A program made the position numbers and the translations under genes. From an uncultured beta proteobacterium (lineage in GTDB: Bacteria > Pseudomonadota > Gammaproteobacteria > Burkholderiales > Rhodocyclaceae), in assembly GCA_903908065.1 (NCBI GenBank), contig CAIVQO010000065.1, forward strand, positions 1 through 43,203: a stretch of DNA of 43,203 bases. Reading direction: 5' to 3'. Under the pieces are notes generated by a model, which was not told where the DNA came from, did no database searches, and worked only from the letters and a program-made list of their open reading frames with translations. Numbering within the stretch: position 1 is the first letter of the stretch; the number at the start of each line of letters is the position of its first letter. Of this stretch, positions 1 through 43,203 are shown piece after piece.

Positions 1-1507
1 AGAACACCAAGCCGCCCTTGGTCGTCATCACGCCACCCCACAGCGGAGCGTTGTTCTTGACTTCCCAGGCGATCTTGCCGGTGGCCGGGTCGATGGCGCG
101 CATGGCGCCGATGTAGTCGCCACCGATGTCCTTGGAATCCAGCGTCTTGATCGTGAAGCCGGCGCCGAGGTAGGCCGCACCCTTCTTGTAGGTGATCGGC
201 TCGTTCCAGATTTCCATGCCCCACTCGTTGGCCGGAACATAGAACATCCCGGTATCCGGGCTGTAGGCCATTGGCATCTGGTTCTTGCCGCCGAGGAAGG
301 ACGGCGCCGAGAACACCGAGTTGCCCTTCTTGCCGTCAGCGCTCTTGCTGGGGTCGCCCGGGCGATTGGCCGGATCGAACTTGGGACGCCCGTCGGCCTC
401 GAGACCGGTGGCCCAGGTGATTTTCTTGACGAAGGGGAAGCCCTTCTGGAACTTCCCGGTCTTGGCGTCGAGCACGTAGAAGAAGCCATTGCGGTCGGCC
501 TTGCCACCGAGGTGCTTGCCATCCTTGGACTTGAAGGTGACGAACTCGTTCACGCCGTCATAGTCCCAGCCGTCATTCGGCGTGCCCTGGAAGTGCCAGG
601 CGATCTGGCCAGTATCGACGTCGATGGCGACGGTGGAGCAGGAGTACAGGTTGTCGCCGGGCCTCAGGTGGCTGTTCCACGGTGCCGGGTTGCCGGTGCC
701 GAAGTAGGCCAGGTTAGTCTCGGGATCGTAGGTGCCGCCCAACCAGGTGGCGGCGCCGCCGGTCTTCCACAAGTCGCCCGGCCAGGTGGCGTTGGTCTTG
801 CCAGAAATCCCGTTGTCCTTGCCGTCCTTGGTACCCATGTGACCTTCGACGGTCGGACGCGACCAGACCAGCTTGCCGGTCTTGGCGTCGCGCGCATCGA
901 CGCGGCCGACGATGCCGAACTCGCCGCCGGAGACGCCGGTCAGGACCAGACCCTTGGCGATGATGGGGGCAGCGGTATAGGAAAAGCCGGCCGCGTAGTC
1001 GTCGATCTTTTCCTTCCAGACGACCTTGCCCGTATCCTGGTCGAGGGCGACGAGTTGCGCATCCAGGGTACCGAAGATCACCAGGTTGTCGTAGAGCGCG
1101 GCGCCACGGTTGATGACGTCGCAGCAGGGCATGATGCCATCAGGCAGGCGATGTTCGTACTTCCAGAGCTTTTTGCCGGTCTTGGCGTCCAGGGCAAAGA
1201 TGCGCGAGTAGGAGGCGGTAACGAACATCTTGCCGTTGTGCACCACGGGCTGGCTTTCCTGGCCGCGCTGCTTCTCGCCACCGAAGGAGAAGGACCAGAC
1301 CGGAACCAGGTTCTTGACGTTCTGGGCGTTGATCTTGGCCAGCGGGCTGTAGCGTTGCCCCTGGGTTCCCATACCCCAGGACACGACGTCGCCGGTGGTC
1401 TTGGCATCATTCACGATGTCCTTGTCGGTGACACGGGCAAGGGCCGGGGTGGCGGCCATCGCCAGTAGTGCGCCGGTAACCGCGACGGCAGTCAAGGCTC
1501 TTTTCAT
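1..1507 (-). CDS. PQQ-dependent alcohol dehydrogenase, lanthanide-type signature (3' end beyond window)
   Basis: Periplasmic quinoprotein that oxidises primary alcohols and passes electrons through PQQ to a cytochrome c. About 502 codons are visible; the family is about 580-620 residues, so the C-terminus lies outside and a C-terminal haem domain cannot be excluded. Residues 1-24 form a Sec signal peptide ending ATPALA. The adjacent cysteines typical of the family are C128-C129 ([10 protein letters not shown]), and repeated tryptophan-docking segments ([26 protein letters not shown]) mark the eight-bladed propeller. The catalytic Asp is D315 in [15 protein letters not shown]317, two residues on, is the extra Asp that in XoxF and PedH coordinates a lanthanide; calcium enzymes have Ala or Ser there (recalled family knowledge). 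The ATG at 1507 follows a GGAGAGA ribosome site. It is preceded by its own sigma-54-like promoter and follows the relay genes mbl1 and soxYZ-like. Substrate is not deducible. Confidence 0.93.
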
Positions 1508-1571
1508 TCAATCTCTCCTCGAGTAGTTGGTTTTCCGGGTCCGCTTCGCCGAACCCGACGGAACACCCTTA

Positions 1572-1587
1572 AGCAAACCAGATGCCA
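1572..1587 (-). promoter_or_regulatory. sigma-54 (-24/-12) promoter of the PQQ dehydrogenase
   Basis: Read on the minus strand, 1587 to 1572 is TGGCATCTGGTTTGCT. The GG and GC pairs are separated by exactly ten bases and the match to TGGCACG-N4-TTGCA is strong. It predicts transcription starting near 1561, leaving a leader of about 54 bases with a GGAGAGA ribosome site before the ATG at 1507. A palindrome lies about 100 bases upstream, where an enhancer-binding protein would sit. No sigma-54 activator gene is present in the window. Confidence 0.7.
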
Positions 1588-1680
1588 GCCACTTTAGAGT
1601 CATGAAAACCCGCAGACAGCGCATTTACGCGCCTCAGGCCGCTTCCCGGCCCCCCCCAGCCTTGCCACAATTGCGGGCAG

Positions 1681-1699
1681 GTGTCACAGAATGTGACAC
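1681..1699. promoter_or_regulatory. Perfect 19-bp palindrome, probable upstream activator site
   Basis: GTGTCACAGAATGTGACAC is two perfect 8-base arms around a 3-base centre. It lies in the 217-base gap between the relay hydrolase and the PQQ dehydrogenase, centred about 105 bases upstream of the -24 element. Spacing and TGT...ACA form resemble the enhancer sites of AcoR-type sigma-54 activators, which is an inference. There is no T-run, so a terminator for the upstream gene is unlikely. Confidence 0.6.
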
Positions 1700-1724
1700 A
1701 GCACTGCACAGCCGGTCACCCGTC

Positions 1725-2672
1725 TCAGCGCGCCTGTTTCAGGGTGGGCGCCTCGTAGCGTCGGTAGAGGTGGGCCACCGATCGCGCGAACTCGAGTCGC
1801 GACAGAGGGATCGTCGCGAGCTCCGGCGGCAGCGGACGGGCCAGCAGTTCGGTCATTTCGTCGCCTCGCTCTGCTGCACTGCGCAAGGCACCTTCCAGCC
1901 AGCGAAGATAGGCCCGCGTCTGCGCGATTCCGCGTGCGTCCGGGACCGGTTCGCCATGCCCCGGCACCATCAGGCGGAACGGCAGGGCCTCAAGGCGGTC
2001 GAGCGTCGCCAGCCAGGTGGCAACGTCGGCGTGCGGCGTGGTTGGAGCTCGGTTCCAGAACACGAGGTCGCCGGCAAACAGCACACCGCTCTGACGGTCC
2101 AGTATCGCAAGGTCGCCCTGGGTATGCCCGGCGAACAGCAGCAGCTCGAACGGTCGCCCGCCGATCGTTACCAGTCCGGGCGAAACGGGTTCGCGCGCGG
2201 GTACCGACTCGGTACCCTTCATCCAGTCCCCGGCCATGCGGTACAGGTTCTCCGTGAAGGCCCCGCCCTCGCTGCGCTGTCCTGAAATGGTGGTGGGCAG
2301 GGCGGCGGTGGGTTTGTCGGCGAATGCCTGGTTGCCGAGGTAGTGGTCAGGATGGTGATGGGTATTGAAGACCTTCAACAACGGCTTCGGCGTCACCCTC
2401 GCGATCGCGCGCCGCAGCTGCTCGCCGTAGAGGCGCGAGGGTCCGGAGTCGATCACGACCACCCCCTCCGGCGCAACCACGAAGGCAGTGTTCACGATGT
2501 TGCCGCCGTTGCCGCGCGAGAAGTCCTCGGTCCTGCCGACCAGCACATAGACATCGTCGGCTATCCGTTGCGGCGCCAGCCCATAGTCGGGTTCCTGCGC
2601 CGGCACAAGAGTCGGCGCCAGCGCCACGGCGCATATCAGGGTAAACAGAGCACGCCAGGCTGCGGAACTCAC
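1725..2672 (-). CDS. Quinoprotein relay system zinc metallohydrolase 1 (MBL fold)
   Basis: A 315-residue exported metallo-beta-lactamase-fold protein of the family found next to PQQ dehydrogenases and called quinoprotein relay metallohydrolase 1. Residues 1-25 are a signal peptide (ending VPAQ). The zinc motif H-x-H-x-D-H is intact at H105, H107, D109 and H110 (NTHHHPDHYLGNQAF), and a later GHTQGD and GDLVFW supply the usual third His and bridging Asp. The true biochemical reaction is unknown; association with quinoprotein electron relay is by gene neighbourhood. The start is the GTG at 2672, which overlaps the stop of the SoxYZ-like gene (GTGA), so the two are translationally coupled. It is the last gene before the separately promoted dehydrogenase. 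Confidence 0.88.
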   Translation of the reverse strand: MSSAAWRALFTLICAVALAPTLVPAQEPDYGLAPQRIADDVYVLVGRTEDFSRGNGGNIVNTAFVVAPEGVVVIDSGPSRLYGEQLRRAIARVTPKPLLKVFNTHHHPDHYLGNQAFADKPTAALPTTISGQRSEGGAFTENLYRMAGDWMKGTESVPAREPVSPGLVTIGGRPFELLLFAGHTQGDLAILDRQSGVLFAGDLVFWNRAPTTPHADVATWLATLDRLEALPFRLMVPGHGEPVPDARGIAQTRAYLRWLEGALRSAAERGDEMTELLARPLPPELATIPLSRLEFARSVAHLYRRYEAPTLKQAR

Positions 2673-3436
2673 CGTGCCACCTTGGCGTTGATGCGGTTGC
2701 CGTTGTTGTCGCGCCCGACCAGCGTCAGGCCGGCCGGCGGCACGCCCGGGAAGTCGAAGGAGAACACGGGGTTCTCCGACACCGGTTCAAAGGTATCGAG
2801 CGCCATCCATTCGCGGTCGGCACCGTCGCGCAGGCTAAGGCGCTCGATGTAAAAGGCCGGGATCCCCGGCGCCAGCCCGGTATCCATCGGATGCATGATG
2901 TTGAGCTTGATCCGGCTTTGCTGCTCGCCCTGCCAGATCCGCGCCTGCACCTGGCCCAGGGTTTCGGTCCAATTGGCCGCCGAGCGGCCGACGCTGGGCG
3001 CGGTGCAGCCGCCGCCCGCGGCGTCGATCCAGATCCCCCCGACGTGCCAGGTGCCGTCTGCCGTCTGCGCCATGGCACGGATCGGGCTGCCCTGCTGCAA
3101 CTTCATGCGGAAATGCAGTGCCGGCAGAGCGCCCCGCGGCTGGAACTCGAGGACCTTCACGATGGGGTTGAGGTCGGCGATCACGATCACCCGGGACACA
3201 CCCTCGAGGCCGTCGATGCGCACCCCCACGGGGACGTTCATCGAATCCTCGGCAACCTGCGGGCCGCTCACCTTGACGCGGGGGTCGAAGACCACGGGCG
3301 ACGCACCCAGGTAGGTCCGCCTCAGTTCGGTCCACTGGGGCGACTGCAAGGGATCGTCACCCGCGGCGGCCAGGCAGCCGCCGACCCAGCCTGCCGCCAG
3401 GGCTACCGCCGCGATACGTTTTGCTCTATTCCACAC
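2669..3436 (-). CDS. Quinoprotein dehydrogenase-associated SoxYZ-like carrier
   Basis: A 255-residue exported fusion resembling sulfur carrier SoxY followed by SoxZ. The SoxY-like half ends in WIDAAGGGCTAPS with C144 in the place of the substrate-carrying Cys of SoxY (GGCGG). The SoxZ-like half follows with IKLNIMHPMDTG and ends in GRDNNGNRINAKVAR. In this family the protein is thought to work with quinoprotein dehydrogenases rather than in thiosulfate oxidation; its cargo is unknown. The start is chosen as the GTG at 3436 because a strong AGGAGG lies six bases upstream; it gives a clean export signal ending VGGC (C21), possibly a lipobox. An upstream start at 3478 in the same frame would place extra Cys-rich residues before the signal. 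It follows the receptor gene by 59 bases. Confidence 0.88.
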   Translation of the reverse strand: MWNRAKRIAAVALAAGWVGGCLAAAGDDPLQSPQWTELRRTYLGASPVVFDPRVKVSGPQVAEDSMNVPVGVRIDGLEGVSRVIVIADLNPIVKVLEFQPRGALPALHFRMKLQQGSPIRAMAQTADGTWHVGGIWIDAAGGGCTAPSVGRSAANWTETLGQVQARIWQGEQQSRIKLNIMHPMDTGLAPGIPAFYIERLSLRDGADREWMALDTFEPVSENPVFSFDFPGVPPAGLTLVGRDNNGNRINAKVAR

Positions 3437-3495
3437 CTGTTGCCTCCTGCCACATTTTGCGCAAATGCGACCAGGCAAAGCAAGCCAGGTGCCCG

Positions 3496-5622
3496 TCAGA
3501 AGGCAAAACTGCCACTCACCCCGAGGAGGTAGCTGCGTCCGGGTGCCGGCTCGAAGAAGCGGCTGTTACCCTCGTTGACGATCACCGAACCCGAGTACTT
3601 GCGATCGCCGAGGTTATCGATGCGCAAAAACTCCTTCAGGGTCCAACCCGCCGCCGACTGTTTGAAGCCGAGGCGCAGGTTGGCCACCGCATAGGCTTCC
3701 GCGGCATCGCTGTTGGTGTCGTTAACGTAGACCTTCGACACGCTGCGCACTTCGAATGCGCTGGAAAAACCGGTTGCCGGGTGGGTCCAGGCCACTTCGG
3801 CGGCGAACGCGGACCGAGGAATCCCCGGAATGCTGTTGCCGGCGGCGACCGCCGTGTTCGGTGCGGCACAGGGCGTCCCGGTACAGCTGCGGAAGGCTTC
3901 TGCATAGACGGCACGCAACTGGCTGTACGAAACCCCGTAGCGCAATCCCTTCCCGATTTCTCCGGCTACGGAGAGTTCGAAGCCATCGCGCTTCGTGCCG
4001 CCGACGTTCTGGAACACGGCGCGACCGCCGGTATTCTGCAGCGTCACCAGTTCATCCGTGGTCTTGACCGAGAACACTGCGGCGGTGAACTGCGCCGACT
4101 CGCCAAGCAGGCCCTTGAGTCCCAGCTCAAGATTGTCGCTGCGCGCCGGCTTGAGCGCGAAGTTGGGTCCGGAACCCGTAGCGCGGTAGGACAGTTCGTT
4201 CATGGTCGGGGTCTCGAAGCCGCGGCCGGCGGACGCGTAGACATTCAGCGACGGGGTCGCACGCCAGGTGATCCCGAGCACGGGCGTGGTGGCCGCATAA
4301 TCGACGCTGCCGCTGTCGTCGACGTTGGTGCCGACGATGTACTTGTCCTTCGAACTGACTTTAACCATGCTGTGGCGGGCACCCGCGTGCAGCAGCCAGG
4401 CCGGACTCGGCTCCCATTCAGCCTGCAGGTACTGGTCGAAGTTGTGGATCCGGTTATCCTCGTCACGGCGCAGAGCGCCCAGCACTCCGGTCTGGGCGCC
4501 GATGAAGTTCTGGTAGCCGCGCCGCGCTTCGTCGAGCTTGTCGTAGCTGATGCCGCCAGTCAGCGACAGTCGCCCGCTGCCGATACTGCGGCGATGGTTC
4601 AAGCGCGCATCGAGCCCCCAGTAGTCACGGTCGAGGTCGATCACTCCGCCGGGGTGCGTGGCCGGCGCCTGCGCCCCCGTCGTGATGGCCTGGAACTGGG
4701 TCGTCGCGCGCTTTCCGCGATAGAAGCTCAGCGTCGCCGTGTTGCCGGCGCCGACTTTTTGCTCCAGCACCACGCCGAACTGGCTCTGCCGCGCGCTCTT
4801 GCGCGTGTTGAACTGGTAGGCGACGGCCGTGGCCTGTTGCGGGTTGGATTGGTAGCTCGCACGATCGAGGCCGAGCGGATCCTGGATGTCCGGCATGTCT
4901 ACCGCATTGAGCACCAACGTAACGCGCGTGTCCGCAGCCGGGCTCCAGCGCAGCTTGGCGTTCGCGGTATCCCGTTTCGCCGCGCTGTGATCACGGTAGC
5001 CGTCGGTGCGGAAGGCGGAAGCGCTGACCAGGTAATTGAGGGCGCCGTTTTCCCCGCCAGCCTTGATAGCGTAGCGGCGGGTGTCGAAGCTGCCGAGGGT
5101 GAGCGAGGGCTCGACGCCGAAGCCGGGACGCCCGTCCTCGGTAAACACCGAAATCACGCCCCCCGAGGAATTTCCGTACAGCGCCGAGAACGGGCCGCGC
5201 ATCACTTCGATGCGTTCCGCCGAACCAATGTCGATGTGGGAAACCTGCCCCTGGCCGTCGGGCATGGTCGCCGGAATACCGTCCGCATAAATGCGCAGGC
5301 CGCGCACGCCGAAGCTGGCGCGCGCGCCGAAGCCACGCGAGGAGATCTGCAGGTCCTGGGCGTAGTTCTGACGGTTCTGGACCACCAGGCCTGGCACGCG
5401 CCCCAGCGATTCGGAAAGATTGACCTGCAGCTGGCCGTCCTGGAGTTGCTCACGGCCAACGGCATCGATCGACACCGGCAGATCGAAGCTGTTCTGCTCG
5501 ACGCGCGTGGCGCTGACGACGACCGGACTGGAGGTGATGCTCGGGCTCTGGGCGAGGGCGACACCAGGAAGCGCGGCTGGCAACATCATCAAAAGGGAAC
5601 GTGGCGACATTCGGAAACGCAT
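3496..5622 (-). CDS. pqqU: TonB-dependent outer-membrane receptor, PqqU/YncD-like
   Basis: A 708-residue outer-membrane gated channel: signal peptide to about residue 25 (GVALAQ), plug domain, then a 22-strand barrel ending in a terminal Phe (GVSGSFAF). Long stretches match E. coli YncD, now PqqU, the PQQ receptor, as I recall it: LSES...VPGL.VQNRQNYAQDLQ, DGIPATMPDGQGQ, RGPFSALYGN, YRDHS, NPQQA, AGRGFETPT.NELSYRA, GSVIVNE.N.R..EP.PGR. The most likely cargo is therefore PQQ, the cofactor of the neighbouring dehydrogenase. No pqq biosynthesis gene is in the window. A Fur-box-like 19-mer upstream allows the alternative that it carries a metal chelate. ATG at 5622 is preferred; an in-frame ATG at 5610 also gives a signal peptide. 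Confidence 0.88.
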   Translation of the reverse strand: MRFRMSPRSLLMMLPAALPGVALAQSPSITSSPVVVSATRVEQNSFDLPVSIDAVGREQLQDGQLQVNLSESLGRVPGLVVQNRQNYAQDLQISSRGFGARASFGVRGLRIYADGIPATMPDGQGQVSHIDIGSAERIEVMRGPFSALYGNSSGGVISVFTEDGRPGFGVEPSLTLGSFDTRRYAIKAGGENGALNYLVSASAFRTDGYRDHSAAKRDTANAKLRWSPAADTRVTLVLNAVDMPDIQDPLGLDRASYQSNPQQATAVAYQFNTRKSARQSQFGVVLEQKVGAGNTATLSFYRGKRATTQFQAITTGAQAPATHPGGVIDLDRDYWGLDARLNHRRSIGSGRLSLTGGISYDKLDEARRGYQNFIGAQTGVLGALRRDEDNRIHNFDQYLQAEWEPSPAWLLHAGARHSMVKVSSKDKYIVGTNVDDSGSVDYAATTPVLGITWRATPSLNVYASAGRGFETPTMNELSYRATGSGPNFALKPARSDNLELGLKGLLGESAQFTAAVFSVKTTDELVTLQNTGGRAVFQNVGGTKRDGFELSVAGEIGKGLRYGVSYSQLRAVYAEAFRSCTGTPCAAPNTAVAAGNSIPGIPRSAFAAEVAWTHPATGFSSAFEVRSVSKVYVNDTNSDAAEAYAVANLRLGFKQSAAGWTLKEFLRIDNLGDRKYSGSVIVNEGNSRFFEPAPGRSYLLGVSGSFAF

Positions 5623-5700
5623 GGATCGACGGGAAGCGAAAAAGGAAGCGCATTCTCCGGCCGCTGCGGCCGCCACGCCACAGTCAATCCGCCCGTTCGG

Positions 5701-5719
5701 GCTAATGAAAATCATGATT
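5701..5719. promoter_or_regulatory. Fur-box-like 19-mer upstream of the receptor gene
   Basis: The 19-mer GCTAATGAAAATCATGATT matches the Fur consensus GATAATGATAATCATTATC at 15 of 19 positions by my count. It lies in the 113-base gap between the response-regulator gene and the receptor start at 5622, so the receptor probably has its own iron-responsive promoter. A similar box precedes tonB. Confidence 0.5.
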
Positions 5720-5735
5720 GCGCCGCCAGGCTCGG

Positions 5736-6377
5736 TCAGGCGTCGATCAGGCCGTTGCGGATGGCGATCAGGGTCAGTTCCGCGGAATTGCCCGCGCCGA
5801 GCTTCTGCTTGATGTTGTAAAGGTGGGTCCCGACCGTGCGCGGACTGAGGAACAGCAGTTCCGCGATCTCGTTCACCGAACGACCGCGCGCCAGCATCAT
5901 GAACACCTCGAACTCGCGTGCGGAAAGCGCCTCGACCGGATTGCCCGGGTTGCCCATGCGGGCTACCGCGAGTTCCTGGGCCAGCGCCGGTTCGAGGAAG
6001 ACGCGTCCCGCAGCCACCTGGCGGATGGCCTCGATCAGGGCCTCGGCGGCACTGCGCTTGGTCAGGTAGCCGAGCGCCCCGGCGGTCAGGGCGCGGCGCG
6101 GATGGGCTGTGTCCTCGTGCGCGGAGAGCACCAGCACCCGTGCCGCCGGCCACTTGGCCAGCAAGCGCGAGAGCGTTTCCAGCCCGCCCATGCCCTCCAT
6201 CGACAGGTCGAGCACCACGACGTCGGGCGCCACATCCGCAAACCGTTGCAGTGCCTCCTCCCCGCTGCCGCACTCGGCGACCACCCTCAGGTCGTTCGTG
6301 GTGTCGAGCAGCAGGCGAAATCCCATGCGGACCACCGCATGGTCGTCGACCAGCATGATGCGCAGGTTGTCGCTCAC
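5736..6377 (-). CDS. NarL/FixJ-family response regulator
   Basis: A 213-residue two-component regulator. The receiver domain (residues 1-120) has the acidic pair D11-D12 and phospho-acceptor D57 (VVVLDLSMEG), with SAHED and TKRSA for the conserved Ser/Thr and Lys. The C-terminal LuxR-type helix-turn-helix runs from about 148 to 205 (LSAREFEVFMML, EIAELLFLSPRTVGTHLYNI). Related regulators (AgmR/ExaE/ErbR type) activate PQQ alcohol dehydrogenase genes in pseudomonads, so control of this locus is likely. The GTG start at 6377 overlaps the kinase stop (GTGA), which pairs the two genes. The dehydrogenase promoter looks sigma-54 dependent, which a NarL-type regulator would not itself activate, so its direct target may be another gene. 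Confidence 0.93.
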   Translation of the reverse strand: MSDNLRIMLVDDHAVVRMGFRLLLDTTNDLRVVAECGSGEEALQRFADVAPDVVVLDLSMEGMGGLETLSRLLAKWPAARVLVLSAHEDTAHPRRALTAGALGYLTKRSAAEALIEAIRQVAAGRVFLEPALAQELAVARMGNPGNPVEALSAREFEVFMMLARGRSVNEIAELLFLSPRTVGTHLYNIKQKLGAGNSAELTLIAIRNGLIDA

Positions 6378-7588
6378 GAATTGGCTCCGGACAGAGGGAC
6401 CGTGATGCTAACCCGGAAGCCGCCCTCCGGCGCCGGACCCGCCTGCACCGTGCCGCCCAGCGCGGCGATGCGCTCGCGCATCCCTGCCAAACCGTGGCGC
6501 GACCCGGTCGCCAGAGAGGCGCCACCGCACCCGTCATCGGTCACGTCGAGGCGCACCTCCGCTTCGTCGCGCACCAGCCTCAGCGCCACCCGCGTCGCCG
6601 CCGCATGCTTGAGGACATTGGTCAGCGCCTCTTGCACGGCACGAAACAGCGCCAGGGTGGTCGTCTCACCCAGGTCGCCGAGGTCCCCCTCCAGCTCGGT
6701 GTCGAGGACAAGCTCCGGATGCCGCGTTCGCCATTCGCGCGCCAGGTCATCCACCGCGGCGGCAAGGTCGGGTTGCTCCAGCACGGCCGGACGCAGTTCG
6801 CGCACGATGCGGTGCACGCTGTCGTAGAGACCGGCGGCAATCTCGCTGATCTTGGCGATGCCCTGGGACTGCGCGGCCGGCTCGCCGCGGCCGAGCGAGG
6901 TAGCGATGAGCCGGATCGCGGTCAGCGACTGACCCAATTCGTCGTGCAATTCGCGCGCCACGCGTTTCCTCTCTTCCTCGACGCGCTCATGAACTAGGCG
7001 GCTGACGGCACGCTGATCAGCGAGTTCCCGCGTCGTTGCCACCAGCCGGCGCGCATCGGCCTCGGTGGGCTGCAGCAGGTGGCGCAACAGGAACCAGAGC
7101 AGTGCGTGCAGTACGATGACGAACGCGAATCCCAGGCCTATCACCGGCAGCAGGCTGTCCCAGGCATCGAGGATGGAACGTGAAGGCTCCGGCAAAATTT
7201 CAAGTCGCGCCCCGGGCAGGCCGATCACCGTGGCTTCCAGCCGCGGCTGCATCAGCCGCGCGAACCATTCGGGCGCTTCACGCCCGGCCTTGTAGCTCGA
7301 AGGTGGCGAGCTGTAGGCGATGCGGCCGTCGCCGGCACGGAAGCGTATCTCGTTGCCGCGCACCCTCCCCAGGCTCTGCAGGAACGCCGCCATATCAGGG
7401 GCACCGCCGCCAAGCAGGCGACTGGTCTGCACCGCCGTACCGAGCAGTTGCACGGCAACGCGGTGCGCGGCCTCGGTCTCCTCCTCGATCGACTTGCGAT
7501 GCTCGCCGGCCAAGAGCGCACACAGCGCAACCAGGAAACCGAGGTTGAGCATGGCCACCAACAGGTTTAGGCGCAGGCGCAGGCTCAC
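6374..7588 (-). CDS. MoxY/NarX-type membrane sensor histidine kinase
   Basis: A 404-residue sensor kinase, partner of the response regulator that overlaps its stop. A transmembrane helix lies near residues 8-27 and a second near 146-168, enclosing a periplasmic sensor of about 118 residues resembling the LapD/MoxY N-terminal domain. A HAMP-like linker is followed by a HisKA_3 dimerisation domain with H215 in ARELHDELGQSLTAIRL. The C-terminal ATPase domain carries NVLKHAAATRV (N box) and DDGCGG / HGLAGMRERI (G boxes). The stimulus is not evident; kinases of this class next to quinoprotein genes usually respond to alcohol growth or to the dehydrogenase product. The GTG start at 7588 overlaps the stop of the MBL-fold gene upstream. 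Confidence 0.92.
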   Translation of the reverse strand: MSLRLRLNLLVAMLNLGFLVALCALLAGEHRKSIEEETEAAHRVAVQLLGTAVQTSRLLGGGAPDMAAFLQSLGRVRGNEIRFRAGDGRIAYSSPPSSYKAGREAPEWFARLMQPRLEATVIGLPGARLEILPEPSRSILDAWDSLLPVIGLGFAFVIVLHALLWFLLRHLLQPTEADARRLVATTRELADQRAVSRLVHERVEEERKRVARELHDELGQSLTAIRLIATSLGRGEPAAQSQGIAKISEIAAGLYDSVHRIVRELRPAVLEQPDLAAAVDDLAREWRTRHPELVLDTELEGDLGDLGETTTLALFRAVQEALTNVLKHAAATRVALRLVRDEAEVRLDVTDDGCGGASLATGSRHGLAGMRERIAALGGTVQAGPAPEGGFRVSITVPLSGANS

Positions 7589-8541
7589 TGCCTGCCTCTT
7601 GCGCCGATAAGGTCCGCCCGCTCGATTTCAAAATAAACGTGCTGCACGTTGCGCGCATGGCGTGAGGCATAGCCTTCCCATGAAGCGAAGTCGTGGAGCG
7701 CTGCACGCTCCAGTGCCTCGTCCAGGCTCCGGCCCTGGGCATAGGCGGCGGCGACGCGCGCCCGCAGGCTTACAAGGTACTCGGCAAGGGGCTCGAGGTC
7801 GCGCAAGGTACCCGGCGCGCCGCGACCCGGCACCAGCCATCGGGCCGGCTCTCGGCGCAGGACGTCGAGCGCGCCAAGCCAGCCGTCGATCCTTGCCTCG
7901 GCCAGGTGCGGCACCTGGCCGCGGTACACCAGATCGCCGCTGAACAGCACCCCCGAATCGAGGTCGTGTACCGCAAGGTCACCTTCGCTGTGGGCGTGCC
8001 CGGGCACCAGCAGGCGCAGCCGACGACCGGCGACGCTGCGGGTCTCGGTCGCCGCGACGGTCAGCCCGGGCAGCACGATCGCCGTGCCAGCCATTGCCTC
8101 GCTGCCGACAACTTCGGCGATCGCCGCCACGCAGCGCGGGCAGCGCTCGGCCATCCTGGCACGGGTTTGTTCGCTAGCCAGGATGGGGATGCCCTGCGCG
8201 GCAAAGGCCGCGTTGCCGAGCACGTTCTGCGGATGGGGATGGGTATTGATAACCAGACTGACAGGCTTGCCGGCGAGGCGTTGCGCGGCGGCCAGTATCG
8301 CCTCGCCCTGGAGTCGATTCGCTCCGCTGTCTATGACGATGGCGCCTTCCGCACCAGCGATGATGCCGATGTTGACCACGCGACCACGATTGCCATCATT
8401 CACTTCGGCAAGCACCCCGGGGATCATCCAGACCCCGGGAGCCAGGGCGACCGCTTCGAGCGCATGACCTGCGATGGGAAGCAGGAGCAGCAGGACAAAA
8501 CCGAAGCGGCTAGCCGGCGAGGCGGAAAACCACCGGGACAT
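7585..8541 (-). CDS. Quinoprotein relay system metallohydrolase 2 (MBL fold, altered metal motif)
   Basis: A 318-residue exported metallo-beta-lactamase-fold protein, the second relay-type member here. Signal peptide residues are about 1-28 (FGFVLLLLLPIAGHALE). The canonical H-x-H-x-D-H zinc motif reads H101-P-H103-P-Q105-N106 (NTHPHPQNVLGN): the Asp and last His are replaced, so the second zinc site should be lost, while GHAHSEGD and GDLVYRG remain. The DNA was checked codon by codon (positions 8224-8241). Whether the whole subfamily shares this change I cannot say. The ATG at 8541 lies 32 bases inside the end of tonB; a longer upstream frame has no signal peptide and is rejected. The reaction is unknown; the role is assigned from family and neighbours. 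Confidence 0.83.
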   Translation of the reverse strand: MSRWFSASPASRFGFVLLLLLPIAGHALEAVALAPGVWMIPGVLAEVNDGNRGRVVNIGIIAGAEGAIVIDSGANRLQGEAILAAAQRLAGKPVSLVINTHPHPQNVLGNAAFAAQGIPILASEQTRARMAERCPRCVAAIAEVVGSEAMAGTAIVLPGLTVAATETRSVAGRRLRLLVPGHAHSEGDLAVHDLDSGVLFSGDLVYRGQVPHLAEARIDGWLGALDVLRREPARWLVPGRGAPGTLRDLEPLAEYLVSLRARVAAAYAQGRSLDEALERAALHDFASWEGYASRHARNVQHVYFEIERADLIGARGRQ

Positions 8542-9262
8542 TGACCACCAGCGGCCGCCCCGCCAGGGAAACCGGCGGAGGCGGCAAGGGCTGCGCGGCG
8601 CGCAGCATGTCGAGGGCCTGGCGATCGAGCACGTCATGGCCGCTGGAGCTTAGCACGCGGCCTTCCAGCAACCGTCCATCTGCAGCGATCTCCAACTGCA
8701 GCAGTGTCGTGCCCTGCCACTGCCGCATCTGCGCGATGCGCGGATAGCGCTGGTGGCCGGCAAGCGCACCGGCCACGCTGCGACCATAGCCGGCGAGCGC
8801 TTGGGGATCGGGGGCGGCGACCGGTCCCGGCGGCGGGGAAACAGCAGCGGGCACCGGCGACACAGCCGGCGCGGGCTGGAGTGGAATTGCGACCGGCGGC
8901 GGTTCTTCGGCGCGCAGCGTCGGGGCAGGCCTGGAGTCGTCGGCCGCACGGACCAACACCGGTGCCCGGGCCGCGGCGGAACTGCGCGCCACGGGAGTCG
9001 GCGCTGGTACCACGGCGGCCGGCGGCGGGGGCGCGGGCCGATTTTCGACAGGAATCGGCAGCAGTATCCGCAACGGCAAGGGCGCGCGCTCCGCCATGCG
9101 CTCGATTCCCGGCAGCCAGCCGAAGGCCATGGCGTGAAGCAGGGCCGACACGAACAAAGCCGCCTGCAACACTCGGTTGGTGCGCAGGGCCTGACCTACG
9201 CCGACCGGGGTCGGCAGGGGCAAGGAAGGCATTTCGAGGGCGATTCCGGCGGCGCTCATCAT
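8510..9262 (-). CDS. tonB: TonB energy transducer
   Basis: A 250-residue TonB family protein that couples the inner-membrane proton gradient to outer-membrane receptors. The N-terminal helix (about 33-52, VLQAALFVSALLHAMAFGWL) has the S-x3-H pair typical of TonB. A long proline-rich spacer follows (PAPPPPAAVVPAP to about residue 160), and the C-terminal domain starts near HQRYPRIAQMRQWQGTTLLQLEI and ends VNVPVVFRLAG. No exbB or exbD is in the window. As the first gene of the minus-strand run containing the PqqU-like receptor, it is probably dedicated to that receptor. Two adjacent ATGs (9262 and 9259) are possible starts. A Fur-box-like site lies just upstream. Confidence 0.9.
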   Translation of the reverse strand: MMSAAGIALEMPSLPLPTPVGVGQALRTNRVLQAALFVSALLHAMAFGWLPGIERMAERAPLPLRILLPIPVENRPAPPPPAAVVPAPTPVARSSAAARAPVLVRAADDSRPAPTLRAEEPPPVAIPLQPAPAVSPVPAAVSPPPGPVAAPDPQALAGYGRSVAGALAGHQRYPRIAQMRQWQGTTLLQLEIAADGRLLEGRVLSSSGHDVLDRQALDMLRAAQPLPPPPVSLAGRPLVVNVPVVFRLAG

Positions 9263-9308
9263 CCAAAACTACCTGATCGGCTCACCCTCGTCATCCGATC
9301 GGACGACA

Positions 9309-9327
9309 AATCATGAAAATCATTACC
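9309..9327. promoter_or_regulatory. Fur-box-like 19-mer in the tonB/nosR-like divergent promoter region
   Basis: On the minus strand 9327 to 9309 reads GGTAATGATTTTCATGATT, 14 of 19 matches to the Fur consensus by my count. It shares TAATGA-N4-CATGATT with the box at 5701-5719. The 111-base region 9263-9373 is the divergent control region of tonB and the NosR-like gene, so either or both could be iron regulated. Confidence 0.48.
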
Positions 9328-9373
9328 TGACTTCCGGCACGAACCATGCCTCGGTGAAGGCGATAATCGGCCA

Positions 9374-11482
9374 ATGGCTAGCTTTCATCAACTTGCTCTG
9401 CTCCTCCTCCTCGCGCTGGCCTGGGCGTGGCCGGCCGCCGCCGGAACGCTGTCGAAGGCTGACATCGAGCGGCGCTTCCAGCGCCCGCTGCACGTGGGCG
9501 AAAAGCTGCGCGAGATCCCGGCTTGGCCACTGACCAGTGAGCTGACGCCAGACGCCGGTCCCGTCGCCTACGTCTTCGAATCCATCGACCTGGCGCCGAT
9601 TCCCGGCTTCGAGGGTACCCCGATCAACCTGCTGGTGGCAATCGACAAGGACGGTCGCTTCCTCGAAGTCGAGGTCCTGCACCAGCATGAACCGGTCTTC
9701 CTCGGCGGCCTCGGGCCGGTGCCGTTGATGGATTTCGTACGCCAGTACAAGGACAAAAGCCTGAAGCAGGAAATCACCGTCGCCAGCACCTATGGCAACA
9801 CGCGTGCCAATGCCGGCGGCAACCGCGTCGTGCTCGACGGCGTGGCCAAGGCGACGGCGTCCGTGCGCATCGTGAACCAGACTGCGCTCTCGGCGGCCCT
9901 TGCCGTCGCCCGCGCACGCCTCGGCTTCGCGCCGGCGAGCGACCTGCCACCGGCCCGCATCCGCGAAACCGCGTTCACCACCATGGATTACCCAAGCCTG
10001 CAATCGCGCGGCTACGTGCAGACCCTGCGCCTGAGCAATGCCGACATCGAGAAGCTGTTCGCCGGAAGCGATGGTGCCGGCGTGGACGAGGAGGCGCTGC
10101 GCGATCCCAATGGGCTCTTCCTGGAAATCCACGTCGCCTACCTCAACCCGCCCCTGGTCGGCCGCAATCTTCTGGGCGAGGCTTCCTTCGCCAGACTGCG
10201 CGACTACCTGCGCGACAACCAGCCGGCATTCTGGATCGCCACGCGCGGCCGCTACGGGCTGGTGGATGAGGGCTTTGTCCCGGGCACGGTCCCGCCGCGC
10301 CTAGCCGTGCAACAGAATGGCCTGCCCGTTGAGCTGCGCGACGCCAACCGCGACTACGCGAACCAGCCGACGCTGTCCGGTGCCAACGCTGCACTGATCC
10401 TGGTCGCTCCCGCCCTGGCCGGGCTCGACCCGGGCCAGCCCATGGAGTTCCGGCTCACGGTGGCCCGCAGCAAGGGTCAGATCCTGCCCACCGTGACGCG
10501 GCGCGAAGTCAGTCTGCGCTTCGCTCCGTCGGCCGAGCTGTTCGACTATCCGCCGCGACCGCTGCCGGAATGGCTGCGCGCCTGGAGCGACCGTTGGCCG
10601 GACCTGGCAATGATCGGTGCCGCGCTGGTGCTGCTGACGGCCGTTATGCTGCGGCCACGCAGCACTTGCCGCGAGCCGCGCCGGCTGCTCGCCTTCCGCC
10701 TTGGCTTCCTCGCCTTCACCCTGCTGTTCATCGGCTGGCATGCCCAGGGCCAGCTGTCCATCGTGCAGGTCACCGGCGCAATCAAGTCGCTCGTCGCCGG
10801 CGCCGGCCTCAAGAGCTTTCTCTACGACCCGGTATCGCTGCTACTGATCACCTTCACGGCGATCAGCCTCGTGGTCTGGGGTCGCGGCGCCTTCTGCGGC
10901 TGGCTGTGCCCCTACGGCGCACTGCAGGAATTCGTCGGCCTGGTGGCAAGGAAGCTGCGGGTGCCACAGTTGCGGCTGCCCGCGCGCGCGGCGCGGCTGC
11001 TGGCGTGCAGCCGCTACGTCGTGCTCGCCGCCCTCGCCGTCAGCGCCGCACTGATGCCCGCCGCCGCCGAGCGCATGGTCGAGGTCGAGCCCTTCAAGAC
11101 CGCGATCACGGTCGGCTTCGTCCGCGAGTGGCCCTATGTGCTCTGGGCAGGCGGCCTGCTGCTGGCCGGCGCGTTCCTATACAAGTTCTTCTGCCGCTAC
11201 CTCTGCCCGCTGGGCGCCGCCCTGACCATCGGCGGCCGCCTGCGTCGCTGGGACTGGCTGCCGCGGCTGCCGGCCTGCGGACAACCCTGCCGCAAGTGCG
11301 AAATCGTCTGCCAATACGACGCGATCCGCCGCGATGGCGCCATCGACTACGACGAGTGCCACCAGTGCCTCGATTGTGTCGGCCTCTACCACGACGAACG
11401 CCGCTGCGGACCGCAGCTGCTGCAGGCACGCAAGGGGCGCGTAATCGGCATCAAGCCCATACCGGCTCATTCCATCAACTGA
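9374..11482 (+). CDS. NosR/NirI-family FMN-binding, polyferredoxin-type membrane protein
   Basis: A 702-residue protein with the full NosR layout: signal peptide (1-23, PAAAG), a periplasmic FMN-binding domain with candidate flavinylation Thr in DGVAKATASV, a large periplasmic region, transmembrane helices from about residue 410, two CxxxCP motifs (CGWLCPYGALQEF and CRYLCPLGAAL), and two C-terminal iron-sulfur sites (CGQPCRKCEIVC and CHQCLDCVGLYHDERRC). NosR supports nitrous oxide reductase by electron delivery; NirI does the same for nitrite reductase. Neither nosZ nor nirS is nearby, and the gene is divergent from tonB of the quinoprotein cluster, so its client may differ. Length and motifs look intact. 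The ATG at 9374 is preceded by GAAGG. Confidence 0.87.
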   Translation: MASFHQLALLLLLALAWAWPAAAGTLSKADIERRFQRPLHVGEKLREIPAWPLTSELTPDAGPVAYVFESIDLAPIPGFEGTPINLLVAIDKDGRFLEVEVLHQHEPVFLGGLGPVPLMDFVRQYKDKSLKQEITVASTYGNTRANAGGNRVVLDGVAKATASVRIVNQTALSAALAVARARLGFAPASDLPPARIRETAFTTMDYPSLQSRGYVQTLRLSNADIEKLFAGSDGAGVDEEALRDPNGLFLEIHVAYLNPPLVGRNLLGEASFARLRDYLRDNQPAFWIATRGRYGLVDEGFVPGTVPPRLAVQQNGLPVELRDANRDYANQPTLSGANAALILVAPALAGLDPGQPMEFRLTVARSKGQILPTVTRREVSLRFAPSAELFDYPPRPLPEWLRAWSDRWPDLAMIGAALVLLTAVMLRPRSTCREPRRLLAFRLGFLAFTLLFIGWHAQGQLSIVQVTGAIKSLVAGAGLKSFLYDPVSLLLITFTAISLVVWGRGAFCGWLCPYGALQEFVGLVARKLRVPQLRLPARAARLLACSRYVVLAALAVSAALMPAAAERMVEVEPFKTAITVGFVREWPYVLWAGGLLLAGAFLYKFFCRYLCPLGAALTIGGRLRRWDWLPRLPACGQPCRKCEIVCQYDAIRRDGAIDYDECHQCLDCVGLYHDERRCGPQLLQARKGRVIGIKPIPAHSIN

Positions 11483-11511
11483 CCACGGGAACCTACTGGC
11501 ATCTCCCTCAT

Positions 11512-11561
11512 CGCTGCCGACGATGCGAACGCAACATCGGCAGCGGTTAAGCGACGCTTAA
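11512..11561. promoter_or_regulatory. Stem-loop followed by a 15-bp palindrome
   Basis: CGCTGCCGA (11512-11520) and TCGGCAGCG (11537-11545) can form a perfect 9-bp stem with a 16-base loop, 30 bases after the NosR-like stop. Directly after it, 11547-11561 reads TTAAGCGACGCTTAA, a perfect palindrome around a central A. The stem has no T-run, so it is a weak terminator candidate. The palindrome sits 45 bases before the small gene at 11606 and could be an operator. Confidence 0.4.
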
Positions 11562-11605
11562 GGGAAACGATCCATCATGGCGTCATCCAACCCAGGGAGC
11601 ACGCC

Positions 11606-11770
11606 ATGCAATCCAGATCCGCCGACTTTCTGCCCACCCTCCTCGCCGTCGTGCTGGCGACGCTGCTGCCGGTGATGAGCGTGGCCTTCGTTTCGATTCC
11701 CTTCTCGATCGGGGGTCACCCCGGCGAGCCGATCATGGTAGCGGCGAGGCCCGCCTTCCACCCCAGTTGA
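11606..11770 (+). CDS. Small single-pass membrane protein, 54 residues, unknown
   Basis: I do not recognise this gene. An ATG at 11606 follows AGGGAG at good spacing and opens 54 codons ending TGA at 11770. Residues about 9-31 (LPTLLAVVLATLLPVMSVAF) form one transmembrane helix; the remainder, IGGHPGEPIMVAARPAFHPS, is short and polar. It lies between the NosR-like gene and the cation transporter, 75 bases before the latter, with a palindrome upstream. Coding status rests on the ribosome site, the helix and the codon bias; no homologue is known to me. Confidence 0.55.
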   Translation: MQSRSADFLPTLLAVVLATLLPVMSVAFVSIPFSIGGHPGEPIMVAARPAFHPS

Positions 11771-11844
11771 GCAGGCGAGGGCCAAGGACACAGCGTAAAC
11801 TGCTGACATCGTTCCAGCCACACCGTCATTCCGGCCCCTTTTTC

Positions 11845-12747
11845 ATGACCGACCTGAGGCGCTACGCCTGGCTTTCCGTCGCCGCAGCGATCGCCACCAT
11901 CCTGCTGAAGGGCGCGGCCTGGTGGATGACCGGTTCGGTCGGCCTGCTGTCGGACGCCATCGAATCCTTCGTCAATCTTGCCGGCGCGCTGATGGCACTG
12001 TGGATGCTGACGCTCGCTGCGCAGCCGGCCGACGAAAAGCATCCGCATGGCCACGGCAAGGCGGAATACTTTTCCAGTGCCTTCGAGGGCTTCCTGATCC
12101 TGGTGGCGGCGGTGAGCATCGCCTGGACCGCGATCGACCGTCTGATGCACCCGCAGGCGCTGGACGCGCTCGGCCCTGGCCTGATGGTCTCGGTGGTGGC
12201 ATCGGCCATCAACTTTGCTGCGGCAACGGTGCTGCTGCGCGCTGGACGCAGCCATGGTTCGATCACGCTGGAGGCCGATGCCCACCACCTGATGACCGAC
12301 GTATGGACATCCGGCGGGGTGATCCTCGGCGTTGGCCTGGTCTGGCTCAGCGGTTGGAACTGGCTCGATCCGGCCATCGCGCTGCTGGTCGCGGCCAACA
12401 TCGTGTGGACCGGCTGGCAGCTGATGCACCGCTCCACGGCGGGCCTGATGGATGTCTCCTTGCCGGCGGAAAAGCTCGACCTGATCCGCCAGCAGCTGGC
12501 GCGGTACGCGGCCGAAGGAATCGGCTATCACGCCCTGCGCACGCGCCAGGCGGGGCGCCAGTCCTTCGTCAGCCTGCACGTGCTGGTGCCCGGTCAGTGG
12601 TCAGTACAGCAGGGCCACGACTGGGCGGAGCGCATCGAGTCCGACTTGCGCGACATCATTCCGCACTGCCATGTCACTACCCATCTGGAGCCCGCCGACG
12701 ATCCACGATCGATGGAAGACCAGGGGCTGGATCGGCCGGCACCCTGA
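11845..12747 (+). CDS. Cation diffusion facilitator family metal transporter
   Basis: A 300-residue inner-membrane metal/proton antiporter resembling FieF/YiiP, with six predicted helices and a C-terminal cytoplasmic domain (ending VTTHLEPADDP). The conserved loop HPHGHGKAEYFSSAFEG and the helix-5 motif HHLMTD are present. In YiiP the transport site is D45, D49, H153 and D157; here the helix-2 pair aligns with E40 and N44 (SDAIESFVNLAGA), while H-x3-D is kept. This suggests a metal preference other than plain zinc, but I cannot name it. The ATG at 11845 is preferred over an in-frame upstream start because homology begins at MTDLRRYAWLS. The gene converges on the methionine gamma-lyase gene. 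Confidence 0.88.
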   Translation: MTDLRRYAWLSVAAAIATILLKGAAWWMTGSVGLLSDAIESFVNLAGALMALWMLTLAAQPADEKHPHGHGKAEYFSSAFEGFLILVAAVSIAWTAIDRLMHPQALDALGPGLMVSVVASAINFAAATVLLRAGRSHGSITLEADAHHLMTDVWTSGGVILGVGLVWLSGWNWLDPAIALLVAANIVWTGWQLMHRSTAGLMDVSLPAEKLDLIRQQLARYAAEGIGYHALRTRQAGRQSFVSLHVLVPGQWSVQQGHDWAERIESDLRDIIPHCHVTTHLEPADDPRSMEDQGLDRPAP

Positions 12748-12762
12748 CCTGCGCTGTGCGCC

Positions 12763-12789
12763 AAAAGTCGGCGCCGGCGCCACGGCGTC
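12763..12789. repeat. Intergenic copy of the AAAGTCGGCGC repeat
   Basis: The 48-base convergent gap between the cation transporter and methionine gamma-lyase contains AAAAGTCGGCGCCGGC followed by CACGGCG. GCGCC just before AAAAGTC can pair with the following GGCGC, giving a small hairpin. Related copies occur at 4741-4758, 23259-23275, 23629-23646 and 39727-39751; only this one and the last are non-coding. Confidence 0.45.
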
Positions 12790-12795
12790 TTTGCC

Positions 12796-13992
12796 TCAGG
12801 CCGCGTCCAGCGCCTGGGCAACATCCTCCAGCAGGTCGTCGAGGTCTTCCAGCCCGGCCGAAATGCGCACAAGGCCTTCCCCGATCAGGTGCTCCTTGCG
12901 CTCTTCCGGCGTGTAGAAGGAATGCGTCATGCTGGCCGGATGCTGGGCCAGGCTTTCGGCATCACCCAGGCTGACGGCGCGCGTGATCAGGCGCAGCGCG
13001 TTCATGAAGCGCCGCCCGGCGTCGATGCCGCCCTTGAGTTCGAAGGCCAGCATGCCGCCGGGCAGCTTCATCTGCCGCTGCGCCAGCTCGCGCTGCGGAA
13101 AGCTCTCCAGGCCGGGATAATGACAGACGTCGACCTTGGGATGGCCGGCGAGCAACCCGGCAATGCCATTTGCGTTCTCGCTGTGGCGATGCATGCGCAA
13201 TGCCAGGGTCTTCATGCCACGCAGGACGAGGAAGGCATCCTGCGAGGAAAGCACCGCGCCGGTCATGTCCTTGAGGCCGTAGAAGCGGACCTGCAGCAAC
13301 GACTCCCTGGGACCGACAATGGCGCCGGCAAGCAGGTCGCCGTGACCGCCGAGGTACTTCGTCGCTGAATGCAACACATAGTCGGCACCCAATTCGATCG
13401 GACGTTGCAGGTAGGGCGTGCAGTAGGTGTTGTCGACCACGGTCACTGCGCCATGCCGGCGGGCGATGGCCGAGATCGCGGCGATGTCGACCAGGCGCAT
13501 GTTGGGATTCGCCGGAGACTCGAAGAACACCAGCTTCGTTCGCGGCCCGATTGCAGCTTCGAGATTGCGCGGTTCGGTGAGGTCGAGATGGGTGATCGTC
13601 ACCCCGAATTTGGCCAGGCCGTGGTTGAGGTAGCCGAAGGTGCAACCGTACAGCGTCTTGTCGGCGATCACCTCGTCGCCCGGCGCCAAAAGCGTCCACA
13701 ACAGCGAGGTGGTGGCACCCTGCCCCGAGGCAGTGACCACTGCAGCCTCGCCGCCTTCCAGGTCGGCAATGCGCTGCTCCAGCAGCTGCGTGGTCGGGTT
13801 GCCGACGCGGGAATAGACAAAGCCGGCCTGCTCGCCGGCAAAGCGTGCGGCGCCATCTTCCACCGTGGGGAAGGCATAGGTCGAGCTCAGGTAAAGCGGC
13901 GGATTGAGCGCCCCATGTCCTGCATACGGATCGTGGCCATGATGTATGGCGCGCGTCGAAAATCCCTTGCGGGCAGACTTCTCATCGCTCAC
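12796..13992 (-). CDS. megL: Methionine gamma-lyase (Cys/Met metabolism PLP enzyme)
   Basis: A 398-residue PLP enzyme that splits methionine into methanethiol, 2-oxobutanoate and ammonia. Long identity with Pseudomonas putida methionine gamma-lyase as recalled: GFSTRAIHHGHDPYAGHGAL, FYSR-type FVYSRVGNPT, ESPANPNM, VVDNTYCTPYLQRP, GLKDMTGAVLS, SLGDAESLAQHPASMTHS. The PLP lysine is K212 (HSATKYLGGHGD). C117 in KTLYGCTF corresponds to the Cys116 that marks true methionine gamma-lyases rather than cystathionine lyases or O-succinylhomoserine sulfhydrylase. The start is a GTG at 13992 with a weak GGGGG ribosome site. It stands alone, convergent with the cation transporter and divergent from the GGDEF-EAL gene. 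Confidence 0.88.
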   Translation of the reverse strand: MSDEKSARKGFSTRAIHHGHDPYAGHGALNPPLYLSSTYAFPTVEDGAARFAGEQAGFVYSRVGNPTTQLLEQRIADLEGGEAAVVTASGQGATTSLLWTLLAPGDEVIADKTLYGCTFGYLNHGLAKFGVTITHLDLTEPRNLEAAIGPRTKLVFFESPANPNMRLVDIAAISAIARRHGAVTVVDNTYCTPYLQRPIELGADYVLHSATKYLGGHGDLLAGAIVGPRESLLQVRFYGLKDMTGAVLSSQDAFLVLRGMKTLALRMHRHSENANGIAGLLAGHPKVDVCHYPGLESFPQRELAQRQMKLPGGMLAFELKGGIDAGRRFMNALRLITRAVSLGDAESLAQHPASMTHSFYTPEERKEHLIGEGLVRISAGLEDLDDLLEDVAQALDAA

Positions 13993-14189
13993 GACATTGC
14001 CCCCACGTTCCCCGAGCGACCGCGCATCGCAGCGGCTAGTTCACCAGATTTCATGCCAAACCTTTCACACTTTTCGACAAGTTCCTGCCATTTTCGGCCC
14101 CATGACGTGAATTTTGCACGCACCGAACACCTCCGCACTACGTAGGCTTTGCATCAGGTGCCCCCAGCGGCGGAAGATTCCGCGACCCC

Positions 14190-16985
14190 ATGCCTGCCCA
14201 TTCGCTCAGCCTCAAATCGAAACTCAGCCTGTTCACCGCGTTGCTGTTCGTCAGCACCGTGATGGTACTGGCCTTCAAGCTGGAACGGGAAGTCCGCAGC
14301 GAGTTCGAGGCGGCACTCACCGCACATCAGTTCTCGCGCGTGCAGCGCATCGCCGAAAGCCTCGACAATGCAACCCGTGACCGCCTGGCCAACTTGGCCG
14401 AAACGGCAAAGGCGGTCAAACCGCAATGGGTGGCGAGCCCTGCGCGCCTCAGCCAGTTCCTGGCCGAAGGCAACCTGCATCAGCGCGCCTTTGGCGGCGG
14501 CCTGAGGGTGGTTTCCGCCGAGGGCAATACCTTGGCGCTGAGCCCGCAATTCGGCGCCACCGACGAACTCGATTTCACGCAGCGCGAATTCTTCCGCAAG
14601 GTGATCCGTCTCGGCATTCCGGCCATCGATGCGCCGTCCCGCGATGGCATCGATCGCCAACCGCTGCTGCTGATGGGCGCACCGATCCGCGATGCCGATG
14701 GCCGCGTCACCGCGGCACTGGTCGGCAGCGTGCGCATCCTCGGCGACGACATGTTTGCCGGGGTCATGGCGGGCAGGCTGCGTACCGAGGAGAGCGTGCA
14801 TATCATTTCGCTCAAGGATCAGCTTTACATCGCGTCGACCAACGCTGCGCTGGTGCTGCAATCGCTACCCGCCAATGGCGGCGGCATGCTGGGTCGGTAC
14901 CGCGAGGGCAATGAGGGCTCCGGAGTCGGACCGGGACCGAAGGGCGAAGAGGAATTGACTTCCGCGCGCCGCATGCGCACCGCAGGCTGGATGGTGGTTG
15001 CCTCCATGCCTACCGCCATCGCCTTCGAATCGATCAACTCGATCCGCGACAAGATCTACTTCGGCGCCACGCTTTCTTCGCTGATCATCCCCATCCTGCT
15101 GTGGCTTTATCTGCACGGCCAGTTGACGCCGCTGTCACGTGCGGCAAAGACCCTGGACGAAATGACGCAGGGCAAAATGCCGCTGCAACCGCTGCTGGCC
15201 GAGGGCAGCAAGGAGATACAGCGGCTGCTGCACAGCTTCAACCTGTTGCAGTCCCACATCAACCAGCAGAAGAATTCGCTCAACGAGAGCGCCGAAAAGC
15301 TTCGCCTCTCGGCCCGGGTGTTCGAGAGCAGCTGCGAAAGCATCGTCATCGCCGACGCATCAATGCGCATCGTCTCGGTCAATCGCGCTTTCACCGAGAT
15401 GACGGGCTATGTCGCCGATGAAGTGGCCGGACATTCGCTGCAATTGCTGGGCGACGAGCAGGGCGACGAGGAATTCACCGCCATGATCGGACAGCACCTG
15501 CGGCATGCCGACCATTGGCAAGGCGAGGTTCGGCACCGGCGGCGCGGCGGCGAAACCTACCCGGCGTGGCTGCATGTGTCGGTGATACGCGATGCCGACC
15601 GGCGCCCGGGGCACTATGTGTTCGGCTTCCTCGACATCAGCGACCGCAAGCGCGCCGAAGAACGGATCGAGTACATGGCCTTCCACGATCCGCTGACCGG
15701 GTTGCCCAACCGCCGCCTGGCCATGGAGCGCCTAGAACTGGCGATTGCCCTGGCGGAGCGATCCGGTGGCCGCACCGCGCTGATGTTCCTCGACCTCGAC
15801 AATTTCAAGACCATCAACGACTCCTTCGGTCACGCCATCGGCGACCTGCTGCTGCAGGCCGTCGCCTCGCGCCTGATGCTGTGCATCCGCGACAGCGACA
15901 CGATCTGCCGCCAGGGCGGCGACGAATTCCTCATCGTGCTCGGCAACGTGCCAGACACCGACGGCATCACCACCGTGACCAACAAGATCCTCGAAGCGCT
16001 GACGCCGACCTTCAACATCGAGGGCAACGAGCTATCGACCTCAAGTTCGATCGGCATCGCGGTGTTCCCCGACGACGGGCGCGACATCGACACGCTACTC
16101 AAGCGCGCCGACACCGCCATGTATCACGCCAAGGAAACCGGGCGCAACGCCTACAGCTTCTTTACCGAACAGATGAACATCGACGCCGTGGAGCACCAGC
16201 GGGTGCGCGTCGGCCTGCTGCATGCCATGGAACGCGGTGAATTCCGCCTCCATTACCAGCCGCAGATCGACCTCAGTAGCGGTCGCGTCATCGGCGCCGA
16301 AGCCCTGATCCGCTGGAACCATCCCGAGCGTGGTTTGCTGTCGCCCGAACATTTCATCGCCATCGCCGAGGAAAGCGGCCTTATCGTGCCGATCGGCGCC
16401 TGGGTGCTGCGAGAGGCCTGCCGTCAAGCCGCGGCCTGGCGCAAGACCGGCCTGCCGCAACTGGTAATTGCGGTGAATGTGTCGGCCATCCAGTTCAAGC
16501 GCGGCGACATCGAGGCCTGCGTGCGACAGGCCCTGGAGGAATCCGGCCTGCCGCCACATTGCCTGGAACTGGAGCTGACCGAATCCATCCTGATCCACGA
16601 CACCGACCAGATGCTGGACACTGTGCAGCGGCTTAAGGCACTCGGCGTCATGCTGTCGATCGACGATTTCGGCACGGGCTACTCCAGCCTTTCCTACCTG
16701 ACGCGCTTCAAGGTGGACAAGCTGAAGATCGACCGCTCCTTCGTCCATGACATCGAGAAGCAGCCGGGCAATGCCTCGATGGTCAAGGCCATCATCCAGA
16801 TGGCGCTGAGCCTGAACCTGAAGACCATCGCCGAGGGCGTGGAAGACGAGGAACTGGTCGGCTTCCTGCGCCGCCAGCATTGCGAGGAAGCCCAGGGCTA
16901 TTACTATTCGCGGCCGCTACCGGCCATCGAGTTCGCCCATTACCTCGCCCTGGCGCGTGCGCGCGACGGCATGCGCGTCGCCTGA
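14190..16985 (+). CDS. Cache-PAS-GGDEF-EAL cyclic-di-GMP protein
   Basis: A 931-residue membrane sensor that may both make and degrade cyclic-di-GMP. Helix about 12-30, a periplasmic double-Cache-like sensor (about 35-285), helix about 292-310, then a HAMP-like linker, a PAS domain (about 370-490, FESSCESIVIADASMRIVSVN), GGDEF domain with intact active site (RQGGDEFLIVL) and intact inhibitory RxxD (RDSD five residues before it), and an EAL domain with EALIRW, NVSAIQF, ELTESIL and DDFGTGYSSL. All key residues look intact, so either activity is possible. The ATG at 14190 has only a weak GGAAG upstream. The 197-base divergent gap with methionine gamma-lyase shows no clear operator. Confidence 0.92.
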   Translation: MPAHSLSLKSKLSLFTALLFVSTVMVLAFKLEREVRSEFEAALTAHQFSRVQRIAESLDNATRDRLANLAETAKAVKPQWVASPARLSQFLAEGNLHQRAFGGGLRVVSAEGNTLALSPQFGATDELDFTQREFFRKVIRLGIPAIDAPSRDGIDRQPLLLMGAPIRDADGRVTAALVGSVRILGDDMFAGVMAGRLRTEESVHIISLKDQLYIASTNAALVLQSLPANGGGMLGRYREGNEGSGVGPGPKGEEELTSARRMRTAGWMVVASMPTAIAFESINSIRDKIYFGATLSSLIIPILLWLYLHGQLTPLSRAAKTLDEMTQGKMPLQPLLAEGSKEIQRLLHSFNLLQSHINQQKNSLNESAEKLRLSARVFESSCESIVIADASMRIVSVNRAFTEMTGYVADEVAGHSLQLLGDEQGDEEFTAMIGQHLRHADHWQGEVRHRRRGGETYPAWLHVSVIRDADRRPGHYVFGFLDISDRKRAEERIEYMAFHDPLTGLPNRRLAMERLELAIALAERSGGRTALMFLDLDNFKTINDSFGHAIGDLLLQAVASRLMLCIRDSDTICRQGGDEFLIVLGNVPDTDGITTVTNKILEALTPTFNIEGNELSTSSSIGIAVFPDDGRDIDTLLKRADTAMYHAKETGRNAYSFFTEQMNIDAVEHQRVRVGLLHAMERGEFRLHYQPQIDLSSGRVIGAEALIRWNHPERGLLSPEHFIAIAEESGLIVPIGAWVLREACRQAAAWRKTGLPQLVIAVNVSAIQFKRGDIEACVRQALEESGLPPHCLELELTESILIHDTDQMLDTVQRLKALGVMLSIDDFGTGYSSLSYLTRFKVDKLKIDRSFVHDIEKQPGNASMVKAIIQMALSLNLKTIAEGVEDEELVGFLRRQHCEEAQGYYYSRPLPAIEFAHYLALARARDGMRVA

Positions 16986-16989
16986 AGCC

Positions 16990-17925
16990 TCAGGCCCTGC
17001 CCCGCAGGCGCAGCAGCAAATGCATGGCGGCGGCCAGCAACACCGCGGCCCCCACGCTATGGGCAACGGCCAGCCAGAGCGCAAAGCCCCCGAGGACGGT
17101 CAGCACCCCGAGCGCAAACTGGACGAGCAGCAGTGCCAGCACCGTCGCGGCGATGGCGCGCGCCTCGGCCTGCACAAGACCCCGGATCGCGCCAAGACCC
17201 AGCAACAGCAGTGTAGCCAGGGCGCAGACGCGGTGCAGCAGATGCAGTGCGGCGCCGCCGGCATCGCCTAGCAACGCCGGTGCATTTACGGTAGCGATCG
17301 GATTCAGCGCCGCCAACCCATCCACGGCCGGCCACGCGGATTCGCCACAGCCCGGCAGCGCCGGACAAGCAGGCGCGGCGTAGCGCGCGCCGATCAACGC
17401 GCCGAGGAAAAGGGTAAGCATCAGGAAGCCCAGCCCGGCATGGATCAGCCCGGTGCCACGCCGCGCCCCGGTTGGCGGTCGCTCGCTGCGTGCCGCCAAA
17501 GCGGTGCGCCATGACAGCAGGACCAGCAAGGCGCCGCCGAGCATGTTGATGACCCCAGCCCAGACCCGATGCGGATCGGCGCTGAACACACCGACCACCG
17601 TGAGCAGGATCATCAGGGCCAGCAGGGCGCCGGCAGAATGCTTCGGCCCCGGCAGGGGCTCTGGCCGTAAGCAATGCCACAGCAGGCCGAAGCCGATGAA
17701 CAAGGCCAGCGATGCAGCCACCCGATGCAATACGCGCACGCCACCGGCGTGCGGATGCGGCCCGCCGGACAGGATCTGCCCATAGCATTCCGGCCAGGGC
17801 GCGCAGCCGAGACCGGCCCCGTTGAGGCGGATATAAGCGCTGACCAGGACGATCAGCATCGACAGCGCAGCCAGCAGCAGGGCCAGCAGGCGGACCCGGC
17901 GCAGCCGGACGTGAGGAGTTTCCAT
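16990..17925 (-). CDS. ctaA: Haem A synthase, COX15/CtaA family
   Basis: A 311-residue inner-membrane enzyme converting haem O to haem A for aa3-type cytochrome oxidases. Eight hydrophobic helices are visible. The family N-terminal signature is SAYIRLNGAGLGCAPWPECYG. Haem-ligand histidines fall in VLHRVAAS, LLHRVCA and VAHSVGAA. A Cys pair in ACPALPGCGESAWP resembles the extracytoplasmic disulfide of one CtaA class. The usual partners ctaB (haem O synthase) and SCO-like genes are not in the window; immediately upstream are sulfur-related genes. Stop lies four bases from the stop of the convergent GGDEF-EAL gene. Confidence 0.93.
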   Translation of the reverse strand: METPHVRLRRVRLLALLLAALSMLIVLVSAYIRLNGAGLGCAPWPECYGQILSGGPHPHAGGVRVLHRVAASLALFIGFGLLWHCLRPEPLPGPKHSAGALLALMILLTVVGVFSADPHRVWAGVINMLGGALLVLLSWRTALAARSERPPTGARRGTGLIHAGLGFLMLTLFLGALIGARYAAPACPALPGCGESAWPAVDGLAALNPIATVNAPALLGDAGGAALHLLHRVCALATLLLLGLGAIRGLVQAEARAIAATVLALLLVQFALGVLTVLGGFALWLAVAHSVGAAVLLAAAMHLLLRLRGRA

Positions 17926-17964
17926 GGCGTGACAGGCGTTCGGAACGAACGCACTACTTTACGC

Positions 17965-18294
17965 CTAGCCTGCCCCCGCGCTCGCTGATTCGATGAATTC
18001 GTCGAGGATGGCCTGCAGCCGAAGGCGCAGGCCCCGAATCAGCTCTGGATCGACATCGATGCCCTGCAGATGGCCGCAAATGTCGTCCGCCGTCAGCATG
18101 AAGAAGTCCTCGGGCTGCAGCACGGCATCGCGAATCCACAAGCTGGGGTAGCCCTCGCCATGGGCATCGCGATTCTCGCTATGGACGATGGCATGCGACC
18201 AGCCGGTCGCGGCACAGATCGCATCGGCGTAGCGTGCATACAGCGTGCAACGCCCGCCGGGGGGCTGCTGGGAGATGACCTTTACCGGCGCCAT
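17965..18294 (-). CDS. Conserved-looking 109-residue cytoplasmic protein, unknown
   Basis: I do not recognise the family. The protein is soluble, has no signal or helix, and carries an aromatic segment GYPSLWIRDAVLQPEDFFML and a C-terminal Leu-rich helix (ELIRGLRLRLQAILDEFIES). There are three cysteines (GGRCTLY, AICAATG, DICGHL), none in a CxxC. Its ATG at 18294 overlaps the stop of the DsrE-like gene (ATGA), so the two are co-translated and downstream of the ArsR-rhodanese gene. A role in the same sulfur or redox response is inferred from position only. An in-frame upstream start would overlap the DsrE-like gene further and is not preferred. Confidence 0.75.
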   Translation of the reverse strand: MAPVKVISQQPPGGRCTLYARYADAICAATGWSHAIVHSENRDAHGEGYPSLWIRDAVLQPEDFFMLTADDICGHLQGIDVDPELIRGLRLRLQAILDEFIESASAGAG

Positions 18295-18641
18295 CAGAAC
18301 ACCAGTACCTTGTCGGCCCAGGTCGTCCATTCAGTGAGCTGGGCCAGGGTGCCGCGCGAAGCGCCCTCGGTCAGCTCGCCCTCCGCGATCCCGCGCGCGT
18401 CCATGCAGGTGCCGCAGACGGCTACACCGGCGCTACGTCGCGCCACCATGCCCAGCATGTCGGCAATGTTGTAGTAGCCCTGCGGCACCCTCTGCCCGCC
18501 CTTGGCGCAGGCGGCGGCATCGCCCATCAGGAACACGCGCACCTCCTCGGCCTTGGCCAACGAATTCGCCAGGCGCAGGGCGTTGTAACTGCGTTCCGTG
18601 CCGTAGGGCGGATCGTTGAGGATGAACAGATTCTTCGCCAT
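18294..18641 (-). CDS. DsrE/DsrF-like family protein
   Basis: A 115-residue protein of the DsrE/YchN fold, small oligomeric proteins involved in persulfide trafficking or of unknown role. The N-terminus MAKNLFILNDPPYGTERSYNALRLA is the typical strand plus nucleotide-like loop, followed by VRVFLMGDAAACAKGG. Cysteines that could carry sulfane sulfur are in AACAKGG and in VCGTCMDARG; the latter, on the loop where DsrE keeps its active Cys, is the better candidate. It sits 20 bases after the ArsR-rhodanese gene and overlaps the next gene, forming a three-gene operon. Confidence 0.86.
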   Translation of the reverse strand: MAKNLFILNDPPYGTERSYNALRLANSLAKAEEVRVFLMGDAAACAKGGQRVPQGYYNIADMLGMVARRSAGVAVCGTCMDARGIAEGELTEGASRGTLAQLTEWTTWADKVLVF

Positions 18642-18661
18642 GGTATTTCCCTTCTAGGAAA

Positions 18662-19321
18662 TTAGGCCTCGACCGGGAGCCCGGCCGCCTTCCATTCCGG
18701 AAAGCCGTCCTCCAGGCGCCGCGCCTTGTAGCCGTTCTCGCGCAGCAGCGCCACCGCATCCACCGACAGCAGGCAATACGGGCCGCGGCAATAGGCAATC
18801 ACCTCGCGCCCCTTGGGCAGTCGCCGCAGGTGGCTGGACAGCGTCTCCAGCGTGACGTTGATCGCCCCCGGCACGTGGCCGGCGGCATATTCCTCGGGCG
18901 GGCGCACGTCGAGCACAGTCACCAGGCCCTGCTTGGCGCGCTTGAGCAGTTCCTGCGCCGGAACGGGCTCGAGGTCGTCGCGCGCAGTGACGTAGGTGCG
19001 CACCAGCTGCGCCACTTCGGCCACGCGCGACTCGGCCACGGTCGCCAGCGCGCCCAGCAGGTCCACTACGTCCGGCCCGGCGACTTCGTAGAACACCCGC
19101 ACGCCTTCCTTGCGCGCCCTGACCAGGCCGGCCTGGCGCAGCTCCTGCAGGTGCTTGGAGGCGTTCGCCACCGACAGGCGCGTCATGGTCGCCAGCTCGT
19201 CGACGCTGCGCGGCCCCTGGCTGACGAATTCCAGCAGCTCCAGCCGGTTGGCATGGCCGATCGCCTTGGCGACGCGCGCCAGCTGCTCGTAGATGTCCTG
19301 CTTGAAGTTTCCGGTTGACAT
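18662..19321 (-). CDS. ArsR-family HTH regulator fused to rhodanese domain
   Basis: A 219-residue transcription factor with an N-terminal ArsR/SmtB winged helix (about 10-95: AIGHANRLELLEFVSQGPRSVDELATMT, NASKHLQEL, VRVFYEVAG) and a C-terminal rhodanese domain (about 125-215). The rhodanese active-site loop is CRGPYC with C178 as sulfur acceptor and C183 as a second thiol. No ArsR metal-site cysteines are seen in the recognition helix (SVANASKHL), so sulfane sulfur sensed through the rhodanese domain is a natural guess, as in persulfide-sensing ArsR proteins. It is divergent from the sterol-desaturase/TVP38/octahaem gene chain across an inverted-repeat operator 21 bases from its ATG, consistent with autoregulation and control of both sides. 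Confidence 0.9.
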   Translation of the reverse strand: MSTGNFKQDIYEQLARVAKAIGHANRLELLEFVSQGPRSVDELATMTRLSVANASKHLQELRQAGLVRARKEGVRVFYEVAGPDVVDLLGALATVAESRVAEVAQLVRTYVTARDDLEPVPAQELLKRAKQGLVTVLDVRPPEEYAAGHVPGAINVTLETLSSHLRRLPKGREVIAYCRGPYCLLSVDAVALLRENGYKARRLEDGFPEWKAAGLPVEA

Positions 19322-19341
19322 CCGCCATCCCGCTCCGTATT

Positions 19342-19377
19342 ATTCAACTAGTCGGTTGAATAGTTGATTGGTTGAAT
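19342..19377. promoter_or_regulatory. Repeat-rich operator of the ArsR-rhodanese divergon
   Basis: ATTCAAC (19342-19348) and GTTGAAT (19355-19361) form a perfect inverted repeat with a 6-base spacer. GGTTGAAT then recurs at 19370-19377, sixteen bases after its first copy at 19354-19361, with a further AGTTGATT between. The AT-rich block sits in an otherwise GC-rich gap of 104 bases between divergent genes and most likely binds the ArsR-rhodanese protein and overlaps both promoters. Confidence 0.65.
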
Positions 19378-19425
19378 TGTAGCCCGCCGCCCGAGCGGGC
19401 GCAAGCCCGGACAGGAGAGAAGCAT

Positions 19426-20271
19426 ATGACGTTCGACGAATTCGCGCTCGCCAACGAACCGGTGATCCGCCTCGTCGCCTTCGTCGGCGTGTTCGCCCTG
19501 ATGGCGGCCTGGGAAGTCGTGGCGCCGCGCCGCGCCCGGCTGCACACGCGCCTGGTGCGCTGGAGCGCCAACCTCGGCCTGGTCGCCTTCAACACCGTGC
19601 TGCTGCGCCTGCTGCTGCCAATGGCTGCCGTCGGATTCGCCTCGCTCGCCGCGCAGCGCGGCTGGGGCCTGCTCAACAACCTCGAGCTGCCGGCCTGGCT
19701 GGCGCTGGTGCTCGCGGTGGTGGCGATGGACTTTGCCATCTGGCTGCAGCACGTGATGGTGCATGCGGTGCCGGTGCTGTGGCGCCTGCACCAGGTGCAC
19801 CACGCCGACCCCGACTACGACCTCAGCACCGGTGCCCGCTTCCACCCGATCGAGATCGTCCTCTCGATGCTGATCAAGTTCGCCGTGATCGCCGTGTTGG
19901 GGGCCCCGGCAGCCGCCGTGCTGGTGTTCGAGGTGCTGCTCAACGCCACGGCGATGTTCAACCACGCCAACGTCAGGCTTCCCCCTGCACTGGACGGCGC
20001 CTTGCGCCAGCTGCTGGTGACGCCGGACATGCACCGCGTGCACCACTCCATCGACCATGCCGAGGCCAACAGCAACTTCGGCTTCAACCTCTCGATCTGG
20101 GATCGCCTGTTCGGTACCTACCGCGCCCAGGCCCGCCTGCCGCAGGAGCGCATGGAGATCGGGGTCGCCGGACTGATCGGCGACGCGCGATGCGTCAGCT
20201 TCACCGGCATGCTGGCCATCCCCTTCACCCATGACGGAGGCGACTACGCGATCGGCCATGAAGCACGCTAG
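19426..20271 (+). CDS. Sterol desaturase/fatty acid hydroxylase family membrane protein
   Basis: A 281-residue integral membrane di-iron hydroxylase-type protein. Histidine boxes are present: WLQHVMVH, LHQVHHAD and MHRVHHS, plus FNHANV, matching the eight-His cluster of the superfamily. Four or five hydrophobic helices precede and separate them. The substrate is unknown; bacterial members act on lipids or carotenoids, and a family subset travels with sulfide or persulfide detoxification genes. The ATG at 19426 follows AGGAGAGA at ideal spacing. It is the first gene of a chain whose members overlap end to end to 25715, starting 49 bases after the operator. Confidence 0.88.
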   Translation: MTFDEFALANEPVIRLVAFVGVFALMAAWEVVAPRRARLHTRLVRWSANLGLVAFNTVLLRLLLPMAAVGFASLAAQRGWGLLNNLELPAWLALVLAVVAMDFAIWLQHVMVHAVPVLWRLHQVHHADPDYDLSTGARFHPIEIVLSMLIKFAVIAVLGAPAAAVLVFEVLLNATAMFNHANVRLPPALDGALRQLLVTPDMHRVHHSIDHAEANSNFGFNLSIWDRLFGTYRAQARLPQERMEIGVAGLIGDARCVSFTGMLAIPFTHDGGDYAIGHEAR

Positions 20272-21247
20272 GCTGGCCTTCGCCGTCGTCCTTGTGGCCG
20301 GGCTGGCCCTGGCCTTCGCCAACCGCGGCGCCTTTTCCCAGGAGGCCCTGCAACAATGGCTGGCCGACGCCGGCGCCTGGGCGCCACTGGCCTTCGTCGC
20401 CATTTACGCGGCGGCGACGGTGCTGTTCCTGCCCGGCTCGGTGCTGACGCTCGCCGCCGGCGCGCTGTTCGGCATCGTCGGCGGCGCGCTGTATGCCCTT
20501 ATCGGCGCCACGCTGGGCGCGGTGCTGGCCTTCCTGATCGCACGCCACGTCGCCGGCGACTGGGTGGCGAAAAAGGCCGGCGGCTGGCTCAGGCAGCTGA
20601 TCGAGGGCGTCGAGGCCGAGGGCTGGCGCTTCGTCGCCTTCGTCCGCCTAGTGCCGCTGTTTCCGTTCAACGTCGTCAATTACGCCCTGGGCCTGACGCG
20701 CATTCCGCTCGGCGCCTATGCGCTGGCTTCCGCCGTGTGCATGCTGCCCGGCGCCTTCGCTTACGCCTGGCTCGGCCAGGCCGGTCGCGCGGCACTCGCC
20801 GGGGATGCCAACGCGGTGAAGAACGGCCTGCTGGCGCTGGCCGTCGCCGCCGTCCTGATGTTCCTGCCGCGCCTGATCCGCCAGTTCAAGGCCGGCCTGC
20901 TGATCACCCCGGAGATGGCCAAGGCCCTCTGCGACCAGGGCGAAACCCCGGTGATCGACGTGCGCGAGGCCAAGGACTTCGACGGCGAAACCGGCCACGT
21001 GCCGGGCGCCCTCAACATACCGCTGGGCGAACTGCCCGCCCGCGTCGCCGAACTCGAACGCTGGCGCGGCGAGGGCGTGGTGCTGATCTGCCGCACCCAG
21101 GTGCGTTCCGGCCAGGCCGCACGCCTGCTGGCGCGGCAAGGCTTCGCCAACCTGCGGGTTGTCAATGGCGGCATCCTGGCCTGGCGCGAGCGCGGCTTCC
21201 CAACCGCATGGAACACGGAGCCGGCCAGTGCCGACGCTCGCGCTTGA
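20258..21247 (+). CDS. TVP38/TMEM64 membrane protein fused to a rhodanese domain
   Basis: A 329-residue fusion. The N-terminal two thirds is a TVP38/DedA-like (SNARE-associated) membrane domain with the family segments FLPGSVLTLAAGALFG, GATLGAVLAFLIAR and FVRLVPLFPFNVVNYALGLT. The C-terminal rhodanese domain (about 220-320) has GHVPGALNIPLGELP and an active-site Cys C278 in ICRTQVRSGQAA. The fusion could move or sense sulfane sulfur at the membrane; no reaction is established. The ATG at 20258 overlaps the previous gene by 14 bases; an in-frame ATG at 20231 adds nine residues and cannot be excluded, since neither has a clear ribosome site. The end overlaps the next gene by 20 bases. Confidence 0.87.
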   Translation: MKHARLAFAVVLVAGLALAFANRGAFSQEALQQWLADAGAWAPLAFVAIYAAATVLFLPGSVLTLAAGALFGIVGGALYALIGATLGAVLAFLIARHVAGDWVAKKAGGWLRQLIEGVEAEGWRFVAFVRLVPLFPFNVVNYALGLTRIPLGAYALASAVCMLPGAFAYAWLGQAGRAALAGDANAVKNGLLALAVAAVLMFLPRLIRQFKAGLLITPEMAKALCDQGETPVIDVREAKDFDGETGHVPGALNIPLGELPARVAELERWRGEGVVLICRTQVRSGQAARLLARQGFANLRVVNGGILAWRERGFPTAWNTEPASADARA

Positions 21248-23600
21248 GCCGGCGCGTTCCTTCCCGCGCGCGCCGCACGCGGTGGCGGCAGGCGAGCAGG
21301 ACAGCCTGCCTTCGCGCTACGGCGGGTGGGTGCACCTGCTGGCCCTGGCCGGCTTCACGCTGGCCTTCGTCGGCTGGCTCAACGAGACCTGGCTGTTTCT
21401 CTTCGACAGCCCGATCTGGCTCAACCGCTATACCGAGTACGCCATCATCCTGGCCTTCGGCACCTGGCGCATCGCCAGCGAAAAGAACGCCTACACGCGT
21501 CGCCGGCTGGTGATCCTGGTCGGGGTCGTCACGGCCCTGTGGTGGCTGGTGCCTTGGCTGTATCCCCTGGTCGAGCCCCATGTCGGCTACCTCTGGTCGC
21601 AGCCGGTGTTTCCTTCGCTGCACACGCCGGGCACGCTGACCTTCTTCCTGGTACTGGGCCTGGTGTTCTTCTTCGGCCGCCGCGTCATCTGCGGCTTCGG
21701 CTGCCCCTGCGTCGGCATCCGCGAAACCGTCGGCTTCCCCTTCCGGGCGCGAACCCCGCGCGGCGAACTGGCCTGGAAGCTGCGCCACCTGAAGTGGCTG
21801 TTCTTCGCCTACTACGTCGGCATCATGGTGGCGACCCAGTTCCCGCCCAACAGCTGGACCCTGTCATTGGTCGGCGGCTTCTACGGCCTGGTGGCGGCGA
21901 CCTACTTCGGCACCTTCTTCCTCGCCCCGGTGGTCGGCAACCGGGCGTACTGCCGCTTCCTCTGCCCCTTCGGCGCCACCTTCGGTCTGATCAACCACGC
22001 CGGCTGCTACGACCTGAAGATGGACGCGAAGCGCTGCATCGACTGTGGCCGCTGCGAGCAGGCCTGCGACATGGGCATCCCGGTGTGGAAGCAGGGCAAG
22101 GAGCATGGCCGCGTCACCGGACTCGAGGACTGCATGGGCTGCGCGCGCTGCGTGGTGTCCTGTCCCACGGACGCGCTGGAGATCCGCGACGTGCGCAACC
22201 TGCTGCGCCCGGCGCTGCGCCAGGATGCGACTCACCTGCTGCGGCGCGTCGCCGCGCCGGAGCTGCCGCGCATTGACGCCTGCGCCGAGCGCCTGTCCTT
22301 GCCCGAGATCCAGGTCCAGGCCGCGCGCTGCCTCGACTGTGGCGAACCCACCTGCCGCGCCGCCTGCCCGCTCAACAACCGCATTCCCGAGTGGCTGATG
22401 GCCGCCGCCAAAGGCCGCATCGAAGAGGCCGCCAGCCTGATGGCCAGCACCTCGCCGATGCCCGAACTCTGCGGCGCGCTCTGCCCGCAGGACCGCCTGT
22501 GCGAAGGTGCCTGCGCCCGCGTCCGCCTTGGCGACGCCGCCGTGGCGATCGGCGCCATCGAGCATGCGGTGACCGAGGAGGCCCTGGCGCGCGGCTGGCG
22601 CCCGCCGCTGACGCCGAAGACGCGCCTCGACAAGACCGCCGCAGTGATCGGCGCCGGCCCGGCCGGGTTGGCATTCGCCGAGGCGATGAACCGTGCCGGC
22701 TGGCAGGTTACGGTATATGACCGCGAAGCATCGGTGGGCGGCATGTTGCACAACGGCCTGCCGCCCTTCCGCTTCGACAAGCGCATCCTCGAGCGCCGCC
22801 GCATCCTGCTGCAACAGGCGGGGGTCAATTTCGAACTCGGCGCCGAGATCGACGAATCCGGTTTCCTGCGCCTGCGCGATCAACACGATGCCGTCTTCCT
22901 CGGCATCGGCGCGCGCCAGCCGCGCGAGATCGGCCTGCATGGCCGCGACCTCCATGGCGTCGACGATGCGCTGTCCTTCCTCGCCCGCGTCAATCGTGGC
23001 GAGGCCGGCGCTGCCGGAGGCAGCCTGGCCGGCAAGCGTGTGCTGGTGCTGGGAGGCGGCGACACCGCCATGGATTGTGCCCGCGCCGCCCTGCGCGAAG
23101 GCGCCACCACCGTCGCCGTCGCCTACCGTGGCACGGCAGAAAAGCTGCGCGCCAATCCCCACGAGCGGCAAGCGGCAATCGATGAAGGCGTCGAGTTCCT
23201 CTTCGGGCACGCGCCCGTCGCCGTCGAAGGAGAGGCCGCGGCACGCGCGGTGAGCTTCAAAGTCGGCGCCGGCGATGCGGCGACCCTGCAGACCCTCCCC
23301 TGCGATGCCGTGATCCTCGCCTTCGGCCAACAGCCGGCGGCGCCGCGCTGGCTCGATGCAGCCGGGGTCCGCACCGAATACGGCGCGATCCGCGTCGATG
23401 CCCACGGCCGCACATCCCATCCGCGCGTCTATGCCGGCGGCGACGCCGCCCACGGGCCGGACCTGATCGTCACCGCGGTCGCCGCGGGGCGCCGCGCCGC
23501 GCGCTGCGTGCTGGCGCAGGAACGCCTGGCCGGCTGGAAGACCTGGCAGGCCTGGCGTGCCGCGCCGCCGCCTCTGATGACACCGGGGCTGGCGACATGA
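21228..23600 (+). CDS. Fusion of NapH-like membrane ferredoxin and GltD-like FAD/NAD(P)H oxidoreductase
   Basis: A 790-residue two-part protein. Residues about 30-320 are a NapH/CcoG-like membrane ferredoxin: four helices, CGFGCPC (155-161), CRFLCP (242-247) and two 4Fe-4S motifs CIDCGRCEQAC (270-280) and CMGCARCVVSCP. Residues about 350-780 are a glutamate-synthase small-subunit-like module: Fe-S segment with CLDCGEPTCRAACP and CGALCPQDRLCEGAC, FAD site GAGPAG (475-480), NAD(P) site GGGDTAMD (609-616) and a closing YAGGDAA. Known parts suggest electrons from NAD(P)H through FAD and Fe-S centres to the membrane, then to the periplasmic cytochromes encoded next. The start is the GTG at 21228, with GGAGCC upstream; a longer in-frame version would run far into the rhodanese gene. 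The stop overlaps the next ATG. Confidence 0.9.
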   Translation: MPTLALEPARSFPRAPHAVAAGEQDSLPSRYGGWVHLLALAGFTLAFVGWLNETWLFLFDSPIWLNRYTEYAIILAFGTWRIASEKNAYTRRRLVILVGVVTALWWLVPWLYPLVEPHVGYLWSQPVFPSLHTPGTLTFFLVLGLVFFFGRRVICGFGCPCVGIRETVGFPFRARTPRGELAWKLRHLKWLFFAYYVGIMVATQFPPNSWTLSLVGGFYGLVAATYFGTFFLAPVVGNRAYCRFLCPFGATFGLINHAGCYDLKMDAKRCIDCGRCEQACDMGIPVWKQGKEHGRVTGLEDCMGCARCVVSCPTDALEIRDVRNLLRPALRQDATHLLRRVAAPELPRIDACAERLSLPEIQVQAARCLDCGEPTCRAACPLNNRIPEWLMAAAKGRIEEAASLMASTSPMPELCGALCPQDRLCEGACARVRLGDAAVAIGAIEHAVTEEALARGWRPPLTPKTRLDKTAAVIGAGPAGLAFAEAMNRAGWQVTVYDREASVGGMLHNGLPPFRFDKRILERRRILLQQAGVNFELGAEIDESGFLRLRDQHDAVFLGIGARQPREIGLHGRDLHGVDDALSFLARVNRGEAGAAGGSLAGKRVLVLGGGDTAMDCARAALREGATTVAVAYRGTAEKLRANPHERQAAIDEGVEFLFGHAPVAVEGEAAARAVSFKVGAGDAATLQTLPCDAVILAFGQQPAAPRWLDAAGVRTEYGAIRVDAHGRTSHPRVYAGGDAAHGPDLIVTAVAAGRRAARCVLAQERLAGWKTWQAWRAAPPPLMTPGLAT

Positions 23601-23785
23601 AACACATCACGATCGCCTTGCTCGCCGTCGCCTCGGCGCCGACTTTCGCCCACGTGCATAACGTCGGCATGGACATCATCTGCACCACGACCGACGCGCC
23701 CCCGGGGCTGACGCTCCTGCCGCTCCTGCTGCTGGTGGGCATTGGCATCGTGCGAGCGGTACTGAAGCAGCGCAAGGATCCCTGA
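23597..23785 (+). CDS. 62-residue membrane peptide of the octahaem cytochrome cluster
   Basis: I do not recognise this gene, but overlap at both ends (ATGA with the fusion gene, and its last base shared with the octahaem start) makes it a real member of the operon. It has an export signal of about 18 residues (MKHITIALLAVASAPTFA), a short periplasmic stretch HVHNVGMDIICTTTDAPPG with two His and one Cys, then one helix (LTLLPLLLLVGIGIVRAVL) and a basic tail KQRKDP. The shape suits an anchor or assembly subunit linking the membrane ferredoxin to the cytochromes. That function is inference. Confidence 0.72.
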   Translation: MKHITIALLAVASAPTFAHVHNVGMDIICTTTDAPPGLTLLPLLLLVGIGIVRAVLKQRKDP

Positions 23786-25122
23786 TGCGACCGCGCTGGC
23801 TGCTGGCGCCGGTGCTGCTGGCCCTGGCCGGCATCGCGATCGGCATGGTCTGGGTGGACTGGAGCAAGGGCGGCGAAGGCAGCGGCCTTTACTCGCGTGA
23901 ATGGAAACCTGATCCCGTCCAGGGATACTGGGACCCGGAGCGCTTCTATCGGCCCGTGCAAAGCGTGGAAGGCAAGTTTCCGGCCGCCGAGTGCATCGCC
24001 TGCCACCAGGCGCTGACCCCGGGTATCGTCGCCGATTGGCGCGAAAGCCGCCACAGCAAACCTGCAGCGAGCGCACCGGTGACCTGCCCCGACTGCCACG
24101 GCGACGACCATCGCGCCTTGCGCATGCCCACGCCCAAGGTCTGCGCCAATTGCCACGGCGCACAGCACGACGCGATGCAGGCCGAGAAGCGCTACGGCTT
24201 CCCCAGCCATGCACTGGCCATGGAGCGCGCCGTCGACAGCAAGCATTTCGCCGACAAGCCGAAAGCCGAGACCACCGCCTGCGTGCAATGCCACTCGGTG
24301 GCCACCAAGTGCGATTCTTGCCACACGCGCCACCGCTTCGACGCCGCCGAGGCGCGCCGCGCCGAGTCCTGCACCACCTGCCATTCCGGGCCGCCACATC
24401 CCGACGACGAGGCCTTCTATGCCTCGGCCCACGGCAGGAAATACCTCGCCGAGGCCGCCACCATCGACTGGACCAAGCCCCTGGTCAAGGGCAACTACGC
24501 GGTGCCGACCTGCGCCTACTGCCACATGCGCAACGGCCAGCACATCGTGGCGGACAAGTCGATCTGGGGCTTCGGCCTGCGCCAGGTGAACCCGCAGACG
24601 GCGGAGAACAAGATCAAGCGCGAGCGCTGGCTCGAGGTCTGCCGCGACTGCCACGACGAGGAGATGGCGCGCGAGGCGCTGGTCGGGCTCGACCGCGAAC
24701 GCGAACGCGCCTGGCAGGGACTCAATCGTACCGAACGCCTGCTGCGCGGCTTGCGCAGCGAGAAGGCTTTCTACCCGGCAGCCGGCGAACGCCCGTCCTA
24801 TCCGACCGACTGGATGGAGCCCTGGTGGCCCAAGGAACGCATCGGTTTCTTCGAGGGCCAGGCCTCGGGCTTCTACAACGTTTCGCCGATCGAGCGCGAC
24901 TATTTCGAGATGTGGTACTACGCCAACCTTGGCGCCTACAAGGCCGCCGGCCACGGCGCGCCAAAGCTGGCCGAGGAAGGCCACGAAAAACTGCAGCGCG
25001 CCGAGGCGGCAATCGGGACGCAGGCGGCCGAGCTGCGCGCCCGCGCCGGCAACGCACGCCCCGACCCGCGCCCGTTGTGGCTCGACGGCGAATACACGGC
25101 CTACAACCGGGATCACAACTGA
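23785..25122 (+). CDS. Octahaem cytochrome c, hydroxylamine oxidoreductase-like family
   Basis: A 445-residue periplasmic cytochrome, N-terminal helix 5-25 as signal or anchor, with eight CxxCH haem sites at C70, C101, C120, C166, C176, C196, C243 and C286. The order and the block KCDSCHTRHRFDAAEARRAESCTTCHSG match Nitrosomonas HAO as recalled (KCDNCHTRHEFSAAESRK). The catalytic Asp-His pair of HAO, which follows the sixth CxxCH, is P204-H205 here, and the Tyr that cross-links to the active-site haem has no counterpart in GHGAPKLAEEGHEK. This points to a reductive enzyme, perhaps on nitrite, hydroxylamine or nitric oxide, rather than an oxidase. It is shorter than HAO (about 546). No CX15CH motif of sulfite reductase MccA is present. 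Neighbours supply NAD(P)H-derived electrons. Confidence 0.88.
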   Translation: MRPRWLLAPVLLALAGIAIGMVWVDWSKGGEGSGLYSREWKPDPVQGYWDPERFYRPVQSVEGKFPAAECIACHQALTPGIVADWRESRHSKPAASAPVTCPDCHGDDHRALRMPTPKVCANCHGAQHDAMQAEKRYGFPSHALAMERAVDSKHFADKPKAETTACVQCHSVATKCDSCHTRHRFDAAEARRAESCTTCHSGPPHPDDEAFYASAHGRKYLAEAATIDWTKPLVKGNYAVPTCAYCHMRNGQHIVADKSIWGFGLRQVNPQTAENKIKRERWLEVCRDCHDEEMAREALVGLDRERERAWQGLNRTERLLRGLRSEKAFYPAAGERPSYPTDWMEPWWPKERIGFFEGQASGFYNVSPIERDYFEMWYYANLGAYKAAGHGAPKLAEEGHEKLQRAEAAIGTQAAELRARAGNARPDPRPLWLDGEYTAYNRDHN

Positions 25123-25715
25123 TGCGCGCGCTCGTGCTCTGCATGATCTGGCTCGCGGCACTGCCGACGCAGGCAAAAACCTGCGTCGAATGCCATGGCG
25201 ACAGCGCGAAAAAGAGCTGGGCGCTGTCCAAGCACGGCGTCATCGCCACGCTGGAAGCCGGACGCGAGCGTCGCCGCGCCCCCGATTGCGCCGGCTGCCA
25301 TCTTGCCGAGGCGGCGGCCCCGACGCCGCCGCACTACGGCAGCAAAGCGACCCGCGAGCAGGCCCGGGCGAGCGCCTGGGACAGCTGCCGCAGCTGCCAT
25401 TCGCCGCGCTACACGACGGAGCAGAACGCCGCCGCGCAGCGCGGGCTGGACATCGCCCTGATGAAGCGGCGCGAGGCCGCCGCCCTGCTGGAGGTGGCTC
25501 GCAAGGAATCCGGCGGCCCCGAAATTGCACGCATCGAGGCCCTCTACGCCGCACTGGAGGGCAATTTGCGCGACCTGCGACTGGGGCTGGCCCACCAGTC
25601 GCCCGACTACCAGTGGTGGCTGGGCCAGGCCGCCCTCGACGGCAGCCTGCTGCGGATCAAGGGCGCGCTAGGCGAGGCGCGGCGCACGCGCGCCATCGCG
25701 GCGGCAGGGAAGTGA
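25122..25715 (+). CDS. Trihaem cytochrome c
   Basis: A 197-residue exported cytochrome, signal peptide about 1-18 (WLAALPTQAK), with three CxxCH sites: CVECH near residue 21, CAGCH near 57 and CRSCH near 92. The second half (about 100-197) is haem-free and helical, rich in Ala, Arg and Glu (ALMKRREAAALLEVARKES), with HQSPDYQWWLGQAALDG. I do not know a named family. It starts on the last base of the octahaem gene and ends the chain, so it is likely the electron donor to, or a subunit of, the octahaem protein. A short hairpin follows the stop. Confidence 0.85.
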   Translation: MRALVLCMIWLAALPTQAKTCVECHGDSAKKSWALSKHGVIATLEAGRERRRAPDCAGCHLAEAAAPTPPHYGSKATREQARASAWDSCRSCHSPRYTTEQNAAAQRGLDIALMKRREAAALLEVARKESGGPEIARIEALYAALEGNLRDLRLGLAHQSPDYQWWLGQAALDGSLLRIKGALGEARRTRAIAAAGK

Positions 25716-25722
25716 AAGTTAT

Positions 25723-25743
25723 GTCTCCGGAAAAACCGGGGAC
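25723..25743. terminator. Possible weak terminator hairpin between convergent genes
   Basis: GTCTCCGG and CCGGGGAC can pair over 8 bp (one G-U) around an AAAAA loop, 8 bases after the trihaem cytochrome stop and before the DUF4126 stop. There is no T-run on either side, so its strength as a terminator is doubtful. Confidence 0.35.
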
Positions 25744-25786
25744 GGTATCCTTTGCGGACGGCGCCGGCAACACGCCGATCCAGGTG

Positions 25787-26416
25787 TCAGGAATGCCCGC
25801 GCGCGGTCGGCCGCGGCAGCGCGAAGCTGCTCACCAGCCCGGCGATGCCGCGCCACAGCCGCGGCAGCAGCCACAGCATCAGCGCCACCAGCAGTGCCAG
25901 CAGGCCGAGCATGATCCAGGGATGGGCGAACATCAACCACAGTCCGGTGACCACGGCCAGGTCCTCGCCCGTGGACGCGGCGATGTTGCTGAAGGGCTCG
26001 GGCGAAGTATTGATCATCGCCCGCGCGCCGGCCTTGGTGAAGTGCGTCCCTGCCGCCAGCGTGCCGCCGAGGATGGCCATCGCCGTCTGCCATTCGATGC
26101 CCTGGCCGCCGAACACCATCGCCGCCAGCGCGGCGCCCGCCGGAATGCGTATGAAGGTATGCACCGTATCCCAGGCCGAATCCAGCCAGAGGATCTTGTC
26201 GGCGAAGAATTCGACGAACAACATCAGGCCGGCAGCGCCGAACACCAGTGGGTGCTCGAGCAGGCGCAAACCCGGCGGCAGCTCGACGAGGTCGACATAG
26301 CCCGCAAAGCCGACGACGAAGATCACGGTGTACAGGCGCAGGCCGGCGGCCCAGCCGAGGCCGGCCGCCAAAGCCAGCAGGCCGGCGAAATCGAGGGGCA
26401 GGTGGGTCATGTCCAT
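25787..26416 (-). CDS. DUF4126 family membrane protein
   Basis: A 209-residue integral membrane protein with five or six helices. It has the features of DUF4126: an N-terminal GLGWAAGLRLYTVIFVVGFAGY, central DSAWDTVHTFIRIPAGAALA and a Gly/Ala-rich loop AGTHFTKAGARAMINTSPEPFSNI. Function is unknown. The ATG at 26416 follows CGGAGC at good spacing and is preferred over an in-frame start 14 codons upstream, which would add a basic, unlikely N-terminus. It converges on the trihaem cytochrome and is divergent from the radical SAM gene, with a 173-base gap that shows no clear regulatory element. Confidence 0.83.
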   Translation of the reverse strand: MDMTHLPLDFAGLLALAAGLGWAAGLRLYTVIFVVGFAGYVDLVELPPGLRLLEHPLVFGAAGLMLFVEFFADKILWLDSAWDTVHTFIRIPAGAALAAMVFGGQGIEWQTAMAILGGTLAAGTHFTKAGARAMINTSPEPFSNIAASTGEDLAVVTGLWLMFAHPWIMLGLLALLVALMLWLLPRLWRGIAGLVSSFALPRPTARGHS

Positions 26417-26589
26417 GGGGTTTGCTCCGCCTCGGGGGAAAATCCGCTTCAATGCCACTATAACGGCTGCCGGCAGGGGTTCTCAAGCACACTACAGTCG
26501 CCCGGCGCAGTCGGGAAGTTTTTTCGCCACAGAAATGTAAGCTTGCGCCCGCCCAAGCGACCAAGCCTGAGTTGCCCACGGAGAACACC

Positions 26590-27585
26590 ATGCACGCCAC
26601 CCTGCCCCTGCTGACCGAAACCGATTTTCCCGCCCTGCGCCGGCGCGGCGTCGAAACCCTGCAACTCAACCTGGGCTATCGCTGCAACCAGAGCTGCCAG
26701 CATTGCCACGTCAATGCCGGCCCCAAGCGCACCGAGGAAATGAGCGCCGAGACTGTTGCTGCCGTGCTTGATTTCGTCGCCGCCAGTCCTTCCGTGACCT
26801 GCCTGGACCTGACGGGCGGGGCCCCGGAACTGAACCCCCATTTCCGCTCCCTGGTGCTTGCGGCGCGGGCACGCGGCCTGCGAGTGATCGACCGCTGCAA
26901 CCTCACCATCCTCGAAGAGCCCGGCCAGGAAGACCTCGCCGAGTTCCTCGCCGCGCACCGGGTCGAAATCGTCGCCTCGCTGCCATGCTACCTGGAAGAA
27001 AACGTCGACCGCCAACGCGGAAGCGGTGTCTTTGCCGCCAGCCTGCGCGCACTGCAGCGCCTGAATCGGCTGGGCTATGGCCAGCCGCATTCCGGTCTGC
27101 CGCTGAACCTGGTCTATAACCCGCAGGGACCCAGCCTGCCACCACCGCAAGCGCAGCTGGAAATCGACTACAAACGCCATCTCGGCGAAAATTACGGCAT
27201 CGTCTTCAGCCAGTTATTCAGCCTCGCCAACATGCCGATCCAGCGCTTCGGCAGCATGCTGATTTCCAAGGGGCAGTTCAACGCCTACCTGCAGACGCTG
27301 CGGAGCGCCCACCAGGCCGGCAACCTCGATGGCGTGATGTGCCGCAGCCTGCTCAGCGTGGACTGGCAAGGATGGCTCTACGACTGCGATTTCAACCAGC
27401 AGCTTGGCCTCGCCATCGCCGATGGCAATCGCCGCCAGCACATCAGCGAGGCGACGGCGGCAACCCTGGAGCAGCGCCCGATCCTGGTCGCCGAACATTG
27501 CTACGGCTGTACCGCGGGTCAGGGTTCGAGTTGCGGCGGCGCGCTGGGGGCAGAGACCGCCGCCGCGCCCAGCTGCGGCACCTGA
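26590..27585 (+). CDS. arsS: Radical SAM protein, ArsS-like (arsenosugar biosynthesis family)
   Basis: A 331-residue radical SAM enzyme. The SAM-cluster motif is CNQSCQHC (Cx3Cx2C) near residue 34, followed by DLTGGAPELNPHF and DRCNLTILEEPG. The C-terminal third carries NLVYNPQG, SLANMPIQRFG, CRSLLSVDWQGWLYDCDFN and a Cys cluster HCYGCTAGQGSSCGG, the layout of the DUF3641/ArsS family that adds an adenosyl group to dimethylarsinous acid in arsenosugar synthesis. No arsM or other arsenic gene is adjacent, so the assignment rests on family resemblance. The ATG at 26590 follows GGAGA. Confidence 0.83.
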   Translation: MHATLPLLTETDFPALRRRGVETLQLNLGYRCNQSCQHCHVNAGPKRTEEMSAETVAAVLDFVAASPSVTCLDLTGGAPELNPHFRSLVLAARARGLRVIDRCNLTILEEPGQEDLAEFLAAHRVEIVASLPCYLEENVDRQRGSGVFAASLRALQRLNRLGYGQPHSGLPLNLVYNPQGPSLPPPQAQLEIDYKRHLGENYGIVFSQLFSLANMPIQRFGSMLISKGQFNAYLQTLRSAHQAGNLDGVMCRSLLSVDWQGWLYDCDFNQQLGLAIADGNRRQHISEATAATLEQRPILVAEHCYGCTAGQGSSCGGALGAETAAAPSCGT

Positions 27586-27633
27586 GGAGCCCCGGAACTT
27601 TCCCCGCCGCCCGATCCGAAGGCCTCCGGCGCG

Positions 27634-28371
27634 TCAGCGGCCGGCGGCCTTTTGCGCTGCCGCCGAGCCCAGTGAATTCATCACGTCGCGGGCGGCGCGG
27701 GTATCGGCGTCCTTCAATGCGTCCTGCCGCCGTTTCTCTTCGCGCGCCAGCTCCTGCTGATAAAGCCTATCGCGCTCGTCGCGGAAGCGCTCTTCGCGGG
27801 CACGCGATTCCTCGACCATGCGTTCGCGGAACTCGGCATCCTGTTTCTGTTCCGCGGCCGCGGTTTCGGCCGCACGGCGCATCAGCTCGGAGGTCTTGGG
27901 AATCGCCTCTGCCCGTCGCCGTGCCTCCTCGGCACGTGCTTCCGCCTCGACGCGCCGGACCTCTCGCTCGGCGCTTTCCTTCATCGCATTCAGCCCCAGC
28001 CAGGCGCCACCCAGCACCAGCAGGCCGAAGATGCCCATGGTCACCGGTAGCACCCAGGGTGAGCGCGTCGGTGGCGCGACCGGTTCGAGGACAGGCAAGG
28101 GCGGTGGCCTGCGCAACTGGTCGAGCAGCTGGCGATCGAAGGCCTCGCGCGACTCCGGCCGCCCCAGGATTTCAATCGCATAACGCGCCTCGGCATCCGG
28201 CTGTGCGCCACCGGCGGTAAGCCCGGCGACGGCGCCGGCAATCGCCTCGTCTGTGCAATCGGCGGCCAGGCCAAGCACGTTGTACAGCGAACTGCGTCGG
28301 TGAAAGGCAAGCTGACGCCGCAGTTCGGTGCGCAGGGAATGGATATCCGAAGCTGAATTGGCAGTGTTCAT
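27634..28371 (-). CDS. Membrane coiled-coil protein with degenerate J-domain-like N-terminus
   Basis: A 245-residue protein with no close named family known to me. Residues about 25-85 resemble a DnaJ domain (SLYNVLGLAADCTDEAIAGA, then RYAIEILGRPESREAFDRQLL), but the HPD tripeptide needed to stimulate Hsp70 is missing. A proline-rich linker (RRPPPLPVLEPVAPPT) leads to a single helix near 100-120 (VLPVTMGIFGLLVLGGAWLGL), then a long charged coiled coil to the end (EREVRRVEAEARAEEARRRAEA). The ATG at 28371 follows a strong GGAGG. It is convergent with ArsS and upstream (5') of nothing related; the diguanylate cyclase operon ends 75 bases before it. Confidence 0.75.
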   Translation of the reverse strand: MNTANSASDIHSLRTELRRQLAFHRRSSLYNVLGLAADCTDEAIAGAVAGLTAGGAQPDAEARYAIEILGRPESREAFDRQLLDQLRRPPPLPVLEPVAPPTRSPWVLPVTMGIFGLLVLGGAWLGLNAMKESAEREVRRVEAEARAEEARRRAEAIPKTSELMRRAAETAAAEQKQDAEFRERMVEESRAREERFRDERDRLYQQELAREEKRRQDALKDADTRAARDVMNSLGSAAAQKAAGR

Positions 28372-28446
28372 GTCCGACCTCCTTCGAGCGGTCGCCACAG
28401 ATGACGCATCATCCTAACTGAATATCGCGGAGTAGCCCAGTGGCCA

Positions 28447-30303
28447 TCAATAGGCGCCGTTTTCATCCCACATTTCAGGCAGAAAACGCACCACGCGATT
28501 TCGTCCGCCCGCCTTGGCTTTGTAGAGCGCGACGTCGGCAAACTTCACCACCTGCCAGAAGGTGTCGGCATCGTTCGGAAATTCGGAGACGCCGATCGAT
28601 ATGGTTTTCTGCAGGATCCCGGTGGGCAGCGGAATCTTGGTCGCCTCGACTTCGGCACGGATCTTTTCGGCGACCTTCAGCGCCGGCTCGATTCCCGTAT
28701 CGACCAGCACGACGAGGAACTCTTCGCCGCCGTAGCGCACGGCAAAGTCCGAGCCGCGCACGCTGCGCGCCAGCAGGTCGGCCAGGGTCTTGATCACCTT
28801 GTCGCCGGCTTCGTGGCCGTGGGTATCGTTGACCTGCTTGAAGAAATCGAGATCCAGCATCAACACCGCGAACGACGCCTTGCGTCGCTGGCTGCTGGAC
28901 ACCAGCGCACCGACGTAGTCCTCGAGAAAACGCCGGTTGTAGAGGCCCGTCATCGGGTCGCGCAGGGAATTTTCCCGCAGGTGCTCCATCAGGCGCTTGG
29001 CTTCCAGCACCGGCCCGGCCTCGCGCAGATAAACATTGACGAACGGCACCAGGCGGCTGGCGAAGTCCCCCTGATCGCGCCCGGTGATGATCTGCACCAC
29101 CGCGCCGGCGGTACCGGACTGGTTGATCGGCAGGCAGACATGCGTGTCGCCTTCGGCGCCGGGGCGGAACATGGTGCACAAGCCGGGGAAGGCGACCGCG
29201 TTGACCTCCTTGCCGGTGCGCCGCGCGCGGCAGAAATTGGCGTCGGCCATCACCTGGGGATCGCAATAACGGCAGTTCACCCCGGCCTCACCGTCGATCG
29301 ACATCGCCGTCATGCGATTTTTGCTGGACGCCACCTCGTAGATCGAAAACCGCTGGACACGATATTTGCGACCCAGCATGTCGGCCAGGCGCTGATAGAT
29401 TTCGGCCTTGGTCTGGTCCTCTTCGATCGCCTGTTTGAATTGGGATGCCTCGACCAGGGTTTCGACCAGCTCCGTGGTGTGCACCAGCTGATTGCCGCCT
29501 TCCTTGACCTGGAAGTTCATCAGCTCGCCCACCCGGTCGCGGATGGTACTGACCTCGCGCTGCAGGAATTCGAGCAGGCGATTGATGTTCGACGCAATGT
29601 CACCCACTTCGTCGGAGCTGCGCTGCCGCACTCGACCGCCGAAGTCGCCCTCGACCGCCTGCGAAGTGACTTCCTGCACCGCCTTGGCGGTTTCCGAGAG
29701 CGGGCCCATCATCCGCCGCAACAACGCCAAAGCCACCAGCGCGGCGACCAGTACCGCCAGGCTGACCAGCCCGACGCCAATCATTCCCTGATGGCGTACC
29801 TCGGTAAAGGGAATATCGACCTGAATCGCCCCCAGCACCGTGCCGGCGCGCACGGTGTGGCATTGCAGACAATTGGGTACGCCCTGGTCCGAGGCAATGT
29901 AGGGAATCACCGCATGGAAGATCAACTCGCCATTGATCTCGACCAGTTCGAAGATTTCGCGACCGCTGGACAGGACTTCCTTGACGTCATGGTGCACGGC
30001 GTCTTCGTTGGCAAAGCCCGGACCGAACTGCGCCACCACCGCTGGCCCGCGCGCGACGCGAACCTCGTTGACTCCCGGGATGCCCGACATGCGGGTAAGG
30101 AATTGCTGGCGTTTCTTGATGGTGCCGTTGATCATGCTCTCGGTGAGGCCGACCTTGACCGTTTCCGCCACGGAGCGGGCATGGCGTTCGGCCGTGTAAA
30201 TCGAGAACTGGCGCAGGCTCAGCGCCGAAAGCACGGTCAGCACCGTCACCAGCACCGCCAGGATGATCGCCGAGACCAGCAGAATCTTGTTGAGCAGTTT
30301 CAC
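28447..30303 (-). CDS. Haem-sensing diguanylate cyclase (DUF3365-HAMP-GAF-like-GGDEF)
   Basis: A 618-residue membrane diguanylate cyclase. Helix 7-27, then a periplasmic Tll0287/DUF3365-type domain with one c-type haem site CLQCH (C145, C148, H149), helix about 173-193, HAMP to about 250, a GAF-like region (about 275-430) with four cysteines in CRYCDPQ, NFCRAR and GLCTMF, and a GGDEF domain with active site GGEEF (525-529) and intact inhibitory RGSD five residues before it. Haem redox state or a gas such as NO probably sets cyclic-di-GMP output. The cysteine set in the GAF region could bind metal or sense redox. ATG at 30303 overlaps the CWC gene stop, placing it in the ECF sigma operon. Confidence 0.92.
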   Translation of the reverse strand: MKLLNKILLVSAIILAVLVTVLTVLSALSLRQFSIYTAERHARSVAETVKVGLTESMINGTIKKRQQFLTRMSGIPGVNEVRVARGPAVVAQFGPGFANEDAVHHDVKEVLSSGREIFELVEINGELIFHAVIPYIASDQGVPNCLQCHTVRAGTVLGAIQVDIPFTEVRHQGMIGVGLVSLAVLVAALVALALLRRMMGPLSETAKAVQEVTSQAVEGDFGGRVRQRSSDEVGDIASNINRLLEFLQREVSTIRDRVGELMNFQVKEGGNQLVHTTELVETLVEASQFKQAIEEDQTKAEIYQRLADMLGRKYRVQRFSIYEVASSKNRMTAMSIDGEAGVNCRYCDPQVMADANFCRARRTGKEVNAVAFPGLCTMFRPGAEGDTHVCLPINQSGTAGAVVQIITGRDQGDFASRLVPFVNVYLREAGPVLEAKRLMEHLRENSLRDPMTGLYNRRFLEDYVGALVSSSQRRKASFAVLMLDLDFFKQVNDTHGHEAGDKVIKTLADLLARSVRGSDFAVRYGGEEFLVVLVDTGIEPALKVAEKIRAEVEATKIPLPTGILQKTISIGVSEFPNDADTFWQVVKFADVALYKAKAGGRNRVVRFLPEMWDENGAY

Positions 30304-30515
30304 CGCTGACCCTCCGCGTCACGTCGTTCCGCCCGCACGGCCTCAAGGCAGGACGGGCAGAAGCAGGACGCGGCCGAACCCGCCGGCGGCACCGGCAGCG
30401 GCGCCAGCGCAGGCAGCGTGGCGCACCAGCACTCGCCGTCGCCACCGACCATGCCGCAGCGAAAGCGGGCACCGCAGCGCGGGCATCCGCTGTTGGCCTC
30501 CGTCGATGCGCTCAC
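30300..30515 (-). CDS. Cysteine-rich CWC family protein
   Basis: A 71-residue small protein of the cysteine-rich CWC family, likely a zinc-binding fold of unknown role. Cysteines pair as CPRCGARFRC, then ECWCATLPAL and CFCPSCLEAV. The GTG at 30515 overlaps the stop of the zinc-finger gene upstream (GTGA) and its own stop overlaps the diguanylate cyclase ATG, so it is tightly coupled on both sides. An in-frame start ten codons upstream (30545) would overlap the previous gene by 34 bases and adds only a basic stretch. Confidence 0.8.
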   Translation of the reverse strand: MSASTEANSGCPRCGARFRCGMVGGDGECWCATLPALAPLPVPPAGSAASCFCPSCLEAVRAERRDAEGQR

Positions 30516-30694
30516 AACCCGCCGCCGCTGCCGAGGCGCCGGCATGCCTGGCGCAGGAAAGCCATCTGGGCCCGATAGGATGCGCAGGCCGAACAGATCA
30601 TCACGTGCAGGCGCAAACCGATGCGCTCGACCAGGGTCAGGCGACGGTCCTGTTCCTGCGACATCAGTTCGGTCGCCTGTTTGCAGCTCAGCAT
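30512..30694 (-). CDS. Small zinc-finger anti-sigma-type protein
   Basis: A 60-residue protein beginning MLSCKQATELMSQEQDRRLT with LHVMICSACASYRAQM near residue 35: the H-x3-C-x2-C zinc motif with an upstream Cys (C4), as in zinc-binding anti-sigma (zf-HC2) domains. It is much shorter than usual anti-sigma factors and has no membrane helix, so it would be a soluble redox-type anti-sigma. It starts one base after the ECF sigma stop, the usual arrangement. Zinc or thiol oxidation release of the sigma factor is inferred. Confidence 0.8.
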   Translation of the reverse strand: MLSCKQATELMSQEQDRRLTLVERIGLRLHVMICSACASYRAQMAFLRQACRRLGSGGGL

Positions 30695-30695
30695 T

Positions 30696-31271
30696 TCAGG
30701 CCTCCGCCCCGGCAAACCAACCCTGTTGCAGACAGGCACGCAGGGCCAGACGTGCCCGATGCAGCACCACCCAGCAATTGGACGTGCTGATGCCGGTTTC
30801 CTTACAGATCTCGCCGGTGTCCAGGCCAAGCACTTCGCGCATCATGAACACGCGCGCGGTTCTTTCCGGCAGGTGGTCCAGGCAGGCCTCGAAAACCCGC
30901 CAGAACTGTTGCTGCTCCAGCGAAGCCTCGGGGTCGGCCCAGCGTGCCGGACGCACATCCTTGCGCCAGTGGCCGTCGGCTTCGAACAGGGCTTCGATAG
31001 CCGCCTCTTCTTCAGGGTCGTCAGTCAGGGCGGACAAGGGTGCTTCCCGTCCCTGGCTGCGAATGATGTCGATGATCTTGTTGCGCAGGATGGAAATCAA
31101 CCAGGTCTTGTACGATGACTTCTGTTCAAACTGCTTGCCCCCGGCGAGGGCTGCCAGAAGGGTCTCCTGCACCGCATCCTCGGCGGCGCCCGCATCGCGC
31201 AGCTGCAGGCGCGCAAAACGCAACAGGTCCGGGCGCAAAGCGTTCAGTTCGGAATGACGGTCCGGCTCCAT
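30696..31271 (-). CDS. ECF-type RNA polymerase sigma factor
   Basis: A 191-residue extracytoplasmic-function sigma factor. Region 2 includes LLRFARLQLRDAGAAEDAVQETLLAAL and SSYKTWLISILRNKIIDIIR; region 4 includes HLPERTARVFMMREVLGLDTGEICKETGISTSNCWVVLHRAR. A 60-residue acidic linker separates them. It heads an operon with the zinc-finger protein, CWC protein and haem-sensing diguanylate cyclase and is divergent from exported MsrB-MsrA. The ATG at 31271 is taken; a TTG two codons earlier is also in frame. Neither has a good ribosome site. Confidence 0.92.
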   Translation of the reverse strand: MEPDRHSELNALRPDLLRFARLQLRDAGAAEDAVQETLLAALAGGKQFEQKSSYKTWLISILRNKIIDIIRSQGREAPLSALTDDPEEEAAIEALFEADGHWRKDVRPARWADPEASLEQQQFWRVFEACLDHLPERTARVFMMREVLGLDTGEICKETGISTSNCWVVLHRARLALRACLQQGWFAGAEA

Positions 31272-31293
31272 GAACAAAGTCGCAAATGGGAAT

Positions 31294-31321
31294 GGAACGC
31301 ATTTTGACGCAATCTGACTAA
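31294..31321 (+). promoter_or_regulatory. Candidate ECF promoter for msrB-msrA
   Basis: GGAACG (31294-31299) and GACTAA (31316-31321) are 16 bases apart, a plausible ECF -35/-10 pair upstream of msrB. The same two hexamers recur at 31350-31355 and 31368-31373 with a 12-base spacer. The region 31272-31424 is the divergent control region between the sigma gene and msrB. Assignment to this sigma factor is inferred. Confidence 0.4.
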
Positions 31322-31424
31322 CATGGGAAATTCAAATCGGCTGGCGTAAGGAACGGCCGCCGGGCGCGACTAAATGCGGAGTGCCGTCGCTATCGGCACC
31401 GCCAACCCTGAACAGGAGAAGCAC

Positions 31425-31925
31425 ATGAATCGACGCAGCTGGCTGTATTCGATCACCGGACTGCTTGCCACACCGCTGCTGACAGGCAGCGCAACAGCCG
31501 CCAACGGCAAATTCGTCGTCAGCAAGAGCCGCGAAGAATGGAAAAAGCTGCTTTCGGCCGAGGCCTACCAGGTCTTGTTCGAGGACGGCACGGAGCGCGC
31601 CGGCACCAGCCCGCTGAATCAAGAGAAGCGGCCCGGCACTTACCTCTGCGCGGCCTGCAACCTGCCGCTGTTCGATGCCGCACACAAGTACGAAAGCGGC
31701 ACCGGCTGGCCGAGCTTCTGGCAAGGCCTGCCCGCCGCACTGGGGACCTCGACCGACTTCAAGCTGATCTATCCGCGCACCGAATACCACTGCGCGCGCT
31801 GTGGCGGCCATCAGGGCCATGTCTTCAACGACGGCCCGCAACCCACCGGAAAGCGTTACTGCAACAACGGCGTCGCCCTGCGTTTCATCGCCCGCGGCGA
31901 AAGCCTGCCGGCGCTGCGCACATGA
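31425..31925 (+). CDS. msrB: Exported methionine-R-sulfoxide reductase
   Basis: A 166-residue MsrB that repairs methionine R-sulfoxide in proteins, here exported. The N-terminus MNRRSWLYSITGLLATPLL carries twin arginines and a hydrophobic stretch ending SATAA, so Tat export is likely. The zinc site is two CxxC pairs, YLCAACNLP and HCARCGGHQGHVF, and the catalytic Cys lies in RYCNNGVALRF; SGTGWPSFW is the substrate signature. The ATG at 31425 follows AGGAGAAGC. Its stop overlaps the msrA start (ATGA), so both reductases are made together, probably in response to the divergent ECF sigma. Confidence 0.94.
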   Translation: MNRRSWLYSITGLLATPLLTGSATAANGKFVVSKSREEWKKLLSAEAYQVLFEDGTERAGTSPLNQEKRPGTYLCAACNLPLFDAAHKYESGTGWPSFWQGLPAALGTSTDFKLIYPRTEYHCARCGGHQGHVFNDGPQPTGKRYCNNGVALRFIARGESLPALRT

Positions 31926-32530
31926 GGCGCTGGCTGGCGAAGGCGTTTCTGGCGGCCAGCGCCCTGCTTGGTGGCGCTGCCGGCGCGGAGCCGATTCCGG
32001 TCCCTCCCGGCATGGCCACCGCCATCTTTGCCGGGGGCTGTTTCTGGTGCGTGGAGCAGGATTTCGAAAAACTGCCCGGCGTGATCGAAGCCGAATCGGG
32101 CTACATCGGCGGCAGTACCCCGTTCCCCACCTATGAGCAGGTGGCCTATGGTGGGACCGGCCATACCGAAGCGGTGCGCGTCATCTACGACCCGCGCAAG
32201 GTCGCCTACACCCAATTGCTCGATCATTTCTGGCGCCACATCGATCCCACGGTGAAAGATCGCCAGTTCTGCGACAAGGGAAACCAGTACCGCAGCGGCA
32301 TCTACTACCAGAACGACGCAGAGCGCAAACTCGCCGAAGCCAGCCGCGACGAACTGCTGAAAAGCGGGCGTTTCCCCAGGATCGAAACCGAGATCGCGCC
32401 GGCATGGCGATTCTGGCCGGCCGAGGGCTACCACCAGGACTACTACAAGAAGAATCCGATCCGCTACAGCTTTTATCGCTACGCCTGCGGACGCGATGCG
32501 CGGGTGGAGTTCCTCTGGTCGAATCGATGA
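31922..32530 (+). CDS. msrA: Exported methionine-S-sulfoxide reductase
   Basis: A 202-residue MsrA, partner of MsrB. Signal peptide about 1-22 (FLAASALLGGAAGAE). Catalytic motif GGCFWCVEQDF is intact, followed by SGYIGG, YGGTGHTEAV, HFWRHIDPT and QYRSGIYY. An expected C-terminal resolving Cys may be C in RYACGRDAR. Overlaps msrB at its start and the glycosyltransferase at its end (ATGA both), so the three form one transcript. Confidence 0.94.
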   Translation: MRRWLAKAFLAASALLGGAAGAEPIPVPPGMATAIFAGGCFWCVEQDFEKLPGVIEAESGYIGGSTPFPTYEQVAYGGTGHTEAVRVIYDPRKVAYTQLLDHFWRHIDPTVKDRQFCDKGNQYRSGIYYQNDAERKLAEASRDELLKSGRFPRIETEIAPAWRFWPAEGYHQDYYKKNPIRYSFYRYACGRDARVEFLWSNR

Positions 32531-33216
32531 CCCGTTTATCGATCATCCTGCCGGTACTCGATGAAGCATCCGCCATTGGCGCCCGCCTTGGCGCACTGCA
32601 AGCCCTGCGCGCGCATGGCGCGGAGCTGGTGGTGGTCGATGGCGGCAGCCAGGACGGCACCCTCGCCTGCTGTGCCGGGCTGGCCGACCAGGTCCGGGTC
32701 GCGGCTCGCGGGCGCGCCCGGCAGATGAACGCGGGCGCCGCCGCCAGCAGCGGCGACGTCCTGCTCTTCCTCCACGCCGATACGGAACTGCCGCCCCAGG
32801 CTTTCGAATCCATCATCGCTGCCATCGATGACGGAGCCCAATGGGGACGCTTCGATGTGCGGATCGACGGCGCGCATCCGATGTTGCGGGTTATCGAGCG
32901 GATGATGAACTGGCGCTCCCGGCTTACCGGCATTGCCACCGGCGATCAGGCGATTTTCCTGCGCCGCGACGTATTCGAGCGCATCGGTGGCTACGAAGAC
33001 ATTTCCCTGATGGAAGACATCCGCCTGAGTGCCCGCCTGAAGCGCGAATCAGCCCCTGCTTGCCTGGCAGCTTCGGTAACGACGTCGGCGCGACGCTGGG
33101 AGAAACACGGAATCTGGCGCACCATGCTGCTGATGTGGCGCTTGCGCGCGGCCCATTTTTTCGGCGCCAACCCGGAAAACCTGGCCCGCCAGTATGGTTA
33201 CCGCGGCGATTCCTGA
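32527..33216 (+). CDS. TIGR04283-type family 2 glycosyltransferase
   Basis: A 229-residue GT-A glycosyltransferase. It begins MTRLSIILPVLDEASAI, has VVDGGSQDGT for nucleotide-sugar binding, GRARQMNAGAAASSGDVLLFLHADTELP (DxD-type HAD) and GDQAIFLRRDVFERIGGY with MEDIRLSARL. These match the TIGR04283 subgroup, often found beside TIGR04282 proteins; none is here. The substrate is unknown. The ATG at 32527 overlaps the msrA stop, so it belongs to the oxidative-repair transcript, which is unusual company. Confidence 0.88.
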   Translation: MTRLSIILPVLDEASAIGARLGALQALRAHGAELVVVDGGSQDGTLACCAGLADQVRVAARGRARQMNAGAAASSGDVLLFLHADTELPPQAFESIIAAIDDGAQWGRFDVRIDGAHPMLRVIERMMNWRSRLTGIATGDQAIFLRRDVFERIGGYEDISLMEDIRLSARLKRESAPACLAASVTTSARRWEKHGIWRTMLLMWRLRAAHFFGANPENLARQYGYRGDS

Positions 33217-33322
33217 ATTCGCGCCCGGCCCGCCGATAAAGTGTGGCGAATTTTCACCTTGCGTCGCAACATCCATCTCCAACTACTTGTCAGCGAAAAG
33301 AAAGCAATGCATATTCGAGGGC

Positions 33323-34057
33323 ATGGACAATAATTCCAGATCCTTATCCGGCCTTACCGAGTCTCTGCCTTTCGTAGTACGTTGCGTACGCGACGAAGGG
33401 GAGCTGGCAAAAGCCGTTGCCATCCGGCGCAGCGCCTATGGTCGTCACGTCCCCGAGCTTGCGGCGCGTTTTGCCGTGCCGGAGGCCGGCGACCTGGACG
33501 GCAGCAGCCGGGTACTGGTGGCCCTGGCCAAACTCGACGGGCAGGCGCTGGGCAGCATGCGCTACCGCACCAACCAGGGACGACCGCTCGACCTCGAACA
33601 ATCTGCGGAACTGCCGCTCGCCCTGAGCGGACGCGTTCTGACGGAGGCCACCCGCCTGGCGGTCAGCCAGGCTGCGGTGGGACGCGTGGTCAAGGCCATG
33701 CTGATGAAGGCCATGTTCCTCCAGTGCGAAGCCGGCGGCGTGGAAAACATGGTGGTGACGGCTCGCCATCCGATGGATCGTTTCTATCACTGGCTGTTGT
33801 TCGAGGACGTGTTTCCCGGCAGCGATCCGATTCCGATGGCCCACGTGGGCATGATCCCGCATCGCGTGATGGCCTGCGACATCGTGGCCACCAAGCGCCG
33901 CTGGCAGGTCGAAGACCATCCCTGGTATTCGCTGTTCTTCGAAACTCGCCACCCCGACATCGAACTCACCCCCTTCCCCGTGCTGCGGTCGCGCAATGCA
34001 CGTGAAGGCGGAGAAGCCCAAGCAGATCCGAGGATAGGCGCCCGCGACCTGCGCTAA
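33323..34057 (+). CDS. N-acyl amino acid synthase FeeM-domain protein
   Basis: A 244-residue acyltransferase of the FeeM type, a GNAT/LuxI-like fold that joins an acyl-ACP chain to an amino acid. Features: VRDEGELAKAVAIRRSAYGRHVPEL, a basic stretch before LTEATRLAVS, MVVTARHPMDRFYHWLLFEDV and a C-terminal HPWYSLFFETRHPDIEL. The ATG at 33323 follows GAGGGC closely; an in-frame upstream extension runs toward the glycosyltransferase end and is not preferred. The next gene, on the same strand 54 bases later, is a GGDEF-EAL protein, so a link between an acyl signal and cyclic-di-GMP is possible. Product and signal role are inferred. Confidence 0.8.
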   Translation: MDNNSRSLSGLTESLPFVVRCVRDEGELAKAVAIRRSAYGRHVPELAARFAVPEAGDLDGSSRVLVALAKLDGQALGSMRYRTNQGRPLDLEQSAELPLALSGRVLTEATRLAVSQAAVGRVVKAMLMKAMFLQCEAGGVENMVVTARHPMDRFYHWLLFEDVFPGSDPIPMAHVGMIPHRVMACDIVATKRRWQVEDHPWYSLFFETRHPDIELTPFPVLRSRNAREGGEAQADPRIGARDLR

Positions 34058-34111
34058 GATTCGGCGCATGATCGCCACGCGCCGCCAACGCCCCCCCTCG
34101 GACGCGGCAAC

Positions 34112-37099
34112 ATGACGCCGCGCACGCGGCGCCTCCTGCTGCTGACCTCGCGCGAATTGCTGCGCGGCTTCCTGAGCCGCAACGAACGCTGGCTGGGCAA
34201 ATTCTCCTTTGTCGTGATCCCGCTGGCGCTGGCCTGCATCATGCTGCTGGCCTTGTTCGCCTGGGAATCCGATTCCGCCGTCAAGGCACCCGTCGACATC
34301 AGCTTCCAGGCACTTGCCTTCGTGCCCGACGACGGCCAGATCGAGCCAGCCGCCGCACGCGAGGCATTGCGCAGCCTGAAGCCGGTGAAGTCCTTCGATA
34401 CCCAGCTTTCCGAAGCGCCGATCTGGTTTGCCTTCACCCCCCCCGCCCTGGCCAACGACACCGCCGGACCGCCGCTGGTGTATTTCCCTTCGCGCCATAC
34501 CCGCAGCCTGTCCTGCTGGCGCGGCAGCGCGCTGACCCCCCTGGGCTCGGCAACCCGTTCCGGCACCGAAGGCGCCCTGGTGGCGATCAATGCCGGATTC
34601 GCCACCAGCGCCGGCAATCTCTCCGGGGTTCCCCTGCTTTGCCGCGCCACCTTCGTCGGGCCGGCACGCCTGTCGGTAACGGCGTCGACCGCGGCCAATT
34701 TCGACCTGGCGACGCGAGCCTTCGCCAACGACATGGGGCTGCTCGAAGGTGGCTTGACGGTGCTGGCGATCTTCATGCTGCTGGCGGCCATGGTCAATCG
34801 CGAACCCCTGTACATCGTGTTCGCCGCCTGGCTTATCGTCAATGCACGCCTCGGTGCCAACTCGGCCGGCTGGGACACGGTCTGGCTCGGCCACCAGGTG
34901 CCCACCGCATGGCTCGACAGCATGCGCAAGATCATCTTCGCCAGCAACTTCCCGCTGACCGTGTATCTCTTCACGCGGCTGTTCCAGGGCGACCTTGCGA
35001 AGTTCCGCGGGCGGCCGCTGATGCGCACGCTGGAACTGCTCTACCTGCCGATGTTCGCCGCCGCCCTGCTGCTCCCTTATCGCCACTTCATCCCGGTGCT
35101 CTGGCTGTGCGCCTTCATCGGCTACGGGATCGTCGTGTTTTACCTGGGCAGCATCCTGCTGGTATCGCGCTCGCGCATCGCGATGTGGTTCGCCGGCTCG
35201 CTGGTGGTCACCGCAGTCGCCGGTTTCGCCGAAGTGGTCAAGGCCATGTTCGGCCTGCCCGGCCCCCTTCCCTACGTCAATAGCGTCACCGCCGCGCTGA
35301 GCTCCGGCCTGCTGGTGGCTATGGCGCTGGCGGAGCAAATGCGCATCGAGCGCTCGGGCCGCGAAGGCGCCGAGATCGCCCTGCAAAAAACCTACGACCA
35401 GGTGCCGGTGGCCTTTTTCACCGCCGACGCCACCGGGCGCATGCTGCGCGGCAACCCGGCGCTGGGACGCCTGCTGGGACAGGGCGTGCTGGAAGGCAAG
35501 GCACGCTGGCAGGAGTATTTCGAAGCCGGCAGCTGGGAATCGCTCTCCAGCCTGCTCGCCGACGGCCCGCGCGGCCAGCTGCGCTTCCAGTCACGGGACC
35601 AGGGTGCCTGGTACGAAGCCCGCGCCTCGATCGGCGAAGGCCTGATCGAAGGCTCGATCGAGGACATCACCGAAGCCGTCACCGCCAACCGCAAGCTGAT
35701 GTACCTGGCCGACCACGACCAGCTCACCGGCACGCTCTCGCGCCGCGCCATCGAGCAGGCGCTGCGCGGCGCAATCCGCGCCGCCGGCGCACAGTCGCCG
35801 GTCACCCTGGCCTACATGGACCTCGACCGCTTCAAGACCGTGAACGACCTGTTCGGCCATACCGCCGGCGACGAGGTGCTGCGCCAGCTGTGCAACCGGA
35901 TCAGCAAGTCGCTGGGCAACGAGCATCTGCTCGGCCGCATCGGCGGCGACGAGTTCCTCATCCTGCTGCGCGGCATGGCCCTGACCGAAGCCAGTGCCAA
36001 ATGCCGCGAACTGGTCGAACTGATCGACGGCAGCCCCTTCCGCGTGCAAGAACTGGCCTTCCGCATCGGCGTTTCCTTCGGCGCGGTGGAAGTCACGCCG
36101 GGCATCGAGGTCGCGGACCTCATCGCCGCCGCCGACCGCGCCTGTCGCGAAGCCAAGCGGATGGCCATTTCCGGCCACGTGGTGGCCTATGGCGCCGACG
36201 CGCCGGCCTTCCAGGAGCACGACGAGGAGCGCGTGCTGGTTTCGCGCCTGACGCCGGAACGGGCGCCGGAGTTCCTCGCCATCGCCATGCAGCCGATCAT
36301 GTCGCTGCACGACCCGCAGGGCAGCCTCGATTTCGAGGTCCTGTTGCGGGCCCGCGCCCCCGATGGCAGCGTCATGCCGGCCGGCCGCGTGATCAGCGTC
36401 GCCGAGGCCCATGGCCGCGTGGGCGTGATCGACCGCTGGGTGCTGGGCACGGTGCTCGAATGGCTCGACACCCACCTTGCTCAACTCGCCGGCACGCGTT
36501 TCGTCACCGTCAATTTTTCCGGCGCGTCGATCAACGACGAGCAGTTCATGGCCGATGCCTACGCCATGCTGCGCGCCCACCCGCACGCGGCGGCGCGGCT
36601 CTGCGCGGAAATCACGGAAGGCGTCGCGCTGCGCGATTTCGACCAGACGCGCCGCGTGCTGGAGCGCCTGCGCGAATTCGACGTCAAGCTGGCGCTGGAC
36701 GATTTCGGCGCCGGTTATACCTCCTTCATGTACCTCTCCGACCTGCAGGCCGACGTGATCAAGATCGACGGCGCCATCGTCGAGTCCGCCGCGCGCCACC
36801 CCTCGCGCCTGTCCATCGTGCAGGCGATCAGCGACCTCTCGCGCAACCTCGGCATGCGCTCGATCGCCGAATGGGTCGAGGATGCGGCAACCCTGCGCGC
36901 CATGGCCGAGGTCGGCATCGACTACATCCAGGGCTTTGCCATCGCCCGCCCCATGGCGCCGCGCGAGATCCTGCTCGGCCCCCATGCGGCGCACTGGATC
37001 GCCGACGGCACGATACGAACCGCGCTGGCCGAAATCCAGGCCGGCCGGGTCGTGGTGGATGACGGCGCAATCTACTCCGCCGGCAAGAACCTGCATTGA
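34112..37099 (+). CDS. Multi-pass membrane PAS-GGDEF-EAL cyclic-di-GMP protein
   Basis: A 995-residue protein. Helix about 31-50, a periplasmic domain of about 160 residues, then a seven-helix 7TM-DISM-like membrane domain (about 205-415), a PAS-like segment (about 425-530), GGDEF (LGRIGGDEFLILL, intact) and EAL. The inhibitory RxxD before GGDEF is missing (GNEH in its place). The EAL motif reads EVL (FEVLLRAR), with VNFSGASIND, EITEGVAL and DDFGAGYTSF retained, so phosphodiesterase activity may persist. The ATG at 34112 lacks a strong ribosome site. It follows the FeeM gene and precedes the haem-sensing hybrid kinase, all on the same strand with short gaps. Confidence 0.9.
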   Translation: MTPRTRRLLLLTSRELLRGFLSRNERWLGKFSFVVIPLALACIMLLALFAWESDSAVKAPVDISFQALAFVPDDGQIEPAAAREALRSLKPVKSFDTQLSEAPIWFAFTPPALANDTAGPPLVYFPSRHTRSLSCWRGSALTPLGSATRSGTEGALVAINAGFATSAGNLSGVPLLCRATFVGPARLSVTASTAANFDLATRAFANDMGLLEGGLTVLAIFMLLAAMVNREPLYIVFAAWLIVNARLGANSAGWDTVWLGHQVPTAWLDSMRKIIFASNFPLTVYLFTRLFQGDLAKFRGRPLMRTLELLYLPMFAAALLLPYRHFIPVLWLCAFIGYGIVVFYLGSILLVSRSRIAMWFAGSLVVTAVAGFAEVVKAMFGLPGPLPYVNSVTAALSSGLLVAMALAEQMRIERSGREGAEIALQKTYDQVPVAFFTADATGRMLRGNPALGRLLGQGVLEGKARWQEYFEAGSWESLSSLLADGPRGQLRFQSRDQGAWYEARASIGEGLIEGSIEDITEAVTANRKLMYLADHDQLTGTLSRRAIEQALRGAIRAAGAQSPVTLAYMDLDRFKTVNDLFGHTAGDEVLRQLCNRISKSLGNEHLLGRIGGDEFLILLRGMALTEASAKCRELVELIDGSPFRVQELAFRIGVSFGAVEVTPGIEVADLIAAADRACREAKRMAISGHVVAYGADAPAFQEHDEERVLVSRLTPERAPEFLAIAMQPIMSLHDPQGSLDFEVLLRARAPDGSVMPAGRVISVAEAHGRVGVIDRWVLGTVLEWLDTHLAQLAGTRFVTVNFSGASINDEQFMADAYAMLRAHPHAAARLCAEITEGVALRDFDQTRRVLERLREFDVKLALDDFGAGYTSFMYLSDLQADVIKIDGAIVESAARHPSRLSIVQAISDLSRNLGMRSIAEWVEDAATLRAMAEVGIDYIQGFAIARPMAPREILLGPHAAHWIADGTIRTALAEIQAGRVVVDDGAIYSAGKNLH

Positions 37100-37147
37100 T
37101 TCGGGCTAGACTTGTACCCCCTGTGCAGCCTTTGACGTCGTGCTGAA

Positions 37148-39718
37148 ATGAGCCTGCGTGGAAAGATCTGGTTGGCCCTCGTCGTCTTGGCGGGGGTGGT
37201 CTCGATGCTCGACCTCGGACTGGAATACCGGCTACAGGCCGACGAGCAGGAACGGCGCCTGTGGCGCGATGCGCGCGCCATCGGCAGCCTGCTGCAGGCC
37301 ACCTACGCCACCTATCACGGCCAGGTCAGCGCCAACCGCGACCCGGCCGGGTTCGCCCCGGAGCTGGCGCTGGACAGAATCTCGCGCGAGTTAGGCCAGC
37401 GCACCGGTAGCAAGATCCATTTCCGCGCCGTCTCTGACCGTCCGCGCAATCCGGAGAACCAGGCCGACCGCTTCGAGCTCGATGCCATCAAGTGGTTTCG
37501 TGAAAATTCCCAGGCCCGCGAGCGCATCGAGTCGGTAGTCGATTTCAACGGCAATCCCTTCCGGCAATACGCCATGCCCCTGCGCATCGAGACTGCCTGC
37601 CTGGGATGCCACGGCGCGGCGGGAAGCGCCACCAACGAGGCCGGCATGCGCGGCGAGGAATTCCGCCTCGGCGAGGTTCGCGGCCTGATCAGCGTGCGCA
37701 TGCCGGTTGCGCACTATGACGCCGTGGCCCTCGACCGCTGGTTGCAGCGCCTGGTCTGGAGCCTGCCGGCCTATGCCTTGGTATTCATCCTGCTCGGCTT
37801 GCTGATCGATCGCCTGGTGTTGCGCCGCCTCAGCCAGATCCGCGCCGGCACCCGCCGCCTCGCCACCGGCGACGCCGCATCCCGCCTCGATCCAGGCGAT
37901 GCGGACGAGCTTGGCGAACTGGCGCGCGAATTCAACCACATGGCCGACCAGGTCGCCGATCGCACCGCGGCGCTCGACGCCAGCCGCGAAGAACTGGCGC
38001 GGCATCGGGACCAGCTCGAGGAACAGGTCACCGTCCGTACCGCAGAGCTGGCGGCGGCCAAGGAAGCCGCGGAAAGGGCCAGCCAGGCCAAGAGCCGCTT
38101 CCTGGCCAACATCAGCCACGAGATTCGCACCCCGATGAACGCCATCATCGGCCTCACCCATCTCCTGCGCCGCGGCAAGCCGACGCCGTCCCAGGCCGAG
38201 CGGCTGGCGAAGGTCGATACCGCGGCGAACCACCTGCTGTCGGTGATCGACGACATCCTCGACATCTCGAAAATCGAATCCAACACCCTGCAGCTGGATC
38301 AGGAAGATTTCGCCCTGCCGGCCGTCCTCGACCACGTCCGTTCCCAGACCTTCGAGGACGCCAAAGCACGGCAACTGGTGCTCGACATCGAAGCCGACGA
38401 GGTGCCGTCCTGGCTGCGCGGCGATCCGATCCGTTTGCGCCAGGCCCTGTTCAACTATGTCTCGAACGCCATCAAGTTCTCAGAAAAGGGCCGCATCCAG
38501 CTGCGGGTCCAGGTCATCGACGAAGTCGCCGACCAGTTGCGGCTGCGCTTCGAAGTCGAGGATCATGGCATCGGCGTCGCCACCGAGGAACTGCCCAACC
38601 TGTTCCATGCCTTTGGCCAGATCGATGGCTCCGACACCCGCAGCTACGGTGGCACGGGCCTCGGCCTGGCGATCACCCGTCGCCTTGCCGAACTGATGGA
38701 CGGCGAGGTCGGCGTCGAAAGCCGACCCGGCCAGGGCAGCCGCTTCTGGTTCACCGCCTGCCTGCGGCGCGGACACGGCGTGATGCCGGAAGCCGCCACC
38801 CTGAATACCGAGAGCAGCGAGGCGGAGCTGCGCCGCCAGCATGGCGGCGCCAAGCTGCTACTGGTGGAAGACAACGTGATCAATCGCGAAGTGGCCCTCG
38901 AACTGCTGTATGGCGCCGGCATGGATACCGACATCGCGGTCGACGGCATGGACGCGATCGACAAGGCTGCTTCGGGCCGCTACCAGCTGATCCTGATGGA
39001 CATCCAGATGCCGCGCCTCGACGGCCTCGAGGCGACGCGTGCGATCCGCGGCCTGCGCTCCTACCGCGATGTGCCCATCCTCGCCCTGACCGCCAATGTG
39101 TTCGAGGAAAACCGCCGTGCCTGCCTCGACGCCGGGATGGACGACTTCGTCGCCAAACCGGTCGAACCCGAGGACTTGTATGCGGCCTTGCTGACCTGGC
39201 TGCAGCCCAGTCCCCACCAGCCGCCGCAAACGGATGACCGGGCCGCCGATACGCAGGCCGATGATTCCGCTGACGCCGACGACACGGATGACGCCGAGCC
39301 CCCGGAAGCGGCACGCCCGCTTGTCCCCAAGGTTTCCGCGCGCGACACCATGGCCTGGCAGCAGCGGCTTGAACGGGTGCCGGGCCTCGACGTCAGCCGC
39401 GGCCTGGATGTGGTGCGCGGCGACATGCGCACCTATTCGCGCATCCTTGCGCTGTTTGCCGACACCCACTTCAAGGACATCGCCCGCATCGAGGAATACC
39501 GCGCGGCGGGCAACCGGGCCGGACTGCGGGAACTGACGCATACGCTCAAGGGATCGGCCGGCAGCGTCGGCGCCACGCAACTCTCCGACTGCTCGAAGCA
39601 CCTGCATGCGCTGATCCTGAAGGAAGGCAGCGCCGAGGAAATCGAGGCCGGCTGCACCCTGCTGCTGGCCAAGCTGGAACAAACCATCGCCGATCTGCGC
39701 CAGGCGCTCGACGCGTAG
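37148..39718 (+). CDS. Haem-sensing hybrid histidine kinase (DUF3365-HAMP-HisKA-REC-Hpt)
   Basis: An 856-residue phosphorelay kinase. Helix 6-26, periplasmic DUF3365-type domain with c-type haem motif CLGCH (C151, C154, H155), helix about 200-220, HAMP (about 222-275), HisKA with [19 protein letters not shown], ATPase domain with NAIKFSEKG and GTGLGLAIT, receiver domain ([26 protein letters not shown], phospho-Asp in MDIQ), and C-terminal Hpt ([15 protein letters not shown]). All catalytic residues are present. The sensor probably reads redox or a gas through the haem, in parallel with the haem-sensing diguanylate cyclase at 28447-30303. No output regulator is adjacent. Confidence 0.92.
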
Positions 39719-39726
39719 CACCTGGT

Positions 39727-39751
39727 CGCCGTATTGCCAGCGCCGACTTTT
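39727..39751. repeat. Intergenic copy of the AAAGTCGGCGC repeat
   Basis: Minus strand from 39751 reads AAAAGTCGGCGCTGGC followed by AATACGGCGACC, in the 51-base convergent gap between the hybrid kinase and the alpha/beta hydrolase. It agrees with the coding copy at 4741-4758 at nearly every base of the 24 compared. GCGCC (39740-39744) and GGCGC (39754-39758) can pair as a small hairpin, a weak bidirectional terminator. Confidence 0.45.
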
Positions 39752-39769
39752 AGGGCGCGGCGAACGCGC

Positions 39770-40645
39770 TCAGGACGTTCCGGCGCGCCGCCAGGCGCCA
39801 CCGGCATGGTCCAGCCATGCGGCGACCTGGGGCCACAAGTCGGCTTCGCCCTGTGGCTTGAAGAAGCCGAAATGCCCGATGCGTTGCATGCCATGTGCGG
39901 CGGGCTCGATCGAACGATAGTCCACCCTGCCCTGGCGGTATGCGCCATGGATCAGGCGCGAGCCCGACTCGTGCAGCAGTTCGTCGTCGGCGAAAGTCAG
40001 GGCCAGCACCGGATAGCTGGCCGTGGCATACGCCTCGCGCGCCCCGGGTTCGCCCGTCAGCAGGTAATCCGGCGTCAGGCACCAGCGCCGCCACTGCATC
40101 ATGGCCCCGGTCGGCACGTCGCCGACGACACCAATCCGCGAGCCGGGAAAATAGCCGAACAGCGGGCACAGTGTCGGTGCCAGCACATGCCACAACAGCG
40201 GCGCCGAACGGCGCGTACGGGTTGCGAGGTGACGCGTCGATCCGCTGCCGACGGCGATATTGACCAACCCGGCGAGGCGCTCGCGCGACGGCAGCAGCGG
40301 CGCCACCTGGCCGCCAAAGCTGTGGCCGACGACGAACAGCGGCTGATCCGGCGCCCGCTCGGCAACATGGCGCAGCAGCGCATCGTAGTCCTTGAGCAGC
40401 CAGTCCGAGAGGTCGGCCTTGGTCTGCCGCCGGGGGCCGGAAAGCGAAGCGCCGATGCCGCGGTAATCGAAGGTCCAGGTCAGGTAGCCGCGCTTCGCCA
40501 GCCAGCGCGCAAAATTCGCATAGAAGCCCTGGGCCACGGCCATCGCCGCCGCGATCAGCACCTGGCCATGCACCGGGCCATGCGGCTCGAAGCGATGCAC
40601 GGCAAGCGGATAGCCGTCGGCGGCGGCGAAGTCGATGCGCTCCAT
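39770..40645 (-). CDS. Alpha/beta hydrolase fold protein
   Basis: A 291-residue alpha/beta hydrolase. The nucleophile elbow is VVGHSFGGQVAPLL; FDYRGIGASLSG supplies the oxyanion region, FADDELLHESG the likely acid, and AAHGMQRIGHFGFFK the catalytic His. The C-terminal SIEPAAHGMQRIGHFGFF is typical of a subgroup annotated as uncharacterised alpha/beta hydrolases. The ATG at 40645 is 20 bases after the dnaE2 stop on the same strand, so it may be co-transcribed with dnaE2. No signal peptide; substrate unknown. Confidence 0.87.
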   Translation of the reverse strand: MERIDFAAADGYPLAVHRFEPHGPVHGQVLIAAAMAVAQGFYANFARWLAKRGYLTWTFDYRGIGASLSGPRRQTKADLSDWLLKDYDALLRHVAERAPDQPLFVVGHSFGGQVAPLLPSRERLAGLVNIAVGSGSTRHLATRTRRSAPLLWHVLAPTLCPLFGYFPGSRIGVVGDVPTGAMMQWRRWCLTPDYLLTGEPGAREAYATASYPVLALTFADDELLHESGSRLIHGAYRQGRVDYRSIEPAAHGMQRIGHFGFFKPQGEADLWPQVAAWLDHAGGAWRRAGTS

Positions 40646-40665
40646 GGCTGTCGTTTTACCATGCC

Positions 40666-43203
40666 CTAGTGGAAATCCCGGCTGGTTGCCAGCAGGTCGC
40701 CCAAGAGTTCGCTGTGGTCGAACAGGCGCTTGGCGACGAGGTGCACCACCGCATGCTCGCCCACGCCTTCGACCTGCAACTGCCCGGCCACGCCCAGGAG
40801 CCGGCTGCCGAGCAATTCGCGGCGCTGGCGCTGCGCGAGGTCGTTGAAGACCACGATGTTGGCAGTGCCGGTCTCGTCCTCGAGGGTGACGAAGATCACC
40901 CCGCTCGCGGTACCCGGCCGCTGGCGGCAAGTGACCAGGCCCGCGCAACGCACCACGGCGCGGTCGCCGCAACGCCGCAGGTCGAGCGCCGACAGGTAGC
41001 GCCTGGCCGCCAGCCGCGTCCGCAGCAGCGCCAGCGGGTGGCGGCCGAGCGTGAGGCCGAGGCTGCCGTAATCGGCGACGATGTCCTCTCCTTCGCGGGG
41101 CGGCGCCAGCATGACGGCATCCTCACGCGGCAAGCTGCCGGCCAGCAGGTCGTCGGCCAGCGGCACGCCCGCCGCGGCCCAGGCCGCCTGGCGGCGGTGC
41201 CCGGCAAGTTGCCGTAACGCCCCGGCCGCGGCCAGGCGGTCGAGTTCCCCCTGCCCCAGCCGCGCGCGCCGGGCGAGGTCGGCCATGTCGCGGAAGGGCG
41301 CCGAGTCGCGCGCCGCAACGAGGCGCTCGCCCGCGGCGGCGGCAAGGCCCTTGACCTGCTGCAGGCCGAGGCGCACCACCGACAGGTCATCGCCTTCCAG
41401 CCTGCATTCCCACTCGCTCGCCGTCACGTCGACCGGCAACACGACGACGCCGTGGCGCCGCGCATCCTGCACCAGCTGCGAAGGCGCGTAGAAGCCCATC
41501 GGCTGCGAGTTGAGCAGGCCGAGCAGGAAGGCCGCCGGCTCGTGGCGCTTGAGCCAGGCCGAGACATACACCAGCAGGGCGAAGCTCGCCGCGTGCGATT
41601 CGGGAAAGCCGTACTCGCCGAAGCCCTGGATCTGGCGGTAGAGCGCCTCGGCGAACTCGCCGCCGTAGCCGCGCGCCAGCATGCCGGCCAGCAGCTTGTC
41701 GCGGAAGGGTTCCAGCCCGCCCTTGCGCCGCCACGCCGCCATGGCGCGGCGCAGGCCGTCGGCCTCGCCCGGCGTGAAGCCGGCGGCCACGATCGCCAGC
41801 TGCATCGCCTGCTCCTGGAAGATGGGCACGCCCAGCGTGCGCTCCAGCACTGCGCGCACCGGCTCGCCGGGGTAGCTCACCGGCTCCAGGCCCTGGCGCC
41901 GGCGCAGGTAGGGATGGACCATGTCGCCCTGGATCGGCCCCGGGCGCACCAGCGCCACCTCGATCACCAGGTCGTAGAAGCAAGCGGGTTTGAGGCGCGG
42001 CAGCATGGCCATCTGCGCCCGCGATTCGATCTGGAACACGCCGACCGTGTCGGCGCGCGAGACCATCGCGTAGGTCGCCGCATCCTCGGCCGGCACGTCG
42101 GCGAGGCCGAAGGGCCGCCCGCGCTTAAGCGAAATCGCCGCCAGCATGCGGCGGATCGCGCTGAGCATGCCCAGCGCCAGCACGTCCACCTTCATCAGCC
42201 CCAGCGCGTCAATGTCGTCCTTGTCCCACTGGATCACGGTGCGATCGGCCATCGCCGCGTTTTCCACCGGCACCAGGCGGTCGAGCCGGCCGCGGGCAAT
42301 CACGAAGCCGCCGACATGCTGGGTGAGATGCCTGGGAAAGCCGATCAGCATTTTGGCGATGGCCAGCCAGCGCTGCACCATCGGGTCGGTCGGGTCGAGC
42401 CCGGCCTCGGCGCAGCGCGCCGGCAGTTCCTCGCGCTTGTCCCACCAGGCGAGGTTGGCGGCCAGCGCGTCGATCGCCGCCAGCGGAAAACCCAGCGCGC
42501 GGCCGGCATCGCGCAGCGCGCCGCGCGTGCGGTAGCAGATCACGGCGGCGGCCAGGGCGGCGCGCTCGCGGCCGTATTTGGCATAGATGTACTGGATCAC
42601 CTCTTCGCGCCGCTGGTGCTCGAAATCGACATCGATGTCGGGCGGCTCGTTGCGCTCCTTGGAAACGAAGCGCTCGAACAGCATCGCGGCGCGCGCCGGG
42701 TCCACCTCGGTGACGAAGAGCGCGTAGCACACCGCCGAGTTGGCCGCCGAGCCGCGCCCCTGGCACAGGATGCCGCGCGAGCGGGCGAAGGCCACGATCT
42801 CGTCCATGGTGAGGAAGTAGTTGGGGTAGCCGAGCTTGTCGATGAGGCCGAGCTCGTGCTGCAGCTGCGCAGCCACCGTGGGAGGGACGCCGTCGGGGTA
42901 GTGGAGGCGCGCCCCTTCGGCCACGCGGTGGCGCAGCCAGCCCATGGGGGTCTGGCCCTCGGGCACGAGCTCGGAGGGGTAGCGGTAGCGCAGCTCGTCG
43001 AGCGAGAAGGTGCAGCGCGCGGCCAGCTCGCGGGTGCGCTCGAGGGCCGCGGGCAGGTCGGCGTAGCGGCGGGCCACCTCGCGCGGCGGGTGCAGGCGGC
43101 GCTCGGCGTTGGGCTCGAGGCGGCGCCCGGCCTGGGGCAACGCCAGCCCCAGCCGGATGCACGTGAGCACGTCGGCCAAAGCCTTGCGCTCGGGATCGTG
43201 CAG
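40666..43203 (-). CDS. dnaE2: Error-prone DNA polymerase DnaE2/ImuC (5' end beyond window)
   Basis: About 845 residues of a C-family translesion polymerase are visible, in frame from the window edge; the full protein is about 1,020-1,050, so the N-terminal PHP domain is mostly outside. Palm-domain catalytic aspartates are in PPDIDVDFEHQRREEVIQYIYAKYG, the Gly-rich GRGSAANSAVCYAL precedes it, and GEYGFPESHAASFALLVYVSAWLKRHEP and a C-terminal OB-fold region (VRCAGLVTCRQRPGTASGVIFVTLEDETG) follow. It lacks the beta-clamp and tau-binding tail of DnaE1. In this family the gene is usually downstream of lexA/imuA-imuB; those would lie beyond 43203. Confidence 0.94.
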   Translation of the reverse strand: MHDPERKALADVLTCIRLGLALPQAGRRLEPNAERRLHPPREVARRYADLPAALERTRELAARCTFSLDELRYRYPSELVPEGQTPMGWLRHRVAEGARLHYPDGVPPTVAAQLQHELGLIDKLGYPNYFLTMDEIVAFARSRGILCQGRGSAANSAVCYALFVTEVDPARAAMLFERFVSKERNEPPDIDVDFEHQRREEVIQYIYAKYGRERAALAAAVICYRTRGALRDAGRALGFPLAAIDALAANLAWWDKREELPARCAEAGLDPTDPMVQRWLAIAKMLIGFPRHLTQHVGGFVIARGRLDRLVPVENAAMADRTVIQWDKDDIDALGLMKVDVLALGMLSAIRRMLAAISLKRGRPFGLADVPAEDAATYAMVSRADTVGVFQIESRAQMAMLPRLKPACFYDLVIEVALVRPGPIQGDMVHPYLRRRQGLEPVSYPGEPVRAVLERTLGVPIFQEQAMQLAIVAAGFTPGEADGLRRAMAAWRRKGGLEPFRDKLLAGMLARGYGGEFAEALYRQIQGFGEYGFPESHAASFALLVYVSAWLKRHEPAAFLLGLLNSQPMGFYAPSQLVQDARRHGVVVLPVDVTASEWECRLEGDDLSVVRLGLQQVKGLAAAAGERLVAARDSAPFRDMADLARRARLGQGELDRLAAAGALRQLAGHRRQAAWAAAGVPLADDLLAGSLPREDAVMLAPPREGEDIVADYGSLGLTLGRHPLALLRTRLAARRYLSALDLRRCGDRAVVRCAGLVTCRQRPGTASGVIFVTLEDETGTANIVVFNDLAQRQRRELLGSRLLGVAGQLQVEGVGEHAVVHLVAKRLFDHSELLGDLLATSRDFH

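Follow-up and report, generated by a model that had tools for sequence, protein, structure and literature searches.

A conserved gene set of sulfur-oxidising bacteria with a NapH-GltD fusion and an HAO-family octahaem cytochrome, possibly a sulfur-species reductase system

The Kuenenia pair kustc0457/kustc0458 (PDB 6h5l) combines an octahaem protein of HAO fold, lacking the cross-link Tyr, with a small multihaem cytochrome partner. A similar pair is encoded in the window, by which we mean the whole 43,203-nucleotide stretch of DNA from an uncultured beta proteobacterium (Rhodocyclaceae; contig CAIVQO010000065.1) that was analysed. The 6h5l chain retains the active-site Asp and its own WWW loop, whereas here the loop lies on the partner and the Asp is replaced by Pro; we know of no NapH-GltD protein or rhodanese regulator beside kustc0458. 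HAO and hydrazine dehydrogenase belong to the same family by profile (4n4j, 273 bits; 6hif, 248; 1fgj, 179), but the octahaem protein here has neither the Tyr nor the Asp, is membrane-anchored and sits in a different operon. Compared by description only, BOGUAY_0691, the orange octaheme of Beggiatoaceae, is also an octahaem HAO-like protein of sulfur bacteria; unlike the protein studied here, it is soluble, 511 aa long and has napAB and NADH dehydrogenase subunits upstream, according to the accessible text of PMC6449678.

Both halves of the fusion, and the regulator, have described counterparts as well. The NapH part shares CX3CP motifs and two ferredoxin-type clusters with the NapH/NapGH quinol dehydrogenases, but scores under the curated NapGH cut-offs (TIGR02163, 58.4 vs 213 bits; PRK09477, 56.2 vs 234 bits). 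In 50 of 62 NapH rows from the best 80 of 245 relatives it is joined to a flavoprotein of GltD type. The GltD part, which we take to resemble DsrL, has the Fer4_20, FAD and NAD(P) domains of DsrL and GltD-type NAD(P)H oxidoreductases and occurs in dsr-bearing sulfur-oxidiser hosts; it differs from them in its fusion to a NapH membrane part, and it falls under the gltD_gamma_fam cut-off (396 vs 483 bits). The regulator has the ArsR fold of the repressors SqrR, BigR, SoxR and sHdrR, with TauE and rhodanese genes nearby or under its palindrome, but lacks both of their defining cysteines, carries a fused rhodanese domain instead, and adjoins a putative operator whose spacing differs from that of the SqrR motif.

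Gene content and conservation of the locus

An earlier note on this DNA had described an ArsR-rhodanese repressor and a DsrE-like protein divergent from six genes. All of the named genes were found, with their coordinates and reading frames confirmed (Table 1). Pfam agreed with the domain calls, and each plus-strand gene of the set overlaps the one after it. The GTG start of the fusion is assumed, being a possible start only. The small conserved PPGGRC protein matched no Pfam family at E up to 0.01, the 62-residue peptide matched none in the Pfam scan, and the DsrE-like protein scored 27.3 against an NCBIfam TusD cut-off of 89.25. The ArsS gene is a linked neighbour that lies beside the operon and outside it. 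The earlier note had missed the nearby ArsS and TIGR04283 genes and the link to dsrA genomes.

Table 1. Features of the locus, with positions in the window
Feature	Position	Strand	Basis
Small conserved protein, PPGGRCTLYxRYA motif	17965..18294	-	sequence
DsrE-like protein, 115 aa	18294..18641	-	PF02635 79.9 bits
ArsR-rhodanese regulator, 219 aa	18662..19321	-	Pfam Rhodanese + HTH_5
Putative operator palindrome ATTCAA-N8-TTGAAT	19342..19361	.	sequence; function inferred
Further half-site of putative operator	19372-19377	.	sequence
Fatty-acid/sterol-type hydroxylase (FA_hydroxylase), membrane	19426..20271	+	PF04116 105 bits
VTT (TVP38/DedA-like) membrane domain + C-terminal rhodanese	20231..21247	+	PF09335 86.7, PF00581 65.3 bits
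NapH-GltD fusion	21228..23600	+	Pfam Fer4 clusters, Fer4_20, Pyr_redox_2
62-aa exported peptide with C-terminal membrane helix	23597..23785	+	sequence
HAO-family octahaem cytochrome, N-terminal membrane anchor, 8 CXXCH	23785..25122	+	Multi-haem_cyto 116 bits
Trihaem partner cytochrome, HAO-derived, 3 CXXCH, QSPDYQWW loop	25122..25715	+	sequence
ArsS radical SAM protein	26575..27585	+	TIGR04167 456.7 bits, cut-off 300

We found 245 relatives of the octahaem protein and kept the best 80 of them for locus counts (the best-80 set). They come mostly from sulfur oxidisers, and the set reaches far beyond the Sulfuritalea-type source genome; carriers include free-living sulfur oxidisers, symbionts of tubeworms and lucinid clams, and magnetotactic Magnetococcales. 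In the best-80 set, 62 of 66 loci have NapH upstream of the octahaem gene, and 71 of 73 have a multihaem partner downstream of it. Gene order is kept in six of nine other same-genus loci, the other three being interrupted by contig ends, and also in distant proteobacteria; this conservation exceeds chance. Among the 51 best-80 loci with at least 5.5 kb upstream, the hydroxylase gene is present in 40 and was not found in 11 that keep the octahaem gene; the VTT-rhodanese gene is present in 37 of 51. No relative of the NapH-GltD protein was found in viral contigs. A literature search by title and abstract opening, with most subscription papers outside its reach, found no paper describing the operon. 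The gene set is undescribed and well conserved in sulfur-oxidising bacteria, as the earlier note had proposed. The NapH, octahaem and partner core is kept together; the 62-residue peptide, which that note had counted in the set, is not conserved as such.

Elsewhere the slot of the peptide holds a small exported protein, of which there are three kinds; each has a membrane helix at its C-terminus, and di-haem forms are frequent. We rejected the peptide as a conserved family because such proteins occupy its slot and matches to it are few (8 of 76 best-80 loci with at least 400 bp upstream). It may be a pared-down version of the di-haem membrane protein that takes this slot elsewhere.

In a crude scan the fusion shows three or more hydrophobic peaks; it also carries CX3CP motifs, a pair of ferredoxin-type 4Fe-4S motifs, and Fer4_20, FAD and NAD(P) domains. 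Of the 62 NapH rows of the best-80 set, 61 have two or more CX3CP motifs, and 61 have two ferredoxin-type motifs. The proposed electron path from NAD(P)H to the octahaem protein still looks reductive, but NAD(P)H is not a universal donor, since GltD is missing from 11 of these 62 rows, nine of them Magnetococcales.

A separate branch of the HAO family and its partner

The octahaem protein belongs to the HAO family (PF13447, 116.2 bits vs 21.9), and eight CXXCH motifs are present in 81/81 octahaem rows. In the same 81 rows the HAO cross-linking tyrosine, which we take to be Tyr467 in N. europaea numbering, is absent from its column as counted on 1fgj. A Pro-His pair (Pro204 here) replaces the Asp-His pair in all of them; we take the latter to be Asp267-His268 beside the haem of HAO. 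Haem 4 and His205 are invariant across the 81. Nine of ten other HAO-family rows keep the active-site Asp. The sole row without it, L038, has six CXXCH motifs and an internal stop, and is no clean HAO member. Features of a catalytic HAO or hydrazine dehydrogenase are lacking, as neither the cross-link Tyr nor the Asp-His pair is present, and the protein scores far under the NCBIfam hydrazine dehydrogenase cut-off (197.6 vs 900). Those of a kustc0458-type reductive HAO-like protein are found, namely the missing cross-link and a small cytochrome partner.

Within the HAO family, the octahaem protein forms a branch of its own. In a tree of 91 rows that included two very long ones (L037 and L038), the octahaem group had support of 68/55; once these two were left out and the octahaem rows cut from 81 to 34, the branch had support of 100/94. 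With E up to 0.001, a profile search of PDB chains returned eight sequences, each of them HAO-type or 4qo5; at this threshold it found no sequence relation to OTR, ONR/NrfA or MccA. The structure model is of low confidence (pLDDT 66.5) and was used for fold recognition only, with PDB 6h5l as the top Foldseek match. The earlier note had left the substrate open among nitrite, hydroxylamine, NO and a sulfur oxyanion; with the active-site Asp lost, nitrite and hydroxylamine become less likely.

The partner is trihaem at this locus, as the earlier note had it, but pentahaem in most relatives. An SPDxQWW loop or close variant is present in 73/73 partner rows (71 strict) and in none of the 81 octahaem rows. 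HAO structures align with the partner model at TM 0.65-0.70 on the partner's own length. The partner is HAO-derived and retains a loop that the octahaem protein lost, which suggests that the two form a hetero-complex. This suggestion draws on sequence comparison and not on a modelled interface, because the octahaem model is of low confidence.

The regulator and a conserved palindrome

SqrR and BigR sulfane-sulfur repressors are defined by two conserved ArsR-domain cysteines (accessible parts of PMC10451225 and PMC12423496). The only two cysteines of the regulator here, Cys178 and Cys183, lie in the rhodanese loop CRGPYC. We rejected its assignment as an SqrR/BigR protein because the ArsR part has no cysteine; the BigR model scores 39.3 bits against a cut-off of 155. 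Sulfane sensing by the regulator probably rests on the rhodanese domain and is suggested by its gene company. The regulator gene is a divergent neighbour in 39 of the 45 best-80 loci with at least 7 kb upstream, and in 42 of 45 in any orientation.

The candidate operator that the earlier note had placed next to the regulator comprises a conserved palindrome and an extra half-site. The palindrome with exact N8 spacing occurs in 32 of 50 best-80 loci (shuffle expectation 0.001, or 0.03 at spacing 4-12) and is missing from 18. SqrR-type operators have the form ATTC-N8-GAAT, which was found in 0/50 best-80 loci.

A search of another 48 genomes from the 80 loci, which left out those of 14 loci, gave 43 palindrome sites vs 7 for a backward control. 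Presence of the palindrome in 18/18 genomes is no independent evidence, because all are from loci already showing it. Elsewhere the palindrome heads TauE genes in six genomes, one ArsS operon (L177) and one hydroxylase-DsrE pair (one genome), and NapH-GltD in the tubeworm symbiont L197 has a copy immediately upstream. Relatives of the PPGGRC protein sit in operator-headed TauE operons (L182, L197, L208, L213); the gene follows TauE at three of six TauE sites and a desulfurase-like gene at two of six. MerT and HMA genes are also part of the TauE operon in L182. Among the 51 site regions examined (G498:C84 left out), 16 show a weak match only or no marker gene next to the site, and these may be chance.

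Host genomes and possible function

Carriers tend to be dsr-bearing. With dsrA counted at E up to 1e-40, it is present in 13 of 14 octahaem carriers vs 105 of 355 other genomes of the class (369 in total; Fisher p 2.3e-6, uncorrected for kinship, with an identical draw for the class searches assumed from the same size and handles). Outside the genus, where searches covered 45 of the 80 loci and some genomes recur in the class draw, dsrA is present in 39 of 45 carriers. Within the genus, where some genomes are incomplete, 5 of 10 carriers and 16 of 21 non-carriers have it over cut-off. We rejected dsr dependence inside the genus, as dsrA does not follow the octahaem gene there.

Our preferred reading, at a probability of roughly 0.4, is that the operon encodes an inducible sulfur-species reductase system of sulfur-oxidising bacteria. 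The reductive direction of the predicted electron path is probable; a sulfur species as the predicted substrate is a more tentative proposal. Rhodanese cysteines would react with sulfane sulfur, and the ArsR-rhodanese protein would release the palindrome. The GltD domain would then accept electrons from NAD(P)H, the NapH domain would move them via iron-sulfur clusters across the membrane, and the small exported protein and the tri- or pentahaem partner would relay them to the membrane-anchored octahaem protein. Octahaem protein and partner, as a putative hetero-complex descended from the HAO homotrimer in which the partner supplies the loop reaching the neighbour's catalytic haem, would reduce periplasmic sulfur that is oxidised or zero-valent (polysulfide, polythionate, thiosulfate, sulfite or sulfur). 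Rhodaneses, DsrE, TauE and the cysteine-desulfurase-like protein would handle the resulting sulfur.

It is rather unlikely that the system is instead a reductase or helper for arsenic, selenium or a similar metalloid, as part of a wider ArsM/ArsS-type pathway. Here an ArsS over cut-off adjoins the operon, as in a putative arsenosugar-type cluster. ArsS, TIGR04282 or TIGR04283 genes are found in 14 of the best-80 loci (9 of 72 outside the genus), and adding full-length ArsM-like genes at 40 percent identity or more brings this to 21 (16 of 72). In two Hydrogenophilales loci (Thiobacillus; L066 and L067) a short gap separates the partner gene from an ArsM-like gene downstream of it on the same strand. 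Outside the genus, ArsS is present in 37 of 45 carriers, 35 of them over cut-off, vs 10 of 30 relatives without the octahaem gene, and the palindrome on an ArsS operon and the MerT and HMA genes in L182 point the same way. However, of 21 genus genomes that lack the octahaem gene, 14 also have ArsS over cut-off. The terms 'arsenosugar' and 'ArsM' denote families, two scanned ArsM-like proteins score under NCBIfam cut-offs, and 59 of the best-80 loci have no ArsS, TIGR04282, TIGR04283 or ArsM-like neighbour within flanks that are often short.

It is unlikely that the system detoxifies nitrogen oxides (nitrite, NO or hydroxylamine) by reduction, a role proposed for other Tyr-less HAO-family octahaem proteins. 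NAD(P)H would be a wasteful donor for high-potential acceptors such as these, the Asp of nine of ten other HAO-family rows is Pro in all 81 octahaem rows, and sulfur-handling genes stand behind the candidate operator sites. The fold and the number of haems nevertheless match HAO, and the partner resembles the kustc0457/kustc0458 pairing. Nitrite reduction by purified kustc0458 was measured by Ferousi et al., as told in the accessible text of PMC11897245, which disputes it, with no discernible nitrite reduction in kustc0458 fractions and a role called unclear. The accessible parts of PMC6423088 and PMC6449678 report, respectively, a drop of kustc0458 transcripts in NO-fed cells and nitrite reduction by the Beggiatoaceae orange octaheme, weak when expressed.

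We consider it highly improbable that the octahaem protein oxidises a periplasmic compound while the fusion returns electrons to NAD(P)+. The hosts are oxidisers, and GltD-type domains can run toward NAD+, as in DsrL; yet HAO-type oxidation depends in known enzymes on the Tyr cross-link, missing in 81/81 octahaem rows, and HAO substrate potentials are too high for NAD+ reduction. That the cytochromes are an electron hub for the membrane hydroxylase or another neighbour, with a non-catalytic octahaem protein, fits the frequent hydroxylase gene but is very improbable, as loci without a detected hydroxylase keep the octahaem gene, and haem 4 and His205 do not vary in the 81 rows.

Within the sulfur-reductase reading, a more specific version is doubtful: the operon would be the missing NADH-driven, periplasm-facing reductive step on periplasmic zero-valent sulfur in Dsr-type oxidisers, by which mobile sulfide or persulfide is made from polysulfide or stored sulfur. 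The enzyme would be built as a split HAO, whose catalytic subunit lost the cross-subunit loop and whose haem-reduced paralogue donates it in trans. The operon is a concrete candidate for the activation of periplasmic stored sulfur for the Dsr route. A true split HAO, with its loop supplied in trans from a paralogue, would mean a new architecture for multihaem active sites. Should arsenic or selenium be the substrate, the operon would link the 'arsenosugar' gene families to a respiratory-type enzyme.

Gene content and distribution of the locus

The earlier note had described a divergent locus with a named gene set, and the coordinates, reading frames and domain matches we observed bear this out. 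On the minus strand, the gene for an ArsR-rhodanese regulator is accompanied by genes for a DsrE protein and for a small, conserved protein with the PPGGRC motif. The plus strand carries six genes, each overlapping the next end to end, which encode in order a fatty-acid-type hydroxylase, a VTT-rhodanese, a NapH-GltD fusion, a 62-aa exported peptide, an octahaem cytochrome and a trihaem cytochrome (the partner). We note that genes similar to the window's putative MsrB/MsrA pair also occur at three other loci (L031, L032, L033). A ~200-aa protein is encoded near the operon, mostly downstream, in six loci (L101:12442-13038, L085, L090, L117, L130, L146); the L101 copy was scanned and gave no Pfam or NCBIfam match.

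Features of the window
Feature	Position	Strand	Score and remark
PQQ-type alcohol dehydrogenase look-alike	2-1507	-	by eye; window start
PPGGRC protein	17965-18294	-	
Palindrome	19342-19361		putative operator
Six-gene operon	19426-25715	+	
Octahaem gene	23785-25122	+	
Partner (trihaem) gene	25122-25715	+	
ArsS	26575-27585	+	456.7 bits; downstream of operon
MsrB + MsrA methionine sulfoxide reductase look-alikes	31374-32530	+	by eye; ahead of TIGR04283 gene
TIGR04283 glycosyltransferase	32527-33216	+	280.2 bits (cut-off 182); downstream of operon

A search of 61 genomes (our own and 60 relatives) gave some match in 13 and a full-length octahaem homologue, at 76 percent identity or more, in 10, all of them in the own genus (10 of its 31 genomes). 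At the nine other genus loci the whole set stood in order in six, and contig ends cut three. Three further genomes carried the octahaem gene (57-59 percent) in an order-level search of 399. A collection of 84,980 species was then scanned using an alignment of 13 proteins. The pattern matched 271 times and 245 relatives were confirmed, of which the best 80 were kept as the basis of all locus counts. By record titles, hosts among these best 80 of 245 include Sulfuritalea, Thiobacillus, Thiodiazotropha, tubeworm symbionts, Chromatiales, Thiogranum, Sulfuricaulis, Lamprocystis, Magnetococcales and many other Gammaproteobacteria. A literature search (titles and abstract starts) found related octahaem proteins but no description of this operon.

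Neighbours of the octahaem gene (best 80 of 245 relatives; denominators are the loci reaching far enough)
Gene	Loci	Outside own genus
NapH (upstream of octahaem gene)	62/66	56/60
GltD half	61/72	54/65
Partner cytochrome	71/73	63/65
Hydroxylase	40/51	35/46
VTT-rhodanese	37/51	32/46
ArsR-rhodanese	42/45	37/40
DsrE	22/45	17/40

Octahaem protein, partner and proposed electron path

The best solved relatives of the octahaem protein are Kuenenia HAO 4n4j (273 bits), 6t5e, 6h5l, 6hif and N. europaea HAO. Eight CXXCH motifs are present in each of the 81 rows (80 loci and the window), and His268 and the haem-4 CXXCH are invariant (numbering of N. europaea HAO, derived from the 1fgj alignment). Tyr is absent from the Tyr467 column in every row, and all 81 have Pro at the Asp267 column; of ten other HAO-family rows nine have Asp there, and the tenth is divergent and carries six CXXCH. 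A branch that separates the group from the other rows is supported at 100/94 in a 42-row tree, and at 68/55 in a fuller tree that includes two very long rows. Because Tyr467 is missing, Asp267 is replaced and the rows group together, the octahaem protein is, judged from its sequence, a separate HAO-family branch of the cross-link-less type with an altered active-site neighbour.

Other HAO-type genes were also seen. Three beta-proteobacterial loci (L068, L069, L070; genomes G391 and G075) retain the cross-link Tyr column, and in two of them (L069, L070) the genes that follow look by eye like those of small cytochromes, an arrangement reminiscent of nitrifier clusters. A further octahaem HAO-like branch (L071-L074; about 400-420 aa as extracted) retains Asp, and where the Tyr loop would lie it has NPDYA(L/T)WYGW.

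The partner has three CXXCH in the window; among 73 partner rows (best 80 of 245 relatives) 14 have three, 3 have four and 56 have five. Its model (pLDDT 84.6) matches HAO structures at TM 0.65-0.70 over the partner's own length (best E 5e-4); the octahaem model is weak. In the partner, SPDxQWW or a variant close to it occurs in 73/73 rows, against 0/81 for the octahaem protein; by eye it aligns as the counterpart of the Tyr467 loop (NPGGWTY in HAO, WWWGQ in 6h5l). Since in HAO trimers this loop extends to the adjacent subunit, we propose that the octahaem protein and its partner would form a hetero-complex, the partner giving the loop in trans.

At least two CX3CP motifs are found in 61 of 62 NapH rows (best 80 of 245 relatives), as are two ferredoxin-type motifs; the NapH and GltD halves each fall below the curated cut-off of the nearest NCBIfam model. 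Fusions longer than 600 aa make up 50 of the 62 rows, 11 (nine Magnetococcales, two Alphaproteobacteria; 372-393 aa) lack GltD, and one (L093) is broken. Hence, NAD(P)H is likely the donor in most carriers, but not all. The slot between the NapH-GltD and octahaem genes holds the 62-aa peptide in the own genus, and elsewhere either a ~70-aa AHHT..H peptide (18 loci) or, in 36 loci, a di-haem protein that has a helix at its C-terminus. The termini of the 62-aa peptide resemble, by eye, those of the di-haem protein, of which it may therefore be a reduced form.

Regulator and palindrome

In 32 of 50 loci the palindrome ATTCAA-N8-TTGAAT lies next to the ArsR-rhodanese gene (mononucleotide-shuffle expectation 0.001, related loci not being independent). 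In our own 3.84-Mb genome it occurs twice exactly and once with a mismatch; no marker gene adjoins the second exact site (contig C12) or the mismatched one. In 48 further carrier genomes we found 43 sites in 33 genomes (backward control, 7). Across 51 site regions, one being that of the mismatched site, the ArsR-rhodanese gene is present in 27; these include L183, where the site heads hydroxylase and DsrE genes with a second regulator copy, and L197, where one palindrome copy lies immediately upstream of NapH-GltD. A TauE gene lies just downstream in six regions (L179, L182, L192, L208, L213, L218), with PPGGRC at three and a cysteine-desulfurase-like gene at two. At L177 (1/51) the site heads genes for a hydroxylase, a VTT-rhodanese, a MerA-like flavoprotein and ArsS, and 16 regions contain no marker gene or just a weak match. 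The PPGGRC protein (~105 aa; PPGGRCTLYxRYA; without a Pfam family) recurs next to DsrE or TauE genes close to the palindrome, as in L182, L197, L208 and L213.

Known sulfane-sulfur ArsR repressors are described in PMC10451225 and PMC12423496 as sharing two cysteines in the ArsR part. In contrast, the regulator here has none in that part and two in the rhodanese loop instead. Its sequence thus indicates that it is a different sensor, which may answer a similar signal.

Genomic associations, direction and substrate

In a class draw of 369 genomes, dsrA (E up to 1e-40) was present in 13 of 14 octahaem carriers versus 105 of 355 others (Fisher p 2.3e-6, kinship ignored). Among 45 carriers outside the genus, some shared with this draw, dsrA was found in 39 (38 over cut-off) and ArsS in 37 (35 over cut-off); in 22 of the 45 two matches of dsrA type are listed, which for the most part sit on separate contigs (one match is a fragment). 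Within the genus dsrA does not favour carriers (over cut-off in 5/10 versus 16/21 others). ArsS exceeds its cut-off in 10/10 genus carriers versus 14/21 others (p 0.044), and in 10/30 relatives outside the genus. Near the operon, ArsS, TIGR04282 or TIGR04283 occurs in 14 of the best 80 of 245 loci, or 21 including full-length ArsM-like genes; ArsS is linked to the operon in 5/8 own-genus loci.

A donor of the NAD(P)H type, the presence of NapH and the lack of the cross-link lead us to consider that the octahaem system probably runs reductively (probability about 0.7). Arsenic or selenium, suggested by the ArsS and ArsM-like genes and by MerT/HMA genes in one operon, is rather unlikely as the substrate. 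Nitrogen oxides, to which the fold is the one pointer, are improbable. We tentatively prefer sulfur as the substrate: the hosts, both rhodaneses, the DsrE, TauE and desulfurase-like genes and the lost Asp favour it.
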